Source: a virus. Taken from it: a stretch of 64,000 bases of DNA. Shown here one piece after another: positions 1 to 64,000 of the stretch; within the stretch, counting starts at the first letter, position 1, and every line of letters begins with the position of its first letter. Location: the IMG/VR virus record IMGVR_UViG_3300025703_000002, positions 1-64,000 of that record. One strand, given 5' to 3'. The position numbers and the translations under genes were made by a program. The notes under the pieces are model-generated. The model did no database searches. It was not told the DNA's origin and saw nothing but the letters and a program-made list of their open reading frames with translations.

Positions 1-3000
1 TTGTCTTCGTAGTCAAGAATTCCAAGACCTTGTGAAAGAATCGCAGCAACGGCGTCAGGTTGGAGATCGGGAGCGGCATTAGCCTTAGAAAGTCCCTGAA
101 TCTCAGACGCAAGGACACGGCCACCGCCGACAGACTTGACGTCGTTAAAGATATTCGCCACAGCATTCTTGTTAAACTCTTGGAACGCGGCAGGATTAGC
201 TGTAGCCGTATCTGGCACCGGAATTCCGACAGCCCGGAGACCTGCGACGAATTGTGCCTTCTGTTCTGCAAACGCACCGGGTTGAAACGTCTGCATAATC
301 TGTTGAACCGCTTGGAGACGTTGTCGGGCTAATTGTCGGATCTGCATCTGATCCAACATCTTACCCTCATTATCTGCGATAGCCCCCTGCCGCTTTTCGT
401 AAAACCCCGGCTGTTTAGCGATATTTGGATTCCCCTGAACAGCGGCATTCACAGGACCATCAGGAGGTGATCCGGCACCAATACCGATTGGTTGGGCGTC
501 GGGGTTGTCCTTTGCAAGTCCGAGAAGCTGTGACTTCGGGACAAACTGGGTCGGTCCTCCGGGAACAGGTTGGACTTCTTTGAGGTCAAATCCAGCCTTT
601 GCTGTTTCTTGTGCGGCCGTTTGAGCCCCAGCAGAGACTGCTTTCTGGGATATAAAAGCAGGATTAGGAACGACGTGACCACCAGCATCCCAGGCATACC
701 CTTCAGGAACCTGTGTCTGAAGCTGTTGGAGTTTCATCCTAGAGGCTTCAGCAACCTGTTTGATTGGAGAGTATGCCCCGATCGAAGCAGTACGATACGC
801 CTGACCAATAGTAGAATCCAATTGAGACGCCGTTTGAGTCATCTCGGGAGAGACTGCTAATTCAGAAGACGGACTTTGACCAGGACTTGCAGTCACGCCT
901 TTAGCAGTCACTGTCGGGGTGGTGATACTAGAGGGCCCGGAAGAAGAAGCCTCCCCATTCCCTGGAAGATTATCAAGCATCCACTTGAGGTTGACTTGTT
1001 TAATCTGTGCGTCAGTCATCGCCCCCGAGGCTTGAGCATTCTTAAGGGCAGTCTCAGCAGCAACATTTCTCATGTTTGCAACAGACTGGATACCCTTGAG
1101 TCCCCCCTGACCGATATTCGTCAAGGCACTCATAGACGTTCCGCCCATGATCCCAAGACCAGAGGCAAGCATTAACTGACGGGTCTCTGGAGAGATATTC
1201 AGTCCGAGTAGACCAGTTCTTCCGGATGAAGGTGTAGGAGAATTCTCTGGGTACTGTGGAGTAGAAACCTGTTGGACATCAGTAGGCCCATTAGCGCCTG
1301 CCGGGCCGAGGACATTTGCGATCCCCTTACCGACGTTTCCAAGGCCAAGGAAGCCCCCTGAATCGGTGGTGGCTGTAGGAGTAGCGACAGGTCCTGTAGG
1401 ACTGTCAGAGACGCCCCCAGCGACCTTCTGAACGTAGTCCTGCGTTTCCTTCGGAAGGTACGAGAGATAGCTCCCGCCATTCTTAGCAGCCATTCCGATA
1501 GCATGGTCTAACGCCCCAGGACCAGCATTGTAAGCTGCTGCGGCGCGATCAGGGGACCCAAATGTAGCAAGTTGCTTCTGATAGTAAACTTTACCGAGGG
1601 CAGCATTATACTGGGGGTCATTAGATAGTTTCTGCGGGTCCCAGGGGAGTCCAGCGAGTTGCGCAGCTTCTGGGCCGGTACTCGGAAGGACCTGTGCGAT
1701 ACCAACAGCTCCGGCCTTCGAGGTCACAGGAGTCCCGTCAGGTTTGAACTGATGGCCTCCACTCTCTGCCATAAGGATTTTACCAAATCCGGGAGCGGGG
1801 GTAGAACTCTGTGGCGTAGCAGCAGTCTGGGGGACATCACTAGAGGCCCCTGAGTATCCAACGGCATTCCCGTTAGACTGGACAGGAACAGGATTACCCT
1901 CAGCGTCAGAAGCTATATAACCCCCTTGAGGGGCGACAGGGGCAGCAGAGGCAACAGGGGCTGACGGGGCAACTCCCGAGGTAGAGGACTGAGGCGCTTC
2001 AAGCATTGAAACTTGATTATTGTAGGCAACGTTCTGATTCAATTCAGTCGCTAGAGGATCTTCTGGCGTTCCGGGTTGATCGGGGATCGAGGGGATAAGT
2101 CCGGTTCCACCGCCGGTATCAAAATGTTGTCGAACAAGACCGCCTTTGGCGAAACCCGCCCCGTAATCAGCAGCGGATAGCCCTTCGAGGGGGGATGAAC
2201 CAGAGCCCCCGAAGGCATCCCCGGTTAACTGATTACCTCCACCATATGACGGAGTATACAACGCCCCTTGTAGGCCATTTCCGAGGGTCTGGACGGCCTT
2301 TGCAGTCCCCGCAATACTCTGCCCCTGCTGAGAGGCATTCATGGCTACAGAAGGGCTCTGAGAGCCTCCTGAGGGTATCGTATGTCCGATAGGCAAGGAA
2401 ACCTGTGGAACGATCGATCCCCCACCAAGACCTTGTGGCCCTCCGGTAGCCGTGGGATTAAACACCGCTAACTCTTGTGGCTCTCGAAGACCTCCGGTGG
2501 GTCCCCCCATAGCTCTGTGAGGGACTTCGTCAGAGACTCTACCGCCTCGGTTCAGGAAGCTGGCTAGACCTAGGAGGCCACCAGCGATCTGACTTCCAGC
2601 GGAGGTTTGTGTGGTACTTTGTCCAGTAGTAGTCCCACCAGACTGTGATCCGATACCTTCAACGATATTAGCAAGCCACCCAGTTGTCTCGAAGGGATAT
2701 GCCTGCTGTTGTAGGAACTGATTATAAGCGGCAGTGTCCTGAGCCTGCTGGGTCGTCTGCTGGAGCGTTCCTGCATTCGTTTGGGCATTAGCCTCATTGA
2801 GAGCCTCGGTCTGAGCCGTGTTCCCGAGGGCTCCAAGTTGCTGTCCTGCTGCAAGTTGTCTAGCCGCTGTGTTCTGGGACGCAGAGAGTCCAAGACCCTG
2901 TTGCTGCTGTGCCGTTGATAACGCCTGTGAGTAATTCTGGTTGTTGAGGTTCGCGAGTGTAGCATTATTAGCGATATCCTGCTGACCCGCGAGAGCAGCC

Positions 3001-3437
3001 TGGGCGATACCAGCACGGTCTCCACCAAAAGCTCCAGACGATATCGAGTTTCCCTGGAGGCCGGCAGACTGCTGTTGATTCTGGTTCTGAATCTCTGCTT
3101 CAGTGGCGTTAATAACGTCCGATTGATACGGAGATTCGTATTGCTGGATAGCACTCTGGTCGAGTGTAGTAGGATTAATACTCGAAGCAGATGCCCCGGT
3201 CAATCCCCCGGCAACAGCGTTATACCCGTTCTGGATGCCAGAAGCAGAGTTAACAGCACCGATACCAGTATTCTGTTGTGAGTTAATAGGGGAAACTAGC
3301 TCGCCGCCGTAAGCAGAATACGGAGTAGCCGCGACTCCTTTCGCCTGGTTCGTGACAGCCGTATAGTTCGCCATAACCTCGGGGGGAGGCGTATAGGAAC
3401 TCGTCTGGTTCTGTTGGCTGCTCGGCTTAGAACCCAT
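1..3437 (-). CDS. Large virion protein with lytic transglycosylase (SLT) domain, partial
   Basis: This frame is open from an ATG at 3437 to the left edge, so at least 1145 residues are present and the C-terminus is missing. The N-terminal half is Gln/Ala/Ser-rich low-complexity sequence. Around residues 550-650 is a lysozyme-like SLT domain: Glu558 in AESGG is the probable catalytic acid, followed by GAVGIAQV and AAYNAGPG, the standard family motifs. The domain should cut peptidoglycan, probably as an internal or ejected virion protein that opens the wall during DNA entry, like T7 gp16. It is the last visible gene of the leftward late operon and starts 5 bp after the acetyltransferase gene. 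A NRGGRV motif resembles the KRGG motifs of other virion proteins here. The enzymatic domain is confident. The ejection role is inference. Confidence 0.88.
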   Translation of the reverse strand, partial: MGSKPSSQQNQTSSYTPPPEVMANYTAVTNQAKGVAATPYSAYGGELVSPINSQQNTGIGAVNSASGIQNGYNAVAGGLTGASASSINPTTLDQSAIQQYESPYQSDVINATEAEIQNQNQQQSAGLQGNSISSGAFGGDRAGIAQAALAGQQDIANNATLANLNNQNYSQALSTAQQQQGLGLSASQNTAARQLAAGQQLGALGNTAQTEALNEANAQTNAGTLQQTTQQAQDTAAYNQFLQQQAYPFETTGWLANIVEGIGSQSGGTTTGQSTTQTSAGSQIAGGLLGLASFLNRGGRVSDEVPHRAMGGPTGGLREPQELAVFNPTATGGPQGLGGGSIVPQVSLPIGHTIPSGGSQSPSVAMNASQQGQSIAGTAKAVQTLGNGLQGALYTPSYGGGNQLTGDAFGGSGSSPLEGLSAADYGAGFAKGGLVRQHFDTGGGTGLIPSIPDQPGTPEDPLATELNQNVAYNNQVSMLEAPQSSTSGVAPSAPVASAAPVAPQGGYIASDAEGNPVPVQSNGNAVGYSGASSDVPQTAATPQSSTPAPGFGKILMAESGGHQFKPDGTPVTSKAGAVGIAQVLPSTGPEAAQLAGLPWDPQKLSNDPQYNAALGKVYYQKQLATFGSPDRAAAAYNAGPGALDHAIGMAAKNGGSYLSYLPKETQDYVQKVAGGVSDSPTGPVATPTATTDSGGFLGLGNVGKGIANVLGPAGANGPTDVQQVSTPQYPENSPTPSSGRTGLLGLNISPETRQLMLASGLGIMGGTSMSALTNIGQGGLKGIQSVANMRNVAAETALKNAQASGAMTDAQIKQVNLKWMLDNLPGNGEASSSGPSSITTPTVTAKGVTASPGQSPSSELAVSPEMTQTASQLDSTIGQAYRTASIGAYSPIKQVAEASRMKLQQLQTQVPEGYAWDAGGHVVPNPAFISQKAVSAGAQTAAQETAKAGFDLKEVQPVPGGPTQFVPKSQLLGLAKDNPDAQPIGIGAGSPPDGPVNAAVQGNPNIAKQPGFYEKRQGAIADNEGKMLDQMQIRQLARQRLQAVQQIMQTFQPGAFAEQKAQFVAGLRAVGIPVPDTATANPAAFQEFNKNAVANIFNDVKSVGGGRVLASEIQGLSKANAAPDLQPDAVAAILSQGLGILDYED

Positions 3438-3442
3438 TCGGA

Positions 3443-3916
3443 TTAACCTTCAATCTTGTTCGGACGATACGAAAACCAATGGCCACCTTCAGAGAAGTGC
3501 CTTTGATAGAGTCTCCGTTTGGCTTCTAGTTTAACGTCAGAGATAATACCAATCAAAAGCTCTAGTCCTGTCTCGTCTGCGCACTTCCTGGCAAAGAACA
3601 GAAGCTTCTTAGCAAAGTCAGATCTCCGAGAGTCAGGACGGACGAAGGCAAACTTCTCGTACAACTGGAACTCGTCAGAGTAATACACTGGCATGATTTC
3701 GAGGTAGACCACGGCTTTGATGTCGTCCGAAGGACCAATGACTCCGACTATAGCGTTGTCTTGGTTACATCCACGCCAGATAAACTCCTTAGAACGCTCT
3801 TCAGAGAACTTGTGTTGTCCGTTTTCCATATGGAGGAGACAACATATTCGAAACAACTCTTGGTAGTCGTCGGGTGTTGCTATGCGTATATTCGTTTCGA
3901 TATCAGCAGAAGTCAT
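3443..3916 (-). CDS. GNAT-family N-acetyltransferase
   Basis: A 157-residue protein with the GNAT fold pattern. The N-terminal strand (NIRIATPDDYQELF) and motif A-like segment (FVRPDSRRSDFAKKLLFFA, about residues 91-109) should bind acetyl-CoA pyrophosphate. The substrate is unknown. It sits between virion genes and its ATG overlaps the TGA of the upstream gene by 4 bp, so it is translationally coupled in the late operon. GNAT proteins at this place in phage structural modules are known, but their target (capsid protein, host protein or small molecule) is not established. Confidence 0.75.
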   Translation of the reverse strand: MTSADIETNIRIATPDDYQELFRICCLLHMENGQHKFSEERSKEFIWRGCNQDNAIVGVIGPSDDIKAVVYLEIMPVYYSDEFQLYEKFAFVRPDSRRSDFAKKLLFFARKCADETGLELLIGIISDVKLEAKRRLYQRHFSEGGHWFSYRPNKIEG

Positions 3917-4539
3917 TTAGTTCCATCTTTGACAGGAGGAGGGAGTTTCCTAAGATCTTTGATGTTTCTCTTACGGACTTCTTTAACGAAGTCGTCTAAA
4001 ATAGCATGACCTCGTGAGAGATCCCCCATCCCGAGACGACGAACATGCTCCGGAGAAATAACGTGTTCGCCCCCGGCTGCCATGATCTCGATAGGTTCGC
4101 CGTGATCTTCGGGGGTACGTCCGCCCTTGTTCTTATCAAGTGCCGCGCGTTCAAGATGGTGCATATTAGCAAGACCTGGAATCGTACTCGCACGGGGGAG
4201 TTTTGATGTCCCACTAGCACCATAAGGGGCCTCGTCTGGGACAAGAGGCAGTGCGTGCATTAACTTTTCTAGGGCTAAATGGCCGGCTAGTGAGTTCCCC
4301 TGTGCCCCAGGGAGACCTGAGACGACGTCAGCCGGGACGACGTATGACCCCGGAGGGACTGAAATCGGAAGAGTATCGGTTCTGCCAGGACCGGCATCAA
4401 TCAAAGGGCCGACGACACCGCCCGAGGCGCGGCGAGGGACACCCCCTGAAGAATAGTGTGGAACTTTCTTCTTCCCCATTTCCAGGGCAAAACGGATAGC
4501 CTCATTCTTTACTTTGTTTGATCCGGCGAGGACTGTCAT
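3913..4539 (-). CDS. Virion-region protein with PGRTD/VPPGSYVVPADVVSG motif
   Basis: A 208-residue protein, basic at both ends, of unknown biochemical role. It contains a segment GPGRTDTLPISVPPGSYVV followed by PADVVSG, and a C-terminal half with GEPIEIMAAGGEHVISPEHV. I recognise both as recurring pieces of hypothetical podophage structural proteins. It also has a RRASGGVV stretch that resembles the RGG-V motifs of its neighbours. ATGA overlaps on both sides place it firmly in the late operon between the small adaptor-like gene and the GNAT gene. A virion or assembly role is inferred from position only. Confidence 0.6.
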   Translation of the reverse strand: MTVLAGSNKVKNEAIRFALEMGKKKVPHYSSGGVPRRASGGVVGPLIDAGPGRTDTLPISVPPGSYVVPADVVSGLPGAQGNSLAGHLALEKLMHALPLVPDEAPYGASGTSKLPRASTIPGLANMHHLERAALDKNKGGRTPEDHGEPIEIMAAGGEHVISPEHVRRLGMGDLSRGHAILDDFVKEVRKRNIKDLRKLPPPVKDGTK

Positions 4540-4967
4540 CCGATTTTCCAGGTTGTATTATCAAAGTAGACAGGAACAAGATGAGTCCCACTTCCGACCA
4601 CGGTGACACCGAAGTTAGTCGCTGCTGCTACAGTTGAATCTGACACAAAGGCCCTAGCAGGAGAAGCTATGACAGGTAACGTCGATACGAGGTAGACATG
4701 AGAGGTCCCGAACTGTGTCGAAAGGGCTGTCGTCTGTGCCACGATAGCCGTTGTTATTGTATCGACAGCGGTCGCTAGTGTTCCTGTGTTCGTCCCAGAA
4801 GCTGTTGTTCCAGCCTCGATAGCAGTAACTACACCAGTATTGTCTAGGGCGAGAGCAGCCGTCAACGCATTAACAGAAAGAACGAGATTCTGAAGGTTTG
4901 TGACTACGGCCTGAACATTCGCTGCTCCGGCTGCCGCGCTATCCTGGAAGTTCTGCCCTTGCGTCAT
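4536..4967 (-). CDS. Small hypothetical tail/virion protein
   Basis: A 143-residue protein of low complexity, rich in Thr, Ala and Val. The first 90 residues look helical (AAAGAANVQAVVTNLQNLVL, then repeated TAI/TAV units) and may form a coiled trimer. The C-terminal 50 residues look beta-rich and end in YFDNTTWKIG. Such a helix-then-beta layout is common in small trimeric fibre or collar proteins. It overlaps the genes on both sides by 4 bp. No family is recognised. Confidence 0.55.
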   Translation of the reverse strand: MTQGQNFQDSAAAGAANVQAVVTNLQNLVLSVNALTAALALDNTGVVTAIEAGTTASGTNTGTLATAVDTITTAIVAQTTALSTQFGTSHVYLVSTLPVIASPARAFVSDSTVAAATNFGVTVVGSGTHLVPVYFDNTTWKIG

Positions 4968-6994
4968 AGTCGGCCGTCCGAAGCTGTTCTAATTCGAGGT
5001 CCACCCATACGGACAAATGATCCTTTGTCGTTACCCGAGACAGACATACTCGCCAATCGACCTCGAAAACGAACGTTAATAAACGGCTGCCCCACGTTCG
5101 ACATCACGTAGGTCGGAGTCGTATAGCTTGCCCCTACTGGGTAGTCTGCGTATGTAAACATTAGGTTGACTGAGGCCGTTTGGGGCTGATCGAACTGCCC
5201 CCATTTGAAGTCAGGCATCACAAGGTCACAAAAGATCTGGTCCTGGCCGTCAGACAACGCCCAATAACCTGTTTCCACAGACCAATCTAGGGCCTGCCCG
5301 TCAGCGTCGTTACTCGTCTCGTGCTGGTATATTAGGTTAGTCTCAGAATCAGATCCGATAGGAGAGCCCAGACCCGACTGGTCAATCCACGCAGACCTTC
5401 CAAGGAACCCGTAGTCCCACGCAGAGAATTGTGGAGTGAACTTGACGTAGGCTGAATTCTTGCCGTCTCCACCGAGGACTGGGAAATACCAGGTTATCTC
5501 ACCGAACTGTGAGTTCGGGGTGCATCGAATCTTCTTGACGGATGACGTATCAAGATTTTGAAAGATAAAGTCCCAGACGGTACACGGAACAGGGGTTACT
5601 GATCCTCCTGCCGGAAGAGCAAAGAATTGCTTCTGCGACATCCAGAAAACCGTCGTTCCTAGGACGCCAGCAGCGAACTTTCCGATTAATCCACAACCAG
5701 TTGCAAGCTGAGTGAACGAGTAGACAAGGGGAGAGCCTATGAAAGACATCGCCCGGACATCAAGATCAGTCCAGATAATGTCATACTGAGGTCCTTGGAG
5801 GCCACCGACGATACGTGACCCCGTAGACAACCGGAACGAACCCGCAAGATTAGTAACCGCTGCTGTCCAGACTGTGTAGTCTCCGGCGTTACACCAATTA
5901 ATCAACAGTGGGTCTTGTACGCCACGGACCGACGAACCGTAGGCGATAATAATCTGAGCCGAGCCCGAGACAAACATCCCGGTATTAATGAGAGGAGCCT
6001 CAGAGATTATCTGGGCGTTAGCTAGTCCAGACTCAGGTTGCCACGTAAAGATCGGGCCGTCGTTCGGGCTGGCAAGCAGGGTCCCACCGAAGTTGTCTAA
6101 CGTATAATCAGTAACCGTTATAGGCGTCCCCGGATGAGGGCTCGGAGGAACACCGTCACCATACCCACCCTCTCCGTATCCACCGACACCGTATCCAGTC
6201 CCGACGGCTAAAGGCCCGTTAGTGACGTAATACAGTATCTGGGCATTACCCGAATTCTGTGACACCGTATCATTCGAACTTGCCTGGTTAGCGGCGATTA
6301 TGACGAAGGTATTGGCGTCAGTAACAGTCGAGACAGTGTAGAAGCCGAAGAGAGTTATCCCCCCGACTACCGTCGCTAGGGTCACGGGGAAGGTTTGTCC
6401 GACTGAATACCCATGGTCGTCAAGAACAACAGTGACGTCAGGAGACCCTGATACTGTCGTAAACGTAGCAACCGCGCCACCGTTATTAACAGTCCCTGTG
6501 GCATTTGTAGAGGCCGTTATTGTATACGTATCTGCGTCAATGCCTTCAGTCACCGGGTATGGACCTGAGATAACAATTCCCCCGATTGAAACCGGGGTGT
6601 TTATGACGACAACGTCATAGACCGTAGCGTTACTCCCGGTATCAACTATTGTAACGATTTTTGTAGTCGCGACTGTCGAGAAGTTCACAGCCGGGTTTGT
6701 TACAGTTAATTCCGGGGTTATATCCTTTAGAGTCGTCCCAGTCAGAACGTCGAGTTCACCTACGGCACCGATAGCTAAATGAAGAACTCCCGAGAGATCT
6801 TCCCAGGCATGGAGGGCTGTGACCTCAGACGCGATCGGAAACGGGTAGAACTTCGTCCATCCTCCGAGTTTCTGCGCCAGCCCTGAGCCGGGGTCCCAAC
6901 GGATTAACTGAGTCGCTTGATAAGCAGCTTCGTTCAGACTCGGCGTTCTGTTGGTGTTTACTCCGGGGATTAATTGAACTTGATGGGTCGGCAT
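4964..6994 (-). CDS. Large tail protein (gp10 / tail tubular B-like), 676 aa
   Basis: The frame is open back to 7225, but I place the start at ATG 6994. There TGA of the upstream adaptor and ATG share one base (TGATG), and the first residues MPTHQVQLIPGVNTNRTP read like a true N-terminus. The protein is beta-rich, with a Gly-rich YGVGGYGEGGYGDGV loop near the middle and a WQPESG/W.DLDVRAMSF pattern typical of propeller-like podovirus tail proteins (P22 gp10 or T7 tail tubular protein B role). One stretch (ITVVDTG... to TFTTVSGSP) resembles the dgd-V-tVTi repeats of phage hub and fibre proteins. It sits directly after the adaptor gene, as expected for a tail-tube component. Exact homology is uncertain. 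Confidence 0.65.
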   Translation of the reverse strand: MPTHQVQLIPGVNTNRTPSLNEAAYQATQLIRWDPGSGLAQKLGGWTKFYPFPIASEVTALHAWEDLSGVLHLAIGAVGELDVLTGTTLKDITPELTVTNPAVNFSTVATTKIVTIVDTGSNATVYDVVVINTPVSIGGIVISGPYPVTEGIDADTYTITASTNATGTVNNGGAVATFTTVSGSPDVTVVLDDHGYSVGQTFPVTLATVVGGITLFGFYTVSTVTDANTFVIIAANQASSNDTVSQNSGNAQILYYVTNGPLAVGTGYGVGGYGEGGYGDGVPPSPHPGTPITVTDYTLDNFGGTLLASPNDGPIFTWQPESGLANAQIISEAPLINTGMFVSGSAQIIIAYGSSVRGVQDPLLINWCNAGDYTVWTAAVTNLAGSFRLSTGSRIVGGLQGPQYDIIWTDLDVRAMSFIGSPLVYSFTQLATGCGLIGKFAAGVLGTTVFWMSQKQFFALPAGGSVTPVPCTVWDFIFQNLDTSSVKKIRCTPNSQFGEITWYFPVLGGDGKNSAYVKFTPQFSAWDYGFLGRSAWIDQSGLGSPIGSDSETNLIYQHETSNDADGQALDWSVETGYWALSDGQDQIFCDLVMPDFKWGQFDQPQTASVNLMFTYADYPVGASYTTPTYVMSNVGQPFINVRFRGRLASMSVSGNDKGSFVRMGGPRIRTASDGRL

Positions 6995-7707
6995 CAGGTA
7001 CGGGCCGGGGTAAATTGCGACGGCAACTGTGAGCTCCAGCCAGTGGCGTAGTAACGCCTCATTGCGTCCTCGACTGCCGCTGAGTCTCGAAGGGTCACGT
7101 ATTGTTGTTCCCAGGACTGCGCCATCTTCGGATCGTCTGCCTGTTGGCCAAAGTTCTTCATAAACCCAGACATTTGAATCATCGATGCGGTGACAAGCAG
7201 GTCTGGGAGATACGTCGAGATCCAATTCGTCGCGATGGTTCCGGACAAAGGAGAAGGTCGGACAGTCCCGATGACTTCAATGTTATACGCATGGTCTGGG
7301 TATGGTGCGATCTCAATGATCTGATCGGTTACAGGACGCCAATACTGAGGAATTCCTGTTATCGTTGCAGATCCAAAGGTCCAATCCATAAAGGCTCTTG
7401 AAGAAATCACCATAGGATTTCTAGAACCTAGGTCTGGATTCGTCGTTCCAGACGGTGTTATAATGTAGACGTCACGGATGACGTTAAAGACAGGGTTCAG
7501 CGAGGAGAGATTAACGATCCTTGTCCCGACAGTCACCGTTGGGGTTGACGTGCTCGTATTCGTATTTAGAAGATCTAGCTCTCTCGTGATCCGGTCTGTA
7601 GCGTAGTCAGAACAACTCGGAAGGTTCGACAAGAAATTGGGGTCGTCGGCATTAAACTGCGACAACAGAGCAATCTCAGTCAGCCAAGTTGTATAGTTGA
7701 GACTCAT
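6994..7707 (-). CDS. Head-tail adaptor / tail tubular A-like protein
   Basis: A 237-residue protein, mostly helical, with a central region (DWTFGSATITGIPQYWRPV, then IIEIAPYPDHAYNIEVIG) that is typical of podoviral head-completion and tail-tube A proteins. These have a helical body with a small beta module that docks on the portal. It lies between a 132-residue hypothetical and the gp10-like gene and overlaps both, so it is cotranslated with the tail components. A close resemblance in general layout to the 8515-9216 product suggests two related adaptor rings. This is inference from pattern and position. Confidence 0.6.
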   Translation of the reverse strand: MSLNYTTWLTEIALLSQFNADDPNFLSNLPSCSDYATDRITRELDLLNTNTSTSTPTVTVGTRIVNLSSLNPVFNVIRDVYIITPSGTTNPDLGSRNPMVISSRAFMDWTFGSATITGIPQYWRPVTDQIIEIAPYPDHAYNIEVIGTVRPSPLSGTIATNWISTYLPDLLVTASMIQMSGFMKNFGQQADDPKMAQSWEQQYVTLRDSAAVEDAMRRYYATGWSSQLPSQFTPART

Positions 7708-8102
7708 GTCGGGAATGTCTGAGCTAGAGCAAAGAGCGAGACCATCTGAGAATTACTGTAGCCAAGAGCCGGTTGAAGGAAGTCCTGGATAAACGGATCG
7801 ACGATGTTAATCACGAAGGCGTGGTTCCAGGCGATGTTATACGTATTCGTAACGTCTGCCGGGAGCAATTCAAAGGCCTGATACATAACTCCTTGAGACG
7901 CCATCGCGGCAAAGAGTTGTCTCATGGAACACGATCCGGGGCCTAATCCGTAGGCTAACTGGGCGATCTGCCCCGTAGTACACCGGTAAGTAATCCATGT
8001 CCCCGTCATCGAGTCGAACTGGTAGATAAAACACAGTTCTGTCCCGTTTAGTCCTAGAACAGGAGGAAGGGAATTTAAGGTCGTTCCAACGTAGTTAGTC
8101 AC
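7704..8102 (-). CDS. Hypothetical virion-region protein
   Basis: A 132-residue protein of unknown function. It begins MTNYVGTTLNSLPPVLGLNG and contains two Cys residues (CTTGQ and GSCSM) but no metal-binding pattern. The second half is predicted helical and hydrophobic without a clear membrane segment. It overlaps the following gene by 4 bp and follows the zinc-ribbon gene by 25 bp, so it belongs to the head-tail joining block. Confidence 0.5.
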   Translation of the reverse strand: MTNYVGTTLNSLPPVLGLNGTELCFIYQFDSMTGTWITYRCTTGQIAQLAYGLGPGSCSMRQLFAAMASQGVMYQAFELLPADVTNTYNIAWNHAFVINIVDPFIQDFLQPALGYSNSQMVSLFALAQTFPT

Positions 8103-8127
8103 TTCGTTCCTAACACTAGAAAATTTG

Positions 8128-8511
8128 TCAAGGAAGTGTCCCTATCGGATTGTTGGAACACAATAGGACTGTCGTGCCATCGGCGGCAAGAATAAACAAA
8201 GACCCGTCAGCGATTGTGACGATATTGCTCTCACCTTGGTAGTTAAATCCGGTTACTGTAAACGGCTCTGGACGTGCGTTATAGATCGGAAGGGGGTCGG
8301 GGGATAGAATTCTCGCACGAAGCTGCTCTTGCGGAGTGTCATAGCAGGGCTGACAAACGAGGATTCTAAGATTAAAAAGTTGTTCCCCCCTCCAATCAAA
8401 TTGGAAGGATAAATCTTTGTGGTTCCACATCCGACCGCAGCGATCACAGACACCAGCCGCTTGTGGAAATCGTGAATTTACTCGGGTATGGCCGTGCGAA
8501 CGATAACTCAC
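8128..8511 (-). CDS. Zinc-ribbon virion-region protein
   Basis: A 127-residue protein with one zinc ribbon: CDRC (residues about 22-25) and CQPC (about 53-56), separated by a WNHKDLSFQFDWRG segment. The C-terminal 60 residues are beta-rich and end NNPIGTLP. The start is a GTG at 8511 preceded by a strong GGAGGTGATTC ribosome-binding site that overlaps the end of the upstream gene. Proteins of this shape occur in phage structural modules beside the adaptor genes. Their role is not known to me. Confidence 0.6.
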   Translation of the reverse strand: MSYRSHGHTRVNSRFPQAAGVCDRCGRMWNHKDLSFQFDWRGEQLFNLRILVCQPCYDTPQEQLRARILSPDPLPIYNARPEPFTVTGFNYQGESNIVTIADGSLFILAADGTTVLLCSNNPIGTLP

Positions 8512-8514
8512 GAA

Positions 8515-9216
8515 TCACCTCCAATAGCTGGATGCTATGGGGCTGATAAAGAGAGGCACGAACTCGTTTATCTGGGAGAACATCACGTTCAGGGCCTTCG
8601 TGGCGTCGTCCGAACGGGTCTGCTCAAGATCAGTGGCGTAAATTCTTGCCAGACGATGGGCTAAACAGGCGACATAAGCATCTAATGACAGATAAGGAAT
8701 CTGGGGATTCGTCGCGTTCTGGGTAACAGCATCTTGTATCTGAGTGAACCGATAATACGCCAGCGTAGGTATCGATCCGTCTGGGACGGGCCATAGCGTA
8801 AAAGACGAGGAGATCAAACGATCGTACCAGTAAACCGTTGGATCCCCTTGTTGAGACTTATCAGGTGTACTTGCGTACTCAGTCCTAGAATACGGAGTTA
8901 TGATGCGGTCTGAGGTTGTTCCGTCTCCGTTAGGAATCTGGATGAAGACGTCAAGCATCATCACGGTGTCTTCAGGAACGGAGTACGTGGCCTGTCCTTG
9001 GACGAGGTTCACCGTCTGGAGATCTACCGTCCATAGGGTAGGTCCGAGGCACGCCCATTGAGCCTGAAGGAGATTAGCCTCAGTCTTCGCGTCAGCAAAG
9101 TGCTCGGTGACGAGTTCTGATCTGTGGAGTTTAATCCTCCGATAAGCGGCAACGACTAGCTCACCGACTGAGGGTAAGAAACTGTACGAATTACTAGTCT
9201 GACCAGAAGTTGTCAC
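8515..9216 (-). CDS. Head-tail adaptor-like protein (gp4-like)
   Basis: A 233-residue helical protein with a pattern I associate with podoviral head-tail connector/adaptor proteins. It has an N-terminal helix (LVVAAYRRIKLHRSELVTEH), a central beta module (QATYSVPEDTVMMLDVFIQI) and a C-terminal helix (LDAYVACLAHRLARIYA). The start is GTG at 9216 and overlaps the TGA of the upstream secreted-protein gene. It should sit below the portal ring. The assignment rests on architecture and position. Confidence 0.6.
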   Translation of the reverse strand: MTTSGQTSNSYSFLPSVGELVVAAYRRIKLHRSELVTEHFADAKTEANLLQAQWACLGPTLWTVDLQTVNLVQGQATYSVPEDTVMMLDVFIQIPNGDGTTSDRIITPYSRTEYASTPDKSQQGDPTVYWYDRLISSSFTLWPVPDGSIPTLAYYRFTQIQDAVTQNATNPQIPYLSLDAYVACLAHRLARIYATDLEQTRSDDATKALNVMFSQINEFVPLFISPIASSYWR

Positions 9217-9707
9217 TCGAACCTCAACGGGAACGCGGGATCAGGTGGGGATATCATCGTCAGGATGCCATCGGGGAGCGGCACGGTGATCGTGTATGTC
9301 GGTGTCGCAACCCCGTTGATGGTCTGCGAGCCTGTCACTATGGCAATCCCAGGTGGCAACGGCATGGTCGCGAGATCACCCGCCCAGCGCAGCAACCCGT
9401 AATAGTTGCCATCCTTCGGGACCATGTTCGGCACGGTGTTGCCGAAAGCGTCGGTCTTGGTCCCAGATTGCACATACCAAGTTCCAACCGGCGACCACGC
9501 CCAACCTGTCGGATCAGCGCCGCCTGTGTCGATATGCGCGGGGATGTCGCCAGATGGGCCGGTAGAGTCGGGCGACCAGAGGCCAGGGATTTGCTGCGCG
9601 ACCAATTCGATGTCGGCGAGGGTCGGAGCGGAGACGACGAAGTCAGCCGCTTGAGCAAACGATGCGGTGAAGATCAGTCCGAGAGCGATGATAGCCGATT
9701 TCAACAT
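9213..9707 (-). CDS. Exported hypothetical protein with Sec signal peptide
   Basis: The frame opens at 9770, but the ATG at 9707 lies within CCATGTTGA at the end of the upstream gene and gives a clean signal peptide (MLKSAIIALGLIF then TASFAQA, cleavage expected before ADF). I therefore use this 164-residue form. The mature part is beta/loop-rich with repeated Pro-Gly and Trp (WSPDSTGPSG, WAWSPVGTWY, LRWAGDLATM), like small fibre or spike-tip modules. Base composition is clearly more GC-rich than the adaptor genes, so this looks like a recent acquisition together with the next gene upstream. Function unknown. Confidence 0.6.
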   Translation of the reverse strand: MLKSAIIALGLIFTASFAQAADFVVSAPTLADIELVAQQIPGLWSPDSTGPSGDIPAHIDTGGADPTGWAWSPVGTWYVQSGTKTDAFGNTVPNMVPKDGNYYGLLRWAGDLATMPLPPGIAIVTGSQTINGVATPTYTITVPLPDGILTMISPPDPAFPLRFE

Positions 9708-11167
9708 GGCAGCGCATTCACTTTTGCAAGCGTGACGCCGGGCGAATACACACTTACGTTTTGATACCAATAGCCTGTGTCAAAGGTCGAAGGCGATGCC
9801 CCGGCTGCATAGGCCTGGCACGCCGTCACCTTGGTAAACTCATTCGTGCGCTTCCAGCGGAGCACGCCAGCAGCGGCGGCGGATGCGAGAGCGCCAGCTT
9901 TTGTCACGCTATCAGCGGCACGGGTGACGGAGGTCGTTGTGGTCAGAATTGCGGATGTCGCGCCCGACGATCCAGTCTCGTTCTGTACTACGTCAACCGC
10001 GATTGCATCTCCGTTCGTCGTAATCTGAAAGCACGGTTCTGGATTTGCGAGGGTTTGTGTTGGGATGCTGACACGGCCAAATGCCACCGGAATTGTGATT
10101 GGCGTATAGGTTGCGCCGTTGTCCATGGAAAGGTTGACGACGCCTGTCCCGGTAATTCGCTTCACATAGGCGGACTCGAAGCGCGCTGACGATCCGAGGG
10201 TTATCGCTTGGCAAGTGGTTCCGTTGCCCGCTGTTGCGGTGAGAGACGAAGCCGAATTTGCGACTCCATCGATGCCGGTTTGCGTATTCGCCGCTGTTAC
10301 ATTCGTCGAAACCCATGTCGTCGCTAAATGGCGATCTTGAAGCACCACGTTCGTTGCAGCCGCCTCAACCAGCAACCCCAACGGCGTCCCGACCGATGAC
10401 GGGGAGTAATCGAAGCGCGGGCCGTAATAGGCGGCTGAGGTCGTGATGACTTGATCGCCTGGACGCGGAGTGGTTTCGTAGGTGACGGCACTTTGCCCTA
10501 CCATCCACGCTAGAAGGTCAGCGCTGACCGCTGTACTAAGACCTATTGAGGATCCGCTGCCGGATAGTCCGAATTGTATTTGTGACGAGATGACGGCAGC
10601 GCCCTTTGAAAATACCTGTTGCCACGCACCTGTGATGGTCTTTAGAACGGATATCCCGGATGAGCTAGTAAAGTATATATTTAACGATGATCCGTCGTTA
10701 GTTTTCAGCCATACATCGTTCATCCCACTATTAAGATTTGCACCAACTCCTTGAAACATCCGGCTCAATGACGTAGACGGGGTTGCCCCTAAATTAAGCT
10801 GTATCCTCGCGGCAGTTGACGTACCATCGGGCGCTATCGCAAAATTTGGAGTGACCACAGGAGTCACTCCGGTCCCCGTTTGTAGATACAACCATGGCGA
10901 TGCAAACGTATTGCTCTGCAACAGCAGATTATTCGGCTTGTACGTCAACGCTCCCGTGGCATCCGTCATCGTCGATAGCGACACGCCGGAATAGGTCAGG
11001 TTCGATGTGAAATTCCCGGATGGTACAGAGGACTCGCCGAGGAAGTTCTCGGAGAAGACGGGCTTGATGCCGGAGAATAAACTGCCCCTCTGTCCTGCTG
11101 TTAGGGCAAATGCAGTTGTGATATAAAGAAGAACTGAGAAGATCAGAAAATATCGAAGTGCCTTCAT
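9701..11167 (-). CDS. Fibre/spike-like protein with signal peptide
   Basis: A 488-residue protein. It starts with a signal peptide (MKALRYFLIFSVLLY, then TTAFA) and an N-terminal NLLLQSNTFASPW segment followed by two beta-sandwich-like units. This is the pattern of phage head-spike/fibre carbohydrate-binding domains (NLL..S..F....W, then PNG-S-A-R). The second unit begins near LGLLVEAAATNVVLQ and repeats the same architecture. The 3-prime two thirds (about 9.7-10.48 kb) are GC-rich and the 5-prime third is like the rest of the phage, so the gene is mosaic. Host-receptor binding is likely. A signal peptide on a virion fibre is unusual. Confidence 0.65.
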   Translation of the reverse strand: MKALRYFLIFSVLLYITTAFALTAGQRGSLFSGIKPVFSENFLGESSVPSGNFTSNLTYSGVSLSTMTDATGALTYKPNNLLLQSNTFASPWLYLQTGTGVTPVVTPNFAIAPDGTSTAARIQLNLGATPSTSLSRMFQGVGANLNSGMNDVWLKTNDGSSLNIYFTSSSGISVLKTITGAWQQVFSKGAAVISSQIQFGLSGSGSSIGLSTAVSADLLAWMVGQSAVTYETTPRPGDQVITTSAAYYGPRFDYSPSSVGTPLGLLVEAAATNVVLQDRHLATTWVSTNVTAANTQTGIDGVANSASSLTATAGNGTTCQAITLGSSARFESAYVKRITGTGVVNLSMDNGATYTPITIPVAFGRVSIPTQTLANPEPCFQITTNGDAIAVDVVQNETGSSGATSAILTTTTSVTRAADSVTKAGALASAAAAGVLRWKRTNEFTKVTACQAYAAGASPSTFDTGYWYQNVSVYSPGVTLAKVNALPC

Positions 11168-11856
11168 TAGTTCTGGTATCCTGTCGCAGTGACATAAACA
11201 GGTTTATTTTCATCAGCCGTATCAGTCGCGACAGTTACGACGCAGATATAAATATTCTTGCTAATGGAAGTATCCTGGTTAAGAAAACTCAACGGAGGAA
11301 CAAATGAAGTCTGCGTATACGTGTTAGTATCGCCAGTCGTGACAGCAGGGGCAGACGGAGTGATTGTAAAGGGATCTGCGATTAAATGCTGATTATCCGT
11401 ATTCGATCCAGCGAAGGCCGAGTTATCTGTACAGGTCGTCGCCGCAGGGTTCTTGTCCCACATCCGAACAACGTATGATCCTACCGATCCCCCAGACGAC
11501 GTGAATAGGAGGTTTCCGACACCACCGGACCCACCATTTGTCCTGGCGATCGGGACAGAGAACAGACCCCCGACCGAGACACCCGCCGCATGAGACGAGT
11601 TTGCAGGGGTCGCAAATTGAACCGGAGACGACCCGGAATCAAAACCCCCGACATTACCTATAACAGTCGTGCTTCCACCTGAACCAGAGGTATTCGCACA
11701 ATCGTTACCGTTCGTATCCATCGTCGCAGGCTGTGGAGTTCCTGGTGAGTACGTTGCGGGAGGAGACCCGCAAGTTTGGACCACAACCCTTTTCTCCTGG
11801 GCTACAGCAGGGATCATGAATGACATCAGGAGACTAAGAACAAATAATTTTTTCAT
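11167..11856 (-). CDS. Exported virion-region protein with signal peptide
   Basis: A 229-residue protein with a strong signal peptide (MKKLFVLSLLMSFMIPAVAQ). The mature part is a single beta-rich domain with conserved-looking FSVPIARTNGGSGGVGNLLF and four Cys residues. One pair, Cys29 and Cys53, may form a disulfide, which fits export to the periplasm. It stops exactly at the start of the fibre gene (shared A of TAATG). I know no function. Its position between a capsid-associated beta protein and fibres suggests a fibre-associated or cell-surface role. Confidence 0.55.
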   Translation of the reverse strand: MKKLFVLSLLMSFMIPAVAQEKRVVVQTCGSPPATYSPGTPQPATMDTNGNDCANTSGSGGSTTVIGNVGGFDSGSSPVQFATPANSSHAAGVSVGGLFSVPIARTNGGSGGVGNLLFTSSGGSVGSYVVRMWDKNPAATTCTDNSAFAGSNTDNQHLIADPFTITPSAPAVTTGDTNTYTQTSFVPPLSFLNQDTSISKNIYICVVTVATDTADENKPVYVTATGYQN

Positions 11857-11868
11857 GGACCTGCCTAA

Positions 11869-12867
11869 TTAGTAAGAAACGGAGCCACTCTGGGAAAGTG
11901 CCATACGGACAAATCCAGGATTCGTATTACTATTTAAAAGAATCCGTATCCACACCGGAGACACCGCGAGATTAAATTGACTCGAAGTGGTAGCCCCGAT
12001 AAGATCCGCAAAGGTCGTGTCCCAAGTTACTGAAGATCTAGAAACTGGATTCGAGTAACTGTTTGGGTCGTCATTAGTCGTCTGTACGGTATAATTAACC
12101 GTTCCAGAAACAACACACTGTCCGGCCACCTGGGCAGAAGCCCACGAATCTAGGCTGATCCACTGAGACCCCGCGACACCATTCGTACCAATCTCGATCG
12201 TTTGTCCAGTCGCTCCTGAGATCACAGCGGACGTTACCGTTGCGTAATCGAGGACTGAATAAACAGCATCGCCTCCGGTATCGATAGAAATCGTTTCAGA
12301 GATTGGATATCCAGTGATATCCGTGCCAGACAATGCAATAGTTCTCGCCGTCCCGGTGGAACCAGGAGTGAAGAGAATTCTTCGAGGAGTGTCTAGGGTA
12401 GCAAAACCCATAGCTCCGACAGTCACCGTACTCGCCGTGTTTGCCGATGGGGTCACACTTAGAATAGCTTTATACGAATTAACCGTAGCGACGACTGAGG
12501 TATTCGTTCCAGTCACCGTCTCGGATACCGTAGCATTCTGGGAGTCCATCCCGACAACCGCGAAGGTTACTGTGTGGTCGTCACCGGCAGACGTGATATA
12601 CACTGGACTTACAACCGGGAGCCATGCAATCGTAGCTCCAGAGACACCTGATGTCGGAGAGACGTACCTCGTTTGGGACAACGCGCCGTTAATCAGCAGA
12701 GGAGTCGCTGTCACTCCTGACTGGGACAAGCAGATACCATTTGCAACGGCAGAACCATCAGCACCGTTAAGGACAAGTCCACCCTTTGCGGCAGGAGTCT
12801 GGGACAGTCCCAGTTTAGTCGCGGTAGCCGCAACGAGTGGGCCAACCTGGCATGTACGACTCTGCAT
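11869..12867 (-). CDS. Minor virion protein, beta-rich
   Basis: A 332-residue beta-rich protein without a signal peptide. The first 40 residues (QVGPLVAATATKLGLSQTPAAKG) are helical/loop and the rest consists of immunoglobulin-like strands rich in Thr, Val and Ser, for example AGDDHTVTFAVVGMDSQNATV. It lies between the exported proteins and the small basic virion genes. Its start touches the stop of the 95-residue gene upstream. It is probably a capsid decoration or minor capsid protein. No named family is recognised. Confidence 0.5.
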   Translation of the reverse strand: MQSRTCQVGPLVAATATKLGLSQTPAAKGGLVLNGADGSAVANGICLSQSGVTATPLLINGALSQTRYVSPTSGVSGATIAWLPVVSPVYITSAGDDHTVTFAVVGMDSQNATVSETVTGTNTSVVATVNSYKAILSVTPSANTASTVTVGAMGFATLDTPRRILFTPGSTGTARTIALSGTDITGYPISETISIDTGGDAVYSVLDYATVTSAVISGATGQTIEIGTNGVAGSQWISLDSWASAQVAGQCVVSGTVNYTVQTTNDDPNSYSNPVSRSSVTWDTTFADLIGATTSSQFNLAVSPVWIRILLNSNTNPGFVRMALSQSGSVSY

Positions 12868-13154
12868 TAGACGGTCTTTCCGTGACGGGAGTGAAGTTTG
12901 CTTAGAGTAACAGAACCCCTTGAGGTTAATACCGGACCACCACGTTTCATCCCCCCGGTGAGAACATTCGGGAGGCCATGTTGCTCGGTCATAGCGTCAC
13001 CAAAATTTGCCGCCTTCATTGTTCCTGTCGCAGTCGGGTCAGGTTCCCCAGTGGCCGCGTCATTAACGATGACAGGGAGATCATTAATCCCGTATTTCTT
13101 ATTGGTCTTTTGCTGGTCTCTCAGAGACCACTCTTTATAGCCGTCCCCAGCCAT
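12867..13154 (-). CDS. Small basic virion-region protein
   Basis: A 95-residue protein ending in a basic tail, with a GGMKRGGPV motif near the C-terminus that matches the KRGG-V motif seen in several other late proteins. Residues 17-60 (INDLPVIVNDAATGEPDPTA) look disordered. It overlaps neighbouring genes by single bases. Function unknown. The shared motif suggests incorporation in or contact with the head. Confidence 0.5.
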   Translation of the reverse strand: MAGDGYKEWSLRDQQKTNKKYGINDLPVIVNDAATGEPDPTATGTMKAANFGDAMTEQHGLPNVLTGGMKRGGPVLTSRGSVTLSKLHSRHGKTV

Positions 13155-13354
13155 TAGACGCTCCCGCCGTGTTTCTTATGAAGATGTTCTAGAGTCTTGG
13201 CTAAATTAGCAGCCTTAGCAAGGTGAGGACTCTCAGCGTGAGTCGCCTTGTCAATCCTACCCTGTGGAATTTTCTGTCCTTGGGGGACGTGTAGTGCTCT
13301 ATGCAGATACCCTGGATTTTTACCCACGGCTCCGGCAATCCAGGTATCAGACAT
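13154..13354 (-). CDS. Small hypothetical protein ending in KKHGGSV
   Basis: A 66-residue basic protein, largely helical (KAANLAKTLEHLHKKHGGSV at the end). The N-terminus reads MSDTWIAGAVGKNPGYLHRA. This resembles small proteins of other podophages found near the capsid genes. It carries the GG-S-V variant of the recurrent motif at its extreme C-terminus. No function assigned. Confidence 0.5.
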   Translation of the reverse strand: MSDTWIAGAVGKNPGYLHRALHVPQGQKIPQGRIDKATHAESPHLAKAANLAKTLEHLHKKHGGSV

Positions 13355-13377
13355 CTTAGTTTCCTTAAGAAAGAAGT

Positions 13378-13452
13378 ATTTTGGGTGGATTAGGAGCGCA
13401 CCCTAATCTAAAGCAACTTTGCGACCGTGCGAACGCCATTGCCACCCAAAAT
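13378..13452 (-). repeat. 11-bp inverted repeat element in the late operon
   Basis: Perfect 11-bp arms (13378-13388 and 13442-13452) enclose a second hairpin of 7 bp (13388-13394 with 13402-13408). It lies in the 107-bp gap between two late genes. On the minus strand the outer arm is followed by a pyrimidine-rich stretch. It could be an attenuator, an RNase processing site or a weak terminator that lowers expression of the distal tail genes relative to the capsid genes. The structure is seen directly. The role is inferred. Confidence 0.55.
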
Positions 13453-13461
13453 CCTTAATCA

Positions 13462-13770
13462 TCAGCTATCGGTTCTATGGTCTACGACAGCCGAGGCATT
13501 ACGGGCAGAGCTGAACGGAGACTTGTCAGAACCGACTCGACCACCATCCTTGCGACAAGCCCGGTCCATACGCATCTTAGGCTTCTCGCCCTCGACCTTA
13601 CCACCACGCTTTCGCTCTTTAACCTTGCCCCCGCGCTTTCGCTCAGAAGCTTCCTTATCGACGTTAGAACCTTGGGCATCATAAGCCTTAGGCTCACCAC
13701 CCTTGCTCTCGTCGTAGTCTTTGGCCTCGTCAGCGACCTTGCCGCCCGAAGCCCTCTTGTGTGCTTTCAT
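13462..13770 (-). CDS. Highly basic/charged virion-region protein with KRGGKV repeats
   Basis: A 102-residue protein with very high Lys/Arg/Asp/Glu content and no predicted fold. It contains KRASGGKV, two tandem RKRGGKV units and then VEGEKPKMRMDRACRKDGGRV. The last segment is shared with two other late genes (20196-20822 and 20825-21130). Such proteins could bind DNA or the inner capsid surface. A short hairpin (13803-13818) precedes it, right at the end of the beta-helix gene. Confidence 0.55.
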   Translation of the reverse strand: MKAHKRASGGKVADEAKDYDESKGGEPKAYDAQGSNVDKEASERKRGGKVKERKRGGKVEGEKPKMRMDRACRKDGGRVGSDKSPFSSARNASAVVDHRTDS

Positions 13771-13802
13771 TTTAATCTCCTATTAGGACTTAGGTTCCGT
13801 TA

Positions 13803-13818
13803 GTGATCTTTAGATCAC
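13803..13818 (-). terminator. Short stem-loop at the end of the beta-helix gene
   Basis: A GTGATC/GATCAC stem with a four-base loop overlaps the stop codon of the upstream gene. There is no U-tract, so it is not a standard intrinsic terminator. It may be a 3-prime stabiliser or processing hairpin between differently expressed late genes. Confidence 0.35.
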
Positions 13819-14837
13819 GTCACGCCAATACCGGTTGTAGCAAACGTCGGGACAGAACCCGTGACGTAGACATAACCAGAACCGCTGTCCCAAGCTGTGA
13901 CACCGACCGAAGACGGATTAGCAACTAGGACAAGCCCTCCTGGAGTCGTGACACTAAACGCGTCAGACATCGCTACGCCAGTCCCAGACTTCACGGAATT
14001 AATAAATCGGCAGTCTTTGAACTCCACCCATCTATCAATTCCAGCACTAGCAATCGTAGAGATCGTAGCACCCGAGCCTGAGCCAGTCGGATAGGCAATA
14101 AACCGACAGTCTTGGAAACTGTTACGTGGGGTTCCACCAGAGAATAGAACAGTCGAGTTTGCGGCCGTCCTAGCTACCGTGTCGAGACCAAAGTTACAGT
14201 TAACAAAAGTGTTCTCACCGCCTCCAACGATCGAAAGACAAGCTGCCGTGGTAGATCCAGCCGAAGCCGCGTCGCCCATGCCACCAAAGTCTACAGCGTT
14301 GTAGAAGTTTCGGCCACCTGCTTCAATCCACGCGACCTGATTAGACGAAGACCCGGTAGAGAATCCGTTAAACAGTGAGAAGTTACCGAAGTAACACCCC
14401 GTTGCCGTGACGTTAAAGAAATTCCCGGAGTTACCAAACGTCGCCGCGGTGTAAACACCGGTCGGAGGCGCAAAGCGAGCCCTGGCATTCATTCCGGTAG
14501 GTGCAGTCATGCCAATCAAATGAAGGGCATTCTTGGCCCAAGTCACCGTCCCAGTCGTTGCCGACGGGGTAATCGTTTGGGCAAGTGCGGTGGAAAGACG
14601 GGCCGTACCAGTCGTGTCTCCGGAGCCAACGAGAACGATGACGTCGTTGCTGTCTGCCGCAGCTTTGTTATACGCCTGATAGATCGTGGCGAATGGAGAA
14701 CCCGCATTGCCCTGATTTCCGTCAGAGCCATGCAGAGGATCAACAAACCACCAGTTCCCCGTAAAGAACGGTGCCCCACCGACGCCGAAGGTGAGAACAC
14801 CCCCGGCGCTATAGAAGTAATCAGAAACAGTTGTCAT
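13815..14837 (-). CDS. Parallel beta-helix protein next to major capsid gene
   Basis: A 340-residue protein. Near the N-terminus it has FVDPLHGSDGNQGNAGSPFAT followed by IYQAYNKA, the typical opening of right-handed beta-helix (pectate-lyase-like) proteins. It continues with repeated short strands ending in Asn/Gly turns (CYFGNFSLFNG, NTFVNCNFGL, NSFQDCRFI, VEFKDCRFINS). The enzymatic triad of a lyase is not evident. Placed immediately after the major capsid gene, it is probably a capsid decoration or spike protein, or a depolymerase-type fibre. The fold call is good and the role is inference. Confidence 0.6.
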   Translation of the reverse strand: MTTVSDYFYSAGGVLTFGVGGAPFFTGNWWFVDPLHGSDGNQGNAGSPFATIYQAYNKAAADSNDVIVLVGSGDTTGTARLSTALAQTITPSATTGTVTWAKNALHLIGMTAPTGMNARARFAPPTGVYTAATFGNSGNFFNVTATGCYFGNFSLFNGFSTGSSSNQVAWIEAGGRNFYNAVDFGGMGDAASAGSTTAACLSIVGGGENTFVNCNFGLDTVARTAANSTVLFSGGTPRNSFQDCRFIAYPTGSGSGATISTIASAGIDRWVEFKDCRFINSVKSGTGVAMSDAFSVTTPGGLVLVANPSSVGVTAWDSGSGYVYVTGSVPTFATTGIGVT

Positions 14838-14849
14838 GTAAACCTCCGA

Positions 14850-15764
14850 TTACGACGTGGGGAACGAACCGAAAACGGCACGCCAGTCTTGGTACGAGAA
14901 CGAGAACCTCTCGTAACCCTTGACGAGGAGATTGTCCGTATAGAAGTCTACGAACATATCCATCTCGAACGCGATACGTTGGAGATACGTCAACCCCTGG
15001 GTGTTCGTCAGAAGGAACCAGGCGAAGTTACTCGTGAGGTAGTCGTTAACCATATGCCCCTCAGGAAGGCCACCGGCCGTCGAGAGAATGGCGTTAACGT
15101 CGTTGTCAGCCGTACCGGGCCGGAGTTCCGTCTTGACGAGGCGGATAGCAACAGGCTCTAGAGTCGGATTAACAACGAGCTTCCGAGCACGGCCCTGAAT
15201 CTTCAGTCCGGCGTTGTCACGCCAAGTCTGTCGAATCGTGGTCATTGCTGAAAGCAGCGAGGCTTCGTTAAGATCCTGCGGAACGGATGGGATGTTCGCA
15301 ATCGTAGTCCCATCAATCGGATGGGCCGAAGAGAACAACGCTTGGCCGTCACCACCGACGTTAGCGTCATAGGTCGTGCCGAGGTTCAGGATCGAAGCGC
15401 CCTGAATCTCCTTGTACTGGACAAAGGAGAATTGCAGACCGAGGTTACTCGGCTGAAACTGTGCCTTGTACAGGTTGTCGTCGATCGCCTTACGAGTTAT
15501 TGCGTAGCCGAGAGCGACTTCGATGTGCTCTTGGTTGTACGTATAACGCTGTCCGGCGTTGTTATCAAAGTACGTTCCACCGCCCTCATTCTTCAGGCGA
15601 GGAAGACCCATGTAACGCATACTCGTGACGCGCTCAAGAGCCATATTAGATTTGCCGACGGCAAAGATCTTATCGTACTGGAGAGGAATCTCCTTGTACT
15701 TCCCTTCAACGGCACGAAGGCCGGGGAAGAGTTCGTCTTTGATCTGGGCTGTATTAATAGCCAT
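14850..15764 (-). CDS. Major capsid protein, HK97 fold, Mu gpT-like
   Basis: A 304-residue protein, the same length as Mu gpT (about 305). Recognisable features are ALGYAITRKAIDDNLYK (spine-helix region), LFSSAHPIDG in the P-domain, ARKLVVNPTLEP, and the ending YERFSFSYQDWRAVFGS, which is the classical C-terminus of this family. It assembles the icosahedral shell. It lies downstream of the scaffold and decoration genes and upstream of the beta-helix gene. The minus-strand start has a clear AGGGGAGATT ribosome site. No cleaved pro-sequence is visible, which agrees with the separate scaffold gene. Confidence 0.85.
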   Translation of the reverse strand: MAINTAQIKDELFPGLRAVEGKYKEIPLQYDKIFAVGKSNMALERVTSMRYMGLPRLKNEGGGTYFDNNAGQRYTYNQEHIEVALGYAITRKAIDDNLYKAQFQPSNLGLQFSFVQYKEIQGASILNLGTTYDANVGGDGQALFSSAHPIDGTTIANIPSVPQDLNEASLLSAMTTIRQTWRDNAGLKIQGRARKLVVNPTLEPVAIRLVKTELRPGTADNDVNAILSTAGGLPEGHMVNDYLTSNFAWFLLTNTQGLTYLQRIAFEMDMFVDFYTDNLLVKGYERFSFSYQDWRAVFGSFPTS

Positions 15765-15778
15765 TTTTTAATCTCCCC

Positions 15779-16411
15779 TTATGCGAAGGCTGCAACACCC
15801 GCCTTGAAGACTTCATTGTTCCAGCCGACAATAACGTAGTTATACGGAGTCGTAAGATCCGTACCGTTAGCGCTCGGAGGGTCAGTCACAAGACGAGTAA
15901 TAATGAAGGGAAGAGCCAGTGTCGTAGTCGGAGTCGTAATCCCCTGCGTAGACTGACCGGTTAGCGTATTCCCGAGAACACCTGAAACACTGGTGTACGA
16001 GAGATTAACGTTCTGGCCGACGGAGGCTTGGAGGATAGCCGTGGCTTGGGTAGACTGAACAAGGAATTCAGTATCCGGGCTATCAATAATATAAGCCTTA
16101 ACCGTACCGTTAGCATCCGAACCGGGCCAGTATCGCGACCAAACGGTACGACCTTGTGACACAGAAAGATACTTACAGCCCCAGAAGACACCGCAGGGAT
16201 TAGCCAGAGGCGTCCCAGAGTTATAGATCGTACTAGAATACTGCTGGATAGTTCCATCGGCAGTCGAGTACGTCGGGGCAACAACGTCACCAGAAAAGAT
16301 AGGCGTTGAGTCAGTCGAAGCAATCAATCGTTCAGTTAGACGGAAATTCGGGCCGGCACCTGCGAAAGTGCCTTCGGGCGAAAATCCGAAGGGGGCGAGA
16401 ACATTCGCCAT
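15779..16411 (-). CDS. Capsid decoration/stabilising protein, podophage type
   Basis: A 210-residue beta-rich protein beginning MANVLAPFGFSPEGTFAG. This opening is common to proteins encoded just before the major capsid gene in many podophages and usually detected in virions. Internal features are VWSRYWPGSDANGTVKAYII and a C-terminal YNYVIVGWNNEVFKAG. It is probably a decoration protein binding the outer capsid. It starts 139 bp downstream of the previous gene, the longest gap among capsid genes. Confidence 0.6.
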   Translation of the reverse strand: MANVLAPFGFSPEGTFAGAGPNFRLTERLIASTDSTPIFSGDVVAPTYSTADGTIQQYSSTIYNSGTPLANPCGVFWGCKYLSVSQGRTVWSRYWPGSDANGTVKAYIIDSPDTEFLVQSTQATAILQASVGQNVNLSYTSVSGVLGNTLTGQSTQGITTPTTTLALPFIITRLVTDPPSANGTDLTTPYNYVIVGWNNEVFKAGVAAFA

Positions 16412-16549
16412 TGTGAAACTCCATTTTTGAAGGAGGTTCAGTCCAGTCGCAAGCGTAGCGGTGAAACTGATTTAGGGGGATCTCTAAACAGCGTGTTTAA
16501 AGTATTTGAAATCTTTAATAAGCAGCGCGCGTATTAAAGGTTATTAAAA
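16412..16549 (-). other. Intergenic gap upstream of the capsid gene pair
   Basis: This 138-bp AT-rich gap lies before the decoration and major capsid genes. It has a good GAAGGAGG ribosome site near 16425 and several TATTAAA-like stretches on the minus strand. I do not find a convincing -35/-10 pair, so a secondary late promoter or a processing site for the highly expressed capsid genes is possible but unproven. Confidence 0.3.
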
Positions 16550-17305
16550 TTAGTCTTCCTGCGAACCCACGGGCCGCATGATCTCGTGTCGGACGACCTT
16601 CAACTGGTCGGGGTACTCGTCACGAGAAGCTGTATTCGCGGGGGTTTCGTGGAGGCGTTTCTCAGAATTAATGACCTGATCCAGAGCCTCTCGTTTGTCC
16701 GCTGCACGACGGGAATCGGCTAGAACCTTAGGAATCTCCATCAAAATCTGACCGCCGGCCTCAATCGGACCTTCGTGTCCTGCCGGCATCAGCCAGGGAT
16801 GTCGGGAGGCCGGAACGGCACGCCAGCCAGTCCGAAGGAGATTAAGCATGTGGTATCTATTGTCCTTGCCAGTAACAGTCTGGGCACGCCACTGGTATTC
16901 CCAACCTTCAGGAGCAAGGGTGGAAGGAATGTTTAGCTCAGACGCTTGACCACCATCCCAACCGTTGAGATCGTCAAGAATCTCCTGGGCACGTAACTCG
17001 GCGTCACGCACAGAATCAGAACGGGTCTCCTGGCGGAGATTCTCAGTATGTCCGATGGTTTCGTCATGGTCGGCATGTCGGGAGAGATGGCGGAACTCTT
17101 TACGACGTAGGTCGACTTTAGGATTATTGCCAGACTCTTCTCGGAGTCCCTCAATTGGCAGATTCATATTAAATCCTCGATTCTTGATAGTTCGAAAGGG
17201 TGCACCACAATCCCAACATTCATAACGACTCGGATCACTACCTTCAGAAATGTTTGTACCGTGGCAATAGCGACATTTATCAGGAATAACCCACTCAGAA
17301 TTCAA
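16550..17305 (-). CDS. Zinc-ribbon virion-region protein with GWEYQWR motif
   Basis: A 251-residue protein with an N-terminal zinc ribbon (CRYC, residues 12-15, and CWDC, residues 30-33) and a charged linker. Its C-terminal domain contains APEGWEYQWRAQTVTGK and a long GWRAVPASRHPWLMP segment. The latter motif is known from podophage proteins encoded near scaffold genes, but no role is established. The start is TTG at 17305, overlapping the scaffold stop as TTGA, so translation is coupled to the scaffold. Confidence 0.6.
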   Translation of the reverse strand: MNSEWVIPDKCRYCHGTNISEGSDPSRYECWDCGAPFRTIKNRGFNMNLPIEGLREESGNNPKVDLRRKEFRHLSRHADHDETIGHTENLRQETRSDSVRDAELRAQEILDDLNGWDGGQASELNIPSTLAPEGWEYQWRAQTVTGKDNRYHMLNLLRTGWRAVPASRHPWLMPAGHEGPIEAGGQILMEIPKVLADSRRAADKREALDQVINSEKRLHETPANTASRDEYPDQLKVVRHEIMRPVGSQED

Positions 17306-18225
17306 CCTGCTCGACTCATCTTACCCTCAGAAATCAAATCCAGTTTATTCTGGGCGTAAATCTGAAGGAGTTCATTCTTTGTCTTATTTTCGTATCCGGG
17401 GACTGTAGACAACGTGTCAAGAGCCGTCTGGACCTCGGAGGCTGAAAGATTCACGGTTCCAGGACGTTGGGCACCAGGAGACTGAGTGATGTCACGTCCA
17501 ACAGGAGCAGACGTAGGGCTTCTGGCGGACTCACGACGTTGTGTCTCGACCTGACGGCTTGAGGAAACGCCTAATTCTTGGTTAATAAACGAGAAGTACC
17601 CGTCAGAGTCTGGTCGGTAGCCCTCATCGACTGCGTCTTCATGGGCACGAACCATTTTCTTCAGAAGTTTCGGGTCACGAACGAATTCAGGATGTGCCCG
17701 GACCCAAGAAGCTGATTCCGGAGACAATGTTTGTGCCATTTGCTCGACAGGATCGTTAAGAACCTGGATTGGCTGACGAAGAGGTGTTTTGACCTCTTCC
17801 TCAAGGGCCATTTTACCCCTTTCGGCCTCAACGATACGAGCATTCGCCTCAGAAATTCGATCCTGAGCATCACCGGCCTTCTCAAAATCACCAGATTCCA
17901 TCGCGACACGGTAGTCGGTCTTAGCCGCGATCTTATCTTTTTGGAGGGAATCGATAATTGTAGAGACCTGGTCTTTCTTAACGACCGTAAGATCCCGTTG
18001 AGCCTCATGAGCCTGCTTTACAGCATCGGCGATCAACCGGTCTTTCTCGGCGAGTCGTCGGGCAGAGTCCTGTTTGGCCTTCTCGACCTGCTCCTTGAGT
18101 GTTTCAATGCCTTCATCGGCAGAAATCACAGGAGTCTCAGTCTTTACTTTCTCCGGGGAGAGTTCAACCTTGACTTCATTATCTTGAACCTTAACTTCCG
18201 GTAGAGTAACCGTAGTATCCGTCAT
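17302..18225 (-). CDS. Scaffold protein
   Basis: A 307-residue, highly charged, mostly helical protein. The N-terminal 20-160 region is coiled coil (IETLKEQVEKAKQDSARRLA, continuing to GKMALEEEV). It is followed by a helical middle (ASWVRAHPEFVRDPKLLKKM) and a Pro/Ser-rich linker. The short helical C-terminus (ENKTKNELLQIYAQNKL) would contact capsid subunits. Length, composition and position upstream of the capsid gene fit an internal scaffold that exits before packaging. Confidence 0.7.
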   Translation of the reverse strand: MTDTTVTLPEVKVQDNEVKVELSPEKVKTETPVISADEGIETLKEQVEKAKQDSARRLAEKDRLIADAVKQAHEAQRDLTVVKKDQVSTIIDSLQKDKIAAKTDYRVAMESGDFEKAGDAQDRISEANARIVEAERGKMALEEEVKTPLRQPIQVLNDPVEQMAQTLSPESASWVRAHPEFVRDPKLLKKMVRAHEDAVDEGYRPDSDGYFSFINQELGVSSSRQVETQRRESARSPTSAPVGRDITQSPGAQRPGTVNLSASEVQTALDTLSTVPGYENKTKNELLQIYAQNKLDLISEGKMSRAG

Positions 18226-18503
18226 ACAATCCTCTCGAACGTGTGCCCATTAATTCTATTGTGTAGGCGACCTATCGCCGCATAAAGTGCCCAACTGAAC
18301 CCTGAGGCTGAAGAGAAGTCAGTCTCAAGTGATTCTGCTCCGACGGTTCCGTCCCCTAAGATGACGGCAATGCCGACACCCTGGATTTGACCCGCTTCTG
18401 CCTTTTCGAGGTATTCTTTTAGAATCTCGACGACAGATGTAATAGGTTCTCCTTTCGGAGTCGGAACAGAGTACCCAGGAAAGGCTACGACCTGTCCCAT
18501 CAT
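18222..18503 (-). CDS. Small late protein, tandem paralogue A
   Basis: A 93-residue protein. The central segment EAGQIQGVGIAVILGDGTVG aligns with RAGKIAAIGYAVITVDDDSG of the adjacent gene, and both end in a helix of similar length, so the two arose by tandem duplication. No enzymatic motif is visible. It overlaps the scaffold start as ATGA and is cotranslated with it. Function unknown. Confidence 0.55.
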   Translation of the reverse strand: MMGQVVAFPGYSVPTPKGEPITSVVEILKEYLEKAEAGQIQGVGIAVILGDGTVGAESLETDFSSASGFSWALYAAIGRLHNRINGHTFERIV

Positions 18504-18769
18504 AAAACCAAAAGAAGTGGCGGGTGAATCTTCTCGGAAACCCGGCCATACAACGTCTGGATCGTCTCTTCGAGAGACTCTCGAATAGTTGTCTCATCGG
18601 TCCAGGCAGCATTCGTACCAGCAGACATTCCACTATCGTCGTCTACCGTAATAACTGCGTAACCTATGGCTGCAATCTTGCCTGCACGGGCCAGAGAGAG
18701 AAGATGCTTTGTTGCAGCAACCATATCCGATTGCTTCTGCATAGGAAGTGTAAGTTTTGATTCAGACAT
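18500..18769 (-). CDS. Small late protein, tandem paralogue B
   Basis: An 89-residue paralogue of the next gene downstream. It shows the same order of helix (MVAATKHLLSLARAGKIA), beta hairpin (IGYAVITVDDDSG), Thr-rich loop and helix (IRESLEETIQTLYGRV). It overlaps its paralogue by 4 bp. Function unknown. Confidence 0.55.
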   Translation of the reverse strand: MSESKLTLPMQKQSDMVAATKHLLSLARAGKIAAIGYAVITVDDDSGMSAGTNAAWTDETTIRESLEETIQTLYGRVSEKIHPPLLLVL

Positions 18770-19059
18770 TATTTTGATTTCTTTATCAAGTAGGAAACCT
18801 CAAAGCAAAGTTTACCTTCTTCATCGTATTTAGGGAAAAGTGCGATATCTCCAGGTTTTCCATCTTTACCAAGGACCGCATCAGGATATCTTTTACGTTC
18901 CATCGCTTTATCCATAGAGGTCTCTACCGAACGCGGCCAACTATGTAGAGGAGAAAATCCTGAATCTTCCGAATAGTCGATCCATTCTTTCTGGAGGGCA
19001 TCTGAAATTTGGACTGGGACGTATCGTACTTTTGTCCCTTCTCGCGCCCAAACTGACAT
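18769..19059 (-). CDS. Small hypothetical late protein
   Basis: A 96-residue protein with a compact alpha/beta look (VRYVPVQISDALQKEWIDYS at the start, DIALFPKYDEEGKLCFEVSY at the end). It shares one base with the GroES-like gene upstream and with the paralogue downstream. No family is recognised. Its place between the chaperonin-like gene and scaffold suggests an assembly role. Confidence 0.45.
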   Translation of the reverse strand: MSVWAREGTKVRYVPVQISDALQKEWIDYSEDSGFSPLHSWPRSVETSMDKAMERKRYPDAVLGKDGKPGDIALFPKYDEEGKLCFEVSYLIKKSK

Positions 19060-19457
19060 TAAAACACCAGATCCGGCGCAGGGATCACGAGTTCAACCTG
19101 GGTGTCAGACAACAGAATGCAGTGTCCTGTCTTTGATCGGATATCAACCTTCAGACCATTTGACGGACGGAACATAACCCATTCACCCACGTCTGGGTTC
19201 AACCCGTGGAAGTGAACCCGATCGTCGTCAACAAAGGCAATAGGACCCTTCTTGAGGATTAATCCAGCCTTACCTTGATATCTGTCTTCGTCTCGAATCT
19301 GGTCTGGGAGGATAATCCCACCAGTAGTTTTATCACCCCGCATATAGATACCAACGAGGATTTTATTCAACGGGACAATGAACTCGGAGAGATCGCCGAT
19401 ACGTTCGACAATCTCATCGACGGGGTCTACGTCATACACCATAGTCATAAGCGGCAT
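19059..19457 (-). CDS. GroES-like co-chaperonin
   Basis: A 132-residue protein with the GroES beta-barrel pattern: PLNKILVGIYMRGDKTTGGI (first strand and mobile loop), LPDQIRDEDRYQGKAGLILK and a VGEWVMFRPSNGLKV roof strand. The TTGGI-ILPD loop is where GroES binds GroEL. By analogy to T4 gp31 it would redirect host GroEL towards capsid-protein folding. Its location four genes before scaffold and six before the major capsid gene supports this. The N-terminal 27 residues are an extension not found in bacterial GroES. Confidence 0.7.
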   Translation of the reverse strand: MPLMTMVYDVDPVDEIVERIGDLSEFIVPLNKILVGIYMRGDKTTGGIILPDQIRDEDRYQGKAGLILKKGPIAFVDDDRVHFHGLNPDVGEWVMFRPSNGLKVDIRSKTGHCILLSDTQVELVIPAPDLVF

Positions 19458-19699
19458 TAAGTCTCATATCCTTTTAGAAAACCTTTAGAAGAAACAGGTT
19501 TCTCTGGGTTAGAAAGGTCTGATTGGACTTCGTTCATTTCTTGAAGGGAGTGTCGGAGTCCTTTGATGAACCCGACACGTTCCATATAGGAAGGATAGTC
19601 AGAAGCAGGAGAAGACGAAAGGACTGTACACCGATCTATAATTATCGCTTCGATTCGATTTCTAAGAGCCCGGTCAAATCGGACTTGATAACCGTCCAT
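19457..19699 (-). CDS. Small hypothetical late protein
   Basis: An 80-residue basic helical protein (FDRALRNRIEAIIIDRCTVL, then GFIKGLRHSLQEMNEVQSDL). It overlaps the GroES-like gene by one base. The helical layout resembles small DUF proteins in podophage head modules that encode an accessory of portal or GroES-like proteins. Function not known. Confidence 0.45.
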   Translation of the reverse strand: MDGYQVRFDRALRNRIEAIIIDRCTVLSSSPASDYPSYMERVGFIKGLRHSLQEMNEVQSDLSNPEKPVSSKGFLKGYET

Positions 19700-19929
19700 T
19701 ATTTCTCCAAGAACCTTTTCATTCGGGGTTTAAACTCAGATTTAATGAGACTGAAATCATTCATTTCGGATCTCGTGAATAAAACAGCCGATTTTTCATA
19801 GGTCGGTGCTTCCTCGATTATCATACTTCCGGTAGACTTATCAATCGAGAGGCCGCACCGCTTACTGGCGGCACCCGGTAAGAGCAAATCACGAAGATAG
19901 TCTGGTGTAATGTTAACAGGATGATCCAT
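19699..19929 (-). CDS. Small hypothetical late protein
   Basis: A 76-residue protein beginning MDHPVNITPDYLRDLLLPGA and ending FKPRMKRFLEK. The middle is a short beta hairpin (GLSIDKSTGSMIIEEAP). The start region of the next gene (TPDYL...LLLPGA versus the ILPELRYRVN area) shows no clear kinship. It is packed between overlapping neighbours. Function unknown. Confidence 0.45.
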   Translation of the reverse strand: MDHPVNITPDYLRDLLLPGAASKRCGLSIDKSTGSMIIEEAPTYEKSAVLFTRSEMNDFSLIKSEFKPRMKRFLEK

Positions 19930-20199
19930 TTACTCGCCCATAAACTTCTGAAGACGTTCTTTAAGATCCGGAAACTGACCTAAAGACTTCTGGATGTCTT
20001 GTCTTGTGTACAGCGTTCGATACCTAAGTGCTGACGGGACTCTCATGTCACACATCGTAATGGCATCGTCAGCCCAAGAGAAATCGAGTTCGATACCTGC
20101 CCCGAAAAGAGAGTTAACCCGATACCGGAGTTCAGGTAGGACTTCCGTAGGCTGTAGGTCCCGCTCGTCGGGGACCGGGAGTAAAGAGAGTTGAGTCAT
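19930..20199 (-). CDS. Small hypothetical late protein
   Basis: An 89-residue protein with no recognised domain. The C-terminal 45 residues (MCDMRVPSALRYRTLYTRQD then IQKSLGQFPDLKERLQKFM) resemble the end of the neighbouring 76-residue protein (TRSEMNDFSLIKSEFKPRMK) in spacing of aromatic and basic residues. The two may be distant tandem relatives. It overlaps the basic protein gene upstream by 4 bp. Confidence 0.45.
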   Translation of the reverse strand: MTQLSLLPVPDERDLQPTEVLPELRYRVNSLFGAGIELDFSWADDAITMCDMRVPSALRYRTLYTRQDIQKSLGQFPDLKERLQKFMGE

Positions 20200-20822
20200 T
20201 TCTCAGCAGGACCTGCCTTTTTGCCGTACTTTCGAATCTTGTCTAGGCGGCCTTCCCCCGACATAGCACCAGCATCCATATCAGGATACTTGTGAACAGA
20301 GCCACCATCCTTCCGCATCATGCCAGGAGGACCCCCCATAGGGGCTGGGGGCATCCCTTGAGGAGGCATCGGCGGAGGCATAGGGCGTGCCACCGGAGGC
20401 GGGACGACACCCGGAGGAGGCATCGGAGGCCCTGGGGGTATCCCTTGCGGCATCCCAGGCTTATCACCGCCCGAGGGGGCTATGATAACGTTTACAGTCG
20501 TGCCCTTCTTAGACTTAACAGAACCGCCCTTGGCACGTTCTGGCTTAAGATCTTCAGGGCGGACCATCTTTTTGATAAGAGCTTTATCTTCCTTTTCATC
20601 TCCGTGGCGAGAAGGACGATCCAGCCGCATCCTCGGCTTCTTGCCTTCGACGGAACCCCCACGCTTTCGCTTCTTTCGAAGGGAAGCCATACCGTGATCG
20701 TCCTCGGCAGCTTCAGGGGACTCGGCGTTAGCCGTACCGACGCGATCGTTCTCAGTCTCGATCGGACTGTACTTGGCAGACATCGTCGTATATGACTGGT
20801 GTGGCCTAGAGTTAGCTTTCAT
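20196..20822 (-). CDS. Basic Pro-rich virion-region protein with KRGGSV motif
   Basis: A 208-residue protein, disordered and basic. It includes KKRKRGGSVEGKKPRMRLDR, a Pro/Met/Gly-rich stretch (GIPPGPPMPPPGVVPPPVAR) and a C-terminal KDGGSVHKYPDMDAGAMSG followed by EGRLDKIRKYGKK. The terminal motif occurs widely in podophage structural genes near the portal. It lies two genes downstream of the portal. It may be an internal head protein or portal-associated plug, but this is inferred only from position and charge. Confidence 0.55.
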   Translation of the reverse strand: MKANSRPHQSYTTMSAKYSPIETENDRVGTANAESPEAAEDDHGMASLRKKRKRGGSVEGKKPRMRLDRPSRHGDEKEDKALIKKMVRPEDLKPERAKGGSVKSKKGTTVNVIIAPSGGDKPGMPQGIPPGPPMPPPGVVPPPVARPMPPPMPPQGMPPAPMGGPPGMMRKDGGSVHKYPDMDAGAMSGEGRLDKIRKYGKKAGPAEK

Positions 20823-20824
20823 CT

Positions 20825-21130
20825 TTAATCCTTAGATTTTCTATCGAGGCGCCTACGGGGTTTCTTCCCCTCAACAGATTGGCGGTTTACACGACCACCG
20901 CGTTTTTGACCAATATCGTCATTTCCACTATCCCCAACAGTATCCACAGGATCAATACCCTTCGTTGGAAGAGGAGCATTCGGACGAACACTCGTGATAT
21001 ACGATCCCCACTGATTATCGAGTTTGTCGCTTAGATTCCTAGCCCGAGTTCGATTCACATATGGGCCGTAAGTCTTACCAGTTCCCTTATGGAAGACACT
21101 CCAACTCGCCGGAGATCCATCATCAGCCAT
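20825..21130 (-). CDS. Basic virion-region protein sharing the KRGG/EGKKP motif
   Basis: A 101-residue protein. The N-terminal 60 residues (WSVFHKGTGKTYGPYVNRTR) look like a small folded beta-alpha domain. The C-terminus KRGGRVNRQSVEGKKPRRRL then DRKSKD repeats the motif found in two other late proteins. It sits directly after the portal gene, sharing one base with it. Function unknown; head association is likely. Confidence 0.5.
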   Translation of the reverse strand: MADDGSPASWSVFHKGTGKTYGPYVNRTRARNLSDKLDNQWGSYITSVRPNAPLPTKGIDPVDTVGDSGNDDIGQKRGGRVNRQSVEGKKPRRRLDRKSKD

Positions 21131-23355
21131 TATTCTGTCTCCGAAGTAGCAGCTTGAGCATCTGCCTGGTGATCTTTAGATTGCAAAGAGTGGTCGTTTT
21201 GATGGTCTTTTGATTGCATTAACCGATCGTGCAACTGGGCAGAAGTCTGACTCGCAGCGGCGGCATGAAGGTCTTGTGAGTGCTTCAACCGAGTATCCGC
21301 AGATTCCATTTCCTGGATCTTAAGATCATTCTGACTCTCAATCAGCCGTTGCTGGATCTCTTCTTGAGACGTCTTCGCCTTCGTCTGAGAATCGGTGATC
21401 TTGGCCTGGGCGGCCATCAACTGAGCCTGTGCGGACTGCTGCGCAGCCACTGCCTTAGGATCAGGTGGAGGAGGAACTGTAGACGGATCTTGTGTAAACG
21501 ACGCTGGATTATTGATCCCGAGAGTCCTTAGGACGTAGTCAAGCACGACTGAGATCTGGAACAAACTCGGATTTGCCGAAGCCATCTGGTACAATGCCTG
21601 GGCACGAAAGATTCGTTGGATTTGTGAAGACGTATTAGGATCGGCACGAGGGACAAGATTATAGTCTGTCAACGCCTTCGTGAGTTTCTCCGAATCCCAA
21701 TTAGGATCACGGTCTTGGTTAAACTTCCAGAAATCTTCTGGATACTCACGGAAGAGGTCACGAAGGAGTTCGAACTCTTTTGACTGTGCGGTGTGAAGCC
21801 GCTTGTGGACGGCGTCAGTTATCTTAATGGCCTGCTCGATCAGTGCGATCGTGGTTCCAACCGGTTGCTCTTGGCGACCTTCACCGACAGCCATGTCAGC
21901 AATACCTGCTAGACGGGAACCCGACTCGACGATGGTATCGTACAGAGCCTTGATACCTGGACCAGCTTCCTTATACGGCAGAGGCATGACGACCTTACGG
22001 ATGTCACCGTCAGGAGCCATCGAAACGTCGATAGGAGCAAAGCCTCCAGGCGGGACAGAGATATCTGTGGTGTTCTGTTTGTCAGATCCCTTTGAGACCA
22101 GCCCACCGGGGAAGTTACCAAAGATTCCCGAGTCAATCATGACACGGAGAAGAGCTGTCGCGGCCGTCGTAGGATTACCGGCTATCTGGATTAACCCGAT
22201 GTCGTAGAAACCAAATCCAGGAACGAAAGGAAATTTGACGAAGACTTCGCGAGGGCGCTCCATCTTGTCTTCTTCACGCCAGTTTCTTCGAATCTCTAGG
22301 ATAGTCCTAGACGACTTCTCTATCGTGACTTTGTAAGGACGTGGGAGACCGGTCGGTTCACCCTTCTCCTTATGCTCATCACCGGGAAGGTCGATCTGGC
22401 AGTAGCACTCTAGGATCGTAAACGGGGCATCTTCGGGGCGTTGCCCCGTCGTCCGGACACCAGTGACCTCTTGGATCTCGGCATCGACGGACGTCAGGGG
22501 CTGATACGCGGGTTGACTGAGATCGACGTCCCGATAGACCTTAAGATACTGCATCCGTTTCATAACGGACTGCCGCATTCTTGACGTAAAGGTTACACGA
22601 TCAGCATTTGCGAGGTCGGTGGCAGCGTTAGAAACACAGATGTCAGCGGCATCAACGGATTCGGAGACAGGGCGGCGGCGAATAGGGCAGCGATAGACTT
22701 TCTTAAAACCACTTCCACCGGCAGCGGTCCAGAGAAGCATTCGTTCTGTGTCTGGAACGTACTCGGAGGCTGTTCTAGTGAGGTAGTAATTGAAATCGTC
22801 TTCAAGGAGTCTTGCAAGATCGTCACCTTCGATAACGTCACGGGACAATTTGTTCTCGACCTTAACCGGGCCTCCCGTAGGGAGAAGTTCTGCTCCGGCC
22901 GTGGCCTGAAAGCGAAGGCAGGCTTCGAGAAGCATCGTACTCCGGGATCTACTCGTATTGTCTACCCCGGCAGAAGCACCGGACTGGGAGTTACTCGGCT
23001 TCTCAATCTTTAACGCGAGGAGTTTAATACCTTCTGCGCGCTCTTGAAGCCAGTCTTCACGAGACATCTCGTCTTCTTCGATACCTCGAAGGAGATCCTC
23101 GCAGAGAGTCCCTAACGACATATCGTCTAGAGTCTCAGCAAGATTTCCATCAAATCCGGTATCTTCTAGAGACTTCGTAGGTCCATGGGCATTTAACGAG
23201 ATCTGTACAGAGCCGTCTGGAAGGACTACGACAAGATTTGGTTTCTCAGGTTCTGACTCCATCTTTGAGGAATCTAGGACAACGGTCTCAGCCGAAGATG
23301 ACTGATCTTTAGGATCAGATTCTCGAAGGAGTCTTGTTGAGATCAATCCAGCCAT
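21130..23355 (-). CDS. Portal protein
   Basis: A 741-residue protein whose length is close to P22 gp1 (725). Features include a portal-like wing and stem core (NYYLTRTASEYVPDTERMLL, GSGFKKVYRCPIRRRPVS, GFGFYDIGLIQIAGNPTTA) and a long Gln/Ala-rich coiled-coil C-terminus from about residue 620 (AVAAQQSAQAQLMAAQAKIT...), which would form the barrel. It makes the dodecameric ring through which DNA is packed. It lies immediately after the large terminase gene, the canonical order TerS-TerL-portal. Confidence 0.8.
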   Translation of the reverse strand: MAGLISTRLLRESDPKDQSSSAETVVLDSSKMESEPEKPNLVVVLPDGSVQISLNAHGPTKSLEDTGFDGNLAETLDDMSLGTLCEDLLRGIEEDEMSREDWLQERAEGIKLLALKIEKPSNSQSGASAGVDNTSRSRSTMLLEACLRFQATAGAELLPTGGPVKVENKLSRDVIEGDDLARLLEDDFNYYLTRTASEYVPDTERMLLWTAAGGSGFKKVYRCPIRRRPVSESVDAADICVSNAATDLANADRVTFTSRMRQSVMKRMQYLKVYRDVDLSQPAYQPLTSVDAEIQEVTGVRTTGQRPEDAPFTILECYCQIDLPGDEHKEKGEPTGLPRPYKVTIEKSSRTILEIRRNWREEDKMERPREVFVKFPFVPGFGFYDIGLIQIAGNPTTAATALLRVMIDSGIFGNFPGGLVSKGSDKQNTTDISVPPGGFAPIDVSMAPDGDIRKVVMPLPYKEAGPGIKALYDTIVESGSRLAGIADMAVGEGRQEQPVGTTIALIEQAIKITDAVHKRLHTAQSKEFELLRDLFREYPEDFWKFNQDRDPNWDSEKLTKALTDYNLVPRADPNTSSQIQRIFRAQALYQMASANPSLFQISVVLDYVLRTLGINNPASFTQDPSTVPPPPDPKAVAAQQSAQAQLMAAQAKITDSQTKAKTSQEEIQQRLIESQNDLKIQEMESADTRLKHSQDLHAAAASQTSAQLHDRLMQSKDHQNDHSLQSKDHQADAQAATSETE

Positions 23356-23365
23356 TCAGATATAA

Positions 23366-26104
23366 TTACCCAAAATAATGAAGCCTTCGTGACTGTTGTT
23401 TCTCGGGGCCGTACAGGAGCCTCTCGATACTCTGATGGCTCTCGTCTTTACGCTTGGCTAGATCCATTCTGCGGAGATGGATAATCCCGTTTATCATCGC
23501 GTCGGCGAGATCGTCATGAGCCCCACGGGGAAGAGAAGCAAGTTCGTCTTCTACGGGTTGAGCCCAGTCAGTGTCAGGACGCCAGATCAAACCATCGGCA
23601 AAAAGATGTTGGACTGTGTACGCCCTCGCAACCTTGTCCATCCGGCCTGGGTCGTGTAACGCGACTGTCCAGGGTTCTCGGGAGAACAGCCGCCTCATTT
23701 CCTGTTCGACAGATATACCAGAGGCTTTGTTCTCTATGATTAGTTTATCGACCTTGAACTTTCGGCAGTCGGCAGCAAGATGCTCGACGACTCCCCAGTT
23801 CTGTCTTTTCCGCTCCTCGAACTCTTCCTTGGTCTCTCCGTGCATCTTGACGATGTCGGTCCTACCGTGGAGGGTTAACCTCTTGTGCCACGCATGGATT
23901 AACATCAGACGAGGAGTACCGAACTGTTCTGAGTACCTTTGCTCTTGAGAGGTTTCTACCCAGGCCCCGATGATAACTAAGGCTGAGTAGTCGTTCTCTT
24001 TCTTCTCAGTAAAAGCGGTATCGGCAGAGGCTAGAATAAACTCGAAAGGTGGGAACAACCCAGGCTTGACATCGTTGGCAGCCATAGCCTCCCGGTCCCA
24101 GATCTTCCAGTAGTCCCTCTTGATAATGCCGCCACCACGAGGCTCGGGCCGTTGTTGGTACTGACCTGCCCAAAGGTAGGGGCGGGTCTTATACGGGCCT
24201 AGGACGGAATCAGGATACTTCTCCGGCCACGCTAGTTCGCCGTCGTAGGTCCTAGGGTCTTTCCACCCGATACTCGTTTCACACCTTGGTTCCTGGAATT
24301 CCATCGGAACGCAGTTACCGCTTACTGAAACAATACCATTTCGGCGAACTACGAGAGCGGTAGAAGGAACACTAACACAGTATACAGTATCGTCGTAGGC
24401 AACGGACTTTATATTCTCCTTCCGAATCTTTGTATACCACTTCCTCGGAAGACCCTCCATTTTACTCGTATGAATATAAAGGGTATAAATAAACCCCCCT
24501 GGAAGAATGTATCCATTGAAGGGCCTCTCCGGAATCTCCCGTCTTTTTTTACTCGCCGCCCAACCGGATTTGATACAACATTCTTGGATACCGTCTATCA
24601 ACCTCTCTGAACGAGAAGACATTGTCAATCCGTTTCCATTTCGTCCCGCTGCACAACCATCACCTTTGACGAACGTAATGATAAAGAGTTTCAATAGGTC
24701 GGGGGAGAGACTCCGAATTATCGAGGGTACATATTTAGTATGAGAATTCCCTAATGGTTCTAATGCCTCTGCGAGACTCTTACTACCTATTGCAAACTCA
24801 AGACAGCCTCCAGATTTACGGAGGGACTTTCGGAAATCGAATGGAGAATTAATCAGAATTTGTTCGATCTCGTCTGCTAAGACCCCTGGCTTTTGAATGA
24901 TACGGGTACAGCAAGACTTGACACTAGAGCATCCCTCACTCAGATACCATCCCATAAACTCGGCGAGAACTGATGATTTCCATATTTGACCCCCGAACAT
25001 AATTTCTTCGGTGTCTGACCCCTTCCAGTTGACTGCTTGAGGGATATAGAAATCTTTCGGAAGATCTCTTGCAGGGGCAACACGCCAATCTGTTTTTTTA
25101 TTAATCTTCCAATCATTCGGGATTTTATAAAGCATACGGTGGTCTGGGGTGACGAGAAGATCAGATGAGTTTGAAGAGTAATGAATCATTTCGCCAGTAT
25201 ACTTGTACGAAATGTACTTTGTGGGGAATTCCCACTGAGCTTGAAGAGTCTTGGGATTAACCGCTAAAATCTCGGAACAGACGACATTGTCTGGATTTAG
25301 ATCTGAAAACTTTACCCATCCACAGCGAGTTAGAACTTCAGTCTCTTTGTCATAACAAAGATGTTCGTAATTGGGGTATTCCTCGATGATTACCCCAGAG
25401 ACGTCTGACTCGTTGACCCTCTGGCCGAGGACGATAATAGCTCCGTCAGCGAGATCGTTCAGACGGTTCTGCATACTCTCTCGGAACCAGGTTACGGTGT
25501 CTCCCCGGACAAGTTCAGACTCTGCCTCAGATACTTTGTGGAGATCGTCAGCCAGAATTCTGTCGCCGCGCTCACCAGTTCCAACGCCCCCGACACTAGA
25601 AGCAAACTTCCAGCCTCGTGCTGTGTTAGATATTCGTCCAACGCCTTCTTTTGTGACACGAACGAGTCTTCCATACAGCTCCTGGTATTCTTGAGATTGG
25701 ACGAGATAGCAGAATTTCTCGTTGTCGCGCTCTGTAAGGGTTGAAGAGTACGAGAAGGAAACATACCGTAGATCGGGTCTCTCTCGGGGTCCCCATTCCC
25801 ATGCCGGGAAGAAGACGTTAAGCATCATGGATTTCATGAAGCCGGGGGGGACGTTAATTAGGAGTCTCTTAAGGTCTCCGTCTGAGATCGCTTCTAGATG
25901 CTCTGCTATCGCAGCGATACACCAGCCTTCGACAAAAGGAATAACTGGCTCTAGGACGTGCCAGAAGTACCGGATGAACTCAATTAAGCTGTCGCGGTGC
26001 AAGGCCCGCAACGATCTGAGTTCTGTCTCCCTCGTCGCTCGGGCTAATTCGAGCAACTCTCTCCTCGATAAAGGCTTTGAGTTCAATGTCAGATAACCTA
26101 TCAA
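23366..26104 (-). CDS. Large terminase subunit with in-frame intein
   Basis: A 912-residue precursor. After removing the intein (residues 250-597), 564 residues remain, a normal TerL length. The ATPase domain has NVPPGFMKS (Walker A, about 84-92) and RILADDL (Walker B). The nuclease domain has LASADTAFTEKKENDYSA, LIIENKASG and HDDLADAMING, giving the Asp/Glu/Asp metal ligands. It cuts and pumps DNA into the prohead through the portal. The start is uncertain: TTG at 26104 has GGAG only 3 bases away and overlaps TerS by 125 bp. Another in-frame TTG lies downstream after an AGGAGAGAG site. Confidence 0.88.
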   Translation of the reverse strand: MIGYLTLNSKPLSRRELLELARATRETELRSLRALHRDSLIEFIRYFWHVLEPVIPFVEGWCIAAIAEHLEAISDGDLKRLLINVPPGFMKSMMLNVFFPAWEWGPRERPDLRYVSFSYSSTLTERDNEKFCYLVQSQEYQELYGRLVRVTKEGVGRISNTARGWKFASSVGGVGTGERGDRILADDLHKVSEAESELVRGDTVTWFRESMQNRLNDLADGAIIVLGQRVNESDVSGVIIEEYPNYEHLCYDKETEVLTRCGWVKFSDLNPDNVVCSEILAVNPKTLQAQWEFPTKYISYKYTGEMIHYSSNSSDLLVTPDHRMLYKIPNDWKINKKTDWRVAPARDLPKDFYIPQAVNWKGSDTEEIMFGGQIWKSSVLAEFMGWYLSEGCSSVKSCCTRIIQKPGVLADEIEQILINSPFDFRKSLRKSGGCLEFAIGSKSLAEALEPLGNSHTKYVPSIIRSLSPDLLKLFIITFVKGDGCAAGRNGNGLTMSSRSERLIDGIQECCIKSGWAASKKRREIPERPFNGYILPGGFIYTLYIHTSKMEGLPRKWYTKIRKENIKSVAYDDTVYCVSVPSTALVVRRNGIVSVSGNCVPMEFQEPRCETSIGWKDPRTYDGELAWPEKYPDSVLGPYKTRPYLWAGQYQQRPEPRGGGIIKRDYWKIWDREAMAANDVKPGLFPPFEFILASADTAFTEKKENDYSALVIIGAWVETSQEQRYSEQFGTPRLMLIHAWHKRLTLHGRTDIVKMHGETKEEFEERKRQNWGVVEHLAADCRKFKVDKLIIENKASGISVEQEMRRLFSREPWTVALHDPGRMDKVARAYTVQHLFADGLIWRPDTDWAQPVEDELASLPRGAHDDLADAMINGIIHLRRMDLAKRKDESHQSIERLLYGPEKQQSRRLHYFG
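24314..25357 (-). mobile_element. LAGLIDADG intein inside the large terminase gene
   Basis: Residues 250-597 of the terminase frame (348 aa). The N-splicing block begins with Cys (CYDKETEVLTRCGWVKFSDL) and block B is SSDLLVTPDHRML. Two LAGLIDADG-type helices (EFMGWYLSEG and IITFVKGDG) mark a homing endonuclease. Splicing blocks F and G are TVYCVSVPSTALVV and NGIVSVSGN, followed by extein Cys. The penultimate residue is Gly instead of the usual His before the terminal Asn. Insertion is after the extein sequence NYEHL, directly before CVPMEF, in the conserved ATPase core. Codon use is more AT-rich than the flanking terminase. Confidence 0.9.
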
Positions 26105-26549
26105 AATCTCCGGGTCCGCCTACTTCGACTTCCTTACGGTCACGCCAGGAGTCTCTACGACGGTTCTTGAGCCATATAAAGGCAGCGGCAGTGTCAGGTG
26201 GGCAGAACTCTCGGTATTCAACCTTAGTGCCATCGGCGAGGATCTTAACGGTGTCGTAGGAATACCCTATGGCTCGGTGATACAACGCCTGCTCGACACG
26301 CTCGTCTAGAGCCTCCTTACCTGTCTTACAGGCGTCAGAGAACTCAGGATACTGAATACGCCACCTCTCGACCTGACGGGTAGAGACAGAAAAGAAGTCG
26401 GCAAGCTCTACGTCAGTGGCCCCAAGGAGACACAACTTCTCTGCTTGGGGACAGAACTCAGGACGGAACTTAGACGGTGCTCCAGGCCCTCTGTCAGGTG
26501 TGCCGGCAGGGAGCTGCCTCTTCTCTGGGTCTTTAGCGTACTTAGCCAT
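25980..26549 (-). CDS. Small terminase subunit
   Basis: A 189-residue protein. An N-terminal helix-turn-helix (EKLCLLGATDVELADFFSVS then TRQVERWRIQYPEF) gives DNA recognition. It is followed by the helical oligomerisation region and IWLKNRRRDSWRDRKEVEVG, a pattern I know from phage TerS proteins of this type. It recognises the packaging site and recruits TerL, whose gene overlaps its 3-prime end. Order and domain layout are convincing. Confidence 0.8.
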   Translation of the reverse strand: MAKYAKDPEKRQLPAGTPDRGPGAPSKFRPEFCPQAEKLCLLGATDVELADFFSVSTRQVERWRIQYPEFSDACKTGKEALDERVEQALYHRAIGYSYDTVKILADGTKVEYREFCPPDTAAAFIWLKNRRRDSWRDRKEVEVGGPGDFDRLSDIELKAFIEERVARISPSDEGDRTQIVAGLAPRQLN

Positions 26550-26557
26550 GTCTCTCC

Positions 26558-26773
26558 CTACTTTACGATGGACAACTTAGGCTTTGACGAAATGCTGGAG
26601 ATCAAAGCTCGCCCCATCTCACACCCCAGGATATAAAGCGGAGACACAGGGTCTAGGTCGGAGATCCTTAGGATTAGAATTCCTAGAGCATCGGCTCTCT
26701 GGGATACCTCGTCAAAGTAGGGACAAGCAGTAGGAAAGGTGTCTTCAGCGGAGAGGACGAGGTCTTCACTCAA
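26558..26773 (-). CDS. Small hypothetical protein upstream of terminase
   Basis: A 71-residue protein from a TTG start at 26773. The start is supported by an AAAGGAG site seven bases upstream. It contains CPYFDEVSQRADALGILILR and two Cys, but no fold is recognised. It is the first fully packed gene before TerS in the late operon. Confidence 0.5.
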   Translation of the reverse strand: MSEDLVLSAEDTFPTACPYFDEVSQRADALGILILRISDLDPVSPLYILGCEMGRALISSISSKPKLSIVK

Positions 26774-26784
26774 AGAGGTCTCCT

Positions 26785-26934
26785 TTATGAGAGAACTAAA
26801 ATCTTTAGAGTTCCGATGTGTCGAATCCTGGCTGCGAGAACTCTTCCCGACTCTTCTCGAACGACATCTTCATAATAGACATTAGTAGAATCTGGGAGAT
26901 CTTTAAGAACTTTCTTGAGTTCGGAAACAGTCAT
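26785..26934 (-). CDS. 49-residue late-leader protein (TVSELKKVLKDLP)
   Basis: A short ORF read directly from the minus strand: MTVSELKKVLKDLPDSTNVY, continuing with YEDVVREESGRVLAARI and ending KILVLS. Small phage proteins with the opening T-V-S-E-L-x-x-x-L-x-x-L-P-x are common and form a small alpha-beta fold; their function is not known. No strong ribosome site precedes it. It leads directly into the TTG-started gene. Confidence 0.5.
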   Translation of the reverse strand: MTVSELKKVLKDLPDSTNVYYEDVVREESGRVLAARIRHIGTLKILVLS

Positions 26935-27004
26935 CAACGAGTACCGTCTGCTTTGTAGTAGTGGGAGAAACAGAAAGGATTGTCGGTATCACAATTTCTA
27001 TTGT

Positions 27005-27067
27005 TTAGAACAGGTAGGAACATCCACCTAGGCTAAGAACAAAGACAAGGAGTAGGATTCGTCTCAT
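27005..27067 (-). CDS. Tiny lipoprotein-like peptide
   Basis: A 20-residue ORF (MRRILLLVFVLSLGGCSYLF) with a textbook lipobox (L-G-G-C). It is preceded by GGACGTGAT. After cleavage only CSYLF would remain, so it could be a signal-like leader peptide or a toxin-like or membrane-acting peptide. It sits in the late leader next to a structured RNA element. It is too short to be sure it is a real gene. Confidence 0.35.
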   Translation of the reverse strand: MRRILLLVFVLSLGGCSYLF

Positions 27068-27138
27068 ATCACGTCCCTAAGTAAAGAACTCCGGGCCGGA
27101 ACCTGGGCTACTCGGCGTACCTTACAGTGTGGAAAGAA

Positions 27139-27239
27139 TTGGGGAGGGCGCTACCTTCCAGAACGTAGCACCTAGGCGTCAGGTCTTACTGGTCTATCCC
27201 TGACAGAACGGACACTATTACTAGGCCGCGGCTCCCCAA
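27139..27239 (-). ncRNA. Structured late-leader RNA element A (four-helix)
   Basis: A roughly 100-nt element closed by an 8-bp perfect stem (27139-27146 with 27232-27239). Inside are a CCTAG/CTAGG helix (27171-27175 with 27221-27225) enclosing a 6-bp GTCAGG stem (27178-27183 with 27199-27204), and a separate GCTAC hairpin (27150-27154 with 27165-27169). One flanking pair is a G-U wobble only on the minus strand, which supports transcription as part of the late leader. No ORF covers it. Confidence 0.5.
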
Positions 27240-27240
27240 A

Positions 27241-27336
27241 CTAATTAATACTGGCTGCTATGATCTTAGCAAGGATATAAAATACTGCTCCAGAGACAAT
27301 TGCTCCGAAGAGAACTCCTTCAAAGAAATGGATCAT
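27241..27336 (-). CDS. Tiny single-pass membrane peptide
   Basis: A 31-residue ORF (MIHFFEGVLFGAIVSGAVFY, then ILAKIIAASIN) forming one hydrophobic helix. It lies between leader elements A and B. No strong ribosome site is visible (AAGAGAAGCC upstream). It could be a small membrane effector or merely a leader ORF. Confidence 0.4.
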   Translation of the reverse strand: MIHFFEGVLFGAIVSGAVFYILAKIIAASIN

Positions 27337-27363
27337 GGCTTCTCTTGGGTCTTAGAGAATGTG

Positions 27364-27479
27364 GTGGGCCTGTCACTGAGTCGTCCGGATATGGTGTGGT
27401 TAGGCCCATAATCCGGGGAGAGTATTGCTCCCTAGGGATATAACCGAACCCCCTTAGAACGATCTAGTGACAGGCCCAC
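27364..27479 (-). ncRNA. Structured late-leader RNA element B (14-bp closing stem)
   Basis: A 116-nt element closed by a perfect 14-bp inverted repeat (27364-27377 with 27466-27479). It holds a second 10-bp helix with one bulge (27385-27394 with 27406-27416) and a TCCCTAGGGA palindrome. A further 7-bp hairpin abuts it (27478-27484 with 27491-27497). It is transcribed about 95 nt downstream of the late start site and holds no ORF. Possible roles are antitermination, leader stability or a packaging-related RNA. Confidence 0.55.
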
Positions 27480-27551
27480 ATCTCGTAAAGGAGATGTTAG
27501 TCCATTGTTGCCACAAGAATCCCTAAGTGGGGTATGAAGGTTATCTTCCGA

Positions 27552-27573
27552 AGAGTTACAATCAATTAACTCT
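27552..27573 (-). promoter_or_regulatory. 5-prime hairpin at the late transcript start
   Basis: A perfect 7-bp stem (27552-27558 with 27567-27573, loop of 8) begins at or next to the predicted late transcription start. The early transcripts also start with small hairpins, so this probably protects the mRNA 5-prime end. Confidence 0.5.
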
Positions 27574-27580
27574 ATAGATA

Positions 27581-27609
27581 ATTATATCATATTTTGGAGA
27601 CAAAGTCAA
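27581..27609 (-). promoter_or_regulatory. Late promoter, sigma70-type with extended -10
   Basis: On the minus strand, TTGACT (27604-27609), a 17-bp spacer and a consensus TATAAT (27581-27586) preceded by TGA, giving an extended -10. It faces the whole leftward late operon and is by far the best promoter match in the window. The very AT-rich upstream region (27613-27750) may act as an UP element. Confidence 0.8.
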
Positions 27610-27980
27610 CCCCTAAATCGACGAAATCGTAAGAAAAGTACAAAATAATACAAAAAAGATATAAATTTTATATCGGAGGATATATTTCTGGTGTGTTTCT
27701 ACGGAAAGGTCGAATATTTTCCCAAAGTATATAAAAATTTTTACACAGAGCTGAATTGGAGTACCCGGCCCTAATAGAGGGGGGTACGGGGGGTCATCCC
27801 AAATCCCCTCCTGTGACATTCTTGCCACTAGAGAACATTCAGGGAACAATGCCCTAGCTTCCGGTCAGGACGAAGAGAAGACGAGTAGAACATAAAGAGA
27901 ACATGAGGCGAACCACAGTGACTCTTCAATGCTTTGACCTACACGACGACGCTAAGACCTAGCCCTAGTCATGTGCTAGA
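27610..27980. other. AT-rich divergent control region with operator-like palindrome
   Basis: About 370 bp without a supported gene separates the late and early units. It has a perfect 17-bp palindrome (27658-27674, gatataaa-t-tttatatc) 49 bp upstream of the late -35. It also has A/T runs to about 27750 and a GTACCC/GGGTAC hairpin (27761-27766 with 27782-27787). It is a plausible site for a repressor or activator of late transcription and could also hold a replication origin. No direct iterons are seen. Confidence 0.4.
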
Positions 27981-27984
27981 CGCT

Positions 27985-28178
27985 GGCACGAGGAATTACC
28001 GTCGTGTCCTGGCAAGTACCCTATAGAGCTTGCCGCGTCCTATGGCTCCCCTGATGACCTGTGACAGTCCGGTTGAGTCTTAGTGAAGCCCTCAACCTTA
28101 GGAGTATCTTGTTGTCCCGCCTAGTGAACCCTAGGCTCGGCTCCGGTCAAACCGGACGGATTGCATCCCCGGGACAAC
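27985..28178 (+). ncRNA. Candidate structured RNA 1 (five hairpins in 194 nt)
   Basis: Successive stems: 27985-27991/28002-28008 (7 bp), 28011-28016/28029-28034 (6 bp), 28071-28077/28091-28097 (7 bp), and a 9-bp helix 28111-28119/28170-28178. The last helix encloses two hairpins, 28120-28124/28131-28135 and 28142-28147/28151-28156. The first stem contains a G-U wobble only if the plus strand is transcribed. No ORF is present. The density of clean stems is far above what random sequence gives. No known RNA family is recognised. Confidence 0.5.
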
Positions 28179-28291
28179 GCTATGACAGTCTCACACCTTC
28201 CCCCTTGTGTCAACACCGAATGTCCTTTTAAGATACGACATAATGGAATACCTGGTATGTAATAAGATCATAGCTATCCGAAAGATTCCGC

Positions 28292-28346
28292 TTGACATTC
28301 CCTAGGAGCCTGCTATTCTCCTGATATTGCTTCACCTTGGAGCAAT
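28292..28346 (+). promoter_or_regulatory. Early promoter P1 with leader hairpin
   Basis: TTGACA (28292-28297), a 16-bp spacer and TATTCT (28314-28319) preceded by TGC, an extended -10. A 6-bp hairpin follows at once (28326-28331/28341-28346) with CACCTT in its loop, then a CCGG/CCGG stem. A small palindrome ATACC-T-GGTAT (28248-28258) lies upstream and could be an operator. It drives the first early genes. Confidence 0.7.
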
Positions 28347-28397
28347 CCGGTTATTCCGGCTCTTCCGGTCTTAGCCCGAATTGTGCAGGAGGCCCTA

Positions 28398-28535
28398 ATG
28401 AACTACCGAGGCTTTATCATCCGATGTGATGCTCAAATGCCGGGCACCTTCTTACTCACGTATAAGGGCCGCCCTTGCGGACGCCAATGGTCCCTACAGG
28501 CCGCCAAAGGGCTCGTCGATCACATGCTCAGCTAG
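28398..28535 (+). CDS. First early gene, 45-residue hypothetical protein
   Basis: ATG at 28398 follows a strong CAGGAGG site. The 45-residue product (MNYRGFIIRCDAQMPGTFLL...) is basic with two Cys and is not a known family. As the first gene after promoter P1 it may act in host takeover. Confidence 0.55.
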   Translation: MNYRGFIIRCDAQMPGTFLLTYKGRPCGRQWSLQAAKGLVDHMLS

Positions 28536-28547
28536 TAGGGGATTGAA

Positions 28548-28859
28548 GTGGCACAAAGAATCACGAAAGCCTACCTCGAGGCTCAACTGGGAATCCTCTC
28601 GAAGCTCCTAGGCTGGGACTGCACGTCCGATATATGGACAGACGGTAAAGCCTGTGTCGGTCGGGTGTTTATAGAGTCCGGATCGAGGATCAACGGTCGA
28701 TGGTGGCACATTACTATGATAAACAACGATACCGGAGGAGAGGCTAGGATCGCCTCCGAAGAAACTGCGAGGCACATGTCAATCCTTATCGACGGCATGA
28801 TTAAAAGTGCCGCTGAAATGAACGCGAACATAAAAGGGGAATCACATGCGGGAGTCTGA
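28548..28859 (+). CDS. Early hypothetical protein, 103 aa
   Basis: GTG start (28548) after GGGGATTGA. The protein is alpha/beta with AYLEAQLGILSKLLGWDCTS and a central strand region RWWHITMINNDTGGEARI that ends in a helix. Small early phage proteins of this form are known, but their role is not. It overlaps the next small membrane gene by 14 bp. Confidence 0.5.
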   Translation: MAQRITKAYLEAQLGILSKLLGWDCTSDIWTDGKACVGRVFIESGSRINGRWWHITMINNDTGGEARIASEETARHMSILIDGMIKSAAEMNANIKGESHAGV

Positions 28860-28986
28860 GAATCCTTTCCACGGGCCGAAACTAACCATGGCTGATTATG
28901 CCGGCGATCTTGTCGCTGTAGGTGTCGTCTTTGTTACGATCGCAGTCCTGGCCTTTGTCGCCCCGCACTATATGTTTTGGAGATAG
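28846..28986 (+). CDS. Small early membrane protein, 46 aa
   Basis: ATG 28846 after AAAAGGGGAATCAC. The N-terminal 20 residues are polar, followed by one transmembrane helix (LVAVGVVFVTIAVLAFVA) and PHYMFWR. No family is recognised. Several such single-helix early peptides occur in this genome. Confidence 0.55.
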   Translation: MRESENPFHGPKLTMADYAGDLVAVGVVFVTIAVLAFVAPHYMFWR

Positions 28987-28996
28987 GAGGATCAAA

Positions 28997-29113
28997 GTGA
29001 TAACGGTCTATTTTAACCACGACATGCATATTGACTGCCCTACGGTCGTCGTGGCCCGTATCGTATGGGACTTGTTAGTCCAAAAATTTGAAATGCAATC
29101 CGAGAGGCCATAA
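28997..29113 (+). CDS. Small early protein, 38 aa
   Basis: A longer frame exists from 28922, but the AGGAGG site just before GTG 28997 fixes the start. The product (ITVYFNHDMHIDCPTVVVAR...) is short, acidic and basic in patches, with no recognised domain. Confidence 0.45.
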   Translation: MITVYFNHDMHIDCPTVVVARIVWDLLVQKFEMQSERP

Positions 29114-29203
29114 CGCTTTCGCTTTGCCGATTCGAAAGGACCGGCTTTGCCAAGGTGTTAGGCCATACTTTCGTGGTCGCTTGACCTTGCTTAGGAGGAT
29201 AAA

Positions 29204-29260
29204 ATGCTACACTGTAGCCTAGCCGGATGGTTTATTTTCTATCTCCTATTTATGAGGTAG
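29204..29260 (+). CDS. 18-residue hydrophobic leader peptide
   Basis: ATG 29204 has an excellent TTAGGAGGATAAA site. The peptide (MLHCSLAGWFIFYLLFMR) is hydrophobic and its stop lies 2 bp before the next start. It may simply couple translation of the next gene or insert in the membrane. Confidence 0.4.
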   Translation: MLHCSLAGWFIFYLLFMR

Positions 29261-29262
29261 AG

Positions 29263-29484
29263 ATGGATCACTGCGAAGACCTCAGGGGATTCTGCCGCGC
29301 GATGGTAGAAGCCGGATATATGCCTTTAGACGAGTACCTACGGCGATATGGTGAAGACGTTCTGTCGCCTGCGCCTCTCACATTTGAGCGCCGTCACGGC
29401 ATTAAGAGGCGCCTCGTCCAACTCCGTCTAGTTCCTCGGTTCGTCCCGCCTAAACATACGATAGGTGGCACCTATGACATTTAA
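29263..29484 (+). CDS. Early hypothetical protein, 73 aa
   Basis: I choose ATG 29263, five bases after GAGG, rather than an upstream ATG at 29227 in the same frame. The product (MDHCEDLRGFCRAMVEAGYM...) is helical then basic (FERRHGIKRRLVQLRLVPRF). Function unknown. Confidence 0.45.
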   Translation: MDHCEDLRGFCRAMVEAGYMPLDEYLRRYGEDVLSPAPLTFERRHGIKRRLVQLRLVPRFVPPKHTIGGTYDI

Positions 29485-29941
29485 CCTTCGTCGAGATCGC
29501 CGACTCCGCCAAGACTCCATCCCCGTCAGAGAGCTTGATAGGGTTGACGCCCTCGACCGCGAATCTTCGGTCCCGATGGCGTCTTGCTCTAACTGGCTAG
29601 TCAAAGGCTTCAAAGGAGGCGAGCGAGGAGGGACTAAGGGCTCGGGTAAAAAGGTCGGCGACGGGGTCGAAGCTAGGAACGCCTCTAGGAGTGGCTACCG
29701 TGACCGTGAGGAGCAATTCGCGGTCCTTAAGGCCAATGTCCTAGACCTTCGGCGGAAGCTCGCCAGAGATCCCCAGAACGCCGTTTTGATCCAGTTAAAC
29801 AAGCGGCAGACGGCTACGCTCCAATGGCTTGCCGAATTGATCGCCTCGAAAGACAATCTCATACGGGCCACGGTATCCCGCGACAAAACGGAAACACGTT
29901 CCGACCAGTTACAGCCTATCAAACGCCTCGAAAGGATTTAA
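29474..29941 (+). CDS. Basic early protein, 155 aa
   Basis: Start ATG 29474 (a GTG at 29465 is also possible). The N-terminal half is rich in Arg, Gly and Lys and probably disordered (KGFKGGERGGTKGSGKK). The C-terminal half is an amphipathic helix pair (EEQFAVLKANVLDLRRKLAR, LQWLAELIASKDNL). A nucleic-acid-binding protein is plausible. No family is recognised. Confidence 0.45.
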   Translation: MTFNLRRDRRLRQDSIPVRELDRVDALDRESSVPMASCSNWLVKGFKGGERGGTKGSGKKVGDGVEARNASRSGYRDREEQFAVLKANVLDLRRKLARDPQNAVLIQLNKRQTATLQWLAELIASKDNLIRATVSRDKTETRSDQLQPIKRLERI

Positions 29942-29942
29942 G

Positions 29943-30152
29943 ATGGCAGACCTTAAATATCCACCTTGCGCTTGCACGTTTGTTTCGATCGGCAAGCCTC
30001 TAAAGACAAATGGGTGTAAAATCCACGGCGATCTCCCCTTTCTTTGTTCGGAGTGTTCCTGTTCCGAGTATCGGCCTTCGAGGGCACCATTCGACCGCTC
30101 GCCCTGGCCTTTGTGTTCATGCGGCCATACCGCCCAGGATCACACGGCATAA
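29943..30152 (+). CDS. Cys-rich small protein, probable double zinc site
   Basis: A 69-residue protein with nine Cys: CAC near residue 9, C at 25, the C-S-E-C-S-C group and C-S-C-G-H at the end, plus His residues. The GHTAQDH end resembles small zinc-binding treble-clef or ribbon proteins. It may bind zinc and contact host proteins. Confidence 0.5.
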   Translation: MADLKYPPCACTFVSIGKPLKTNGCKIHGDLPFLCSECSCSEYRPSRAPFDRSPWPLCSCGHTAQDHTA

Positions 30153-30168
30153 CCAAACCTTTTAGACC

Positions 30169-30809
30169 CTGCCTTAATTATGCCATATTAGGGTGATTTA
30201 AGGCAGTCCTAAGCGGTCACGGTGTAAACCGGAAGATGCTTTTAAGACTGGGCCTAGGCAGATACCTAGGGAATGTGATCTAGGCTACGTGCCAGTGTTC
30301 TGTTTGTCTATGTGTGGTAAGGATATAGTCCTAGGAATATAGTCCTAATAGGATTTACCTAGAACGTACCCCGGAAACCAGGGCGTGCCCGAAAGGTCCG
30401 CTTAGTAACTTCCGCCACATGAGTCCGATAGCTTTCTGGATAGCTCGGTCTCGCAAGAGGCCACCGCGCAAGTTGACACCTTGTGCAGCCACGCCCCTAG
30501 ATCAATCGGGTTATTCCCGCCTGCCAGTAGGATTCGTCCCGCTGGCGGACAGAGTAAGTTAGGCTCTGTCAGCGCAATCTTTGTCCTTTGCGTGTTTCAC
30601 GGCGTCTAAGTCGCAAGATGATAGTCGCTTGTTTAACGTGCATTTAATTGGGGGGATAGGGTGAGGGCAATAATCCTACATGCTACATTTGACCTTTCGG
30701 GGTCGCTGGCGTAGCATTAAACCGTTAGCGTCCCAAGACCCAGGGGCGGACTTGTCAGGAGTAGGTCCGGGTTCAGCGTCCTAGTCTTCTAACGGTTTAA
30801 TCCTATGCC
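30169..30809 (+). ncRNA. Candidate large structured RNA 2 (about 640 nt, 12 stems)
   Basis: No ORF of note lies between 30153 and 30925. Stems read in order: 30169-30177/30198-30206 (9 bp), 30253-30258/30265-30270, 30316-30320/30355-30359, 30425-30433/30442-30448, 30447-30452/30457-30462 (GCAA tetraloop), 30466-30472/30480-30486, 30507-30510/30516-30519, 30521-30527/30542-30548, 30548-30554/30564-30570, 30572-30577/30588-30593, 30691-30694/30701-30704, and a 21-bp stem 30708-30728/30789-30809 with one mismatch. Five stems contain G-U wobbles valid only for the plus strand. Size and style recall the large ornate phage RNAs (GOLLD, ROOL), but I cannot assign it to either. Confidence 0.6.
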
Positions 30810-30843
30810 AGATAAAAATAGTTTGGTTTAGGGAAAATAGGGC

Positions 30844-30882
30844 TTGACACATCCGGTTAAGTCCTTATATTCGTATCACCTT
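30844..30882 (+). promoter_or_regulatory. Early promoter P2
   Basis: TTGACA (30844-30849), a 16-bp spacer and TATATT (30866-30871). The ACCTT motif seen after the other promoters follows at 30878. It lies directly after structured RNA 2 and drives the 236-residue early gene. Confidence 0.65.
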
Positions 30883-30988
30883 CAAGTGGCATAGCGTTTA
30901 GGGCATTTTTAGTGTCTTAGACCCTATGCCAAGGCTTAGGGGCGGTTCAATCCTGATCCGTCGTTTCGCTAAAAGTAAGGTTACGCAA

Positions 30989-31699
30989 ATGTCTGTTTTC
31001 AAAGATATCAAGATTCTCGACAGGTCACTCGTGACTTTCGGGCGTACCTACAAAGAAAATCGGGAGCTTGCTCACGATCTTGCCGTTTCGGTGATGTATC
31101 ACACTGCGGCGCACCGTCAGCTCTCCCCTAAGGATCGGTCAGACAAGCTTCACCGCTTTTACGACATTCTGAAAAAGGCCGATCAAGACGCTTTCCGCCA
31201 ATGGGCTTCGGCGCTTGTCACTTGGAAGATCCAAGAGAACGGCAAGGAAGTGACGAAGCGTTGGCTCTCAGGCTCGCGTGACGAAGCCGGACTCTTTGCC
31301 TTCAAGATCATCGAAGGGACAAAGGTTCAATCGGATCAATTCGCGGCAGATATCGACCGTATTGATTCTCTGCCGAGTTTCTTCGATCATGAACCCTCAA
31401 GCCGGCCTCCGGGATTTTTTGGAGATACAGAGCTTCTAAAGGCTCTGAAAAATCTTTTAAAGAAAGCCTCGGACGGGCGGAAAGAAAATCGAATCTCTGA
31501 CACGGTTTTCAACATCGTCGAGATCGCCGAGCTGCAAATCGAGAAGAGCCTGCAATCGACCGGAAGGCCTCTAGGCGAGAGTCAACCGGCTTCAATCGTT
31601 CCTCCGGCGGACCTTTCGAAAGCTCAAGAATCTCAAGCCAAGACTGCCCGTCACGGTGGCAAGGCTCTTGAGGCGAAAGAGGAAAAGGTTGCGGCTTAG
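30989..31699 (+). CDS. Early hypothetical protein, 236 aa
   Basis: Start ATG 30989 (MSVFKDIKILDRSLVTFGRT) is preferred over the more upstream 30926. AAGG lies a few bases before it and the upstream residues look like untranslated leader. The protein is highly charged and mainly helical, with a folded-looking N-terminal 110 residues and a Lys/Glu/Ala-rich tail (AKTARHGGKALEAKEEKVAA). It has its own promoter and terminator, so it is an abundantly made, separately controlled early product. It could be a nucleic-acid-binding or host-takeover protein. No family is recognised. Confidence 0.6.
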   Translation: MSVFKDIKILDRSLVTFGRTYKENRELAHDLAVSVMYHTAAHRQLSPKDRSDKLHRFYDILKKADQDAFRQWASALVTWKIQENGKEVTKRWLSGSRDEAGLFAFKIIEGTKVQSDQFAADIDRIDSLPSFFDHEPSSRPPGFFGDTELLKALKNLLKKASDGRKENRISDTVFNIVEIAELQIEKSLQSTGRPLGESQPASIVPPADLSKAQESQAKTARHGGKALEAKEEKVAA

Positions 31700-31759
31700 T
31701 TTCATGAATTAGGTGCTACACGAGCAAGCTCTTGTGAAGATCGCCGCCTAATTAACTCC

Positions 31760-31814
31760 CCCCGGTTTTCTCTAGGGTTCCTGAGTCGGAGCTTTAGAGG
31801 AAACCGGGGCTTTT
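31760..31814 (+). terminator. Intrinsic terminator after the 236-residue gene
   Basis: A long stem (31760-31774 with 31795-31809, CCCCGGTTTtctcta/tagaggAAACCGGGG) is followed by CTTTTCT. It ends the P2 unit. Confidence 0.6.
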
Positions 31815-31872
31815 CTGCGTCCAGATTTCGAGACTTTGAAAGGGGCCTCTTGGCCCTTTGTCTTTTCCGACT

Positions 31873-32194
31873 GGTGGCCACATAGGTGGCCCATAAATCC
31901 AATCTTCGAAGGTATGAGAGGGTCCTGTGGTCATAACGGTTTACGTCACTGAAACAGATATCGAGAGCGGCCGGAAGTATACTCTCACGTCTTGTCCTAT
32001 TGCGTTCGCCCTGTCTCGAATCACTAGAAAAAGGATTAGTGTCGGGGCGCGACGTTTTCGTGAAGTGGGGATGAGTACCGACTATCCCCTACCTGCCTCG
32101 GCAGTTAGTTTTATTGCTGCGTTTGATCTTGGGAAAGAGATTCATCCGTTTTCCTTTAAGGTTAATATCTAGGTGGCCCCATAGGTGGCCCCAT
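31873..32194 (+). repeat. Paired GGTGGCC repeat flanking a small gene
   Basis: Two near-identical 22-23-bp copies of GGTGGCC-[A/C]CATA-GGTGGCCC-CAT, at 31873-31894 and 32172-32194. Each holds two GGTGGCC half-sites 12 bp apart. One copy is about 30 bp before the small gene at 31927, the other begins at its stop codon. They could be operators or the recombination boundaries of a cassette. After the second copy, about 180 bp to 32378 contain only a doubtful 42-residue ORF (32218). Confidence 0.5.
31927..32172 (+). CDS. Early hypothetical protein, 81 aa
   Basis: GTG start. The N-terminal TVYVTETDIESGRK followed by CPIAFALSR resembles small early phage proteins with a Cys-Pro-I/V-A core. I know no function. 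It is flanked by the paired repeats described at 31873-32194. Confidence 0.5.
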   Translation: MVITVYVTETDIESGRKYTLTSCPIAFALSRITRKRISVGARRFREVGMSTDYPLPASAVSFIAAFDLGKEIHPFSFKVNI

Positions 32195-32378
32195 GGCTTG
32201 GTAACGAAGATTTTCATGCCGCACATAGAAGCAATCTTCTCCGTAAAGACCCCGGATGGTACTCTAAGTTCTCGTGGTCTGAATCCACGGATCTGCCTTA
32301 TCTTTGGCCGGTTTAATCGGGGGATCACGATAAGACTCTATTAGCTAAGTTCCACCTAGGATTTAACAGGAGGGGAAG

Positions 32379-32609
32379 ATGGCACTATCCGTTGCGTCGA
32401 CGGCCAACGACTACATGCAGGAATTATTCAAGACTCCGGCGAGGGCTATGGTCTTGTTTTTAGACGTGTCCAAAGATCTCCCGTGGAAAGACCGATTGCG
32501 TCTTCAAGTTCAGGTCAACACGGTGTCTAAGTGTCTCTCGTGTATCCCTGCCGACGATCTTGTTCCGGCCATAAAATGGCTTCGGGCAATGTCCGGCCAG
32601 AATGCCTAA
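32379..32609 (+). CDS. Early hypothetical protein, 76 aa
   Basis: ATG after a strong ACAGGAGGGGAAG site. The protein is helical (YMQELFKTPARAMVLFLDVS, then LQVQVNTVSKCLSCI) and ends in a Trp-rich helix. No family is recognised. Confidence 0.5.
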   Translation: MALSVASTANDYMQELFKTPARAMVLFLDVSKDLPWKDRLRLQVQVNTVSKCLSCIPADDLVPAIKWLRAMSGQNA

Positions 32610-32619
32610 GGAGGTTTGA

Positions 32620-32727
32620 ATGTTGTCGGATAATGATTTGGTTTGCGCCGTCTTCGCTGTTCTAGTCATCCCTTTGTGCATTCTAATTGGATACGTAGCC
32701 TACCTAGATCACCGCCATTTAAGGTGA
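32620..32727 (+). CDS. Small membrane protein, 35 aa
   Basis: ATG 32620 after AAGGAGGTTTGA. One transmembrane helix (VCAVFAVLVIPLCILIGYV) and a short basic tail. Function unknown. Confidence 0.55.
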   Translation: MLSDNDLVCAVFAVLVIPLCILIGYVAYLDHRHLR

Positions 32728-32744
32728 ACCTAAAGGAGAATCTA

Positions 32745-33062
32745 ATGCAAGTCTCGGATCTTAAAGTCGGCGACAAGTTCACTTTTGAGTATACCGTGAA
32801 GTGCTGCCACGACGCCGGAGTCCGTTGCGAGGCCTCGAATGGGGATATCCTCCGATTTAGCAAATATGAAAGAATCCATTCCCGGACGTATCGGGCCTCG
32901 ATTCCGATAAAAGTCGGGGATATCGTAAGAAGCGCTCATCTTTGTCAGAGTCAGCGGTACGAGGTTCTCGGAATTAACGGGACACTTGTCTGGATACGCG
33001 ATCTTAACACCTCCCAGTATCATACGGACCATCTAGTGGACTTTACGCTTGACAACTCTTGA
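32745..33062 (+). CDS. Beta-barrel-like early protein, member 1 of a four-gene family
   Basis: Start ATG 32745 (after TAAAGGAGAATCTA) gives 105 residues. The pattern (VSDLKVGDKFTFEYTV, PIKVGDIVRS, RYEVLGINGTLVWIRDLN, LDNS) recurs in the products at 42980, 43336 and 43656. It looks like a small SH3/KOW-type barrel made of two GD-I-V turns. The gene end holds promoter P3, exactly as its paralogue at 42980 holds P4. Function unknown. Confidence 0.6.
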   Translation: MQVSDLKVGDKFTFEYTVKCCHDAGVRCEASNGDILRFSKYERIHSRTYRASIPIKVGDIVRSAHLCQSQRYEVLGINGTLVWIRDLNTSQYHTDHLVDFTLDNS

Positions 33063-33100
33063 AAAGTATGATACCCTATTTATACCTTCCAAGGGGTATA
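33049..33100 (+). promoter_or_regulatory. Early promoter P3 with leader hairpin
   Basis: TTGACA (33049-33054), a 17-bp spacer and TACCCT (33072-33077) preceded by TGA. A 6-bp hairpin follows (33081-33086/33095-33100) with ACCTT in its 5-prime half. The promoter overlaps the last codons of the upstream gene. It is almost the same in sequence as P4 (43263), so the two arose by duplication. Confidence 0.65.
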
Positions 33101-33143
33101 CCTAGGTTCCCATACCTTGGATTCTAACAGGGGGTAATTGCAA

Positions 33144-33230
33144 ATGTATAAAGATGCTATCGTAGCTGTTTGTCTAGGACTATTTGCAGGCTTGATGACT
33201 TACGCCATAATCTCTATTCTCGTGCATTAA
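33144..33230 (+). CDS. 28-residue membrane peptide
   Basis: ATG 33144 (MYKDAIVAVCLGLFAGLMTY...) with an upstream GGGGGTAA site. The whole peptide is one hydrophobic helix with a short polar start. It is too short to classify. Confidence 0.45.
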   Translation: MYKDAIVAVCLGLFAGLMTYAIISILVH

Positions 33231-33243
33231 ATAGGGGATTGAA

Positions 33244-33516
33244 ATGCTACACAAGTTTTACGTGGGGTCCCGCGAGACGGGCATTGCATGTATGCAGATC
33301 TACGGGGATTCGAAGAAAGAGGCTATCCAACGTCTAATCAAAATGACAGGCGGGGAGATCCCCTTTGTCTACTTCAATTCAGTTAATGGGGTTGACGTGG
33401 TTTCCGATGTACTCCACGAGGAATCTTCGGTAACAGCCCTAGAGCCGACTCCTCACGCCTATATCTGTCAACAAGCGATGAGGCAGGAACGGAACTCTCT
33501 AAAAGAGATTCTTTAG
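33244..33516 (+). CDS. Early hypothetical protein, 90 aa
   Basis: ATG after ATAGGGGATTGAA. A small alpha/beta product (MLHKFYVGSRETGIACMQIY, KEAIQRLIKMTGG) with no recognised family. It is in the P3 operon. Confidence 0.5.
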   Translation: MLHKFYVGSRETGIACMQIYGDSKKEAIQRLIKMTGGEIPFVYFNSVNGVDVVSDVLHEESSVTALEPTPHAYICQQAMRQERNSLKEIL

Positions 33517-33525
33517 GAGCCTCAA

Positions 33526-33672
33526 ATGAACCTTCAGGAATACCTTAAGGCAGACCGGCAATGGCCTAGATATCTGAGGATATCCCACGCCCGGCATAAG
33601 CTTAAGATCTCTGAGACCGTCGAGGACAAGATTTTCTGGAATGCCGTCCTTTTGGCAAATTACAGACATTAA
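33526..33672 (+). CDS. Small basic protein, 48 aa
   Basis: ATG 33526 shortly after TAGGAG. The product (MNLQEYLKADRQWPRYLRIS...) is rich in Arg, Lys and Trp and ends HKLKISETVEDKIFWNAVLL. A DNA- or RNA-binding role is possible. It ends 6 bp before the tRNA-like RNA. Confidence 0.45.
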   Translation: MNLQEYLKADRQWPRYLRISHARHKLKISETVEDKIFWNAVLLANYRH

Positions 33673-33678
33673 CAGTTT

Positions 33679-33795
33679 GGTGCGGCCTCGTCGGGAGGGG
33701 CGTGGTTCGAGTCCACGGGAAGCTTGGAGGGTTGGCGGTTCGATTCCGTCACTGTAGGGATGGTCCCATAGAGGTTCGATTCCTCTCCCGCACCA
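33679..33795 (+). ncRNA. tRNA-like RNA with three T-arms
   Basis: A 7-bp outer helix (33679-33685/33788-33794, then A) with the final bases GCACCA resembles a tRNA acceptor. Inside are three perfect T-arm hairpins of 5 bp with 7-base loops: 33701-33717 (loop TTCGAGT), 33734-33750 (loop TTCGATT) and 33770-33786 (loop TTCGATT). Two small extra stems are 33686-33689/33695-33698 and 33757-33759/33765-33767. No anticodon or D arm of normal length is present. It looks like a collapsed tRNA array or a tRNA mimic, and is not a normal tRNA gene. Confidence 0.55.
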
Positions 33796-33806
33796 ATTTA
33801 TTATAG

Positions 33807-33832
33807 GAGCCCTTGTGGGCTCTTTTCTTTTT
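33807..33832 (+). terminator. Intrinsic terminator after the tRNA-like RNA
   Basis: A GAGCCC/GGGCTC stem (33807-33812/33817-33822) with a TTGT loop and a U-rich tail (33823-33832). It ends the tRNA-like RNA and may also attenuate entry into the amidoligase cluster, whose first ATG is 13 bp further. Confidence 0.8.
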
Positions 33833-33844
33833 ATAGGAAAATAA

Positions 33845-34756
33845 ATGGAAGCAGACGTTACCGGGGAGGCAGTCTCGTCTGCCTTAAAGTTCCTCGAACA
33901 GGATTCAAAGAAAAGTGGAGCACTAAACCGGTGGTCTTTTGTTCATCCCAGTGGAAAAAGATTTGATCGTTCCGGGCCGTGTTTTTGGGAACTTAGACCT
34001 GAAGCAAACAATCGTGAGGTGTCGCCCCCTACCGGATGTCTCACTGTGACCTATTCGGGGGGACACGGCGCGTATTCAAACGGAGTTAAGTACGAATATG
34101 GCGACGACTCCAAAGATTTTGTTGAGTTTCTTGTCGGTCCTGAGAGTCCGTGGAGATCTTCATTAGTTCCGTTTCTGGTTTTTAAAGATCCTAAGAAGAT
34201 CTTTGACGATCGCGGGTTTATCTTCGGAAATCTCTCCGAGATTAACTTCCTCGTCTTAAAGAACTTCTTGATTGCGACACGGATGTGCATGGAGTTCCCG
34301 AATAAGTTCCAGGTGATGAAGACTTTGATCTCTAAAGGAGTCTCAAGATTTGACTCTTATATTACGGCTCAGAGCTTCTCGACAGTAGGCGGGACATTTA
34401 ACGTGTCATATCAATCTGGACACGAACCCTTCTCGTCCCACGAGATGGCACTCCTTATCGATCGACTTCGATCAGGAGAGGTTAACGGGACACACAAATC
34501 TTTTTATGGTGGCAAGGAGATTAAGACTGTTTCGTGTTTTCTGTCATTTTCGTCGCCGTTTTATTCCGAGATCCCTCGGCAGATAAAATCGATCTATGAC
34601 GTGTCCTCGCCTTCTCTAGAGGTTCTTCTTAAATACGCCAAGTCCCTTAGTGATAATGTCCCGGAAGTTTCCGGAACACCAGAGCCACGAAAGAAGCGAA
34701 TGCCTGTCTGTATCAATCGAGGGCCCTTCGAGGCTAAAGAGGAGATTGACTTTTGA
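33845..34756 (+). CDS. First protein of the amidoligase cluster, unknown, 303 aa
   Basis: ATG after ATAGGAAAATAA. The N-terminal region (VHPSGKRFDRSGPCFWELRP) and middle (TGCLTVTYSGGHGAYSNGVK, ILVLKNFLIATRMC-like helix) have no family I recognise. A polar C-terminus ends KKRMPVCINRGPFEAKEE. The gene ends with a TTGA overlap with the GATase gene, so it is translationally coupled. It may be the substrate or a scaffold of the amidoligase pathway, or an extra modifying enzyme. Confidence 0.5.
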   Translation: MEADVTGEAVSSALKFLEQDSKKSGALNRWSFVHPSGKRFDRSGPCFWELRPEANNREVSPPTGCLTVTYSGGHGAYSNGVKYEYGDDSKDFVEFLVGPESPWRSSLVPFLVFKDPKKIFDDRGFIFGNLSEINFLVLKNFLIATRMCMEFPNKFQVMKTLISKGVSRFDSYITAQSFSTVGGTFNVSYQSGHEPFSSHEMALLIDRLRSGEVNGTHKSFYGGKEIKTVSCFLSFSSPFYSEIPRQIKSIYDVSSPSLEVLLKYAKSLSDNVPEVSGTPEPRKKRMPVCINRGPFEAKEEIDF

Positions 34757-35400
34757 AGAACAGTGTTTACGTCGTCGATGGAGATTATCTTATCGAGAAG
34801 ATGTTTCGGAAACGTGGGTACTTCCTTACAGACACCCCTGACGGGGCGGAAATCCTAGTTTTTACTGGAGGTCATGACGTGACTCCTAGTTATTACGGAA
34901 TGGGCCGTCATCCGACTACGTCTAACTCTGAGGCCAGAGATTCAAGGGAGAAGACGTTCTTTCTCGAATCAGAGGGAAAACTTCGTGTCGGAATCTGCCG
35001 GGGATCTCAGTTCCTTTGTGTAATGAACGGCGGAACGCTGTATCAAGACGTTGATGGCCACTGTAACGGCCCACATAATCTGATTTATACAGACGACACC
35101 GGGAAAGACTCCGTCATCACGGTCACGAGTACACATCACCAGATGATGCGACCAAGCTATGCTGCCGATCCTAACGGTGGCTACAACTACCGTCTTTGGG
35201 GTTTTGCTGCTGAAAGTTCGTATCGCAATTTTGAACCCCGAGACCACCAAAAACCGACTCAATCCGAGGAAGGTCCTGACTCGGAGATCGTATTTTTCCC
35301 CGAGACTCGTTCGTTATGCTTTCAGGGCCATCCTGAGTATGACCTTAAATCCTGTGAAGACCTTTTCTTCTCCTGTCTTAATCGCGCCCTTTCGTATTAA
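34753..35400 (+). CDS. Class I glutamine amidotransferase / peptidase C26-like
   Basis: A 215-residue protein from a TTG start. The nucleophile elbow RVGICRGSQFLCVMNGG gives catalytic Cys82, and the C-terminal FQGHPEY supplies His and Glu of the triad. It either releases ammonia from glutamine for the ligases or hydrolyses gamma-glutamyl bonds. The fold is known from phage amidoligase clusters. Its position directly before a class II amidotransferase and two ligases supports a joint pathway. Confidence 0.75.
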   Translation: MKNSVYVVDGDYLIEKMFRKRGYFLTDTPDGAEILVFTGGHDVTPSYYGMGRHPTTSNSEARDSREKTFFLESEGKLRVGICRGSQFLCVMNGGTLYQDVDGHCNGPHNLIYTDDTGKDSVITVTSTHHQMMRPSYAADPNGGYNYRLWGFAAESSYRNFEPRDHQKPTQSEEGPDSEIVFFPETRSLCFQGHPEYDLKSCEDLFFSCLNRALSY

Positions 35401-35415
35401 TCAAAGGATTTCTGA

Positions 35416-36720
35416 ATGTGTGGACTTACAGCAGCATACGCGTCTGATCTTCGTTTGAATGAGCTTGGAGTTCTTAGGACTCTTCTCCAATTGTCTGATT
35501 TCCGGGGCGGCTACGGGGCAGGTGAAGTTTCGGTTAACAAGAAAGGCGAGATTCATTTCATTAAAGATCATTTCTCTGCCTATGATCTTGTGAATACAAA
35601 GTCATTCAACGACCGAATGAAAGAAGATATCTCCCTCGTCATAGGTCATTCTAGATACCCTACAAAAGGCAAGGAGAATCGGACTAACGCCCATCCCCAC
35701 AGTACCGCAAAAGTCATCGGGGTCCATAACGGGACGATGCAGGCCGTGATGGAGAAGCCTGTGACGTCTACCGAGAGCGATTCAAAGACTCTCTTCGAGG
35801 CTGTATCTAATTTTGGCATCGAGGAGGTTATCTCAAAATCTCCTGGGGCCTATGCGTTAATGTGGGTCGATAAAGAAGCCAAAGAATTCAGGATTCTCAG
35901 AAACCACGAGAGACCACTTTTCTTCGCCAAGATTAAACCGTTTGTGAGTTCAAAAGACAATGAATTCCGAAGTCTCTTTCTCTCGTCTGAGAAACGTATG
36001 CTTCAATTCGCTCTTGACCGACACGGCCTTCTCAACGAAGCGGTTCTAGGAGAGGTTATCACGAACAAGATGATTTGCTTTCCTCTGTGTCCCGAACCAG
36101 GGTTTCTACCCGAACCTACGGCAGTAATTATCCCAGAGTGTAGAAGGCACTACTATTCGAAGTCGTCAGAATGGTATAAAGATCGTGAATGGGATTCAAC
36201 GACGCATTCGTTTATAGAACACAACGAAAATCGAATGACGTGGCGAGACGGTCAATTCTATGACGTAACTCCGGCCGGTGTCGAGATTCCTTGGTCGAAG
36301 CAGAAGACTGCTGCTAGTCCAGTTACTGGCGCGGGGAAGAACGTCGTCCTATTCGGTTCTAAGGCGGATACGGCAATTCCGACCCCTCTTGAGAAGGAGA
36401 TTCTTAGAAAGCAAAAGCTTCAATTTCCCGACGATGCAAAAGTCTCTCTTCCAGACATTGGAGTCGAGACAGATTTCTCAGACGAGTCGATTCTCCTTAA
36501 AGAGACTTCTAAGGGAAATTGGGTGGCGTTGAGGGTATACCAAGAATACCTCGAATCAGGATGCTCGTGGTGTTCTAAACCGTTGTCTCTCCACGAGGCG
36601 AGGAATAAGAAAACAGCTCCGCACTTCTTCAGTAAGGCTGAATTTTTGTGCTCAGACTGCCAGAAATCCGAGGATGCTTCGTACCTAGTCGGACTTGATT
36701 ATACAAAGGCCCTTCAATGA
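35416..36720 (+). CDS. Class II glutamine amidotransferase (Ntn hydrolase)
   Basis: A 434-residue protein. The N-terminal MCGLTAAY gives the nucleophile Cys2 after Met removal. VIGHSRYPTKG, NAHPH and GVHNGT are the conserved glutamine-binding motifs, so it should hydrolyse glutamine to glutamate and ammonia. The C-terminal 200 residues are not a synthase domain. They end in a small zinc site (CSWC and CSDC). Thus the ammonia must go to another protein, presumably an encoded ligase. Stop and next start overlap as ATGA. Confidence 0.8.
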   Translation: MCGLTAAYASDLRLNELGVLRTLLQLSDFRGGYGAGEVSVNKKGEIHFIKDHFSAYDLVNTKSFNDRMKEDISLVIGHSRYPTKGKENRTNAHPHSTAKVIGVHNGTMQAVMEKPVTSTESDSKTLFEAVSNFGIEEVISKSPGAYALMWVDKEAKEFRILRNHERPLFFAKIKPFVSSKDNEFRSLFLSSEKRMLQFALDRHGLLNEAVLGEVITNKMICFPLCPEPGFLPEPTAVIIPECRRHYYSKSSEWYKDREWDSTTHSFIEHNENRMTWRDGQFYDVTPAGVEIPWSKQKTAASPVTGAGKNVVLFGSKADTAIPTPLEKEILRKQKLQFPDDAKVSLPDIGVETDFSDESILLKETSKGNWVALRVYQEYLESGCSWCSKPLSLHEARNKKTAPHFFSKAEFLCSDCQKSEDASYLVGLDYTKALQ

Positions 36721-37523
36721 TTCTAACGATCGGTGCAGACCCTGAGGTTTTTGTTCGTCTCGAGGATAAATTCATATCCGGGCATACATTTCCGTGCGGC
36801 TCAAAAGAATTTCCAAGGAAATTGGATTCAGGATCGGTTCAAGTCGATGGCCTTGCTTTAGAGTTCAACGTTCTTCCCTCAGAGACTCGTGGAGAATTCG
36901 TAGACAATACGATTAAAATCTATCGAGACTTAAACAGTCTCGTGAAGTCTATTAATCCCCGAGCATCGCTAGAGGCAATTCCTACGGTTGTCTTTGGTGA
37001 AGAGTACCTGAAATCTCTCCCTAAGGAGGTTTCTCGCCTCGGGTGTAATCCAGATTTTAATGCGTATACGATGTCAGAGAATCCAGTTCCTGACTCTGAG
37101 CAACCGTTTCGGACAGGAGCTGGGCATGTCCATATCGGATTTACAAAAGATGCCGATCCGAGTTCGATGGAGCATTTACAGGTATGCTCTGAATTAACGA
37201 AAGAACTCGATTACTTTCTAGGTCTTCCGTCTCTTGCATGGGATTCTGATGAAAAACGAAGATCCTTGTATGGAAAGCCAGGAGCTTTCAGACCAAAATC
37301 TTACGGAATGGAATACCGCGTCTTGTCTAACGCGTGGCTTCGGTCCAGATCTACAATGGAAATTGTTTACGATCAAACGGTCAGATGTGTCGCTAGAAAG
37401 TTTTCTTCGAAGAAGAAGCCTCTTTATGAGAAGTACGGAGACCTAGCGAAGACTCTGATAAATGAAAATCAGGTCTCGTGGATGAAGGGATACCAAAAAG
37501 TTTCTAACGATGTTTTTAATTAA
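36717..37523 (+). CDS. Phage COOH-NH2 ligase type 2 (amidoligase)
   Basis: A 268-residue protein beginning MILTIGADPEVFVRLEDKF, the hallmark start of the type 2 phage COOH-NH2 ligase family (glutamine-synthetase-like fold). It also has SVQVDGLALEFNVLPSETRG, GAGHVHIGF and GMEYRVLSNAWL, which supply the metal- and ATP-binding acids and His. It should join an amine to a carboxylate using ATP. It overlaps the amidotransferase gene. Confidence 0.8.
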   Translation: MILTIGADPEVFVRLEDKFISGHTFPCGSKEFPRKLDSGSVQVDGLALEFNVLPSETRGEFVDNTIKIYRDLNSLVKSINPRASLEAIPTVVFGEEYLKSLPKEVSRLGCNPDFNAYTMSENPVPDSEQPFRTGAGHVHIGFTKDADPSSMEHLQVCSELTKELDYFLGLPSLAWDSDEKRRSLYGKPGAFRPKSYGMEYRVLSNAWLRSRSTMEIVYDQTVRCVARKFSSKKKPLYEKYGDLAKTLINENQVSWMKGYQKVSNDVFN

Positions 37524-37536
37524 TTAAGGTCTCAAA

Positions 37537-38736
37537 ATGGCGATAAAGAAACTTCGGCCCCGAGTAGATTGGGACCCTTTTAGACCGGCCCCACAGCCGG
37601 CCGGAAATCCAAACTTTCAAGCTCCCATAGGCGGTTGGATTCAGCAGGTTCCTGTTCCTCTTGACGATCCTAACCCGTTCGGGATAGAAGATGTCCAACG
37701 GCAACTAAATGCTTATGTGGATAGAGTTTTTGAATACCCGGCAATTCATCCCCAGGCTCATTTTCAGATCCACGAAGACGAAGATCTAGAAAATCCAGGT
37801 GATCCTGGTCCATGCCCTGAATTTCTTATCCGTCCTGAGGGGTTGTCTCTAGACGAGACGATGGTTCTTAGTGCGTGGAAGAAGGACAGACAGAGGTATC
37901 TAGTTGATCTCTCGAAACAACCTGAGCCCCTTCGTGACGACTACCACCGAGAAGAGAACTGGAAACGGGTCTATAACGACTGGCTTCTAGCGGGGGGTCA
38001 AGTCCGTCCGCCTCAAAGGATCTCTGATCCGGGTATGATTAAGAGACTAAAAGCCCGTGGGGAAGCAACTCCAAGATTCTCTTTACCGTATACCCCCGAG
38101 GAAATGAGACTTCGTCTCCGTGGGACTATCGTAACGATTGACGACCGACCGTGTTATGTCTCAGAGGCTGGAGGGAACGTTCGCGACTCTGAACATAATG
38201 TTGTCGCTCCGGGATTGTATGTTATGTACTCGGATACAACAGTCTCTTGTCTCGTTCCTCGTCTCCACGTCCTAGACTTTCGGCCGTTTGAGCCAGGGTA
38301 TATTCAGAGGCATCCAGAGTTTGCTGAATTCTATCTGCGACATCCCGCAAGAATCTATCGTCAAGGAATCCATCCAGAGAACTCTCAGATGCTTGATGCC
38401 GTAACAGGGTATTCTAAACCAATACCGTCTCGTTCCGGAGAGATCTGCAAGCTCTTAAAGGCGTTCGAGGATCGAAATGAAACATCGAATCTAACGAAAG
38501 AGACTATAGCGAGACTAACGGAGATCTATAAACAGACCTCTGGGACACTCTGCCCGTCTGCCCGATTGTCTAATAAAGTCGCGGCGACGATTAAGGATAA
38601 AACCCAGAAGATTCATGTCCTATTTAAAGGGGTATCTTGTTGTGTCTTTGATTCTGAGAGAAATCCTCGATTTGATGAGAACTTCTGCTCGTTGCCGTCG
38701 GTTCGAGAAGAACTCTGGTCCGTCGGGATTAAATAA
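37537..38736 (+). CDS. Unknown 399-residue protein in the amidoligase cluster
   Basis: A basic and proline-rich N-terminus (PFRPAPQPAGNPNFQAPIGG), a middle with many charged helices, and a small beta module (GTIVTIDDRPCYVSEAGGNV, YVMYSDTTVSCLVPRLHVLD) near residues 205-255. No catalytic motif is recognised. It lies between the two amidoligase genes in the same polycistron, so it is a candidate substrate, carrier or scaffold for the modification. A virion-associated role is also possible. Confidence 0.5.
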   Translation: MAIKKLRPRVDWDPFRPAPQPAGNPNFQAPIGGWIQQVPVPLDDPNPFGIEDVQRQLNAYVDRVFEYPAIHPQAHFQIHEDEDLENPGDPGPCPEFLIRPEGLSLDETMVLSAWKKDRQRYLVDLSKQPEPLRDDYHREENWKRVYNDWLLAGGQVRPPQRISDPGMIKRLKARGEATPRFSLPYTPEEMRLRLRGTIVTIDDRPCYVSEAGGNVRDSEHNVVAPGLYVMYSDTTVSCLVPRLHVLDFRPFEPGYIQRHPEFAEFYLRHPARIYRQGIHPENSQMLDAVTGYSKPIPSRSGEICKLLKAFEDRNETSNLTKETIARLTEIYKQTSGTLCPSARLSNKVAATIKDKTQKIHVLFKGVSCCVFDSERNPRFDENFCSLPSVREELWSVGIK

Positions 38737-38755
38737 TTCCTAATAGGAGGTTCGG

Positions 38756-39628
38756 GTGTTTTCTGACGAGATCAAACTCCAGATGTTTAAACAGCCATGG
38801 ATTGAAACGGTACAACGTGGGGCTCAAGAGGGAGAACTCAGACCCCTCCACGAGTATGACAAGGATCGTCTCTTCGGTATCGAGATTGAACTAGAAGGAT
38901 TGGAATTCCCTCAAAGAGTCCCCGGATGGATGGCGCATAACGAGGGGAGTCTCCGGGGCGGTGGAATCGAGTACGTCACAGACGGTCCCGTGACATTCGA
39001 AGGAGTCCATAAATACCTGAAGTCTTTGAACTCAAAACTTGTCGCAAACGGGTCGAAAATCCGAGAGACATACAGGGCGAGTACCCATATCCACTATAAC
39101 GTTCAGAATAGAACGTTAGACCACATTCTGAAATCGATAATCGTCTTTATGTGTTACGAGCCGTTGATCTGCGAACTCTGTGGTCCGGAAAGAAATGGTA
39201 ATCTTTTCTGCCTTCCGACGTATGACTGTGGAGACATGACGTTATGGCTTCAGGAGTTTTTAAAGAAACTTTCGGGCCCCGCAAAGACTCTTGTACCATT
39301 TAGATATCTTCAGAGAGGGAAGTATTCGGCACTTAATACCGACCCGTTGACTAAATTTGGGACGCTTGAATGTCGAGTCTTCCCGAGTACAATTAATGTC
39401 GATGCGATCTATTCCTGGTGTTCGTGGCTTCATGAGATTCTGGGGCAGCCTATTGATAGTGTCTCAGACTACGTGAGGTCTCTAGAGGGCTCTGCGTTTA
39501 ATCCCAGAGGAGAGATCTCTAGGATCTTCAAGGACGCTGAACTCCCCGGACACGCAAGGTCTTTGATCGGATTCGGAACAGAGCAGGCGTGGCCTCTAGC
39601 CATGGTATACGAAAGGGCTTTGAAATGA
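38756..39628 (+). CDS. Amidoligase enzyme (second of the cluster)
   Basis: A 290-residue protein from a GTG start after ATAGGAGG. It has family motifs FGIEIELEGLEF, NEGSLRGGGIEYVTDGPV, ASTHIHYNV, KYSALNTDPL and FGTLECRVFPST, the usual phage amidoligase set. The Glu pair in IEIELEG and the His pair should bind metal/ATP. It probably catalyses another amide bond formation. It overlaps the ATP-grasp gene. Confidence 0.8.
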   Translation: MFSDEIKLQMFKQPWIETVQRGAQEGELRPLHEYDKDRLFGIEIELEGLEFPQRVPGWMAHNEGSLRGGGIEYVTDGPVTFEGVHKYLKSLNSKLVANGSKIRETYRASTHIHYNVQNRTLDHILKSIIVFMCYEPLICELCGPERNGNLFCLPTYDCGDMTLWLQEFLKKLSGPAKTLVPFRYLQRGKYSALNTDPLTKFGTLECRVFPSTINVDAIYSWCSWLHEILGQPIDSVSDYVRSLEGSAFNPRGEISRIFKDAELPGHARSLIGFGTEQAWPLAMVYERALK

Positions 39629-40395
39629 TCCTTCATTCATACAATCGGGGGGAGGGTATAAAAGATCTCAGAGCTGCCTTAGAGGCCCGTGGAGAGCACA
39701 CGGTAGTCCTAGACCGTAAACCGATGCGGAAGCGGCCTATGGTCGTCTGCTGGGGCTCTAAACTTATTGCCTACAACCGGGAAGGATGTTTGTTTCTCAA
39801 TCCCCCAGAAGTTACGAAGGTTTTCAGCAACAAGTTGTCTTTCTTTCGCCACGTCGAGAAGAAGTTCGAGAACGATCCGTATCCTTGTCCGGAGTGGACA
39901 ACTGATCCCGAGGTCGCTAAGAACTGGCCGGTGACTGTTGCTCGTCACGTCATAGACGGATCAGGAGGCGAGGGGATCGAGCTTGTTGAAGTCGGTCAGG
40001 AGATTCCTAAAGCCCCGTTGTATACGAAGTATCAGAAGAAGACTTCTGAATATCGTGTCCATGTCTTTAAGGTTCAAGGGGCCTTCGAGATTCGACACAT
40101 TCAGAAAAAGGTCGCCAAGGACAATGGAGAAGAACACAATTTTAAGATTCGAAACCTAGAGAACGGGTTTGTTTTCCAACAGAATAACTTCGAGACCCCA
40201 GAGGCCGTGACAAAGTTGTCAACAGAATTTATGAAAGACTACTTTCCGGAGATTGACTTCGTGGCTCTAGACGTGATATACTCTAAGAAAGAGAATCGTG
40301 CCTTTGTCCTTGAAGGGAATACTGCACCGGGGCTTCAAGGGAAAACTGTCGAAATCTATGTAGACTATCTCCTAGAGAGAAAGAGGATGCGATGA
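39625..40395 (+). CDS. ATP-grasp ligase
   Basis: Start ATG 39625 (MILHSYNRGEGIKDLRAALE), overlapping the stop of the amidoligase gene as ATGA; 256 residues. ATP-grasp motifs are present: PVTVARHVIDGSGGEGIELV (glycine-rich loop), YTKYQKKTSEYRVHVF and FVLEGNTAPGLQG (metal/ATP ligands Glu and Asn). It should form a carboxylate-amine bond via acyl phosphate. Together with the amidoligases it is likely to act on a shared peptide or small molecule. Confidence 0.8.
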   Translation: MILHSYNRGEGIKDLRAALEARGEHTVVLDRKPMRKRPMVVCWGSKLIAYNREGCLFLNPPEVTKVFSNKLSFFRHVEKKFENDPYPCPEWTTDPEVAKNWPVTVARHVIDGSGGEGIELVEVGQEIPKAPLYTKYQKKTSEYRVHVFKVQGAFEIRHIQKKVAKDNGEEHNFKIRNLENGFVFQQNNFETPEAVTKLSTEFMKDYFPEIDFVALDVIYSKKENRAFVLEGNTAPGLQGKTVEIYVDYLLERKRMR

Positions 40396-40577
40396 CTCCA
40401 GAGGAAGAATCGTCTAAATGGAAAGGCCCCTTTCCGGCCTATTATGCCCAGGATGACCCAGACGAGATGGAACGCTTCTTCTGGATTGGCCCATTTGACC
40501 CAGATCTCCAGGAGGATGCAATAATTTATACATTTTCGGACAGGAAGTCTGAATTGATTGAGGCCTTAAAAGACTAG
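40392..40577 (+). CDS. Small acidic protein, 61 aa
   Basis: It overlaps the ATP-grasp stop as ATGA. Acidic, with AYYAQDDPDEMERFFWIGPF and a helical end. No family is recognised. It may be part of the amidoligase unit by coupling. Confidence 0.45.
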   Translation: MTPEEESSKWKGPFPAYYAQDDPDEMERFFWIGPFDPDLQEDAIIYTFSDRKSELIEALKD

Positions 40578-40608
40578 AAATTTTGTTATCAAACAAGAAA
40601 GAAGAAAA

Positions 40609-40839
40609 ATGTCTCGCTGCTACATCTGCGATGTGAGTCCTGGAAATCCTAGCATTTATCGAATTTCGAAATCACGTCCTTCGTTGTCTTTTGATTCAAA
40701 ACGTCTCGCCTGGGTATGCTCTGAGTGCGCAGAACCTGACACTTCTATAAATCTTGCTGATCTTATCCTGTCTGACGAAGACTTCCTAGAGCCTAAAGAA
40801 CCTCCTAAGGAGCCTGATAATGGAAATACGGGTAGGTGA
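40609..40839 (+). CDS. Small zinc-ribbon protein, 76 aa
   Basis: CYIC (residues 4-7) and CSEC (about 37-40) form one zinc ribbon. The tail is acidic and Pro-rich (DFLEPKEPPKEPDN). Similar small Cys proteins occur next to phage primases. Function unknown. Confidence 0.5.
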   Translation: MSRCYICDVSPGNPSIYRISKSRPSLSFDSKRLAWVCSECAEPDTSINLADLILSDEDFLEPKEPPKEPDNGNTGR

Positions 40840-41008
40840 CCACGTCTCCGATTCTAGATCCTCTTTTCATGGCAAGGTTATTCGGAATGGCCGAAAATTT
40901 ACGACCTTTCTTGCCGGGGGTTATGGGATTGTCCGGATTAAGACAAGAGACTTAGATCGAAATGCTCCTAAAGGCTCGGCAACCGTGCCCATGCGGCCAG
41001 TCAAGTGA
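40820..41008 (+). CDS. Small KOW/SH3-like protein, 62 aa
   Basis: The sequence (MEIRVGDHVSDSRSSFHGKV, then GYGIVRIKTRDLDR) has the V-G-D-H-V and G-K-V pattern of a small barrel. It overlaps the genes on both sides. An interaction with the primase is possible but untested. Confidence 0.45.
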   Translation: MEIRVGDHVSDSRSSFHGKVIRNGRKFTTFLAGGYGIVRIKTRDLDRNAPKGSATVPMRPVK

Positions 41009-42557
41009 TGCCTGGCATTTATATGACGACGGTGGGTACTGCTTTTCATGTTCAAATATAAATCTACCTAAGAATTTTAAGTCTTCACAAGAAAGATCTG
41101 TTTTGGAACAAGAGTTCGTTGAGGCTACATACGACTTTCTAGGTTTCCGGGGCATTACTGAAGAAACCTTTAGGAAATATAACGTACTGACTAAGATCAT
41201 CGAAGGTCGGGCACAGTCTCTGTTCTTCCAATACGAGAAAAACCGAGGCAAGGTCCGGTCTGTTCAACGTAAAGACTTTCATTGGATAGGAGACAAAAGT
41301 GACAAACTCTTCGGCCAAGACGTCTTCCCTCCCGCTAGTTCGAACGAAATCACCATCACCGAAGGTGAACTTGACGCTGCGACAATATTCCAAGTTATCG
41401 GACGCCCAGCGGTCTCTATCCACGGCGCTGCTACAGCTCTCCGAGATTGCCGCCAACAGCGAGAGTACCTGGCATCTTTTAAGAAAATTATCCTCGCTTT
41501 CGACGGAGATAAAGCGGGTAAAGCAGCAGCTCAGGCGGTTGTAAGCTCCGGGCTTTTCGATTTCGATCGACTGTACTGGATCAATTTCCAGGAAGTCCTA
41601 AAGGATGCTAATGCCTTCTTAGAGACCGGGAAATCTGATGAACTCAAGAGGATGTGGTGGAACGCCACGAAGTTCATGCCTGACGGCGTGATTTCTAGCT
41701 TCCATCAGTTTGATACAGCTATTGATGACAATCTTTTCCAGGAACCTATCGGGACTTGGCCCTGGCCTAAACTTCAGGAGATGACTCACGGTCTTCGTCC
41801 CGGAGAGATCACCCTTATAACGGCACTTGAAGGTTGTGGAAAATCTGAAATTGTTCGTGCCTGCGAATACCATCTTTTGAAGAATCACGATGTCAACCTC
41901 GGAGTAATTCACCTAGAAGAGCAGAAAGCGAGATCTCTTAAAGGTCTCGCTGGTCTCCAGCTACAAGTCCCCGCGCATTTTCCTGGGAGGGTCTCAAACG
42001 AGGAGATTAAGAAGGCTCTACATGACCTCGTTAAACGTGATGATCGGCTCCATGTCTACTCTCAATTTGGATCAGACGACCCTGATGTTATTCTAGATAC
42101 CATGAGGTTCCTCGTAGCGGCTTGTGGATGTCAGGTTCTTGCTCTAGACCACATAACGATGCTAGTCACCGGCAAGGACGAGACAGACGAACGGAGGTAT
42201 CTAGACTACCTTTCAACGAAGATGGGGCGGATGGTTAACGACCTAAAGTTCCATCTGATTCTTGTATCCCACGTTAATGACGAAGGAAAGACCAGGGGCT
42301 CTCGAAATATCTCTAAGGTGTGCTCTACAAGGGTAGACCTTATGAGGGATATCGTGGCTGAAGACGAGGTTACTCGAAATACTACCTCGCTGGTAGTTTC
42401 CAAGAATCGCTTTGGATCGGTTACGGGGCCTGCTGGACGGCTTCTCTTCGATCGTGAGACCTTCACCCTCTCAGAACTGCCATTCCTTTCAGAGGAGCCT
42501 CTAAAGGGCTCTGGGGGGCATTCTAAGATTATCGATGCAAAGGAGTTACCGGTATGA
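40962..42557 (+). CDS. Bifunctional DNA primase-helicase, T7 gp4-like
   Basis: A 531-residue protein (T7 gp4 is 566). The N-terminal zinc site uses Cys9, Cys11, Cys27 and Cys30 (first pair spaced C-P-C). TOPRIM primase motifs are TEGELDA (Glu134) and AFDGDKAG (Asp181/183). The RecA-type helicase has ALEGCGKSE (Walker A, about 288-296), a following IHLEEQK, ALDHITM (Walker B) and a RGSRNISKV arginine/His-finger region. It unwinds DNA as a ring and primes lagging strands. It overlaps small genes at both ends. Confidence 0.9.
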   Translation: MLLKARQPCPCGQSSDAWHLYDDGGYCFSCSNINLPKNFKSSQERSVLEQEFVEATYDFLGFRGITEETFRKYNVLTKIIEGRAQSLFFQYEKNRGKVRSVQRKDFHWIGDKSDKLFGQDVFPPASSNEITITEGELDAATIFQVIGRPAVSIHGAATALRDCRQQREYLASFKKIILAFDGDKAGKAAAQAVVSSGLFDFDRLYWINFQEVLKDANAFLETGKSDELKRMWWNATKFMPDGVISSFHQFDTAIDDNLFQEPIGTWPWPKLQEMTHGLRPGEITLITALEGCGKSEIVRACEYHLLKNHDVNLGVIHLEEQKARSLKGLAGLQLQVPAHFPGRVSNEEIKKALHDLVKRDDRLHVYSQFGSDDPDVILDTMRFLVAACGCQVLALDHITMLVTGKDETDERRYLDYLSTKMGRMVNDLKFHLILVSHVNDEGKTRGSRNISKVCSTRVDLMRDIVAEDEVTRNTTSLVVSKNRFGSVTGPAGRLLFDRETFTLSELPFLSEEPLKGSGGHSKIIDAKELPV

Positions 42558-42709
42558 AATACATGATCGTTCAGACGGTGAGTCTCAAAGGTCTTGAATT
42601 CCAGGTTAACCAATACATCAAATTAGGTTGGATTCCCGAGGGGGGCATCCTCCATATCCCGAGTAGAATAGACAGTACGACATACTGCCAAGTCATGGTG
42701 AAGAAATGA
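42554..42709 (+). CDS. DUF1737-like small protein, 51 aa
   Basis: ATG overlaps the primase stop. The sequence fits the small DUF1737 pattern: Y-x-I-V-x-T-x-S-L-x-x-L, V-N-x-x-I-x-x-GWIPEGG and CQVMVKK. Function is not known for the family. It is coupled to the replisome genes. Confidence 0.6.
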   Translation: MKYMIVQTVSLKGLEFQVNQYIKLGWIPEGGILHIPSRIDSTTYCQVMVKK

Positions 42710-42969
42710 AAACAGCCTACCTATGGATATTTTCAGATTTTATGACCCATCGACGACCTCCTCGATTTGAGATCGTAGCGGATCTTGTCTTCTCTTCTGT
42801 GGAGAAGTTTCAAGAACTCGCTAAAGATAGTTCTCTCCCCGAGAGTGTTGTTAATCTGGTATTAACAGAAGAATTTGATCCTTCGTTTGTAGGGGTGTGC
42901 TCTCAGCTTGTCCCCATCCAGGTTCCAGACAGTTTTGATCGGTGGGATTTTATTCCCGATAAATACTAG
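42706..42969 (+). CDS. Hypothetical protein, 87 aa
   Basis: It overlaps the previous stop. A helical start (YLWIFSDFMTHRRPPRFEIV) and a FQELAKDSSLPESVVNLVL helix. No family. Confidence 0.4.
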   Translation: MKTAYLWIFSDFMTHRRPPRFEIVADLVFSSVEKFQELAKDSSLPESVVNLVLTEEFDPSFVGVCSQLVPIQVPDSFDRWDFIPDKY

Positions 42970-42979
42970 GAGACTCATT

Positions 42980-43285
42980 ATGACACTGAAAGTAAAAGAC
43001 CTTAGCGAAGGTGATACCTGTTCCATTAAGCTAACAGTTCAATCTATCGTCGCAGCAGGGGTATACTGTACAAACTCCGTGTTTCTCTACGGGGATGTCG
43101 AAATCGAGAAAATCTATCCCCGACCTCTGAAGGTGGGTGACATCGTTAACAATGGTGGAATTGTCAAATACATCCTCCTATGTATTGACGGGGACCAGGC
43201 CTTTATTCGAAGGCTCAGTGCCTATCCGAATCATTATATGGTCGAGGTACGAAACTTAACGCTTGACAATCCTTCGAATTCATGA
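42980..43285 (+). CDS. Beta-barrel-like protein, family member 2
   Basis: Start ATG 42980, after CTAGGAGACTCATT, gives 101 residues. Shared pattern with the 32745 product: V-K-D-L-S-E-G-D-T, I-Y-P-R-P-L-K-V-G-D-I-V, Y-I-L-L-C-I-D-G-D-Q-A-F-I, and a C-terminus LTLDNPSNS against FTLDNS. Promoter P4 lies inside its last codons in the same relation as P3 in the paralogue. Confidence 0.6.
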   Translation: MTLKVKDLSEGDTCSIKLTVQSIVAAGVYCTNSVFLYGDVEIEKIYPRPLKVGDIVNNGGIVKYILLCIDGDQAFIRRLSAYPNHYMVEVRNLTLDNPSNS

Positions 43286-43311
43286 TACCCTATCTTTACC
43301 TTCCCAAGGGT
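43263..43311 (+). promoter_or_regulatory. Promoter P4 with leader hairpin
   Basis: TTGACA (43263-43268), a 17-bp spacer and TACCCT (43286-43291) preceded by TGA. It is followed by ACCTT and a CCTT-ccc-AAGG stem (43299-43302/43306-43309). The sequence closely matches P3 at 33049 over more than 50 bp. It serves the polymerase operon. Confidence 0.65.
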
Positions 43312-43335
43312 TCACCTATAATCTAGGAGCAAATA

Positions 43336-43656
43336 ATGCCTAAGGTTTCGGATCTCCGTCCGGGAGACAAGTTTCTAGTCGAATTCATATGCTCTTCTTA
43401 TCTTGAGGCTCCTAAGATGGGCTGCGTAGCCTTGCTAAGTACAGGTCACGGGGGAAGCTACACCTTCCACGAGGTGAGTTGTGAGGTCCACAGTATTCTT
43501 CCCAAACCAATATCTGTCGGAGATACTGTGTTGGCAGGTCGTACGACTGAACCGTATAAGGTTCTTGCTATAGATGGCGCAAATTCGTGGCTAAAGCACT
43601 GTGCTAGTGGGGTGAATTATGCGTCTCCGGTATCGATTCTCAAGAGGATTTTATAA
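43336..43656 (+). CDS. Beta-barrel-like protein, family member 3
   Basis: 106 residues with the family pattern (VSDLRPGDKFLVEF, ILPKPISVGDTVLAG, YKVLAIDGANSWLKH). It shares one base with the next family member, which starts at its stop. Tandem duplication has clearly produced 42980-43973. Function unknown. Confidence 0.6.
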   Translation: MPKVSDLRPGDKFLVEFICSSYLEAPKMGCVALLSTGHGGSYTFHEVSCEVHSILPKPISVGDTVLAGRTTEPYKVLAIDGANSWLKHCASGVNYASPVSILKRIL

Positions 43657-43973
43657 TGGATTTGTTTGATACGATTAAGAAGGGCGACAAGATCGTCTTT
43701 GAGCTTACGGCGGAAGAAGATTCAAGCCTCGGGTGGGTCACGGTATCCTCTCCGAAGAGTGCCACCAGCCTTTACAAGGATGGGTGGATAGGGAACAGTA
43801 TCGTAAAGGTTATCCCGAGGTCGATAGCTGTAGGAGATATTGTTACTTCTAGCTGGCCGTATACTGAGGAGTATGAGGTTCTTATGATTGACGCCGATCT
43901 AGCGTGGGTTAAGGTACGTCAAGGTAGAGATCACTATACGATTGATACCTTTTATCTTACGAGGGTTCCATGA
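43656..43973 (+). CDS. Beta-barrel-like protein, family member 4
   Basis: 105 residues: KKGDKIVFELT, VIPRSIAVGDIVTSS, YEVLMIDADLAWVKV. It is the third in a row of the same family and overlaps the SLOG-like gene as ATGA. Confidence 0.6.
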   Translation: MDLFDTIKKGDKIVFELTAEEDSSLGWVTVSSPKSATSLYKDGWIGNSIVKVIPRSIAVGDIVTSSWPYTEEYEVLMIDADLAWVKVRQGRDHYTIDTFYLTRVP

Positions 43974-44302
43974 AAGTCCTTGTCACAGGTTCTTCTAAGG
44001 CGTTCAAGAGCGAGACAATCTACAAGGCTCTTAACACTCTCCACAAAGACCAAGGAATCCACCTAGTCTTTATCACGAATGACAACGGGTATGCCTATCT
44101 GGCTTCTGTCTGGGCGTCGGACAACAAGGTTCCTACGAGGCTGTTCCTTCCTGTCCGCTCAGAGGATTGTCGAAAGGTTAACCAAAGGATGATCGATGCA
44201 AAGCCGGACCTTGTCCTAGCCTTTCCGGGAGAGATTCCGACGATTGATCTCGTCACCCGTGCGACGAAGACAAAGATTCCTGTTATCGAGATCGAGGGTT
44301 AG
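43970..44302 (+). CDS. SLOG/DUF2493-like protein
   Basis: A 110-residue Rossmann-like protein with MKVLVTGSSKAFKSETIYKA at the start and VLAFPGEIPTIDLVTRATKT near the end, the DUF2493/SLOG signature (nucleotide-sugar or ligand sensor fold). The family often binds nucleotide-derived ligands. Its role here is unknown. Confidence 0.65.
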   Translation: MKVLVTGSSKAFKSETIYKALNTLHKDQGIHLVFITNDNGYAYLASVWASDNKVPTRLFLPVRSEDCRKVNQRMIDAKPDLVLAFPGEIPTIDLVTRATKTKIPVIEIEG

Positions 44303-44422
44303 ATGGCAAATTGGGTCGGAGACATCTTCGCAGGAGTTTTAGGATTCTCTCTCGTAGCTCTTGTTGTAACTTTGGTCGGAGTTTTGATTTACTCGGTGAT
44401 TCTTGAGGCCAAGTCTTGGTAA
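44303..44422 (+). CDS. Small membrane protein, 39 aa
   Basis: ATG 44303 (MANWVGDIFAGVLGFSLVAL...). One long hydrophobic helix and a short end (EAKSW). It lies between the SLOG-like and polymerase genes. No family. Confidence 0.5.
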   Translation: MANWVGDIFAGVLGFSLVALVVTLVGVLIYSVILEAKSW

Positions 44423-44439
44423 GATAACAAAAGAAGAAA

Positions 44440-46278
44440 ATGCGAATAATTCTCGATTGTGAGGCGAACGGATTAAACCCTGACCGTATCTGGTGTGTCG
44501 TCGCTAAGGATTACGACACCAAAGAAGTCTTTCACTTTGATCGATGCTGGGAAGATTATGAACCTCTTAGACAGTTTATTCTTAGGAACCGCGATTCTAC
44601 TTTTATTGGCCATTATTTTCTTGGGTATGATCGCCGCGTACTCAATTCTCTCATATCTCATGGGGTAGAAGTTGTTAAACCTAGTCAAGTCATTGATACT
44701 CTGGTTCTTAGCCGTATGTTTGATTTTTCCATTGCTGGTGGGCATGGTCTTGCTGCTTGGGGTGAGAGGTTTGGTATTGCTAAGCCAGAGATTGCACAGT
44801 GGGATCGATACGATCCTGGAATGCTTCATCGATGCGATCGAGACGTTGCTATCAATGAGAAGCTCTTTGAGAAATACGAGAAATATGTAGACTCGGAGCG
44901 ATGGAAACTGCCGCTTAAGATAGAGATGTCTGCGGCCAACTTCTGCAACGACCTACATCAGAATGGATTTCCTTTCGATAAACCTGCGGCGGAGACTCTA
45001 GTCTCCAGGTGGGAGGAAGAACGTGACGAGATCAATCGAGGATTCGCCGAAGACTTCAAAACGAGATTTCGGGCCATTAAAGTTATCCGTCCGGTACTTA
45101 CCAAAGCTGGAACGATACATCGTGGTGATTTCAGGTGGTATGACGGAGATCTCGGGATATTTTCCGTTGGATGCCCGTTTACCCTTATTGAGTCTGTTGA
45201 ATTCAATCCTGGGTCGAAGCAGCAAGTTATTGACAGGCTCTGGGATGCAGGATGGCATCCTTATAACAGAACAGCAGGTCATGCCGATTATCTGCGGACT
45301 CGGAAGAATCTCAGGACTGTAGAGAGGACCGAGTATTTTAATCGTTACGGGTGGAAGATAGACGAGCAGAATCTAGCGACTCTCCCTCCTGAAGCCCCGA
45401 AGTCAGCCAAGAAACTCGTTCGATGGCTCGGATTGACCGGTCTGATCTCTCAGCTTAAGAACCACCTTTCGCTGTATAACCAGGAGACTGGGAGTGTCCG
45501 TGGGGAGTTTAATTCGATTGGGGCGTGGAGTCAACGTGTTGCTCACTCTGGGCCTAATATGGCCAACCTTTCTAAGTTACGTGAAGTCAGATCTCTTTGG
45601 AAGGCCCACAAAGACCATGTTCTTGTTGGTTGTGACGCCGCTGGTATTCAGTTTCGTGTCCTGGCTCACCTTGTAAATGACCCCGATTTCATTCAGGCGA
45701 CATGTTATGGAGTAAAAGAGGATGGAACAGATATTCATAGCGTCGTTTGGAAGAAAACGTCCCCTGCATGTCCTAGTCGCGATGACGCAAAGAACTTCAA
45801 TTATGCCTACGTTCTTGGTGTTAGACCCCCCAAAGTATCTCAAATGTGGAAATGCACAGTTCCGGAGGCGATTGAAGCGATCGGGATGTTCCAGAACTCT
45901 TATCCTGGGCTGGCTGAACTTCAGAATGTACGTATTCCTTCTGAAGCCGAACGGGGATATTTTGAGGGCCTTGACGGCCGTTTTGTAAAACAGTCAGAAG
46001 CAAGACTCGTCCTTGCAGGGCACCTCCAGAACGGGGAGAAGGTCATAATGTCGTTGGCCAGGATGCTCGCCGAGGACAAGATGAAACAAAAGGGTCTAGA
46101 ATACGTCTACGTCAACTGGGTCCACGACGAGTTCCAGATCTCGTGCCCTCTTGAGCAGGCAGAAGAGATCGGAATGATTCACAAGATAGCAATTCAAGAC
46201 GCGGGAAAGATTCTTCGTTTGAACGCCCCGATGGACGGAGAGTTTAAAGTAGGTAGAAGTTGGGACGAAACTCATTAG
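44440..46278 (+). CDS. Family A DNA polymerase with 3'-5' exonuclease
   Basis: A 612-residue protein (T7 gp5 is 704). Exo motifs: DCEANGL (Asp7, Glu9), FIGHYFLGYDRRV, and DRDV. Polymerase motifs: A, GCDAAGIQFRVLAHL with Asp399; B, RDDAKNFNYAYVLG with Lys451; C, VHDEF with Asp563. In motif A the residue that is Glu in T7 (and in Klenow Glu710, the steric gate against ribonucleotides) is Gln404 here. No thioredoxin-binding insert is obvious. It replicates the phage genome with the primase-helicase and SSB. Confidence 0.9.
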   Translation: MRIILDCEANGLNPDRIWCVVAKDYDTKEVFHFDRCWEDYEPLRQFILRNRDSTFIGHYFLGYDRRVLNSLISHGVEVVKPSQVIDTLVLSRMFDFSIAGGHGLAAWGERFGIAKPEIAQWDRYDPGMLHRCDRDVAINEKLFEKYEKYVDSERWKLPLKIEMSAANFCNDLHQNGFPFDKPAAETLVSRWEEERDEINRGFAEDFKTRFRAIKVIRPVLTKAGTIHRGDFRWYDGDLGIFSVGCPFTLIESVEFNPGSKQQVIDRLWDAGWHPYNRTAGHADYLRTRKNLRTVERTEYFNRYGWKIDEQNLATLPPEAPKSAKKLVRWLGLTGLISQLKNHLSLYNQETGSVRGEFNSIGAWSQRVAHSGPNMANLSKLREVRSLWKAHKDHVLVGCDAAGIQFRVLAHLVNDPDFIQATCYGVKEDGTDIHSVVWKKTSPACPSRDDAKNFNYAYVLGVRPPKVSQMWKCTVPEAIEAIGMFQNSYPGLAELQNVRIPSEAERGYFEGLDGRFVKQSEARLVLAGHLQNGEKVIMSLARMLAEDKMKQKGLEYVYVNWVHDEFQISCPLEQAEEIGMIHKIAIQDAGKILRLNAPMDGEFKVGRSWDETH

Positions 46279-46288
46279 AGGGATAGTG

Positions 46289-47344
46289 ATGTTTACCTCC
46301 CACAATTCCTATAAAGATTATAGATTCAGTGACTTTATTTGCCATTCGTTCCTCTTCGAGAATCGAGAAAGAGCCCTTCATAGAAATGAATCTACTGTGT
46401 CAGGAACCTTTTCGGTCTCTCAGATAGAGGCCCTCATTAGGGAATTCTGTAATCGAGAGGAAATTTCCTATTCGCTTCAGGCTGTGAACGGATTGGATTA
46501 TGTTGTTAAGTTCACATCTGGTGGGGACACAACAGCTTTCCTCCAAATGGGTTTCGACCCTACTGGGAGAGCTAAGAGTTTTTTAGGGGCAGTCAAGACT
46601 AAGATAACATTTGTCATCTACGGAAAAGAGAGTTTCATTACGGATTTCTGTTCTTGGGTAGAGAAAAATCTTGAGCAGGAGTCGTTCTCCTCGGTAAAAT
46701 GGTTCTATACAGACAACTTCGGGAAGATTAATTCCACATACCTCTCGGTGGATTCTCCCGGAAAGATCTATGATGAATTTTATCCCTTTCTTGAAGGCGG
46801 CGTTTCTCATTTTCTAGAGAAGTTTCTTGCTTCGAATGAGTCGATTCTTATTCTGCTCGGACCACCAGGAACTGGTAAGACATCCCTGATTAGGAAGATG
46901 ATCTCCGATTATAAGAAAGAGTCTGCTATAACCTACGAGGACTCGACCCTAGAAAAAGATTGTCTATTCATAGAATTTATGACATCGGACACATTAGAAC
47001 TCTTAATTCTAGAGGACAGCGATATCCTCCTACAGAAACGAAAAGAGGGTAATAGGACGATGAATAAACTTCTGAATGTTTCAGAAGGTTTGATTAAAAA
47101 TCGACGGAAGAAGTTAATCTTTACCTCGAATGAAACCGATATCGATCGAATAGACGAAGCTTTGATTCGACCCGGGCGATGCTTCGGAACAGTCTTGTTC
47201 CGTGAACTCTCTTACCCGGAGATTTGCCTAGCTGCTAAGGCAGCCGGCGTTGATCCCCCCTCCGAAGATCGATCGTATCCTCTCGGAGAACTCTTTAATC
47301 GGACCACGTCACCGAAGTTTAGTTCTAGAGTTGGATTTCTTTGA
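46289..47344 (+). CDS. AAA ATPase (BCS1/CbbX-like core)
   Basis: Start ATG 46289 after AGAGGG; a GTG 3 bp before is possible. The N-terminal 160 residues are a beta-rich unknown domain. The AAA module has LLGPPGTGKTSLIRKM (Walker A), LILEDSDILL (Walker B) and FTSNETDIDRIDEALIRPGR (sensor and arginine finger). The 352-residue size and layout resemble protein-remodelling AAA enzymes reported beside phage amidoligase systems. Substrate unknown. Confidence 0.75.
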   Translation: MFTSHNSYKDYRFSDFICHSFLFENRERALHRNESTVSGTFSVSQIEALIREFCNREEISYSLQAVNGLDYVVKFTSGGDTTAFLQMGFDPTGRAKSFLGAVKTKITFVIYGKESFITDFCSWVEKNLEQESFSSVKWFYTDNFGKINSTYLSVDSPGKIYDEFYPFLEGGVSHFLEKFLASNESILILLGPPGTGKTSLIRKMISDYKKESAITYEDSTLEKDCLFIEFMTSDTLELLILEDSDILLQKRKEGNRTMNKLLNVSEGLIKNRRKKLIFTSNETDIDRIDEALIRPGRCFGTVLFRELSYPEICLAAKAAGVDPPSEDRSYPLGELFNRTTSPKFSSRVGFL

Positions 47345-47733
47345 TGCTACCCCTGTTTCTTCTACTCCTTGTATCCCATTTTGTCGCGGACTTCGTATGC
47401 CAGACTCATTGGCAGGCAACAAATAAGAGTAAAAATAATGCGGCATTGCTAGAACATGTCGCAACCTATACTGTCGTGATGGCACTTACGAGTTGGTTCA
47501 TTTCCCCCCTTTTCCCCCGTCTAGGAGAGAGCCGGGACCTTCTTGCGACGTGCCTCCTATTCTCTTTCGGAAATGGTGCCCTTCACTTCGGGACAGACTA
47601 CGTGACCTCAAGGATCAGCTCAAAGCTTTACGCCAAGAAAGACTTCCATAACTTCTTTGTAGTAATCGGATTCGACCAGTTAATCCATCAGGTTACTTTG
47701 GCGGGTACTATGTACCTTGCATTTTATAGATAG
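47344..47733 (+). CDS. DUF3307 membrane protein
   Basis: A 129-residue multi-helix membrane protein: LLVSHFVADFVCQTHWQATN at the start, LLEHVATYTVV, FGTDYVTSRI, and IGFDQLIHQVTL at the end. The conserved His and Asp residues match DUF3307. The family is widespread but of unknown function; a membrane-metal role is suspected. I use ATG 47344. Confidence 0.7.
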   Translation: MLPLFLLLLVSHFVADFVCQTHWQATNKSKNNAALLEHVATYTVVMALTSWFISPLFPRLGESRDLLATCLLFSFGNGALHFGTDYVTSRISSKLYAKKDFHNFFVVIGFDQLIHQVTLAGTMYLAFYR

Positions 47734-47757
47734 GAGATCACCCTGAAAGCCCCTCCC

Positions 47758-48246
47758 ATGACCCCTCCCGATCTCGACCCCGTGCAGTTGGAATCGCTGG
47801 CGAAGGTGGCCGAGCGCCTTGAAGCCCATAATCAACTGCCCGTTCCAATGACCTACGCATTCGATCAATCCTATTTCAGCGCGCATATGTCGCCAGCGCT
47901 ATTTATCGCCCTCCTAGCCAGATGCAAAGCGGTGGAGGTTGAAGTCGAGCGCTATCGCGATGAAATTGAGAATCACACTTCCGATCTCGCCCTTGCGATC
48001 TGCATCGCAAATTATTACGATCTTGCGCGCGAGGTTGGTGCTGATCCGAAGATGGCACCGTTTGATGGCATCTTAGAGAAGTTTCGCCAGCTAATCGCCG
48101 AACGCGACGCAGCTACTGCCCTGGTCATCGACGCCGTGCTTGTGGAGGTCAGGAAGAAAGAGCCACTAGAGGATTGGGCGGTAAAGCGCCCTCGCACCGC
48201 CGCAGAAATCGAAGCCGCGATAGAGAAGCTTAGGAGGAGCGAGTGA
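47758..48246 (+). CDS. Islet gene 1, 162 aa hypothetical
   Basis: An acidic, mostly helical protein (LESLAKVAERLEAHNQLPVP, ALFIALLARCKAVEVEVERY). Base and codon use are GC-rich and unlike the flanking phage genes. It is the first gene of a 1.5-kb islet (47.74-49.23 kb). Such helical ead/Ea22-like proteins occur as accessory genes in temperate phages, but I cannot name a family. Confidence 0.5.
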   Translation: MTPPDLDPVQLESLAKVAERLEAHNQLPVPMTYAFDQSYFSAHMSPALFIALLARCKAVEVEVERYRDEIENHTSDLALAICIANYYDLAREVGADPKMAPFDGILEKFRQLIAERDAATALVIDAVLVEVRKKEPLEDWAVKRPRTAAEIEAAIEKLRRSE

Positions 48247-48512
48247 CACGCAAAGCCGAAACGATCGAGTCTATGACGCGCGCCCATTGTTGCCCTGACG
48301 GCTGCATGTACCCTGGCTGTAACCATGCGCGCACCGCGCTGGGCAAAGCGCGCATGTCAGCCGCCCTCTCCGTCGTCCGAGCGATCGTGTTCGAGGAAGT
48401 AGATCAAGTCGCGGCGCATTACTGCACACAAGAGGCGATCGAGTTCGCCAACCAGTTCAAAGCCGCGCTGATCGAGCGTTTGGGAAAAGGAGAACCACAT
48501 GAAAAGCGTTGA
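48243..48512 (+). CDS. Islet gene 2, 89 aa hypothetical
   Basis: It contains CCPDGCMYPGC (possible zinc/metal site) and a helical C-terminus AIEFANQFKAALIERLGKG. The segment encoding LIERLG is repeated at DNA level 240 bp downstream. It overlaps neighbouring genes. Confidence 0.5.
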   Translation: MTRKAETIESMTRAHCCPDGCMYPGCNHARTALGKARMSAALSVVRAIVFEEVDQVAAHYCTQEAIEFANQFKAALIERLGKGEPHEKR

Positions 48513-48725
48513 ATTTTGCTATTGGCTGCAAGGCATGTTCGAACTCGCGAACCCTAAAACGCTGGATGAAAATCAAACAGAACTAATTCGCCGACATCTT
48601 GCGATGGCGTTTCAGCATGACATCGATAAAAAAGTATCGCCGGAGGATAGCCAAATATTGAACAACTTGCACCACGGCAACCCGCCGAATATGCCGGTTA
48701 TGCGGTGCTGATCGAGCGTTTGGGA
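48467..48725 (+). repeat. 19-bp direct repeat flanking an islet gene
   Basis: The 19-bp sequence gctgatcgagcgtttggga occurs at 48467-48485, inside islet gene 2, and again at 48707-48725, out of gene context after islet gene 3. The spacing is exactly 240 bp. It marks a duplication/deletion or recombination scar where a second copy of an islet-gene-2-like end was left. Confidence 0.7.
48499..48711 (+). CDS. Islet gene 3, 70 aa phage accessory protein
   Basis: KSVEFCYWLQGMFELANPKT and LIRRHLAMAFQHDIDKKV form a small helical protein of a type common in temperate phages (VEFCYWLQG-F-E-L pattern). Its ATG overlaps islet gene 2. Function unknown. Confidence 0.6.
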   Translation: MKSVEFCYWLQGMFELANPKTLDENQTELIRRHLAMAFQHDIDKKVSPEDSQILNNLHHGNPPNMPVMRC

Positions 48726-48733
48726 GGTGGGAA

Positions 48734-48937
48734 GTGATGTTTGATCCAGACATAGGAATGGGCTGCTGTATCGGATGCGTCGGGTGTGGTTTGGGTATTT
48801 CTCTTATTGCAGATTGGAGTGCGGTATTCGTATGTGCTTTTATGTTTTGCGTTTATGGCATTGCAACTTTTATTAGCGTGTTGGTGCGGCGATATCGAAT
48901 CGTCCGCCGCACCCCCGAACCCGAGGAACGATCATGA
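48734..48937 (+). CDS. Islet gene 4, small membrane protein
   Basis: A 67-residue protein with CCIGCVGCGLGIS and one or two transmembrane helices, ending in a basic RRYRIVRRTPEPEERS tail. It is less GC-rich than its neighbours. No family. Confidence 0.45.
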   Translation: MMFDPDIGMGCCIGCVGCGLGISLIADWSAVFVCAFMFCVYGIATFISVLVRRYRIVRRTPEPEERS

Positions 48938-49233
48938 GCTTTGACACAATCGCAATTCTTAAGGACAACGAATTGCTTCGCGCCGAAATCACCCGCCTCA
49001 CCGAAGCGCTTGAGAAGGCAATGAAGAAGATAGAGAAGATGCGGGAGACCAGCTTTGTTGCTCAGGTGACAATCGAACAGATGCGTCCTTACTTCACACA
49101 CTGGGACAGTCAAGTGCGAGGGCACGGTCCCCAGTCGTCGATATGGCATACCAGCGACACGCCAGTAACCTACAAACATCATGAAGCCGTGCTCGCCGCC
49201 CTCGTGTCTCCCGCCGAGAAGGATTCACAATGA
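48934..49233 (+). CDS. Islet gene 5, coiled-coil protein
   Basis: 99 residues; the first 45 form a coiled coil (LLRAEITRLTEALEKAMKKI). The C-terminal HHEAVLAALVSPAEK motif occurs in many small phage accessory proteins. It overlaps the HAD gene as ATGA, where the composition returns to the main phage type. Confidence 0.5.
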   Translation: MSFDTIAILKDNELLRAEITRLTEALEKAMKKIEKMRETSFVAQVTIEQMRPYFTHWDSQVRGHGPQSSIWHTSDTPVTYKHHEAVLAALVSPAEKDSQ

Positions 49234-49727
49234 CAAGAGCAGTTATCTTCGACATTGACGGGACACTTAGTAATCCCGAACATCGGCTTCATTTCGTCAG
49301 AGGTCCTAAGAAGGACTGGGACTCATTCTTCGCGGGGCTTTCCGACGATCCTCCGGCAAAGAATATTCTGGATCTTTGTCAGGAACTTTCCTTTGGAAGC
49401 AAGATCCTAGTGGCCACAGGACGACCTGAGAAGTATCGATGTGCTACTAAGCGATGGTTAGATTCCTTTGGAGTCTACCTCGATCAACTTTATATACGGC
49501 CTGACGATGATACCCGTCCGGACCACATCGTAAAGTCCCAGATCCTCGATGGTATTTATGCGGATGGCTATGAGCCTTGGCTTGTTATCGATGATCGTCA
49601 GTCTGTTGTCGAGATGTGGAGGGATCGTGGACTGACGTGTCTACAATGCCGTTCTGACGTTCCAGGAAAGGTTCGTCCTGGGTATACTCCATCATACGCA
49701 ATGAATAGAATCGAGGAAGAGGTATGA
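49230..49727 (+). CDS. HAD phosphatase (polynucleotide 3'-phosphatase-like)
   Basis: A 165-residue HAD enzyme: FDIDGTLS (nucleophile and acid Asp), ILVATGRPEKYR (motif II) and DDRQSVVEMWRD (motif III/IV acids). It resembles the phosphatase half of T4 polynucleotide kinase and phage nucleotidases. It could act on nucleic-acid 3-prime ends or nucleotides. Confidence 0.75.
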   Translation: MTRAVIFDIDGTLSNPEHRLHFVRGPKKDWDSFFAGLSDDPPAKNILDLCQELSFGSKILVATGRPEKYRCATKRWLDSFGVYLDQLYIRPDDDTRPDHIVKSQILDGIYADGYEPWLVIDDRQSVVEMWRDRGLTCLQCRSDVPGKVRPGYTPSYAMNRIEEEV

Positions 49728-49936
49728 GTTACAAGAGAGTTAAAATCAAAGTCTGTGACTGGGTTCGCCCGCAGTCTAAACAATATAATGCCGAAGAGTT
49801 CATGCAGAAGATTAAAGAGGCTTATTCCTACATCCAAGAAGCAGACGATTCCGGGAGTGTCGATCATTGCGCCTCCCAATTTCAGGACTACTTCATTGAG
49901 ACAGAGTACATTTCTACAGAAGATGGGGGTATTTAG
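49724..49936 (+). CDS. Hypothetical protein, 70 aa
   Basis: It overlaps the HAD stop as ATGA. It begins basic (YKRVKIKVCDWVRPQSKQY) and ends acidic, helical in the middle. No family. Confidence 0.4.
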   Translation: MSYKRVKIKVCDWVRPQSKQYNAEEFMQKIKEAYSYIQEADDSGSVDHCASQFQDYFIETEYISTEDGGI

Positions 49937-50484
49937 TGGCAGAGATCTACTTTGTGTCTGATACTCATTTTTGCCACGGAAATCTGATTCATTTCGAAGG
50001 GGGCCGTCCAGAGTTCTCCTGTGCCGACGAGATGAATGAGACGATGATCTCTAGGTGGAACTCAGTCATCCGGGAGCAGGACAAAGTTTACCATCTCGGA
50101 GACGTCACGTTCCGTTATGACGGTAAGTTTAAGGAGATCATGTCTCGATTGAAAGGCCATAAGAGACTTATCGTAGGCAACCACGACCACATAAAGAATC
50201 CTGCCCTACAGATTCATTTTGAGAAGATCGATCTCTGGACGGGAGGAAAATTTAAACACCTCGGCTTTATTGGGAGTCATGTACCGATCCACCCCGGTCA
50301 CTTTGGTAAATGGCCTCTAAACGTCCATGGGCATACCCACAGAAGGTTTGTTATGGAAACTCTAGGTGAACTGGATAATTATGGAGAGATTCCCGATCCT
50401 CGATACATGAATATCTGCGTCGAGCAGACCGATTATACCCCGATTCACGTCGATGTGATTATTGAAAGGGTTAAAGAACTCTGA
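49936..50484 (+). CDS. Metallophosphoesterase 1
   Basis: A 182-residue calcineurin-like enzyme from GTG 49936: FVSDTHFCHGN, HLGDVTF, VGNHDH, SHVPIHPG and NVHGHTHR supply the two-metal site. It belongs to the small single-domain phosphoesterases (YfcE-like size). Possible substrates are nucleotides or nucleic-acid ends. It is the last gene before promoter P5. Confidence 0.75.
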   Translation: MAEIYFVSDTHFCHGNLIHFEGGRPEFSCADEMNETMISRWNSVIREQDKVYHLGDVTFRYDGKFKEIMSRLKGHKRLIVGNHDHIKNPALQIHFEKIDLWTGGKFKHLGFIGSHVPIHPGHFGKWPLNVHGHTHRRFVMETLGELDNYGEIPDPRYMNICVEQTDYTPIHVDVIIERVKEL

Positions 50485-50492
50485 TAAAAGGC

Positions 50493-50546
50493 TTGACATT
50501 CTTTCTAGATATGGTATTATATATTTAAGGTAGTGATTCCTACCTT
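50493..50546 (+). promoter_or_regulatory. Promoter P5 with leader hairpin
   Basis: TTGACA (50493-50498), a 16-bp spacer and TATTAT (50515-50520) preceded by TGG. A 7-bp hairpin (50527-50533/50540-50546) with ACCTT in its 3-prime arm follows directly. It is the strongest plus-strand promoter match and drives SSB and recombination genes. Confidence 0.75.
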
Positions 50547-50572
50547 CGATTTCAATAAGGAAGAAAATTAGT

Positions 50573-51058
50573 ATGGCCGGAACAATTCGCTACGTGTTTT
50601 ACGGTAAGGCTAAGTGGCTCAAGTATGACAAGCCCGATCCGAAGTATAACAAGTACGGTCTAGACCTTTACCTTGACGACCAGAGTCTCCGACTCTTTAA
50701 GAAATCAGGTCTTCAACTCCAACTTCGAGACTCCGAAGACGGAATTTATGTGAAGTTCTCGCGGGCAGCCCAGAAGATCATCAAGCAGGGGCTCGTTGAG
50801 CAGGGGTCTCCGGAGGTTGTGTTTACTGGTGGAGAGAAGCCTGGGACGTTGATCGGCAACGGTTCAGAAGTCGCCGTGACCGTCTCTGTCTACGACACCG
50901 TGAAAGGCAAGGGACATACCTGGGAGTCTGTAGAGGTTCTGAACCTTGTCCCGTATGAAGGTGGAACGATTGACGCCCACGAAGAGATTCCTGACGAGCC
51001 TGTGAAGGACGCTAAGGGTTCTTCTAAGGCGGCGCTGTCCGATACTCTACCATTTTAA
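50573..51058 (+). CDS. Single-stranded DNA-binding protein, T7 gp2.5-like
   Basis: A 161-residue OB-fold type protein with IRYVFYGKAKWLKYDKPDPK and SEVAVTVSVYDTVKGKGHTW. It has a flexible acidic tail (HEEIPDEPVKD) ending in hydrophobic DTLPF, as in phage SSBs whose terminal Phe contacts the polymerase. Its strong promoter agrees with high expression. Confidence 0.75.
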   Translation: MAGTIRYVFYGKAKWLKYDKPDPKYNKYGLDLYLDDQSLRLFKKSGLQLQLRDSEDGIYVKFSRAAQKIIKQGLVEQGSPEVVFTGGEKPGTLIGNGSEVAVTVSVYDTVKGKGHTWESVEVLNLVPYEGGTIDAHEEIPDEPVKDAKGSSKAALSDTLPF

Positions 51059-51579
51059 TGGCACGACACGAACAGAGTGTCGGTCGATCCGACGAATGGT
51101 TCACTCCAGAGTATGTGTTTGACGCCTTGGAGAGTTGGTTCGATCTTGATGTAGCGAGCCCAGGGAAGGCAATAACGCCGTGGATTCCTGCTGCTCGGTG
51201 TTTAACTAAAGAGGATAATGGACTAACAGCCGAATGGGGGGATAACTTCGTTTGGATGAATCCTCCGTTTGGGGAAAGAAACGGGTTAATCCCGTGGCTC
51301 GAAAAGTTCTTTAACCATCAAAACGGGATTGCTCTTGTTCCAGACCGAACATCGACACCGTGGTGGCAAGAGTATGTTTCTAAGGCTGATCTAGTCCTCT
51401 TCGTTTCTCCGAAAATAAAGTTCATTGATGTCTTTGGAAGAATCGGGAGATCTCCGGCACAGGGGACATGCCTGTTATCCTTAGGACGGACAGGTAGTAA
51501 TGCCCTTCAGCGGGCGTATCAAAAGGGTCTCGGAGTTCTCTTTTCTCCAGAGAAGGTTTGGGGATATTATGATAATTGA
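51058..51579 (+). CDS. DNA N6-adenine methyltransferase (phage Dam-like)
   Basis: A 173-residue protein of the phage Dam type: SDEWFTPEYVFDALESWFDL at the start, WMNPPFGERNG as catalytic NPPF motif and PAQGTCLLSLGR. It should methylate adenine, perhaps to evade host restriction. It begins at the SSB stop (TAATG). Confidence 0.75.
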   Translation: MARHEQSVGRSDEWFTPEYVFDALESWFDLDVASPGKAITPWIPAARCLTKEDNGLTAEWGDNFVWMNPPFGERNGLIPWLEKFFNHQNGIALVPDRTSTPWWQEYVSKADLVLFVSPKIKFIDVFGRIGRSPAQGTCLLSLGRTGSNALQRAYQKGLGVLFSPEKVWGYYDN

Positions 51580-52414
51580 CACCCTTGTCCAAGACATCTA
51601 TAACCTCTTCAAGGAGCCCCAGGATGTTTCAGATGCTGGCGCGGCCGATCTCGGTTCTAGGCTTGCTAGTTGTGTCTCTGCTAGACTGTCTGAGCATCGT
51701 GGCTCTGATCGTCTTCGGCTTAGTAACTTTGGAGTTCCTTGTGACAGGCAACTTTGGCTGAAGATTAATGAGCCTTCCTGCGTTGAGCCCCTGAAGCCAG
51801 AGACTCTGATAATGTTTCTCATCGGAGACGTCATCGAACTGATAACGCTCTTCCTTGCGAAACAGGCAGGACATACAGTCGAGGGTCAACAAGACGAGCT
51901 TGATCTAGAAGGGATTCTCGGACATCGAGACGCCGTGATTGACGGGAGACTCACTGACGTTAAGTCAGCCTCCCCGTTCTCGTTTGAGAAGTTTGAAAAG
52001 CACGGACTTCTAGGTAATGATCCGTTTGGGTACACGGCCCAGTTAGGGGGGTATCTTGCAGCGTCTCAGGACGATCCGCTGGTTCAGGACAAGACCGAAG
52101 GGTCTTTCCTCGTGGTTAACAAGGTTACAGGTGAGCTCTGTCTAGACACGTATACATACCATCCGGATTTCTCACCTAACCGAGAGTTGGCTAGAGACGC
52201 CCAGGAGATGCTCAAAGGTCCTATGCCTGAGAGAGCATTCTCTGACAAAGACTTCGGGAAGAGTGGTAACAGATGTCTCGGGACTGAGTGCAAATATTGC
52301 TCAGTAAAGTTTAGGTGTTTCTCCGGTCTCCGGGAGTTCGAGTACTCGAATGGTTCCGTTTATTTAACGAAAGTTGTGGATCTCCCTAAGGTTCCTGAAG
52401 TAGTCCAAGAATGA
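51569..52414 (+). CDS. PD-(D/E)XK nuclease (Cas4/RecB-like exonuclease)
   Basis: Start ATG 51569 after GGGGATATT; 281 residues. Nuclease motifs: GHRDAVIDGRLTDVKSASPF (His, Asp and D-x-K) and FGYTAQLGGYLAAS. A C-terminal Cys cluster (CLGTECKYCSVKFRC) may hold a metal, as in Cas4-like enzymes. It is a likely 5-prime exonuclease for recombination and host-DNA degradation, in the place of T7 gp6. Confidence 0.7.
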   Translation: MIIDTLVQDIYNLFKEPQDVSDAGAADLGSRLASCVSARLSEHRGSDRLRLSNFGVPCDRQLWLKINEPSCVEPLKPETLIMFLIGDVIELITLFLAKQAGHTVEGQQDELDLEGILGHRDAVIDGRLTDVKSASPFSFEKFEKHGLLGNDPFGYTAQLGGYLAASQDDPLVQDKTEGSFLVVNKVTGELCLDTYTYHPDFSPNRELARDAQEMLKGPMPERAFSDKDFGKSGNRCLGTECKYCSVKFRCFSGLREFEYSNGSVYLTKVVDLPKVPEVVQE

Positions 52415-52755
52415 CACCACAAGAGAAACGGCGTGATTCTTATCTTAAGAGAATGTATGGAATCACGCTAAAGGACTTCAACCGGATCTTAAAGGATCAG
52501 AAAGGTTGCTGCCCGGTATGCCTCAGGAAGTTCAGAGACCTCCCAGGGACCCCCCATGTCGATCATAATCACCTGACGGGGGAGATTCGCGGCCTACTCT
52601 GCGCATATGACAACCATAGAGTCGTTGGTAGACACAGAGATCCTGAACTCCTCCGGCGTGTGGCAGATTATGTAGAAGGTCCTCATACGGGGTTCTTTGC
52701 CCCTAAGAAGAAGAGAAATGGGAAAACGAAGCGACTTCCAAAGAAAACCTCGTGA
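52411..52755 (+). CDS. Endonuclease VII with altered zinc ligand
   Basis: A 114-residue recombination endonuclease VII: CPVC, HVDHNHLTGEIRGLLC and the helix PELLRRVADYV. The usual second CxxC pair is C64-A-Y-D67, with Asp replacing the second Cys, while catalytic His/Asn are kept. It should resolve branched DNA before packaging if zinc binding is retained. It overlaps the neighbouring genes. Confidence 0.75.
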   Translation: MTPQEKRRDSYLKRMYGITLKDFNRILKDQKGCCPVCLRKFRDLPGTPHVDHNHLTGEIRGLLCAYDNHRVVGRHRDPELLRRVADYVEGPHTGFFAPKKKRNGKTKRLPKKTS

Positions 52756-53263
52756 TTTCTATCCGACTCCATTTGAAGCAGTTCTTCCACTCCGGCCACA
52801 CCTACCAAGACATTCTTTATTTATTGAACCTTGTGCGGGTGACGGACGACTCGTAGATCACCTGCAAATACTAGATCAGATCTGCTGTGACGCCTATGAT
52901 ATTGAACCTCAGTCAGAAGCTGTTAGAAAGGCAGATGTCTTAGTAGAGTCTGTACGTCGTCGGATGACGTATATAACTAATCCTCCGTGGGATCGAAAGA
53001 TTCTCCACCCCTTGATCGAGCGTCTTTTGGACGGAGGGGCTCACTCTTGGCTTCTGTTCGATGCCGATTGGATGCACACGAAGCAGGCGTCTAGGTACAT
53101 GCCATGGTGCTCTAAGATCGTCTCAGTCGGCAGGGTTAAATGGATACCTGATTCTAAGATGACAGGAAAAGACAACTGCTGTTGGTACGAGTTTTCACCC
53201 CAACTGTACGAATCAGAAAAATTTGATAAGGGGCCGTCTACTGTCTTTTATCCAAGAGCATAA
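52718..53263 (+). CDS. SAM-dependent DNA methyltransferase-like protein
   Basis: Start ATG 52718 (MGKRSDFQRKPRDFYPTPFE). The FYPTP opening, EPCAGDGRLVDHL (SAM-binding) and NPPWDRKILHPLI (catalytic NPPW) motifs define a class I N6-adenine or N4-cytosine methyltransferase of 181 residues. It may be a second modification enzyme beside the Dam-like one, or an inactive relative. Confidence 0.7.
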   Translation: MGKRSDFQRKPRDFYPTPFEAVLPLRPHLPRHSLFIEPCAGDGRLVDHLQILDQICCDAYDIEPQSEAVRKADVLVESVRRRMTYITNPPWDRKILHPLIERLLDGGAHSWLLFDADWMHTKQASRYMPWCSKIVSVGRVKWIPDSKMTGKDNCCWYEFSPQLYESEKFDKGPSTVFYPRA

Positions 53264-53279
53264 TTAAGAAAGAAAACTG

Positions 53280-53432
53280 ATGCTATTCCTATTCCTATTT
53301 TTCCTGAATTTAGGCTGCTCTATTTTGAATGTTGTGGCGCCCGGTGCAGATGCCCTTAATTATTGGGCTTCTGGGTTCGGTGCGATGTCTGCGATAAATC
53401 TTCTGGTTAATTACCTCGGTAATCTTGAATGA
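53280..53432 (+). CDS. Small membrane/lipoprotein-like peptide, 50 aa
   Basis: ATG 53280. MLFLFLFFLNLGCSILNVVA has a hydrophobic start and an N-L-G-C lipobox-like site. The rest is a second weakly hydrophobic helix (FGAMSAINLLVNYLGN). ATGA overlap with the next gene. It could be a lipoprotein at the inner or outer membrane. Confidence 0.5.
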   Translation: MLFLFLFFLNLGCSILNVVAPGADALNYWASGFGAMSAINLLVNYLGNLE

Positions 53433-54193
53433 GCCAGACTCATCTAGTGATTCCTGATATTCACGCCCACCCCTCGTATAGTAACGAGAGGGCTGACTGG
53501 CTATCTAAACTGATTATAGATGTATCCCCCGATGTTGTAATCCAGATTGGGGACGCCGCCGATATGGAATCGTTATGCTCCTACGACAAGGGCAAGAGGG
53601 CCTTCCATGGCAGGAGCTACAAGAAGGACATCGATGCCCACCTAGAGTTTCAGGAGAGGTTGTGGGGACCTGTTCGAAGACGGAAGAAGAAACTCCCGAG
53701 GACGGTCTTTCTAGAAGGGAACCACGAACATCGTATCGAGAAGGCGTTGGATCTCTCTCCTGAACTCCAGGGGACAATCGGGCTAAAGGACCTTGATCTC
53801 GACAGGTACTACGACGAAGTTATCAGATACAAGGGCCAAACACCGGGACAGGTCTGTATCGACGGAGTCACGTATGCACACTACTTCGTTTCAGGTATTA
53901 TGGGTCGAGCCCTTTCAGGGAAGCACCCGGCATACAGCCTAGTATCTGTCGGCGGAACTTCATGCACCGCAGGACACTCCCACTTAGCGGATTTTCATAT
54001 CCATTCCGGTGTGAACGGAAAGAAGACTATGGGATTGGTCTGTGGCGTCTATCAGGATTATGACTCCGAGTGGGCAGGTGTCGTGAATAACCTGTGGTGG
54101 CGTGGAGTCGTCATCAAGAGGAATGTCGAAAACGGGGTGTACGACGTTCAATTCGTAAGTCTTGATTCATTGAATCGTGAATATGGAAATTAA
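53429..54193 (+). CDS. Metallophosphoesterase 2
   Basis: A 254-residue calcineurin-like enzyme: VIPDIHAHP, QIGDAADMES, LEGNHEHRIEKA, YAHYFVSG and CTAGHSHLADFHIHS. It is larger than the first phosphoesterase and close to phage serine/threonine phosphatase-like and nucleic-acid-end enzymes. Substrate unknown. Confidence 0.75.
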   Translation: MSQTHLVIPDIHAHPSYSNERADWLSKLIIDVSPDVVIQIGDAADMESLCSYDKGKRAFHGRSYKKDIDAHLEFQERLWGPVRRRKKKLPRTVFLEGNHEHRIEKALDLSPELQGTIGLKDLDLDRYYDEVIRYKGQTPGQVCIDGVTYAHYFVSGIMGRALSGKHPAYSLVSVGGTSCTAGHSHLADFHIHSGVNGKKTMGLVCGVYQDYDSEWAGVVNNLWWRGVVIKRNVENGVYDVQFVSLDSLNREYGN

Positions 54194-54650
54194 AAAATGT
54201 TCCCATTGCAAGATTTTTCACCCTATCGATGAATTTAAATTTCGACCTAAACGTACTCACCGATTTACTCAATGCTACTCTTGTCAGAAGAAACTTAATG
54301 CAGAGAGATACCGTAAATTCAAACAGAGTGACCCCTTCCATCATCGGTGTGTTTACATAGCATCTGCGGCAAGAAGAGAAAAACTTCCATTTGATTTAAC
54401 CCGAGAGTATTTAAAAAGTATTTGGACAGGAGAATGTGCCATCTCGGGGGTATCAATAGCTTTACATGGATGTCGAAACACAGATAATCACTCAGAATTA
54501 GATCGAATTATCCCTGGACTTGGGTATGTAAAGGGAAATGTTGTGTGGTTAAGTCGTCGTTTCAATAGAATAAAGGGCGGAGCTTCTCTCGAAGAACTCG
54601 AACAGGTTGTTTCTTTCTTAAAAGAGAGATTGAAAAAGGAATATGCTTAA
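54183..54650 (+). CDS. Free-standing HNH homing endonuclease-like protein
   Basis: ATG 54183 (GTG 54177 possible) gives 155 residues. Two Cys pairs (CSHC, CYSC) are followed by CAISGVSIAL, SELDRIIPGLGYVKGNVVWL and RFNRIKGGASLEELEQ, the AP2/HNH homing-type core. It is more AT-rich than its neighbours and overlaps the phosphoesterase stop, as expected for a recently inserted mobile gene. Confidence 0.7.
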   Translation: MEIKKCSHCKIFHPIDEFKFRPKRTHRFTQCYSCQKKLNAERYRKFKQSDPFHHRCVYIASAARREKLPFDLTREYLKSIWTGECAISGVSIALHGCRNTDNHSELDRIIPGLGYVKGNVVWLSRRFNRIKGGASLEELEQVVSFLKERLKKEYA

Positions 54651-54903
54651 AGTGGAAGAAGAACAAGAAAATACCGTTGAAAAAGAGCCAGACTTTCTTA
54701 TCGAGATGCACGTCCAAAATCTAACAGAAGCCTTAGAGGATTACTTCGTCAAGCACGATTTCTTCTTTCAGGGGGATCATTTTGAAAGGATCTTCCTACC
54801 GTTTGACATGACTATGGTCTCTCCCGAGATGACGTTTCTCGTCACCGGTAATGTAATCCCCTCAGAGGATCGCCCGAAGATTGATCCAAAGAAATTGAAT
54901 TGA
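54643..54903 (+). CDS. Acidic hypothetical protein, 86 aa
   Basis: An acidic N-terminus (KVEEEQENTVEKEPD) and an alpha/beta part (LTEALEDYFVKHDFFFQGDH). No family. It overlaps both neighbours by a few bases. Confidence 0.4.
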   Translation: MLKVEEEQENTVEKEPDFLIEMHVQNLTEALEDYFVKHDFFFQGDHFERIFLPFDMTMVSPEMTFLVTGNVIPSEDRPKIDPKKLN

Positions 54904-55112
54904 CCAGGCAAATGATGATGTATTCCGACAGAGACCGAGTTACTAAGATCGAGGAGTTTCTAGAAGACGTTTCTTTTGAAGACTTTTTGTTTGACAACGA
55001 TCTGACGATCGCCGAAGCTGTCTTCTTACTGTGGCAGCGTGGACACGTAGAATTCCCAGATTGGAGTTCCCTAAATGAAGCAGGAGGGCCAGAAGAGGAA
55101 TCCAATTGCTAA
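54900..55112 (+). CDS. Acidic hypothetical protein, 70 aa
   Basis: TTG start overlapping the previous stop as TTGA. The sequence (FLEDVSFEDFLFDNDLTIAE) is helical and acidic. No family. Confidence 0.4.
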   Translation: MTRQMMMYSDRDRVTKIEEFLEDVSFEDFLFDNDLTIAEAVFLLWQRGHVEFPDWSSLNEAGGPEEESNC

Positions 55113-55269
55113 GGCTTTAAGGGACCCAAAGTTTAGACCTAAAGTGATTCCTAACAAAAGGAAAGTTCCTTATGTACGTAAAGATCGCGATCTTAGCGAC
55201 TGCTCTGATTGTAACGATGAGTCTAATTTCCTGTGCCGTCCTTCCTACCTCAAACCAACTCGGATTTAA
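55075..55269 (+). CDS. Small basic protein, NPIAKALR family
   Basis: The N-terminal 35 residues (KRNPIAKALRDPKFRPKVIP NKR split by proline) match a known group of small phage proteins with N-P-I-A-K-A-L-R and Y-V-R-K ends. The C-terminal 25 residues are Cys-rich and overlap the lipoprotein frame, so they may be read-through of a weak end. Function unknown. Confidence 0.5.
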   Translation: MKQEGQKRNPIAKALRDPKFRPKVIPNKRKVPYVRKDRDLSDCSDCNDESNFLCRPSYLKPTRI

Positions 55270-55273
55270 TTAA
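55172..55273 (+). CDS. Overlapping small lipoprotein, 33 aa
   Basis: ATG 55172 with GGAAAG eight bases upstream. MYVKIAILATALIVTMSLIS then C gives a signal peptide with L-I-S-C lipobox, leaving a 13-residue lipopeptide (CAVLPTSNQLGFN). It lies out of frame inside the end of the previous gene, like Rz1 inside Rz, although the host gene here is not an inner-membrane spanin. Confidence 0.45.
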   Translation: MYVKIAILATALIVTMSLISCAVLPTSNQLGFN

Positions 55274-55287
55274 TCTAAGGAGATACT

Positions 55288-55752
55288 ATGAACGCTCTAA
55301 ATAAGACTATCGTTGCTCTTTCCATGATTGTGACTCCGGCTTTTGCAGCCGACAAGGTTACTCTTAATCTCAGCCCTAACGAAATCCTTCAGATCCAAAA
55401 CGGTTTGACGGCTCTCGACGGATATCATAAGGTCATCAAGAACAATCTAGGACAAGACACAGACGTCCTGGTTCCTTACGATCTTGCTCCTAGTGCCCGT
55501 CTCACGATTGCCCACGATGAAGTAGTAATCCAGGAATCATTTTCAGAACTGAGGAAGGCGGCCCAGGGACTGTCTCCAGAGGAAGCTGCGAAGCTCGCGA
55601 ATACCCCACAACCGATTGACCTTGTCACGATCCAGGTCTCAGACCTAAAGATTGATACGAATCCTTTGGCCCCGACGACACTCGCCATCCTTGCCCCTGT
55701 GTGCCCGTCATGTGCTGGAGTGACTGAATCCGCTCCGGTGAAAGGAAAGTAA
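55288..55752 (+). CDS. Exported hypothetical protein, 154 aa
   Basis: Signal peptide MNALNKTIVALSMIVTPAFA then ADKV. The mature part is alpha/beta with LNLSPNEILQIQNGLTALDG and a C-terminal CPSC motif. A strong CTAAGGAGATA site precedes it. It starts a pair of exported proteins, so they may act together in the periplasm. Confidence 0.6.
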   Translation: MNALNKTIVALSMIVTPAFAADKVTLNLSPNEILQIQNGLTALDGYHKVIKNNLGQDTDVLVPYDLAPSARLTIAHDEVVIQESFSELRKAAQGLSPEEAAKLANTPQPIDLVTIQVSDLKIDTNPLAPTTLAILAPVCPSCAGVTESAPVKGK

Positions 55753-56201
55753 TGTTTAAGATTCTTAAGATCTGCACAGTTCTAGCCTTCGTAACTCCTG
55801 CATTGGCTAGTGGACGCTCAGTCCCGAGGCTTACGATCTCATTTGATCGAGGGGGGAGTGTCTTTGAGTACATCCAGAAGTACAACGGATATCGTGAAGG
55901 AGGGGTTTATATTCGGGTGACTGATATCTGTCTCTCTGCGTGTACGCCGATAACAGGGCTAGTCCAGAACGATCACGTCTGTGTCTCAGACCAGGCTTTG
56001 TTTGGGTTTCACTCGGCCTTTACGGATTCTGGTCTAGGAGACGAGACGTTCTCGAAGGTCGGCACAGATCTCGCCTGGCATATCTTTCCTAAGAAAATCC
56101 AGGACCTAATCCGCCTCCAAGGATGGGATGGAGTGTCTGAGCATCCTGATCTTGTCTACTTCAAGGGTACGGATATCTACGATCGGTGTCCTGAGAACTG
56201 A
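55752..56201 (+). CDS. Periplasmic ClpP/crotonase-fold protein
   Basis: A 149-residue protein with signal peptide (MFKILKICTVLAFVTPALA). The mature domain shows GGVYIRVTDICLSACTPITG (Ser in a C-L-S-A-C-T turn, the ClpP-like nucleophile position) and DQALFGFHSAFTD (His). This matches a group of alphaproteobacterial periplasmic ClpP-like proteins. The third triad residue (Asp) is not clear. It may be a protease active on envelope proteins or a scaffold. Confidence 0.6.
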   Translation: MFKILKICTVLAFVTPALASGRSVPRLTISFDRGGSVFEYIQKYNGYREGGVYIRVTDICLSACTPITGLVQNDHVCVSDQALFGFHSAFTDSGLGDETFSKVGTDLAWHIFPKKIQDLIRLQGWDGVSEHPDLVYFKGTDIYDRCPEN

Positions 56202-56211
56202 GGGGATTTTA

Positions 56212-56649
56212 ATGGAAATTGACGTCGAAACGTTAAACCGTCTGGGATTTACGACGTATCATACTGGGTCGCGGGAGATTTGTAATCCCCCTTCACTCGA
56301 CACTGATGACGATTATCTAGTCTTTGCAAGTGGAGATTATTTTGCAATTCTTCCGAGGCTTCTAGAACTCTCTGGATGGGACCGAGGTGGAATAGAGTAT
56401 AATAGAATCCCGGAGTTCTGGTCGTGGCGGAAAGGCCCTGTAAACCTTATCGTGACGGGAAACTCTGGGTTCTACGATAAATTCGTTCTAGCCACCCGTG
56501 TCGCCAAGGAAATGAACCTTCTCATGAAGGTCGATCGGATTCATCTGTTCGAGGCCATTCTTTACCAGACAGGTCCGTTGTATTCTCCTGATGTAGACTA
56601 TAGGACCTACGTGAAAGAACCTGATTTCGGATTTGGAATTGCCCTATGA
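56212..56649 (+). CDS. Nucleotidyltransferase-like phage protein, 145 aa
   Basis: Start ATG 56212 after TGAGGGGATTTTA. FWSWRKGPVNLIVTGNSGFY, then DKFVLATRVAKEMNLLMKVD and RIHLFEAILY match a phage family I associate with a minimal nucleotidyltransferase fold. The catalytic acids are not clearly visible. Hedged call. Confidence 0.5.
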   Translation: MEIDVETLNRLGFTTYHTGSREICNPPSLDTDDDYLVFASGDYFAILPRLLELSGWDRGGIEYNRIPEFWSWRKGPVNLIVTGNSGFYDKFVLATRVAKEMNLLMKVDRIHLFEAILYQTGPLYSPDVDYRTYVKEPDFGFGIAL

Positions 56650-56771
56650 AATGTCCTGAATGTGGAAGTAGTAATATACGGAACGCTACCTGTATGGATT
56701 GTGGGTTCTGGGTTGGATGGGGAAAGATACTTCAGTATGCAATCAATCTATGTAATAGGGTCTCTTCGTAA
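56646..56771 (+). CDS. Tiny zinc-ribbon protein, 41 aa
   Basis: ATGA overlap with the previous gene. CPEC and CMDC form one zinc ribbon (MKCPECGSSNIRNATCMDCG). It ends within the next gene. It is a small zinc knuckle, probably interacting with nucleic acid or protein. Confidence 0.55.
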   Translation: MKCPECGSSNIRNATCMDCGFWVGWGKILQYAINLCNRVSS

Positions 56772-57198
56772 TCCAGAGATCCCCAAGATCGGAAATCTCC
56801 TTCGTTCGATTGGGCTCGACGTATTCGACGACTGGTACTCAGCGGGCGAGAGGGCAGACGATCACTGGAAGGAATATGAACAATCAAGGGGAAGAACCTT
56901 TAAGGAAGCCCTAGATGGTTACGCATGTTGTCACGTTTTTGCTTTTGACGAGTTTCATCTCAACAGGGTTGATGCTGCTCTCCTGGTTCTTCCCGCAGGT
57001 AAATCAGGGCATCTTGAACTTGGCTACGCCATTGGTCGTGGCAAACGTGGCTTTATTTACACTGAGCCAAATAGTGATCCTAATGGGAATGTAAATCCCG
57101 ATTCCCTCCGTTGGGATTGTATGTATAGATTCGCTGAACAGGTCTTCTTTTCGAAGGAAGAAACACTGGAGTTCTTTAAGAATGATTCGAGAGTTTGA
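56737..57198 (+). CDS. Nucleoside 2-deoxyribosyltransferase-like protein
   Basis: Start ATG 56737; 153 residues. YVIGSLRNPEIPKIGNLLRS and FDDWYSAGERADDHW give the nucleobase/substrate part, and LVLPAGKSGHLELGYAIGRG gives the catalytic Glu (E in H-L-E-L-G). The fold moves deoxyribose between bases or hydrolyses nucleotides, feeding DNA synthesis or counter-defence NAD use. It overlaps the zinc-ribbon gene. Confidence 0.7.
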   Translation: MQSIYVIGSLRNPEIPKIGNLLRSIGLDVFDDWYSAGERADDHWKEYEQSRGRTFKEALDGYACCHVFAFDEFHLNRVDAALLVLPAGKSGHLELGYAIGRGKRGFIYTEPNSDPNGNVNPDSLRWDCMYRFAEQVFFSKEETLEFFKNDSRV

Positions 57199-57514
57199 CA
57201 CAGGGGCCACCAGAGACGGTGAGGTCGGAAAGATCGACTACGAAGGCCATTTGTCCCCGCTCGTCCTGAAGGCTTACGGGGAGTATATGAACAGATGCCG
57301 AACGATGAAGGACGGGTCTCTTCGTGATTCTGACAACTGGCAGAAAGGAATGCCTCTCTCCGTTTACATGAAGTCGTTGTTTAGGCATTTCCTGGATCTT
57401 TGGCACCAGCATAGGTCTGTCCTCCCGAACAAACAGAAACAGATTGAAGACTGTTGCGGTATTCTGTTTAACACTCAAGGGTATCTGTTTGAGCTCCTAA
57501 GGGATTCAGCATGA
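57182..57514 (+). CDS. DUF5664 / dATP-dGTP diphosphohydrolase domain protein
   Basis: 110 residues with REFDTGATRD, GKIDYEGHLSPLVLKAYGEY and DGSLRDSDNWQKGMPLSVYM, the standard DUF5664 pattern annotated as dATP/dGTP diphosphohydrolase. It would lower or shape the dNTP pool. It follows the ribosyltransferase gene with overlap. Confidence 0.75.
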   Translation: MIREFDTGATRDGEVGKIDYEGHLSPLVLKAYGEYMNRCRTMKDGSLRDSDNWQKGMPLSVYMKSLFRHFLDLWHQHRSVLPNKQKQIEDCCGILFNTQGYLFELLRDSA

Positions 57515-57717
57515 GTACCGGACATTTAATATTCCTCTACATAGTTTTTTGTATTACGTGGTTTTCTCTGTGGGAGTTTTTATTTTGGCACAATCTCAAA
57601 AAGGAGAATTTTAGGACTAACTGGCTGTGTTCTAACGATACACTCTGTATCGGATTCGCACCAATCGTTCTAGGAGTTCTTGTAGTTTTTTGGTTTGTAC
57701 TGGGATTAATACCGTGA
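57511..57717 (+). CDS. Two-helix membrane protein, 68 aa
   Basis: Two hydrophobic helices (LIFLYIVFCITWFSLWEFLF and IVLGVLVVFWFVLGLI) around a polar loop. Overlaps its neighbours. Function unknown. Confidence 0.5.
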   Translation: MSTGHLIFLYIVFCITWFSLWEFLFWHNLKKENFRTNWLCSNDTLCIGFAPIVLGVLVVFWFVLGLIP

Positions 57718-57893
57718 TCTTTCTAATCGGTGACTACGTTGTCGTAACCGCCAAAGACTATAAGTACAAAGGTTGGCTTGTTGCGAAGTTCCAGAAACGA
57801 TCTGGAGTCGATCGGGTCGTTGTCGAGGACTCAGAGGGTCGGTTGTTTATCCACAACAAAGATCAGTTATCGTATCCTAATAAGGCTTCTTAG
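57714..57893 (+). CDS. Small barrel-like protein, 59 aa
   Basis: GTG start 57714 at GTGA overlap. IGDYVVVTAKDYKYKGWLVA and VVVEDSEGRLFIHN resemble a small SH3-like barrel, perhaps a distant relative of the 42980 family. Function unknown. Confidence 0.45.
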   Translation: MIFLIGDYVVVTAKDYKYKGWLVAKFQKRSGVDRVVVEDSEGRLFIHNKDQLSYPNKAS

Positions 57894-57902
57894 GAGGTTT
57901 AA

Positions 57903-58295
57903 ATGACTCGTAATGTATACTGGATCTCAACTGAAGCGGACATCCGAGATCTTAAGGGATTAGTCCTTACGGGTGTCCGACAGGAAGAAGGTGAAGACGG
58001 GGATAGAATTGTTTTTGAAACTCCGGATTCAAAGTTCGGTATGTCGCACTGGCAGGATTGCTGTGAAAATGTCGATATCGAAGACATCATAGGAGACTTA
58101 AACGATTTGGTTGGGAATCCTATCTTAGAAGCTGAAGAAGTCTCATCGGGGGATGATCCCCCAAGGGGAAATCCTGACAGTTATACTTGGACATTCTATA
58201 AGATCGGAACAATTCATGGGTCCGTAACAATTCGTTGGTACGGAGAGTCTAATGGGTGGTACTCGGAGCGTGTTTCTTTTTACAAGTATAAATAA
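57903..58295 (+). CDS. DUF7448-like protein
   Basis: 130 residues with FGMSHWQDCCENVDIEDIIG, LNDLVGNPILEAEEV and WTFYKIGTIHGSVTIRWYGE, which fits the DUF7448 pattern seen in many phages. The Cys-Cys pair may bind metal. The role is unknown. It has a clear TAGGAGG site. Confidence 0.65.
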   Translation: MTRNVYWISTEADIRDLKGLVLTGVRQEEGEDGDRIVFETPDSKFGMSHWQDCCENVDIEDIIGDLNDLVGNPILEAEEVSSGDDPPRGNPDSYTWTFYKIGTIHGSVTIRWYGESNGWYSERVSFYKYK

Positions 58296-58308
58296 TCAGA
58301 GGGTTTAA

Positions 58309-58674
58309 ATGAAAATCCATTGGCTTTCAGAACCAGAAGATCACGATCTCCCTGCTGCCGAGGACTACCTTTCTTTGGTCCTCTACCCAGAGGATGTTGC
58401 TACGGTAGTCTCCGAGTTCGAGGACTTTACCGCTGAGCCCCGTGAGTTCAAAGCACGAGACATCCTGAGGGCCTCTGGGTTGCCTTTCTTAGGTCGGGGG
58501 GATCGACACGTCACCAAAGACTTTGATAAGATCTCTCGTGGGATTGAGTTATCGCCCCTGCTTCTCGTCCTCGCCCACGATCGGTTGCATATCGCTGACG
58601 GGTATCATCGGTTGTGTGCCGTTTACTCTGTCGACGAAGACGCAGAGATTCCTTGTAAGATCGTTTATTTGTGA
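58309..58674 (+). CDS. ParB-like nuclease-fold small protein
   Basis: 121 residues; the motif LHIADGYHRLCAVYSVDEDA (D-G-x-H-R) matches the ParB/Srx fold substrate-binding turn. Such phage proteins act as small nucleases or ATPases, or bind DNA. No second domain. Confidence 0.6.
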   Translation: MKIHWLSEPEDHDLPAAEDYLSLVLYPEDVATVVSEFEDFTAEPREFKARDILRASGLPFLGRGDRHVTKDFDKISRGIELSPLLLVLAHDRLHIADGYHRLCAVYSVDEDAEIPCKIVYL

Positions 58675-58680
58675 GTCTAG

Positions 58681-58902
58681 ATGATTAAAGACGTCTTTAT
58701 GCTTATCGAGGAGTCTCCGGGTCTGGAAGAACTCCTAGAGATCTTTGTGAATCGTGAACTCGCTGTCTCCTGGGCAAAGGCATTGACCAAACAATACCCG
58801 GACAAGAACTTCTCGTTACGTCAACGCGGGGTTCAGATGCTTCTTCCACCGATCTGCGTTGAAGACAAAGAAAAAGGCTCCGAGGAAAATCCTGGAGCCT
58901 GA
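58681..58902 (+). CDS. Last early gene, 73 aa hypothetical
   Basis: MIKDVFMLIEESPGLEELLE then a helical rest (VNRELAVSWAKALTKQYPDK). Its last codons contain the terminator of the converging late operon. Function unknown. Confidence 0.45.
   Translation: MIKDVFMLIEESPGLEELLEIFVNRELAVSWAKALTKQYPDKNFSLRQRGVQMLLPPICVEDKEKGSEENPGA
58876..58899 (-). terminator. Terminator of the leftward lysis operon
   Basis: A 6-bp GC stem (58876-58881/58894-58899) followed on the minus strand by TTTTTCTTTG. It lies inside the 3-prime end of a plus-strand gene, so the two operons converge with overlapping ends. There is no U-tract on the plus strand. Confidence 0.75.
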
Positions 58903-58926
58903 TTCAGTTAATCCTATGAGTGACTA

Positions 58927-59154
58927 TTAAATCTTTGGGTCTTTAGGTCTACGCCAGCTCCCGAGGAATTCTCGGACATCCTTCCGGTCCTTCCAGAGAC
59001 GAGTCACGTACCAGAAGATCAGAACAGACGTTAAAATTATCGACAGCGCCGTCGAAAGGATACTCGCGAACGACCCTATGACGGTCCCTGCTGATACGAC
59101 AGCCACTATATGGTCTCCTATTTGGTCTCCAAGATGGACGGGGCTGTCGCTCAT
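58927..59154 (-). CDS. Small membrane protein, lysis-region
   Basis: 75 residues with one long hydrophobic stretch (ASILSTALSIILTSVLIFWY) and a basic C-terminus (LWKDRKDVREFLGSWRRPK). Size and topology would suit a class II/III holin or antiholin, or an inner-membrane spanin. It is the last gene before the terminator. Confidence 0.45.
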   Translation of the reverse strand: MSDSPVHLGDQIGDHIVAVVSAGTVIGSFASILSTALSIILTSVLIFWYVTRLWKDRKDVREFLGSWRRPKDPKI

Positions 59155-59166
59155 CTCCGCCTCCGG

Positions 59167-59562
59167 TTACTTCGACGGTGTGGAGGAAGCCGCAGCCGCA
59201 GCCGCGGAAGCAGCAGAAGCCTGAGCCTGTTTGACTGCGACGTATCCCTGGACGACTGCCTGGGCATCGGTTTTTCCGGAGTTACTCGCGGCAGCAAAGG
59301 CGTTTAAGGCGGTTACAGCGACATTAGCAGCCGTTATTGCTAGGGCAACGTCAGGATTACTCGCGACACCGACGGCTTCGACAATGGCGACTGCACCTTG
59401 GAGGTTTGAGACAATTGCCGGGGTCTCCGAAGCGACCCACTTCAAGGCCTTGTCGATATCCGAGGCAACGAGTTCCTCACCTTTCTTGACGGCAACGACG
59501 AGGGCGATAACTTCGGTTTCAGTTTCCGAGAAGAAGTTCTCAATAGCAGACAAAAAGCTCAT
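59167..59562 (-). CDS. Ala-rich lysis-region protein, 131 aa
   Basis: Start ATG 59562 after AAAGGAACTAAA rather than 59589. A helical, Ala/Val-rich protein (ALKWVASETPAIVSNLQGAV, AAANVAVTALNAFAAAS) with an AAAAAASS end. No transmembrane helix is clear. Similar small proteins accompany holin genes. Function unknown. Confidence 0.45.
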   Translation of the reverse strand: MSFLSAIENFFSETETEVIALVVAVKKGEELVASDIDKALKWVASETPAIVSNLQGAVAIVEAVGVASNPDVALAITAANVAVTALNAFAAASNSGKTDAQAVVQGYVAVKQAQASAASAAAAAASSTPSK

Positions 59563-59572
59563 TTTAGTTCCT

Positions 59573-59836
59573 TTACTGGATTGACGCAAGAAGATTTTCT
59601 AGCGTTGATAGATTTCCGGGGTTAGTTACAAGGACGTTCGCGACATTTAGAATTCGTGAAGCAGCCTCAATCGTCGCTTTAAGATCTGCTGAAGGCATCT
59701 TTTTAATATCTAGAGTTCCAGTTTTTGACTTCTGATACATCCCGTAGAGTCTTTTTGCGTCGTCAAAGAGTTGCCCAGAGTTCTCAGTTTTAGATGCGGC
59801 GATAGCAAGATCAAGTGCTGCGAAGACATCAATCAT
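59573..59836 (-). CDS. Lysis-region hypothetical, 87 aa
   Basis: A helical protein (IDVFAALDLAIAASKTENSG, LKATIEAASRILNVANVLVT) without signal or membrane segments. It overlaps the holin gene as ATGA. Function unknown. Confidence 0.4.
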   Translation of the reverse strand: MIDVFAALDLAIAASKTENSGQLFDDAKRLYGMYQKSKTGTLDIKKMPSADLKATIEAASRILNVANVLVTNPGNLSTLENLLASIQ

Positions 59837-60126
59837 TTGGACTCCAACGGTCCCGAGATAGCAGGTGTCGGAGAACTCTCCGGGACAACCTTGACGCCAT
59901 TCTTAGCTTTGTTAACAGCCTCGATTTGCTTTGAAGGTGAGTGCTCCCTTGCTTTATACCAGGTCAAGATTGCAGCTCCTCCCCCCAAGACAAAAGTTAC
60001 AAGATCATTAGCAATTACTGATTGGTCCTCTGAAGGAATTAATCCCCGATTAGCCGCCCAGACAGCAGCAGAGGTAAATGATGCGAGAAGAACTGAGGTT
60101 AGAAGACTTTTTAGTTGAGGGTCCAT
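59833..60126 (-). CDS. Holin, two-helix type
   Basis: Start ATG 60126 after GAAAGGAAATCAA (not 60177). 97 residues: two membrane helices (LLTSVLLASFTSAAVWAANR and LVTFVLGGGAAILTWYKA) and a charged tail IEAVNKAKNGVKVVP. This layout is a known holin type from alphaproteobacterial and other Gram-negative phages. It opens the membrane for the endolysin two genes upstream. Confidence 0.65.
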   Translation of the reverse strand: MDPQLKSLLTSVLLASFTSAAVWAANRGLIPSEDQSVIANDLVTFVLGGGAAILTWYKAREHSPSKQIEAVNKAKNGVKVVPESSPTPAISGPLESK

Positions 60127-60142
60127 TTGATTTCCTTTCAGT

Positions 60143-60553
60143 TTAAGTTCCCCACGGGCCAGATAGACAGTAGACATTCACCCCTGCGTAGGAGACCCAT
60201 GCTATTGCGTTTCCGTCTGGATCGAGGTTAACCGGTACGATTGATTCAGGGTTTGCGTGGAGCACTTGTCCGACAGAGAGTTCTGTTCTCCCCCGAGGAT
60301 TTGTAACCTTCAGGGCAATTCCAGACCCGTCCTCTCCGAGGATATCGACGTTAATTGCGTCTCCGAGACCGCAACACGACATCCCACCTCTTGAGTGCTG
60401 TGTCCCAAGCCAGTCTCGTTCGTATTGTGGGGCGTCTGACCAGGCTCCAGACTTAACCTCCTGGGCGTGTGCAGGTTCCCATCTCAGGGCCCATACGAGA
60501 CAACAGAAGAGGATTATGAGTCCAGACATCCATGTAAAATACTTTAGAGTCAT
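60143..60553 (-). CDS. Exported protein next to endolysin, Cys-Cys motif
   Basis: 136 residues. The N-terminal membrane/signal segment MSGLIILFCCLVWAL ends near PAHAQ. The mature part has RGGMSCCGLGDAINVDILGE and a C-terminal CLSGPWGT. It resembles exported proteins encoded beside endolysins in alphaproteobacterial phages. It may act as a spanin substitute or wall-binding protein. It overlaps the endolysin stop as ATGA. Confidence 0.5.
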   Translation of the reverse strand: MTLKYFTWMSGLIILFCCLVWALRWEPAHAQEVKSGAWSDAPQYERDWLGTQHSRGGMSCCGLGDAINVDILGEDGSGIALKVTNPRGRTELSVGQVLHANPESIVPVNLDPDGNAIAWVSYAGVNVYCLSGPWGT

Positions 60554-61017
60554 TGCGAAGCCATTTTAAGTGAAACCTGTAGAATTGAGTTCTCTCGATT
60601 AAACCATCCCTTCCCAAAGATTCGGAAGATCTTTAGAGACCTCCAGAAGCCTCTGCGAAGAGCGTCAAGAGCTTTGATCCTCGGAATCGGTTCTAGACCG
60701 GCTGTCCTTAGAGCCCAGAGGTGTTCTCGACCATCCCCGGAATTAACCGCGATATCGAATAGGATCATATCGACACCTTTTGGAAGAGAGTCCCCACCGA
60801 TTGGATTCCAATACAACTTCCGGTAGATCTCGAGAAGTTGGACCCTAGAGATATTTCGAAGTTCAGCTTGACTCGCGGGACGCCCCAGGAATTGGCCGAA
60901 GACTTGAAGAGTCACCCCTGACATCGTCGCTCCTCCGGGGTCTCTCGGATTATTGGACCAACCTCCTTCGAACTTTAGCGTTTCCGAGAGGCAGTTTGTA
61001 AAGTTATCAACGGCCAT
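60550..61017 (-). CDS. Endolysin, glycoside hydrolase family 108
   Basis: 155 residues with the GH108 motif FEGGWSNNPRDPGGATMSGV (catalytic Glu17) and MILFDIAVNSGDGR. It is shorter than most relatives (about 170-190) because the C-terminal peptidoglycan-binding part is small. It digests peptidoglycan at lysis after holin action. Confidence 0.8.
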   Translation of the reverse strand: MAVDNFTNCLSETLKFEGGWSNNPRDPGGATMSGVTLQVFGQFLGRPASQAELRNISRVQLLEIYRKLYWNPIGGDSLPKGVDMILFDIAVNSGDGREHLWALRTAGLEPIPRIKALDALRRGFWRSLKIFRIFGKGWFNRENSILQVSLKMASQ

Positions 61018-61030
61018 CTTCTACTCCTCA

Positions 61031-63607
61031 TTAACACGACGTGACTACACCGTTGGTAACGACAATCGTTACACCACATGTCTTGCTCACCGACGACGCG
61101 ACAAAGGCCGGGTTCCCGAGCACCCCGCCAGGACCGCTCGACGTTATCGCGGACCCCGCCCCGATCGAAGTTCCCGATGCCGTTATGTCAGCCATGCTAA
61201 CGTTAGCGATGCTAAAGCGAAGGTTTGTCTGAGCGTTAACAAACGTGTTTCCGCCGTCGCCGTATACCGCGAAGTTGGTGCCGGTCAGCGCAGCAAATGC
61301 GAGAGTCGAACCAGTTCCCAGGTTTAGATTGCCGGTATCGAACCACGTCGTTCCGTCACCATATAGTGACACGCGCAAAGAGCCCGCATCATTGAACGCA
61401 TCGATCGCGTAATCGTGCGGGAGCATTATCGCATCGTAAAGATTCGTCGTTGAGTTTAGACGAAGCCCCCCAACAGCGAAGTTCAATCCCGCCTTCCACT
61501 GCGATCCATGAACAGTGACTGTCTGCGTTCCCGATTGCGTTCCAGTCGTCACGATCGGCGGCGAGTCCCATTTCGCACTCTGCACTCCGAATTGCGATCC
61601 TGAGAGTGAGATGGCTGAACCACCGGATGTTGCTGAGACTTTGAACGTCGAGCCGCTGGAACTAACGACGAAATAACCCGTCCCCGCGGTTACACCTGTC
61701 GGCAAAAAACCATGCGTCGAAAGGACGACGCTGTCACCATTGGCCGGCGCGCTGCCGCCTGAGACGAGCGTGAAAACGCCGGTCCCGATGTTGATGGTAA
61801 CATTGTCGCCGTTTTGCGTGGTGGCCAACTCGAACGTCTGACCACTCGGATACGCAGAGCCGACGACGTAATATTTTGTAGCCGCTGAAAGGCCAGTCGG
61901 CAACGCGCCACTCGTCGATAAAATGACCGACTGCCCGTTGACCGGCGCAACGGTAGCGGCGGTCGTGAGAACTCCAGGTGACGCGACGGTGATCGTCACC
62001 GTGTTGGCGATGTCGGGTTGCCCGAGAACGGTGAGCGCTGTCGTCGAGTCCGCCGATTGAATTGGCGTTTTCGTCCCGCCTGGAAACGCCCAGACACCCA
62101 TGCAGACAGTCCCCGATCCCGCTCCAAAATAGTTGACGGGGTCAGGTATGCGGGAATCCGTCAGAGACGGCGTCGTGCTCTGGCAGTCGGTTTCCAGGGC
62201 TGTCGTAAAAACGTCGTTCCACGCCGCGCGACCTTCAAGATATCCCCCATATGCTGAGGGAAGGATTGCCCCGCCAGCAGTCCAATCGTTTTCGCCGAGA
62301 CCATAAAACCCTGCGGTTTGCTCGGCCGCTCCGGCCGCAAGCAACGAGGGCGGAATTGCCGCGCTATCGGTGTATGCAAGGTATCCCTGGAAGCCCGAGA
62401 TATTGGCCGAGGCATTCGAGCAAAATCCGCACCCTCCAATCGCGTCAGTTAGAGCGAGCACATTAGAAATTGTTTGTTGCTGCGTGTTCGTATTGCCGGA
62501 ATTTGGCTGGAATGTGTCTACCGTTACGCCGCTCGATGTGCCGGAGCTAACGAGCAGAGGGTCTGCCGTCGCGACCACACCGCTGCCAAGATTTGCATAA
62601 ATTTGATTTGTCGATAGGCCACCAAGGCCCGCGACCCCAAGCGATCCATTGGCGACATGGGAAAGGTTGCTAACGGTGGGGCTTAGAAGCGTACCGCCGA
62701 GATCGCCGCTGACCGTTGCGCCGACGCCGACAAGCCCACCACTACCGTTCAGTGTATTGCCGAGGGCGGTTTCGACGTTAGTACCGAGGCCGGTGATGCC
62801 AGAGAGCGGTGCGGCGATCGTATTTGTCCCAGCCGCCGTCACGAGCCCTTTCGCGTTGACCGTGAAGTTCGGAATCGCCGAAGTCGATCCAAAAGAACCG
62901 ACGTTAGAATTGACGGTAGCGAATGTCAGAGCAACTGACCCTGGACCCGAAGCCGTCGCATCACCAGTCAGAGCCGTAATATAACTTCCAGCAGCCTGCT
63001 TTCCGTTAAAAGTGTTCCAGTCAGTCGAGGAGAGATACCCAGACTGTGACGTCCCCGACTGTTTGACTTGAAGGGACGTTCCAGTTCCGATGACGGCTCC
63101 AGTTCCCCCAGTGATCGTCAAAATAGAAGACGTTGCTTCGGTCAGATCTCCGACTACAGGGGGAGACGCGGTGATCGTGTATGGGCCACCACCCAGAACC
63201 ATCGGGACAGTATTTAATGTCCATCCTGTATGCACAAGGTCGGCATTAGTGACAAGACCCGTCGCGGTAAACGATCCGGTAACAATCGCCCCAGGGTAAG
63301 TTAATCCACTCGAAAAAGTCGTGCCAGATCCGATATTAAAACCAGTCGTTGTCGAACCCACCGAAAGCGCTGAGACACCCGTCAAGCCTAGGGCTGTCGT
63401 GACATTAGGAGACAACGTCATAGCGCCCCCGGTAGGGGCTACTGTAAAGACTGTCTGAAAGATATTAGCGTTATCGAAGACTCCGACATTCCACGGAGAG
63501 ACAGTCTTCACCGAGCCCCACTGGATTGCCGTAGGAACCTGGGCAGAGACCAATGAAGGTGCCGCCAGGAAGAGGAATCCAACGAGACTCTTCAGGAAAT
63601 TCTTCAT
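61031..63607 (-). CDS. Mosaic tail fibre with signal peptide
   Basis: 858 residues. N-terminus MKNFLKSLVGFLFLAAPSLV then SAQ is a signal peptide. The body has repeated fibre units, for example YLSSTDWNTFNGKQ, ALTGDATASGPGSVALTF and FTVNAKGLVTAAG, shared with many tail fibres. Two copies of a beta unit (GALPTGLSAATKYYVV and GFLPTGVTAGTGYFVV) follow, then an ending similar to a Cys-capped tip. The part 61.03-62.95 kb is GC-rich while the 5-prime third is phage-typical, so domains were swapped. Receptor binding is likely. Confidence 0.65.
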   Translation of the reverse strand: MKNFLKSLVGFLFLAAPSLVSAQVPTAIQWGSVKTVSPWNVGVFDNANIFQTVFTVAPTGGAMTLSPNVTTALGLTGVSALSVGSTTTGFNIGSGTTFSSGLTYPGAIVTGSFTATGLVTNADLVHTGWTLNTVPMVLGGGPYTITASPPVVGDLTEATSSILTITGGTGAVIGTGTSLQVKQSGTSQSGYLSSTDWNTFNGKQAAGSYITALTGDATASGPGSVALTFATVNSNVGSFGSTSAIPNFTVNAKGLVTAAGTNTIAAPLSGITGLGTNVETALGNTLNGSGGLVGVGATVSGDLGGTLLSPTVSNLSHVANGSLGVAGLGGLSTNQIYANLGSGVVATADPLLVSSGTSSGVTVDTFQPNSGNTNTQQQTISNVLALTDAIGGCGFCSNASANISGFQGYLAYTDSAAIPPSLLAAGAAEQTAGFYGLGENDWTAGGAILPSAYGGYLEGRAAWNDVFTTALETDCQSTTPSLTDSRIPDPVNYFGAGSGTVCMGVWAFPGGTKTPIQSADSTTALTVLGQPDIANTVTITVASPGVLTTAATVAPVNGQSVILSTSGALPTGLSAATKYYVVGSAYPSGQTFELATTQNGDNVTINIGTGVFTLVSGGSAPANGDSVVLSTHGFLPTGVTAGTGYFVVSSSGSTFKVSATSGGSAISLSGSQFGVQSAKWDSPPIVTTGTQSGTQTVTVHGSQWKAGLNFAVGGLRLNSTTNLYDAIMLPHDYAIDAFNDAGSLRVSLYGDGTTWFDTGNLNLGTGSTLAFAALTGTNFAVYGDGGNTFVNAQTNLRFSIANVSMADITASGTSIGAGSAITSSGPGGVLGNPAFVASSVSKTCGVTIVVTNGVVTSC

Positions 63608-63614
63608 TCGATCC

Positions 63615-64000
63615 TCAAAACTTTATGATGTAATTAACAGCAGCAGTTGGCTGGACATTCGAGTGAGACCCCCCACCAGCGTTATCTGTTATCGCCGCGT
63701 GCCCTGTCCCGATGGAAATACTGGCGTATCCAGTAGCCGTTGAAATTGAAGTAGCAATTCCGACGTCGAATCCTCCAGCGAGTACGACAGAACTCCCGGT
63801 TGTAAGAAAAGCGGTGGCTCCGCCACCTGCTCCGTGGTTATGGCCAGAATCTGATGCAGTGTGGGTATGCCCAGAGTCCGTATATGCCAGCGTAGGAACT
63901 TCTGCGGCCGTTAACGTTACTGCCTGGATTCCTCCGGTAGTTCCTAAAGAATACCCGGTTAGAACTCCAGCAGGAGTTCCCCCCATATCGTCGGCACCAG
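63615..64000 (-). CDS. C-terminal part of a tail-collar fibre protein, partial
   Basis: The frame is open through the right edge. Its last codons there read G-A-D-D-M-G-G-T, so the real start is outside. VTLTAAEVPTLAYTDSGHTH, a SGHTHTASDSGHNHG histidine repeat, and the ending GGGSHSNVQPTAAVNYIIKF form the phage tail-collar domain (metal-binding fibre end). It lies 7 bp from the mosaic fibre gene. Confidence 0.75.
   Translation of the reverse strand, partial: GADDMGGTPAGVLTGYSLGTTGGIQAVTLTAAEVPTLAYTDSGHTHTASDSGHNHGAGGGATAFLTTGSSVVLAGGFDVGIATSISTATGYASISIGTGHAAITDNAGGGSHSNVQPTAAVNYIIKF

What the first reader, a model, noticed from the sequence alone, without database searches (positions are those of the whole stretch)
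30169..30809. Gene-free 640-nt block packed with stems: candidate large ornate phage RNA
Twelve clean helices follow one another with few gaps, including a GCAA tetraloop hairpin and a 21-bp stem with only one mismatch. Several stems need G-U pairs that exist only on the plus strand. The block lies between early promoters and lacks ORFs. Size, density and phage context resemble large RNAs such as GOLLD and ROOL, but I recognise no conserved family motif, so it may be new.
Basis: partly seen in the sequence, partly recalled or inferred. Interest (0 to 1): 0.8.

Follow-up and report, generated by a model that had tools for sequence, protein, structure and literature searches.

The report
Orphan structured intergenic block in phage
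Between two groups of early genes, an uncultivated phage carries a roughly 680-base stretch without genes that folds far better than chance and whose two ends pair with each other; it could encode a large noncoding RNA, but no relative exists in the searched databases, so this is an untested candidate rather than a shown RNA.

Summary
The observation mostly holds. Window 30151-30828 has no gene, fills the gap between a stop codon (30150-30152) and the next promoter (-35 at 30844), and folds as RNA at -252 kcal/mol (z -4.6, 0 of 250 shuffles). No other segment tested in this window folds as well (lowest of 76 is -3.3). I add an 8-bp stem, AACCAAAC/GUUUGGUU, that pairs the two ends. The strength is uneven: one 106-nt arm (30706-30811, z -6.8) carries most of it, and without that arm z drops to -2.2 (+) and -3.0 (-). 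The signal is equally strong on both strands, so the G-U argument for the plus strand fails for the block as a whole. Nothing matches Rfam, and GOLLD and ROOL give no match even at E<=10. No homologue turned up in annotated phages, plasmids, or about 1-2 Mb of portal-gene relatives, so covariation cannot be tested. Best reading: the noncoding tail of the first early transcript, possibly released as a ~680-nt RNA. Rivals are independent mRNA hairpins or a DNA-level palindromic element. It is an interesting orphan candidate, not an established ornate RNA and not a member of GOLLD or ROOL.

The parts
28292..28319 (+). promoter-like site P1 (TTGACA-16-TATTCT, 10/12), upstream of the small early genes that precede the block
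   Evidence: consensus match only
29943..30152 (+). last small ORF before the block (69 aa, Cys-rich); its stop codon TAA 30150-30152 overlaps the first bases of the closing stem
   Evidence: z -4.65 on +, -5.33 on -, 0 of 250 shuffles each; background minimum -3.3
30151..30158 (+). 5' arm of the closing stem, AACCAAAC, pairs with 30821-30828
   Evidence: P 0.94 in the ensemble; an 8-bp Watson-Crick stem between the ends occurs in 0.3% of shuffles, post hoc
30821..30828 (+). 3' arm of the closing stem, GUUUGGUU
30169..30206 (+). first hairpin CUGCCUUAAUUAUGCC...GGGUGAUUUAAGGCAG
   Evidence: z -3.56; no U-tract after it, so not an ordinary terminator
30276..30504 (+). central domain closed by the long-range helix UGAUCUAGG (30276-30284) / CCUAGAUCA (30496-30504) plus CGUG/CACG
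   Evidence: P 0.93; z about -3.1 on both strands
30447..30462 (+). GCAA tetraloop hairpin
   Evidence: P 0.98
30505..30690 (+). third domain with hairpins 30522-30547, 30548-30570 and 30589-30642; the only part of the block with a plus-strand bias
   Evidence: z -3.09 on +, -1.27 on -
30706..30811 (+). 3' arm: 22-bp stem with one C.C mismatch, branched top
   Evidence: z -6.79 for 30704-30813, 0 of 200 shuffles; P 0.99; carries most of the block's excess stability
30844..30871 (+). promoter-like site P2 (TTGACA-16-TATATT, 11/12) of the next early transcription unit, 15 bases after the block
30887..30931 (+). leader hairpin of the P2 transcript; its lower stem UGGCAUAG-C...C-CUAUGCCA repeats that of the 3' arm (UGGCGUAG-C...C-CUAUGCCA)
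   Evidence: leader 30878-30990 z -4.9, -0.9 on the minus strand; CCTATGCCA occurs exactly only at these two places in the window
30992..31699 (+). gene after P2 (235 aa from the likely start; weak match to phrog_1448, unknown function)

Best explanation
The block is the noncoding 3' part of the first early transcript of this phage (from P1 at 28292 through the small genes ending at 30152). It folds on the plus strand into one large branched RNA of about 680 nt, whose ends are clamped by the AACCAAAC/GUUUGGUU stem and which may be cut out or left as a stable 3' end before P2 starts the next unit. Shown: no gene, excess folding energy, ends that can pair, position between stop codon and P2. Inferred: that it is transcribed, that the plus strand is the functional one, that it acts as a single RNA, and that its role is like that of other large phage RNAs (an abundant structural RNA made during infection).
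For: 0 of 250 shuffles fold as well, and it beats all 76 comparison segments of the same length. The terminal stem and the long-range 9+4-bp helix of the central domain are predicted with P 0.93-0.94, and a terminal 8-bp Watson-Crick stem arises in 0.3% of shuffles. The structure fills the entire interval from stop codon to the next -35 box. The 30505-30690 domain and the P2 leader fold better on + than on -. No coding potential. Precedent: ICP1 makes an abundant ~800-nt noncoding transcript from an ORF-less gap, in a phage without tRNAs (PMC7567579).
Against: No homologue, so no covariation. The minus strand folds as well relative to shuffles. One arm supplies most of the signal. No sigma-70-like promoter directly upstream of the block and no intrinsic terminator after it. 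Single-sequence folding of ~680 nt is unreliable in detail.
Confidence: 0.42

Rival explanations
1. A string of separate mRNA hairpins, not one RNA: transcript-end and processing or stabilising structures between two early units (the 106-nt arm at the 3' end of the P1 transcript, the matching hairpin at the 5' end of the P2 transcript), with the sequence in between only mildly structured.
For: Most excess stability lies in 30706-30811 (z -6.8), and the rest alone has z -2.2 on +. The P2 leader hairpin 30887-30931 is strongly plus-strand specific and shares its lower stem with the 3' arm. Intergenic hairpins that affect transcript ends and stability are known in phiEco32-like phage 7-11 and T4 (PMC8948821).
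Against: Sub-domains 30276-30504 and 30505-30690 have z about -3.1 by themselves, although their borders were chosen from the fold. Ends pair across 680 nt. 690 nt is long for a spacer in a phage whose genes mostly abut.
Confidence: 0.27
2. A DNA-level element: a palindrome-rich regulatory, replication or packaging site whose hairpins matter as double- or single-stranded DNA, with RNA folding a by-product.
For: Excess folding is equal on both strands, as expected for DNA palindromes. Lambovirus phages of Gordonia have a 330-nt palindromic intergenic block next to primase/polymerase with z -7 and paired changes, which looks like an origin, so such signals need not be RNA. TGGCRTAGC occurs 5 times in the window against 0.3 expected.
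Against: No iterons or ordered repeat array in 29900-31000. G+C is average. The AT-rich stretch with divergent promoters and a strong inverted repeat is at 27.36-27.75 kb instead. 30505-30690 folds better on +.
Confidence: 0.21
3. Minus-strand RNA or antisense transcript over the same block.
For: Minus-strand z -5.33. An 11-bp perfect long-range helix at P 0.99 exists in the minus fold. A weak promoter-like site on - at 30932-30905 (9/12).
Against: It would run antisense into the early genes. The late promoter-like site on - at 27609-27581 is downstream of the block. The plus strand is the coding strand on both sides.
Confidence: 0.06
4. Neutral intergenic sequence with one or two strong hairpins, left over from gene decay.
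For: Helix count is ordinary. Without the 3' arm the z-score is only about 1.6-1.9 sd below the genome's own background.
Against: No residual reading frame and no similarity to any phage or plasmid DNA. Energy of the whole is outside the background.
Confidence: 0.04

Closest known systems
GOLLD RNA (RF02032)
   Same: Large, branched, gene-free block in a phage genome; a tRNA-Ser lies 2.8 kb downstream (33669-33759).
   Different: No match to the family model even at E<=10. Shorter than the >800 nt of many members (PMC12286853). Not inside or next to a tRNA array. No homologues, so no shared 3' region.
ROOL RNA (RF03087)
   Same: Similar size range and phage setting.
   Different: No match to the model, though no control genome rang for ROOL. 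Pseudoknotted P1-P19 layout not testable.
ICP1 ~800-nt noncoding transcript (PMC7567579)
   Same: ORF-less phage interval of similar length between gene clusters, without a tRNA cluster.
   Different: The ICP1 RNA is shown by RNA-seq to be the most abundant phage transcript; here no expression data exist.
Lambovirus (Gordonia phages Xenia2, DumpTruck, Yikes and others) intergenic block after DNA primase/polymerase
   Same: Gene-free, very stable fold, and a 40-nt stretch 85% identical to window 30354-30393 (E 0.2).
   Different: The shared 40 nt forms a perfect hairpin there but not here, and its second half is not conserved among the Gordonia phages. Taken as chance. That block is palindrome-rich and looks like an origin.

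Membership tests
GOLLD RNA | match to the GOLLD covariance model | tested here: not met
   cmscan; RF02032, no match at E<=10 in the whole record
GOLLD RNA | location beside phage tRNA genes (common, not universal) | tested here: not met
   one tRNA-Ser, 2.8 kb away; no tRNA in the last 7.8 kb of the record (L118)
GOLLD RNA | transcribed and accumulating during lytic growth | not testable with these tools
   no RNA-seq
ROOL RNA | match to the ROOL covariance model | tested here: not met
   75 (RF03087, no match, but no control genome rang)
large ornate noncoding RNA (as a kind) | long gene-free block with more stable folding than shuffles | tested here: met
large ornate noncoding RNA (as a kind) | secondary structure supported by covariation among homologues | tested here: inconclusive
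   no homologue found to align
large ornate noncoding RNA (as a kind) | discrete, abundant transcript from one strand | not testable with these tools
   no expression data; thermodynamics does not choose the strand
other Rfam RNAs (introns, HEARO, riboswitches and so on) | match to family model | tested here: not met
   cmscan at E<=10 gave only implausible low-scoring hits

The most novel reading that the evidence does not exclude
The block encodes a single ~680-nt ornate RNA of a class unrelated to GOLLD, ROOL or any Rfam family, made from the early region of a phage with few close relatives, with paired ends and several domains, possibly assembling into a large RNA-only particle.
Probability: 0.22. 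Interest if true: 0.75.

Novelty: new member of a known kind. Interest (0 to 1): 0.4.

Why it matters
GOLLD and ROOL show that phages make very large RNAs of unknown purpose, some of which form cages. An unrelated RNA of this size from another phage lineage would suggest that such RNAs arose more than once and would give an independent way to find out what they do. As it stands the block is only a candidate, because it has no known relatives and no expression data. The case also warns that strong folding in a phage intergenic block is not by itself evidence for RNA: palindromic DNA gives the same signal on both strands.

Tried and rejected
(1) Rfam at gathering and at E<=10: nothing plausible. 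(2) GOLLD and ROOL models on the whole record: no match. (3) blastn of the region in phages and plasmids: none; block alone at E<=5: one 40-nt hit in Gordonia phage Xenia2, E 0.2, followed through eight Gordonia phages and judged chance, because the pairing there is different and half of the stretch is not conserved. (4) Neighbouring proteins as anchors: the 257-aa and 158-aa neighbours have no relatives in viral contigs or phages. DNA polymerase and amidoligase find only fragments of the same phage (3300001408) plus one 30%-identical amidoligase relative, G018. The DNA polymerase finds nothing in genome contigs. (5) Portal gene: 80+ relatives at 43-75% identity, none with a significant match to the block by blastn, nhmmer or the whole-record search. 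Single-sequence covariance models of two sub-domains found nothing at E<0.1 in 0.98 Mb of kin. (6) A repeated hairpin motif (CAATCSGGTTATTCCSGC, 28343 and 30503) was searched in all viral contigs: two matches inside genes, taken as chance. A 17-mer from an unpaired stretch: none. (7) Synteny with G018: its gaps near the amidoligase cassette are structured but not similar in sequence. (8) Intron or decayed gene: no frame, no family.

Full report
What was checked. The window is bases 1-64000 of a 67,840-base IMG/VR virus record. Left of about 27 kb lie late genes on the minus strand: terminase, portal (SU10 portal family) and major head protein. Right of 28 kb lie early and replication genes on the plus strand, with a peptidase C26, glutamine amidotransferase, amidoligase and S6-glutaminyl-transferase cassette, primase/helicase and DNA polymerase. 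This opposed layout resembles phiEco32-like phages (PMC8948821).

The block. Between the stop codon of a 69-aa ORF (30150-30152) and a promoter-like site with TTGACA at 30844 there is no ORF longer than 47 aa wholly inside, and stop-free stretches are as in shuffled sequence. Folding 30151-30828 gives -251.9 kcal/mol on + and -236.1 on -, with z -4.65 and -5.33 against 250 dinucleotide shuffles each, none of which reaches the real value. Seventy-six segments of the same length (38 places, both strands) have mean z -0.5 (+) and -0.9 (-), and the lowest is -3.3. In scans of 150-nt pieces averaged over 750 nt the block ranks 6th of 422 on + and 13th on -, so it is high but not unique at that scale. 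What sets it apart at full length is its long-range pairing.

Anatomy. A Watson-Crick stem of that length between the two ends arises in 0.3% of shuffles (3.3% for the equivalent with G-U), and the test was made after seeing it. Inside are a hairpin at 30169-30206 (z -3.6), a central domain closed by UGAUCUAGG/CCUAGAUCA plus CGUG/CACG (30276-30504, P 0.93), a third domain (30505-30690), and a 3' arm of 22 bp with one C.C mismatch (30706-30811). The GCAA hairpin is at 30447-30462. The 10-nt complement between the loop 30389-30398 and the hairpin 30691-30700 could form a pseudoknot or an alternative helix (inference).

How strong is it? The 3' arm alone has z -6.8. Without it, 30151-30703 has z -2.2 on + and -3.0 on -, only 1.6-1.9 sd from the background. 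The domains 30276-30504 and 30505-30690 have z about -3.1 each on +, with borders chosen from the fold. The number of perfect local helices is ordinary. The statement that twelve helices in a row are exceptional is therefore not supported, while the statement that the whole folds unusually well is.

Strand. Both strands fold about equally well relative to shuffles. G-U pairs are 27 of 222 on + and 21 of 196 on - (which stopped at its time limit after printing these values). Only 30505-30690 and the leader after P2 favour the plus strand. Orientation is therefore inferred from the neighbouring genes.

Relatives. None was found. Blastn in 50,697 phage and 72,556 plasmid records at E<=1e-5 is empty. 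About 90 portal-gene relatives, including whole records of up to 64 kb, give no significant match by blastn, nhmmer, whole-record search or single-sequence covariance models. Neighbouring early proteins have no relatives to lead to syntenic loci, and the DNA polymerase finds only a fragment of the same phage in viral contigs. The single weak hit, 40 nt in Gordonia phage Xenia2 (E 0.2), lies in a gene-free block with z -7 after primase/polymerase. Eight Gordonia phages share that block with paired changes in 20 of 71 predicted pairs. The matching 40 nt form a perfect hairpin there but not here, and half of them are not conserved in that group, so I treat the match as chance. That block, rich in CGGTACG palindromes, looks like a replication origin (inference) and warns that such folding signals can be DNA features.

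Family tests. No Rfam family matches at gathering level or plausibly at E<=10. GOLLD and ROOL give no match at E<=10 in the record (for ROOL no control rang). GOLLD and ROOL are described as often near tRNA islands (PMC12286853); here one tRNA-Ser lies 2.8 kb away. It is therefore not filed under either. What it could work like is a separate matter: ICP1 makes an abundant ~800-nt noncoding transcript in a phage without tRNAs (PMC7567579).

Judgement. Most likely the block is the noncoding end of the first early transcript, possibly a discrete ~680-nt RNA (0.42). Next come separate mRNA hairpins at the junction of two early units (0.27) and a DNA-level palindromic element (0.21). The repeated lower stem UGGCRUAG-C/C-CUAUGCCA in the 3' arm and in the P2 leader hairpin, differing by a G.U to A-U change, fits either of the first two readings. 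The claim of a new ornate RNA class remains open (about 0.22) and depends on expression data and homologues.

Noticed in passing
window 27364-27479: Strong inverted repeat GTGGGCCTGTCACT...AGTGACAGGCCCAC with a branched top, z -5.4 to -6.7 on both strands, beside an AT-rich stretch (about 27540-27750) with divergent promoter-like sites: a better origin or operator candidate than the block, or a small RNA. No match in phages.
   Followed up: partly
window 30887-30931: Leader hairpin of the P2 transcript, z -4.9 on the plus strand only, with the same lower stem and C.C mismatch as the block's 3' arm.
   Followed up: partly
window 24300-25355: The terminase large subunit ORF (912 aa) carries about 350 extra residues that relatives lack (563-578 aa there); a thymidylate-synthase PHROG matches residues 241-348 and terminase families match in two pieces: probable intein or other in-frame insertion.
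   Followed up: partly
L135 2482-2817 and L136-L142: Gordonia phages (Lambovirus) share a ~330-nt gene-free palindromic block after DNA primase/polymerase, z -7, with 20 of 71 predicted pairs showing paired changes: candidate replication origin or unnamed RNA.
   Followed up: partly
L018 2713-3560 and 5290-5826 (record G018): Another phage with the amidoligase cassette has gene-free, well-folding blocks (z -2 to -6) at a similar distance upstream of that cassette, unrelated in sequence to this one.
   Followed up: partly
window 34753-40395: Cassette of peptidase C26, glutamine amidotransferase, two amidoligases (COOH-NH2 ligases) and an S6-type glutaminyl transferase; the first amidoligase is 45-48% identical to that of Pseudomonas phage PA11 and relatives.
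   Followed up: no
window 28335-28360 and 30495-30520: Two copies (81%) of a stretch containing CAATCSGGTTATTCCSGC in the P1 leader and in the block; the small hairpin keeps its loop while one stem pair is swapped (C-G to G-C). Could be chance.
   Followed up: partly
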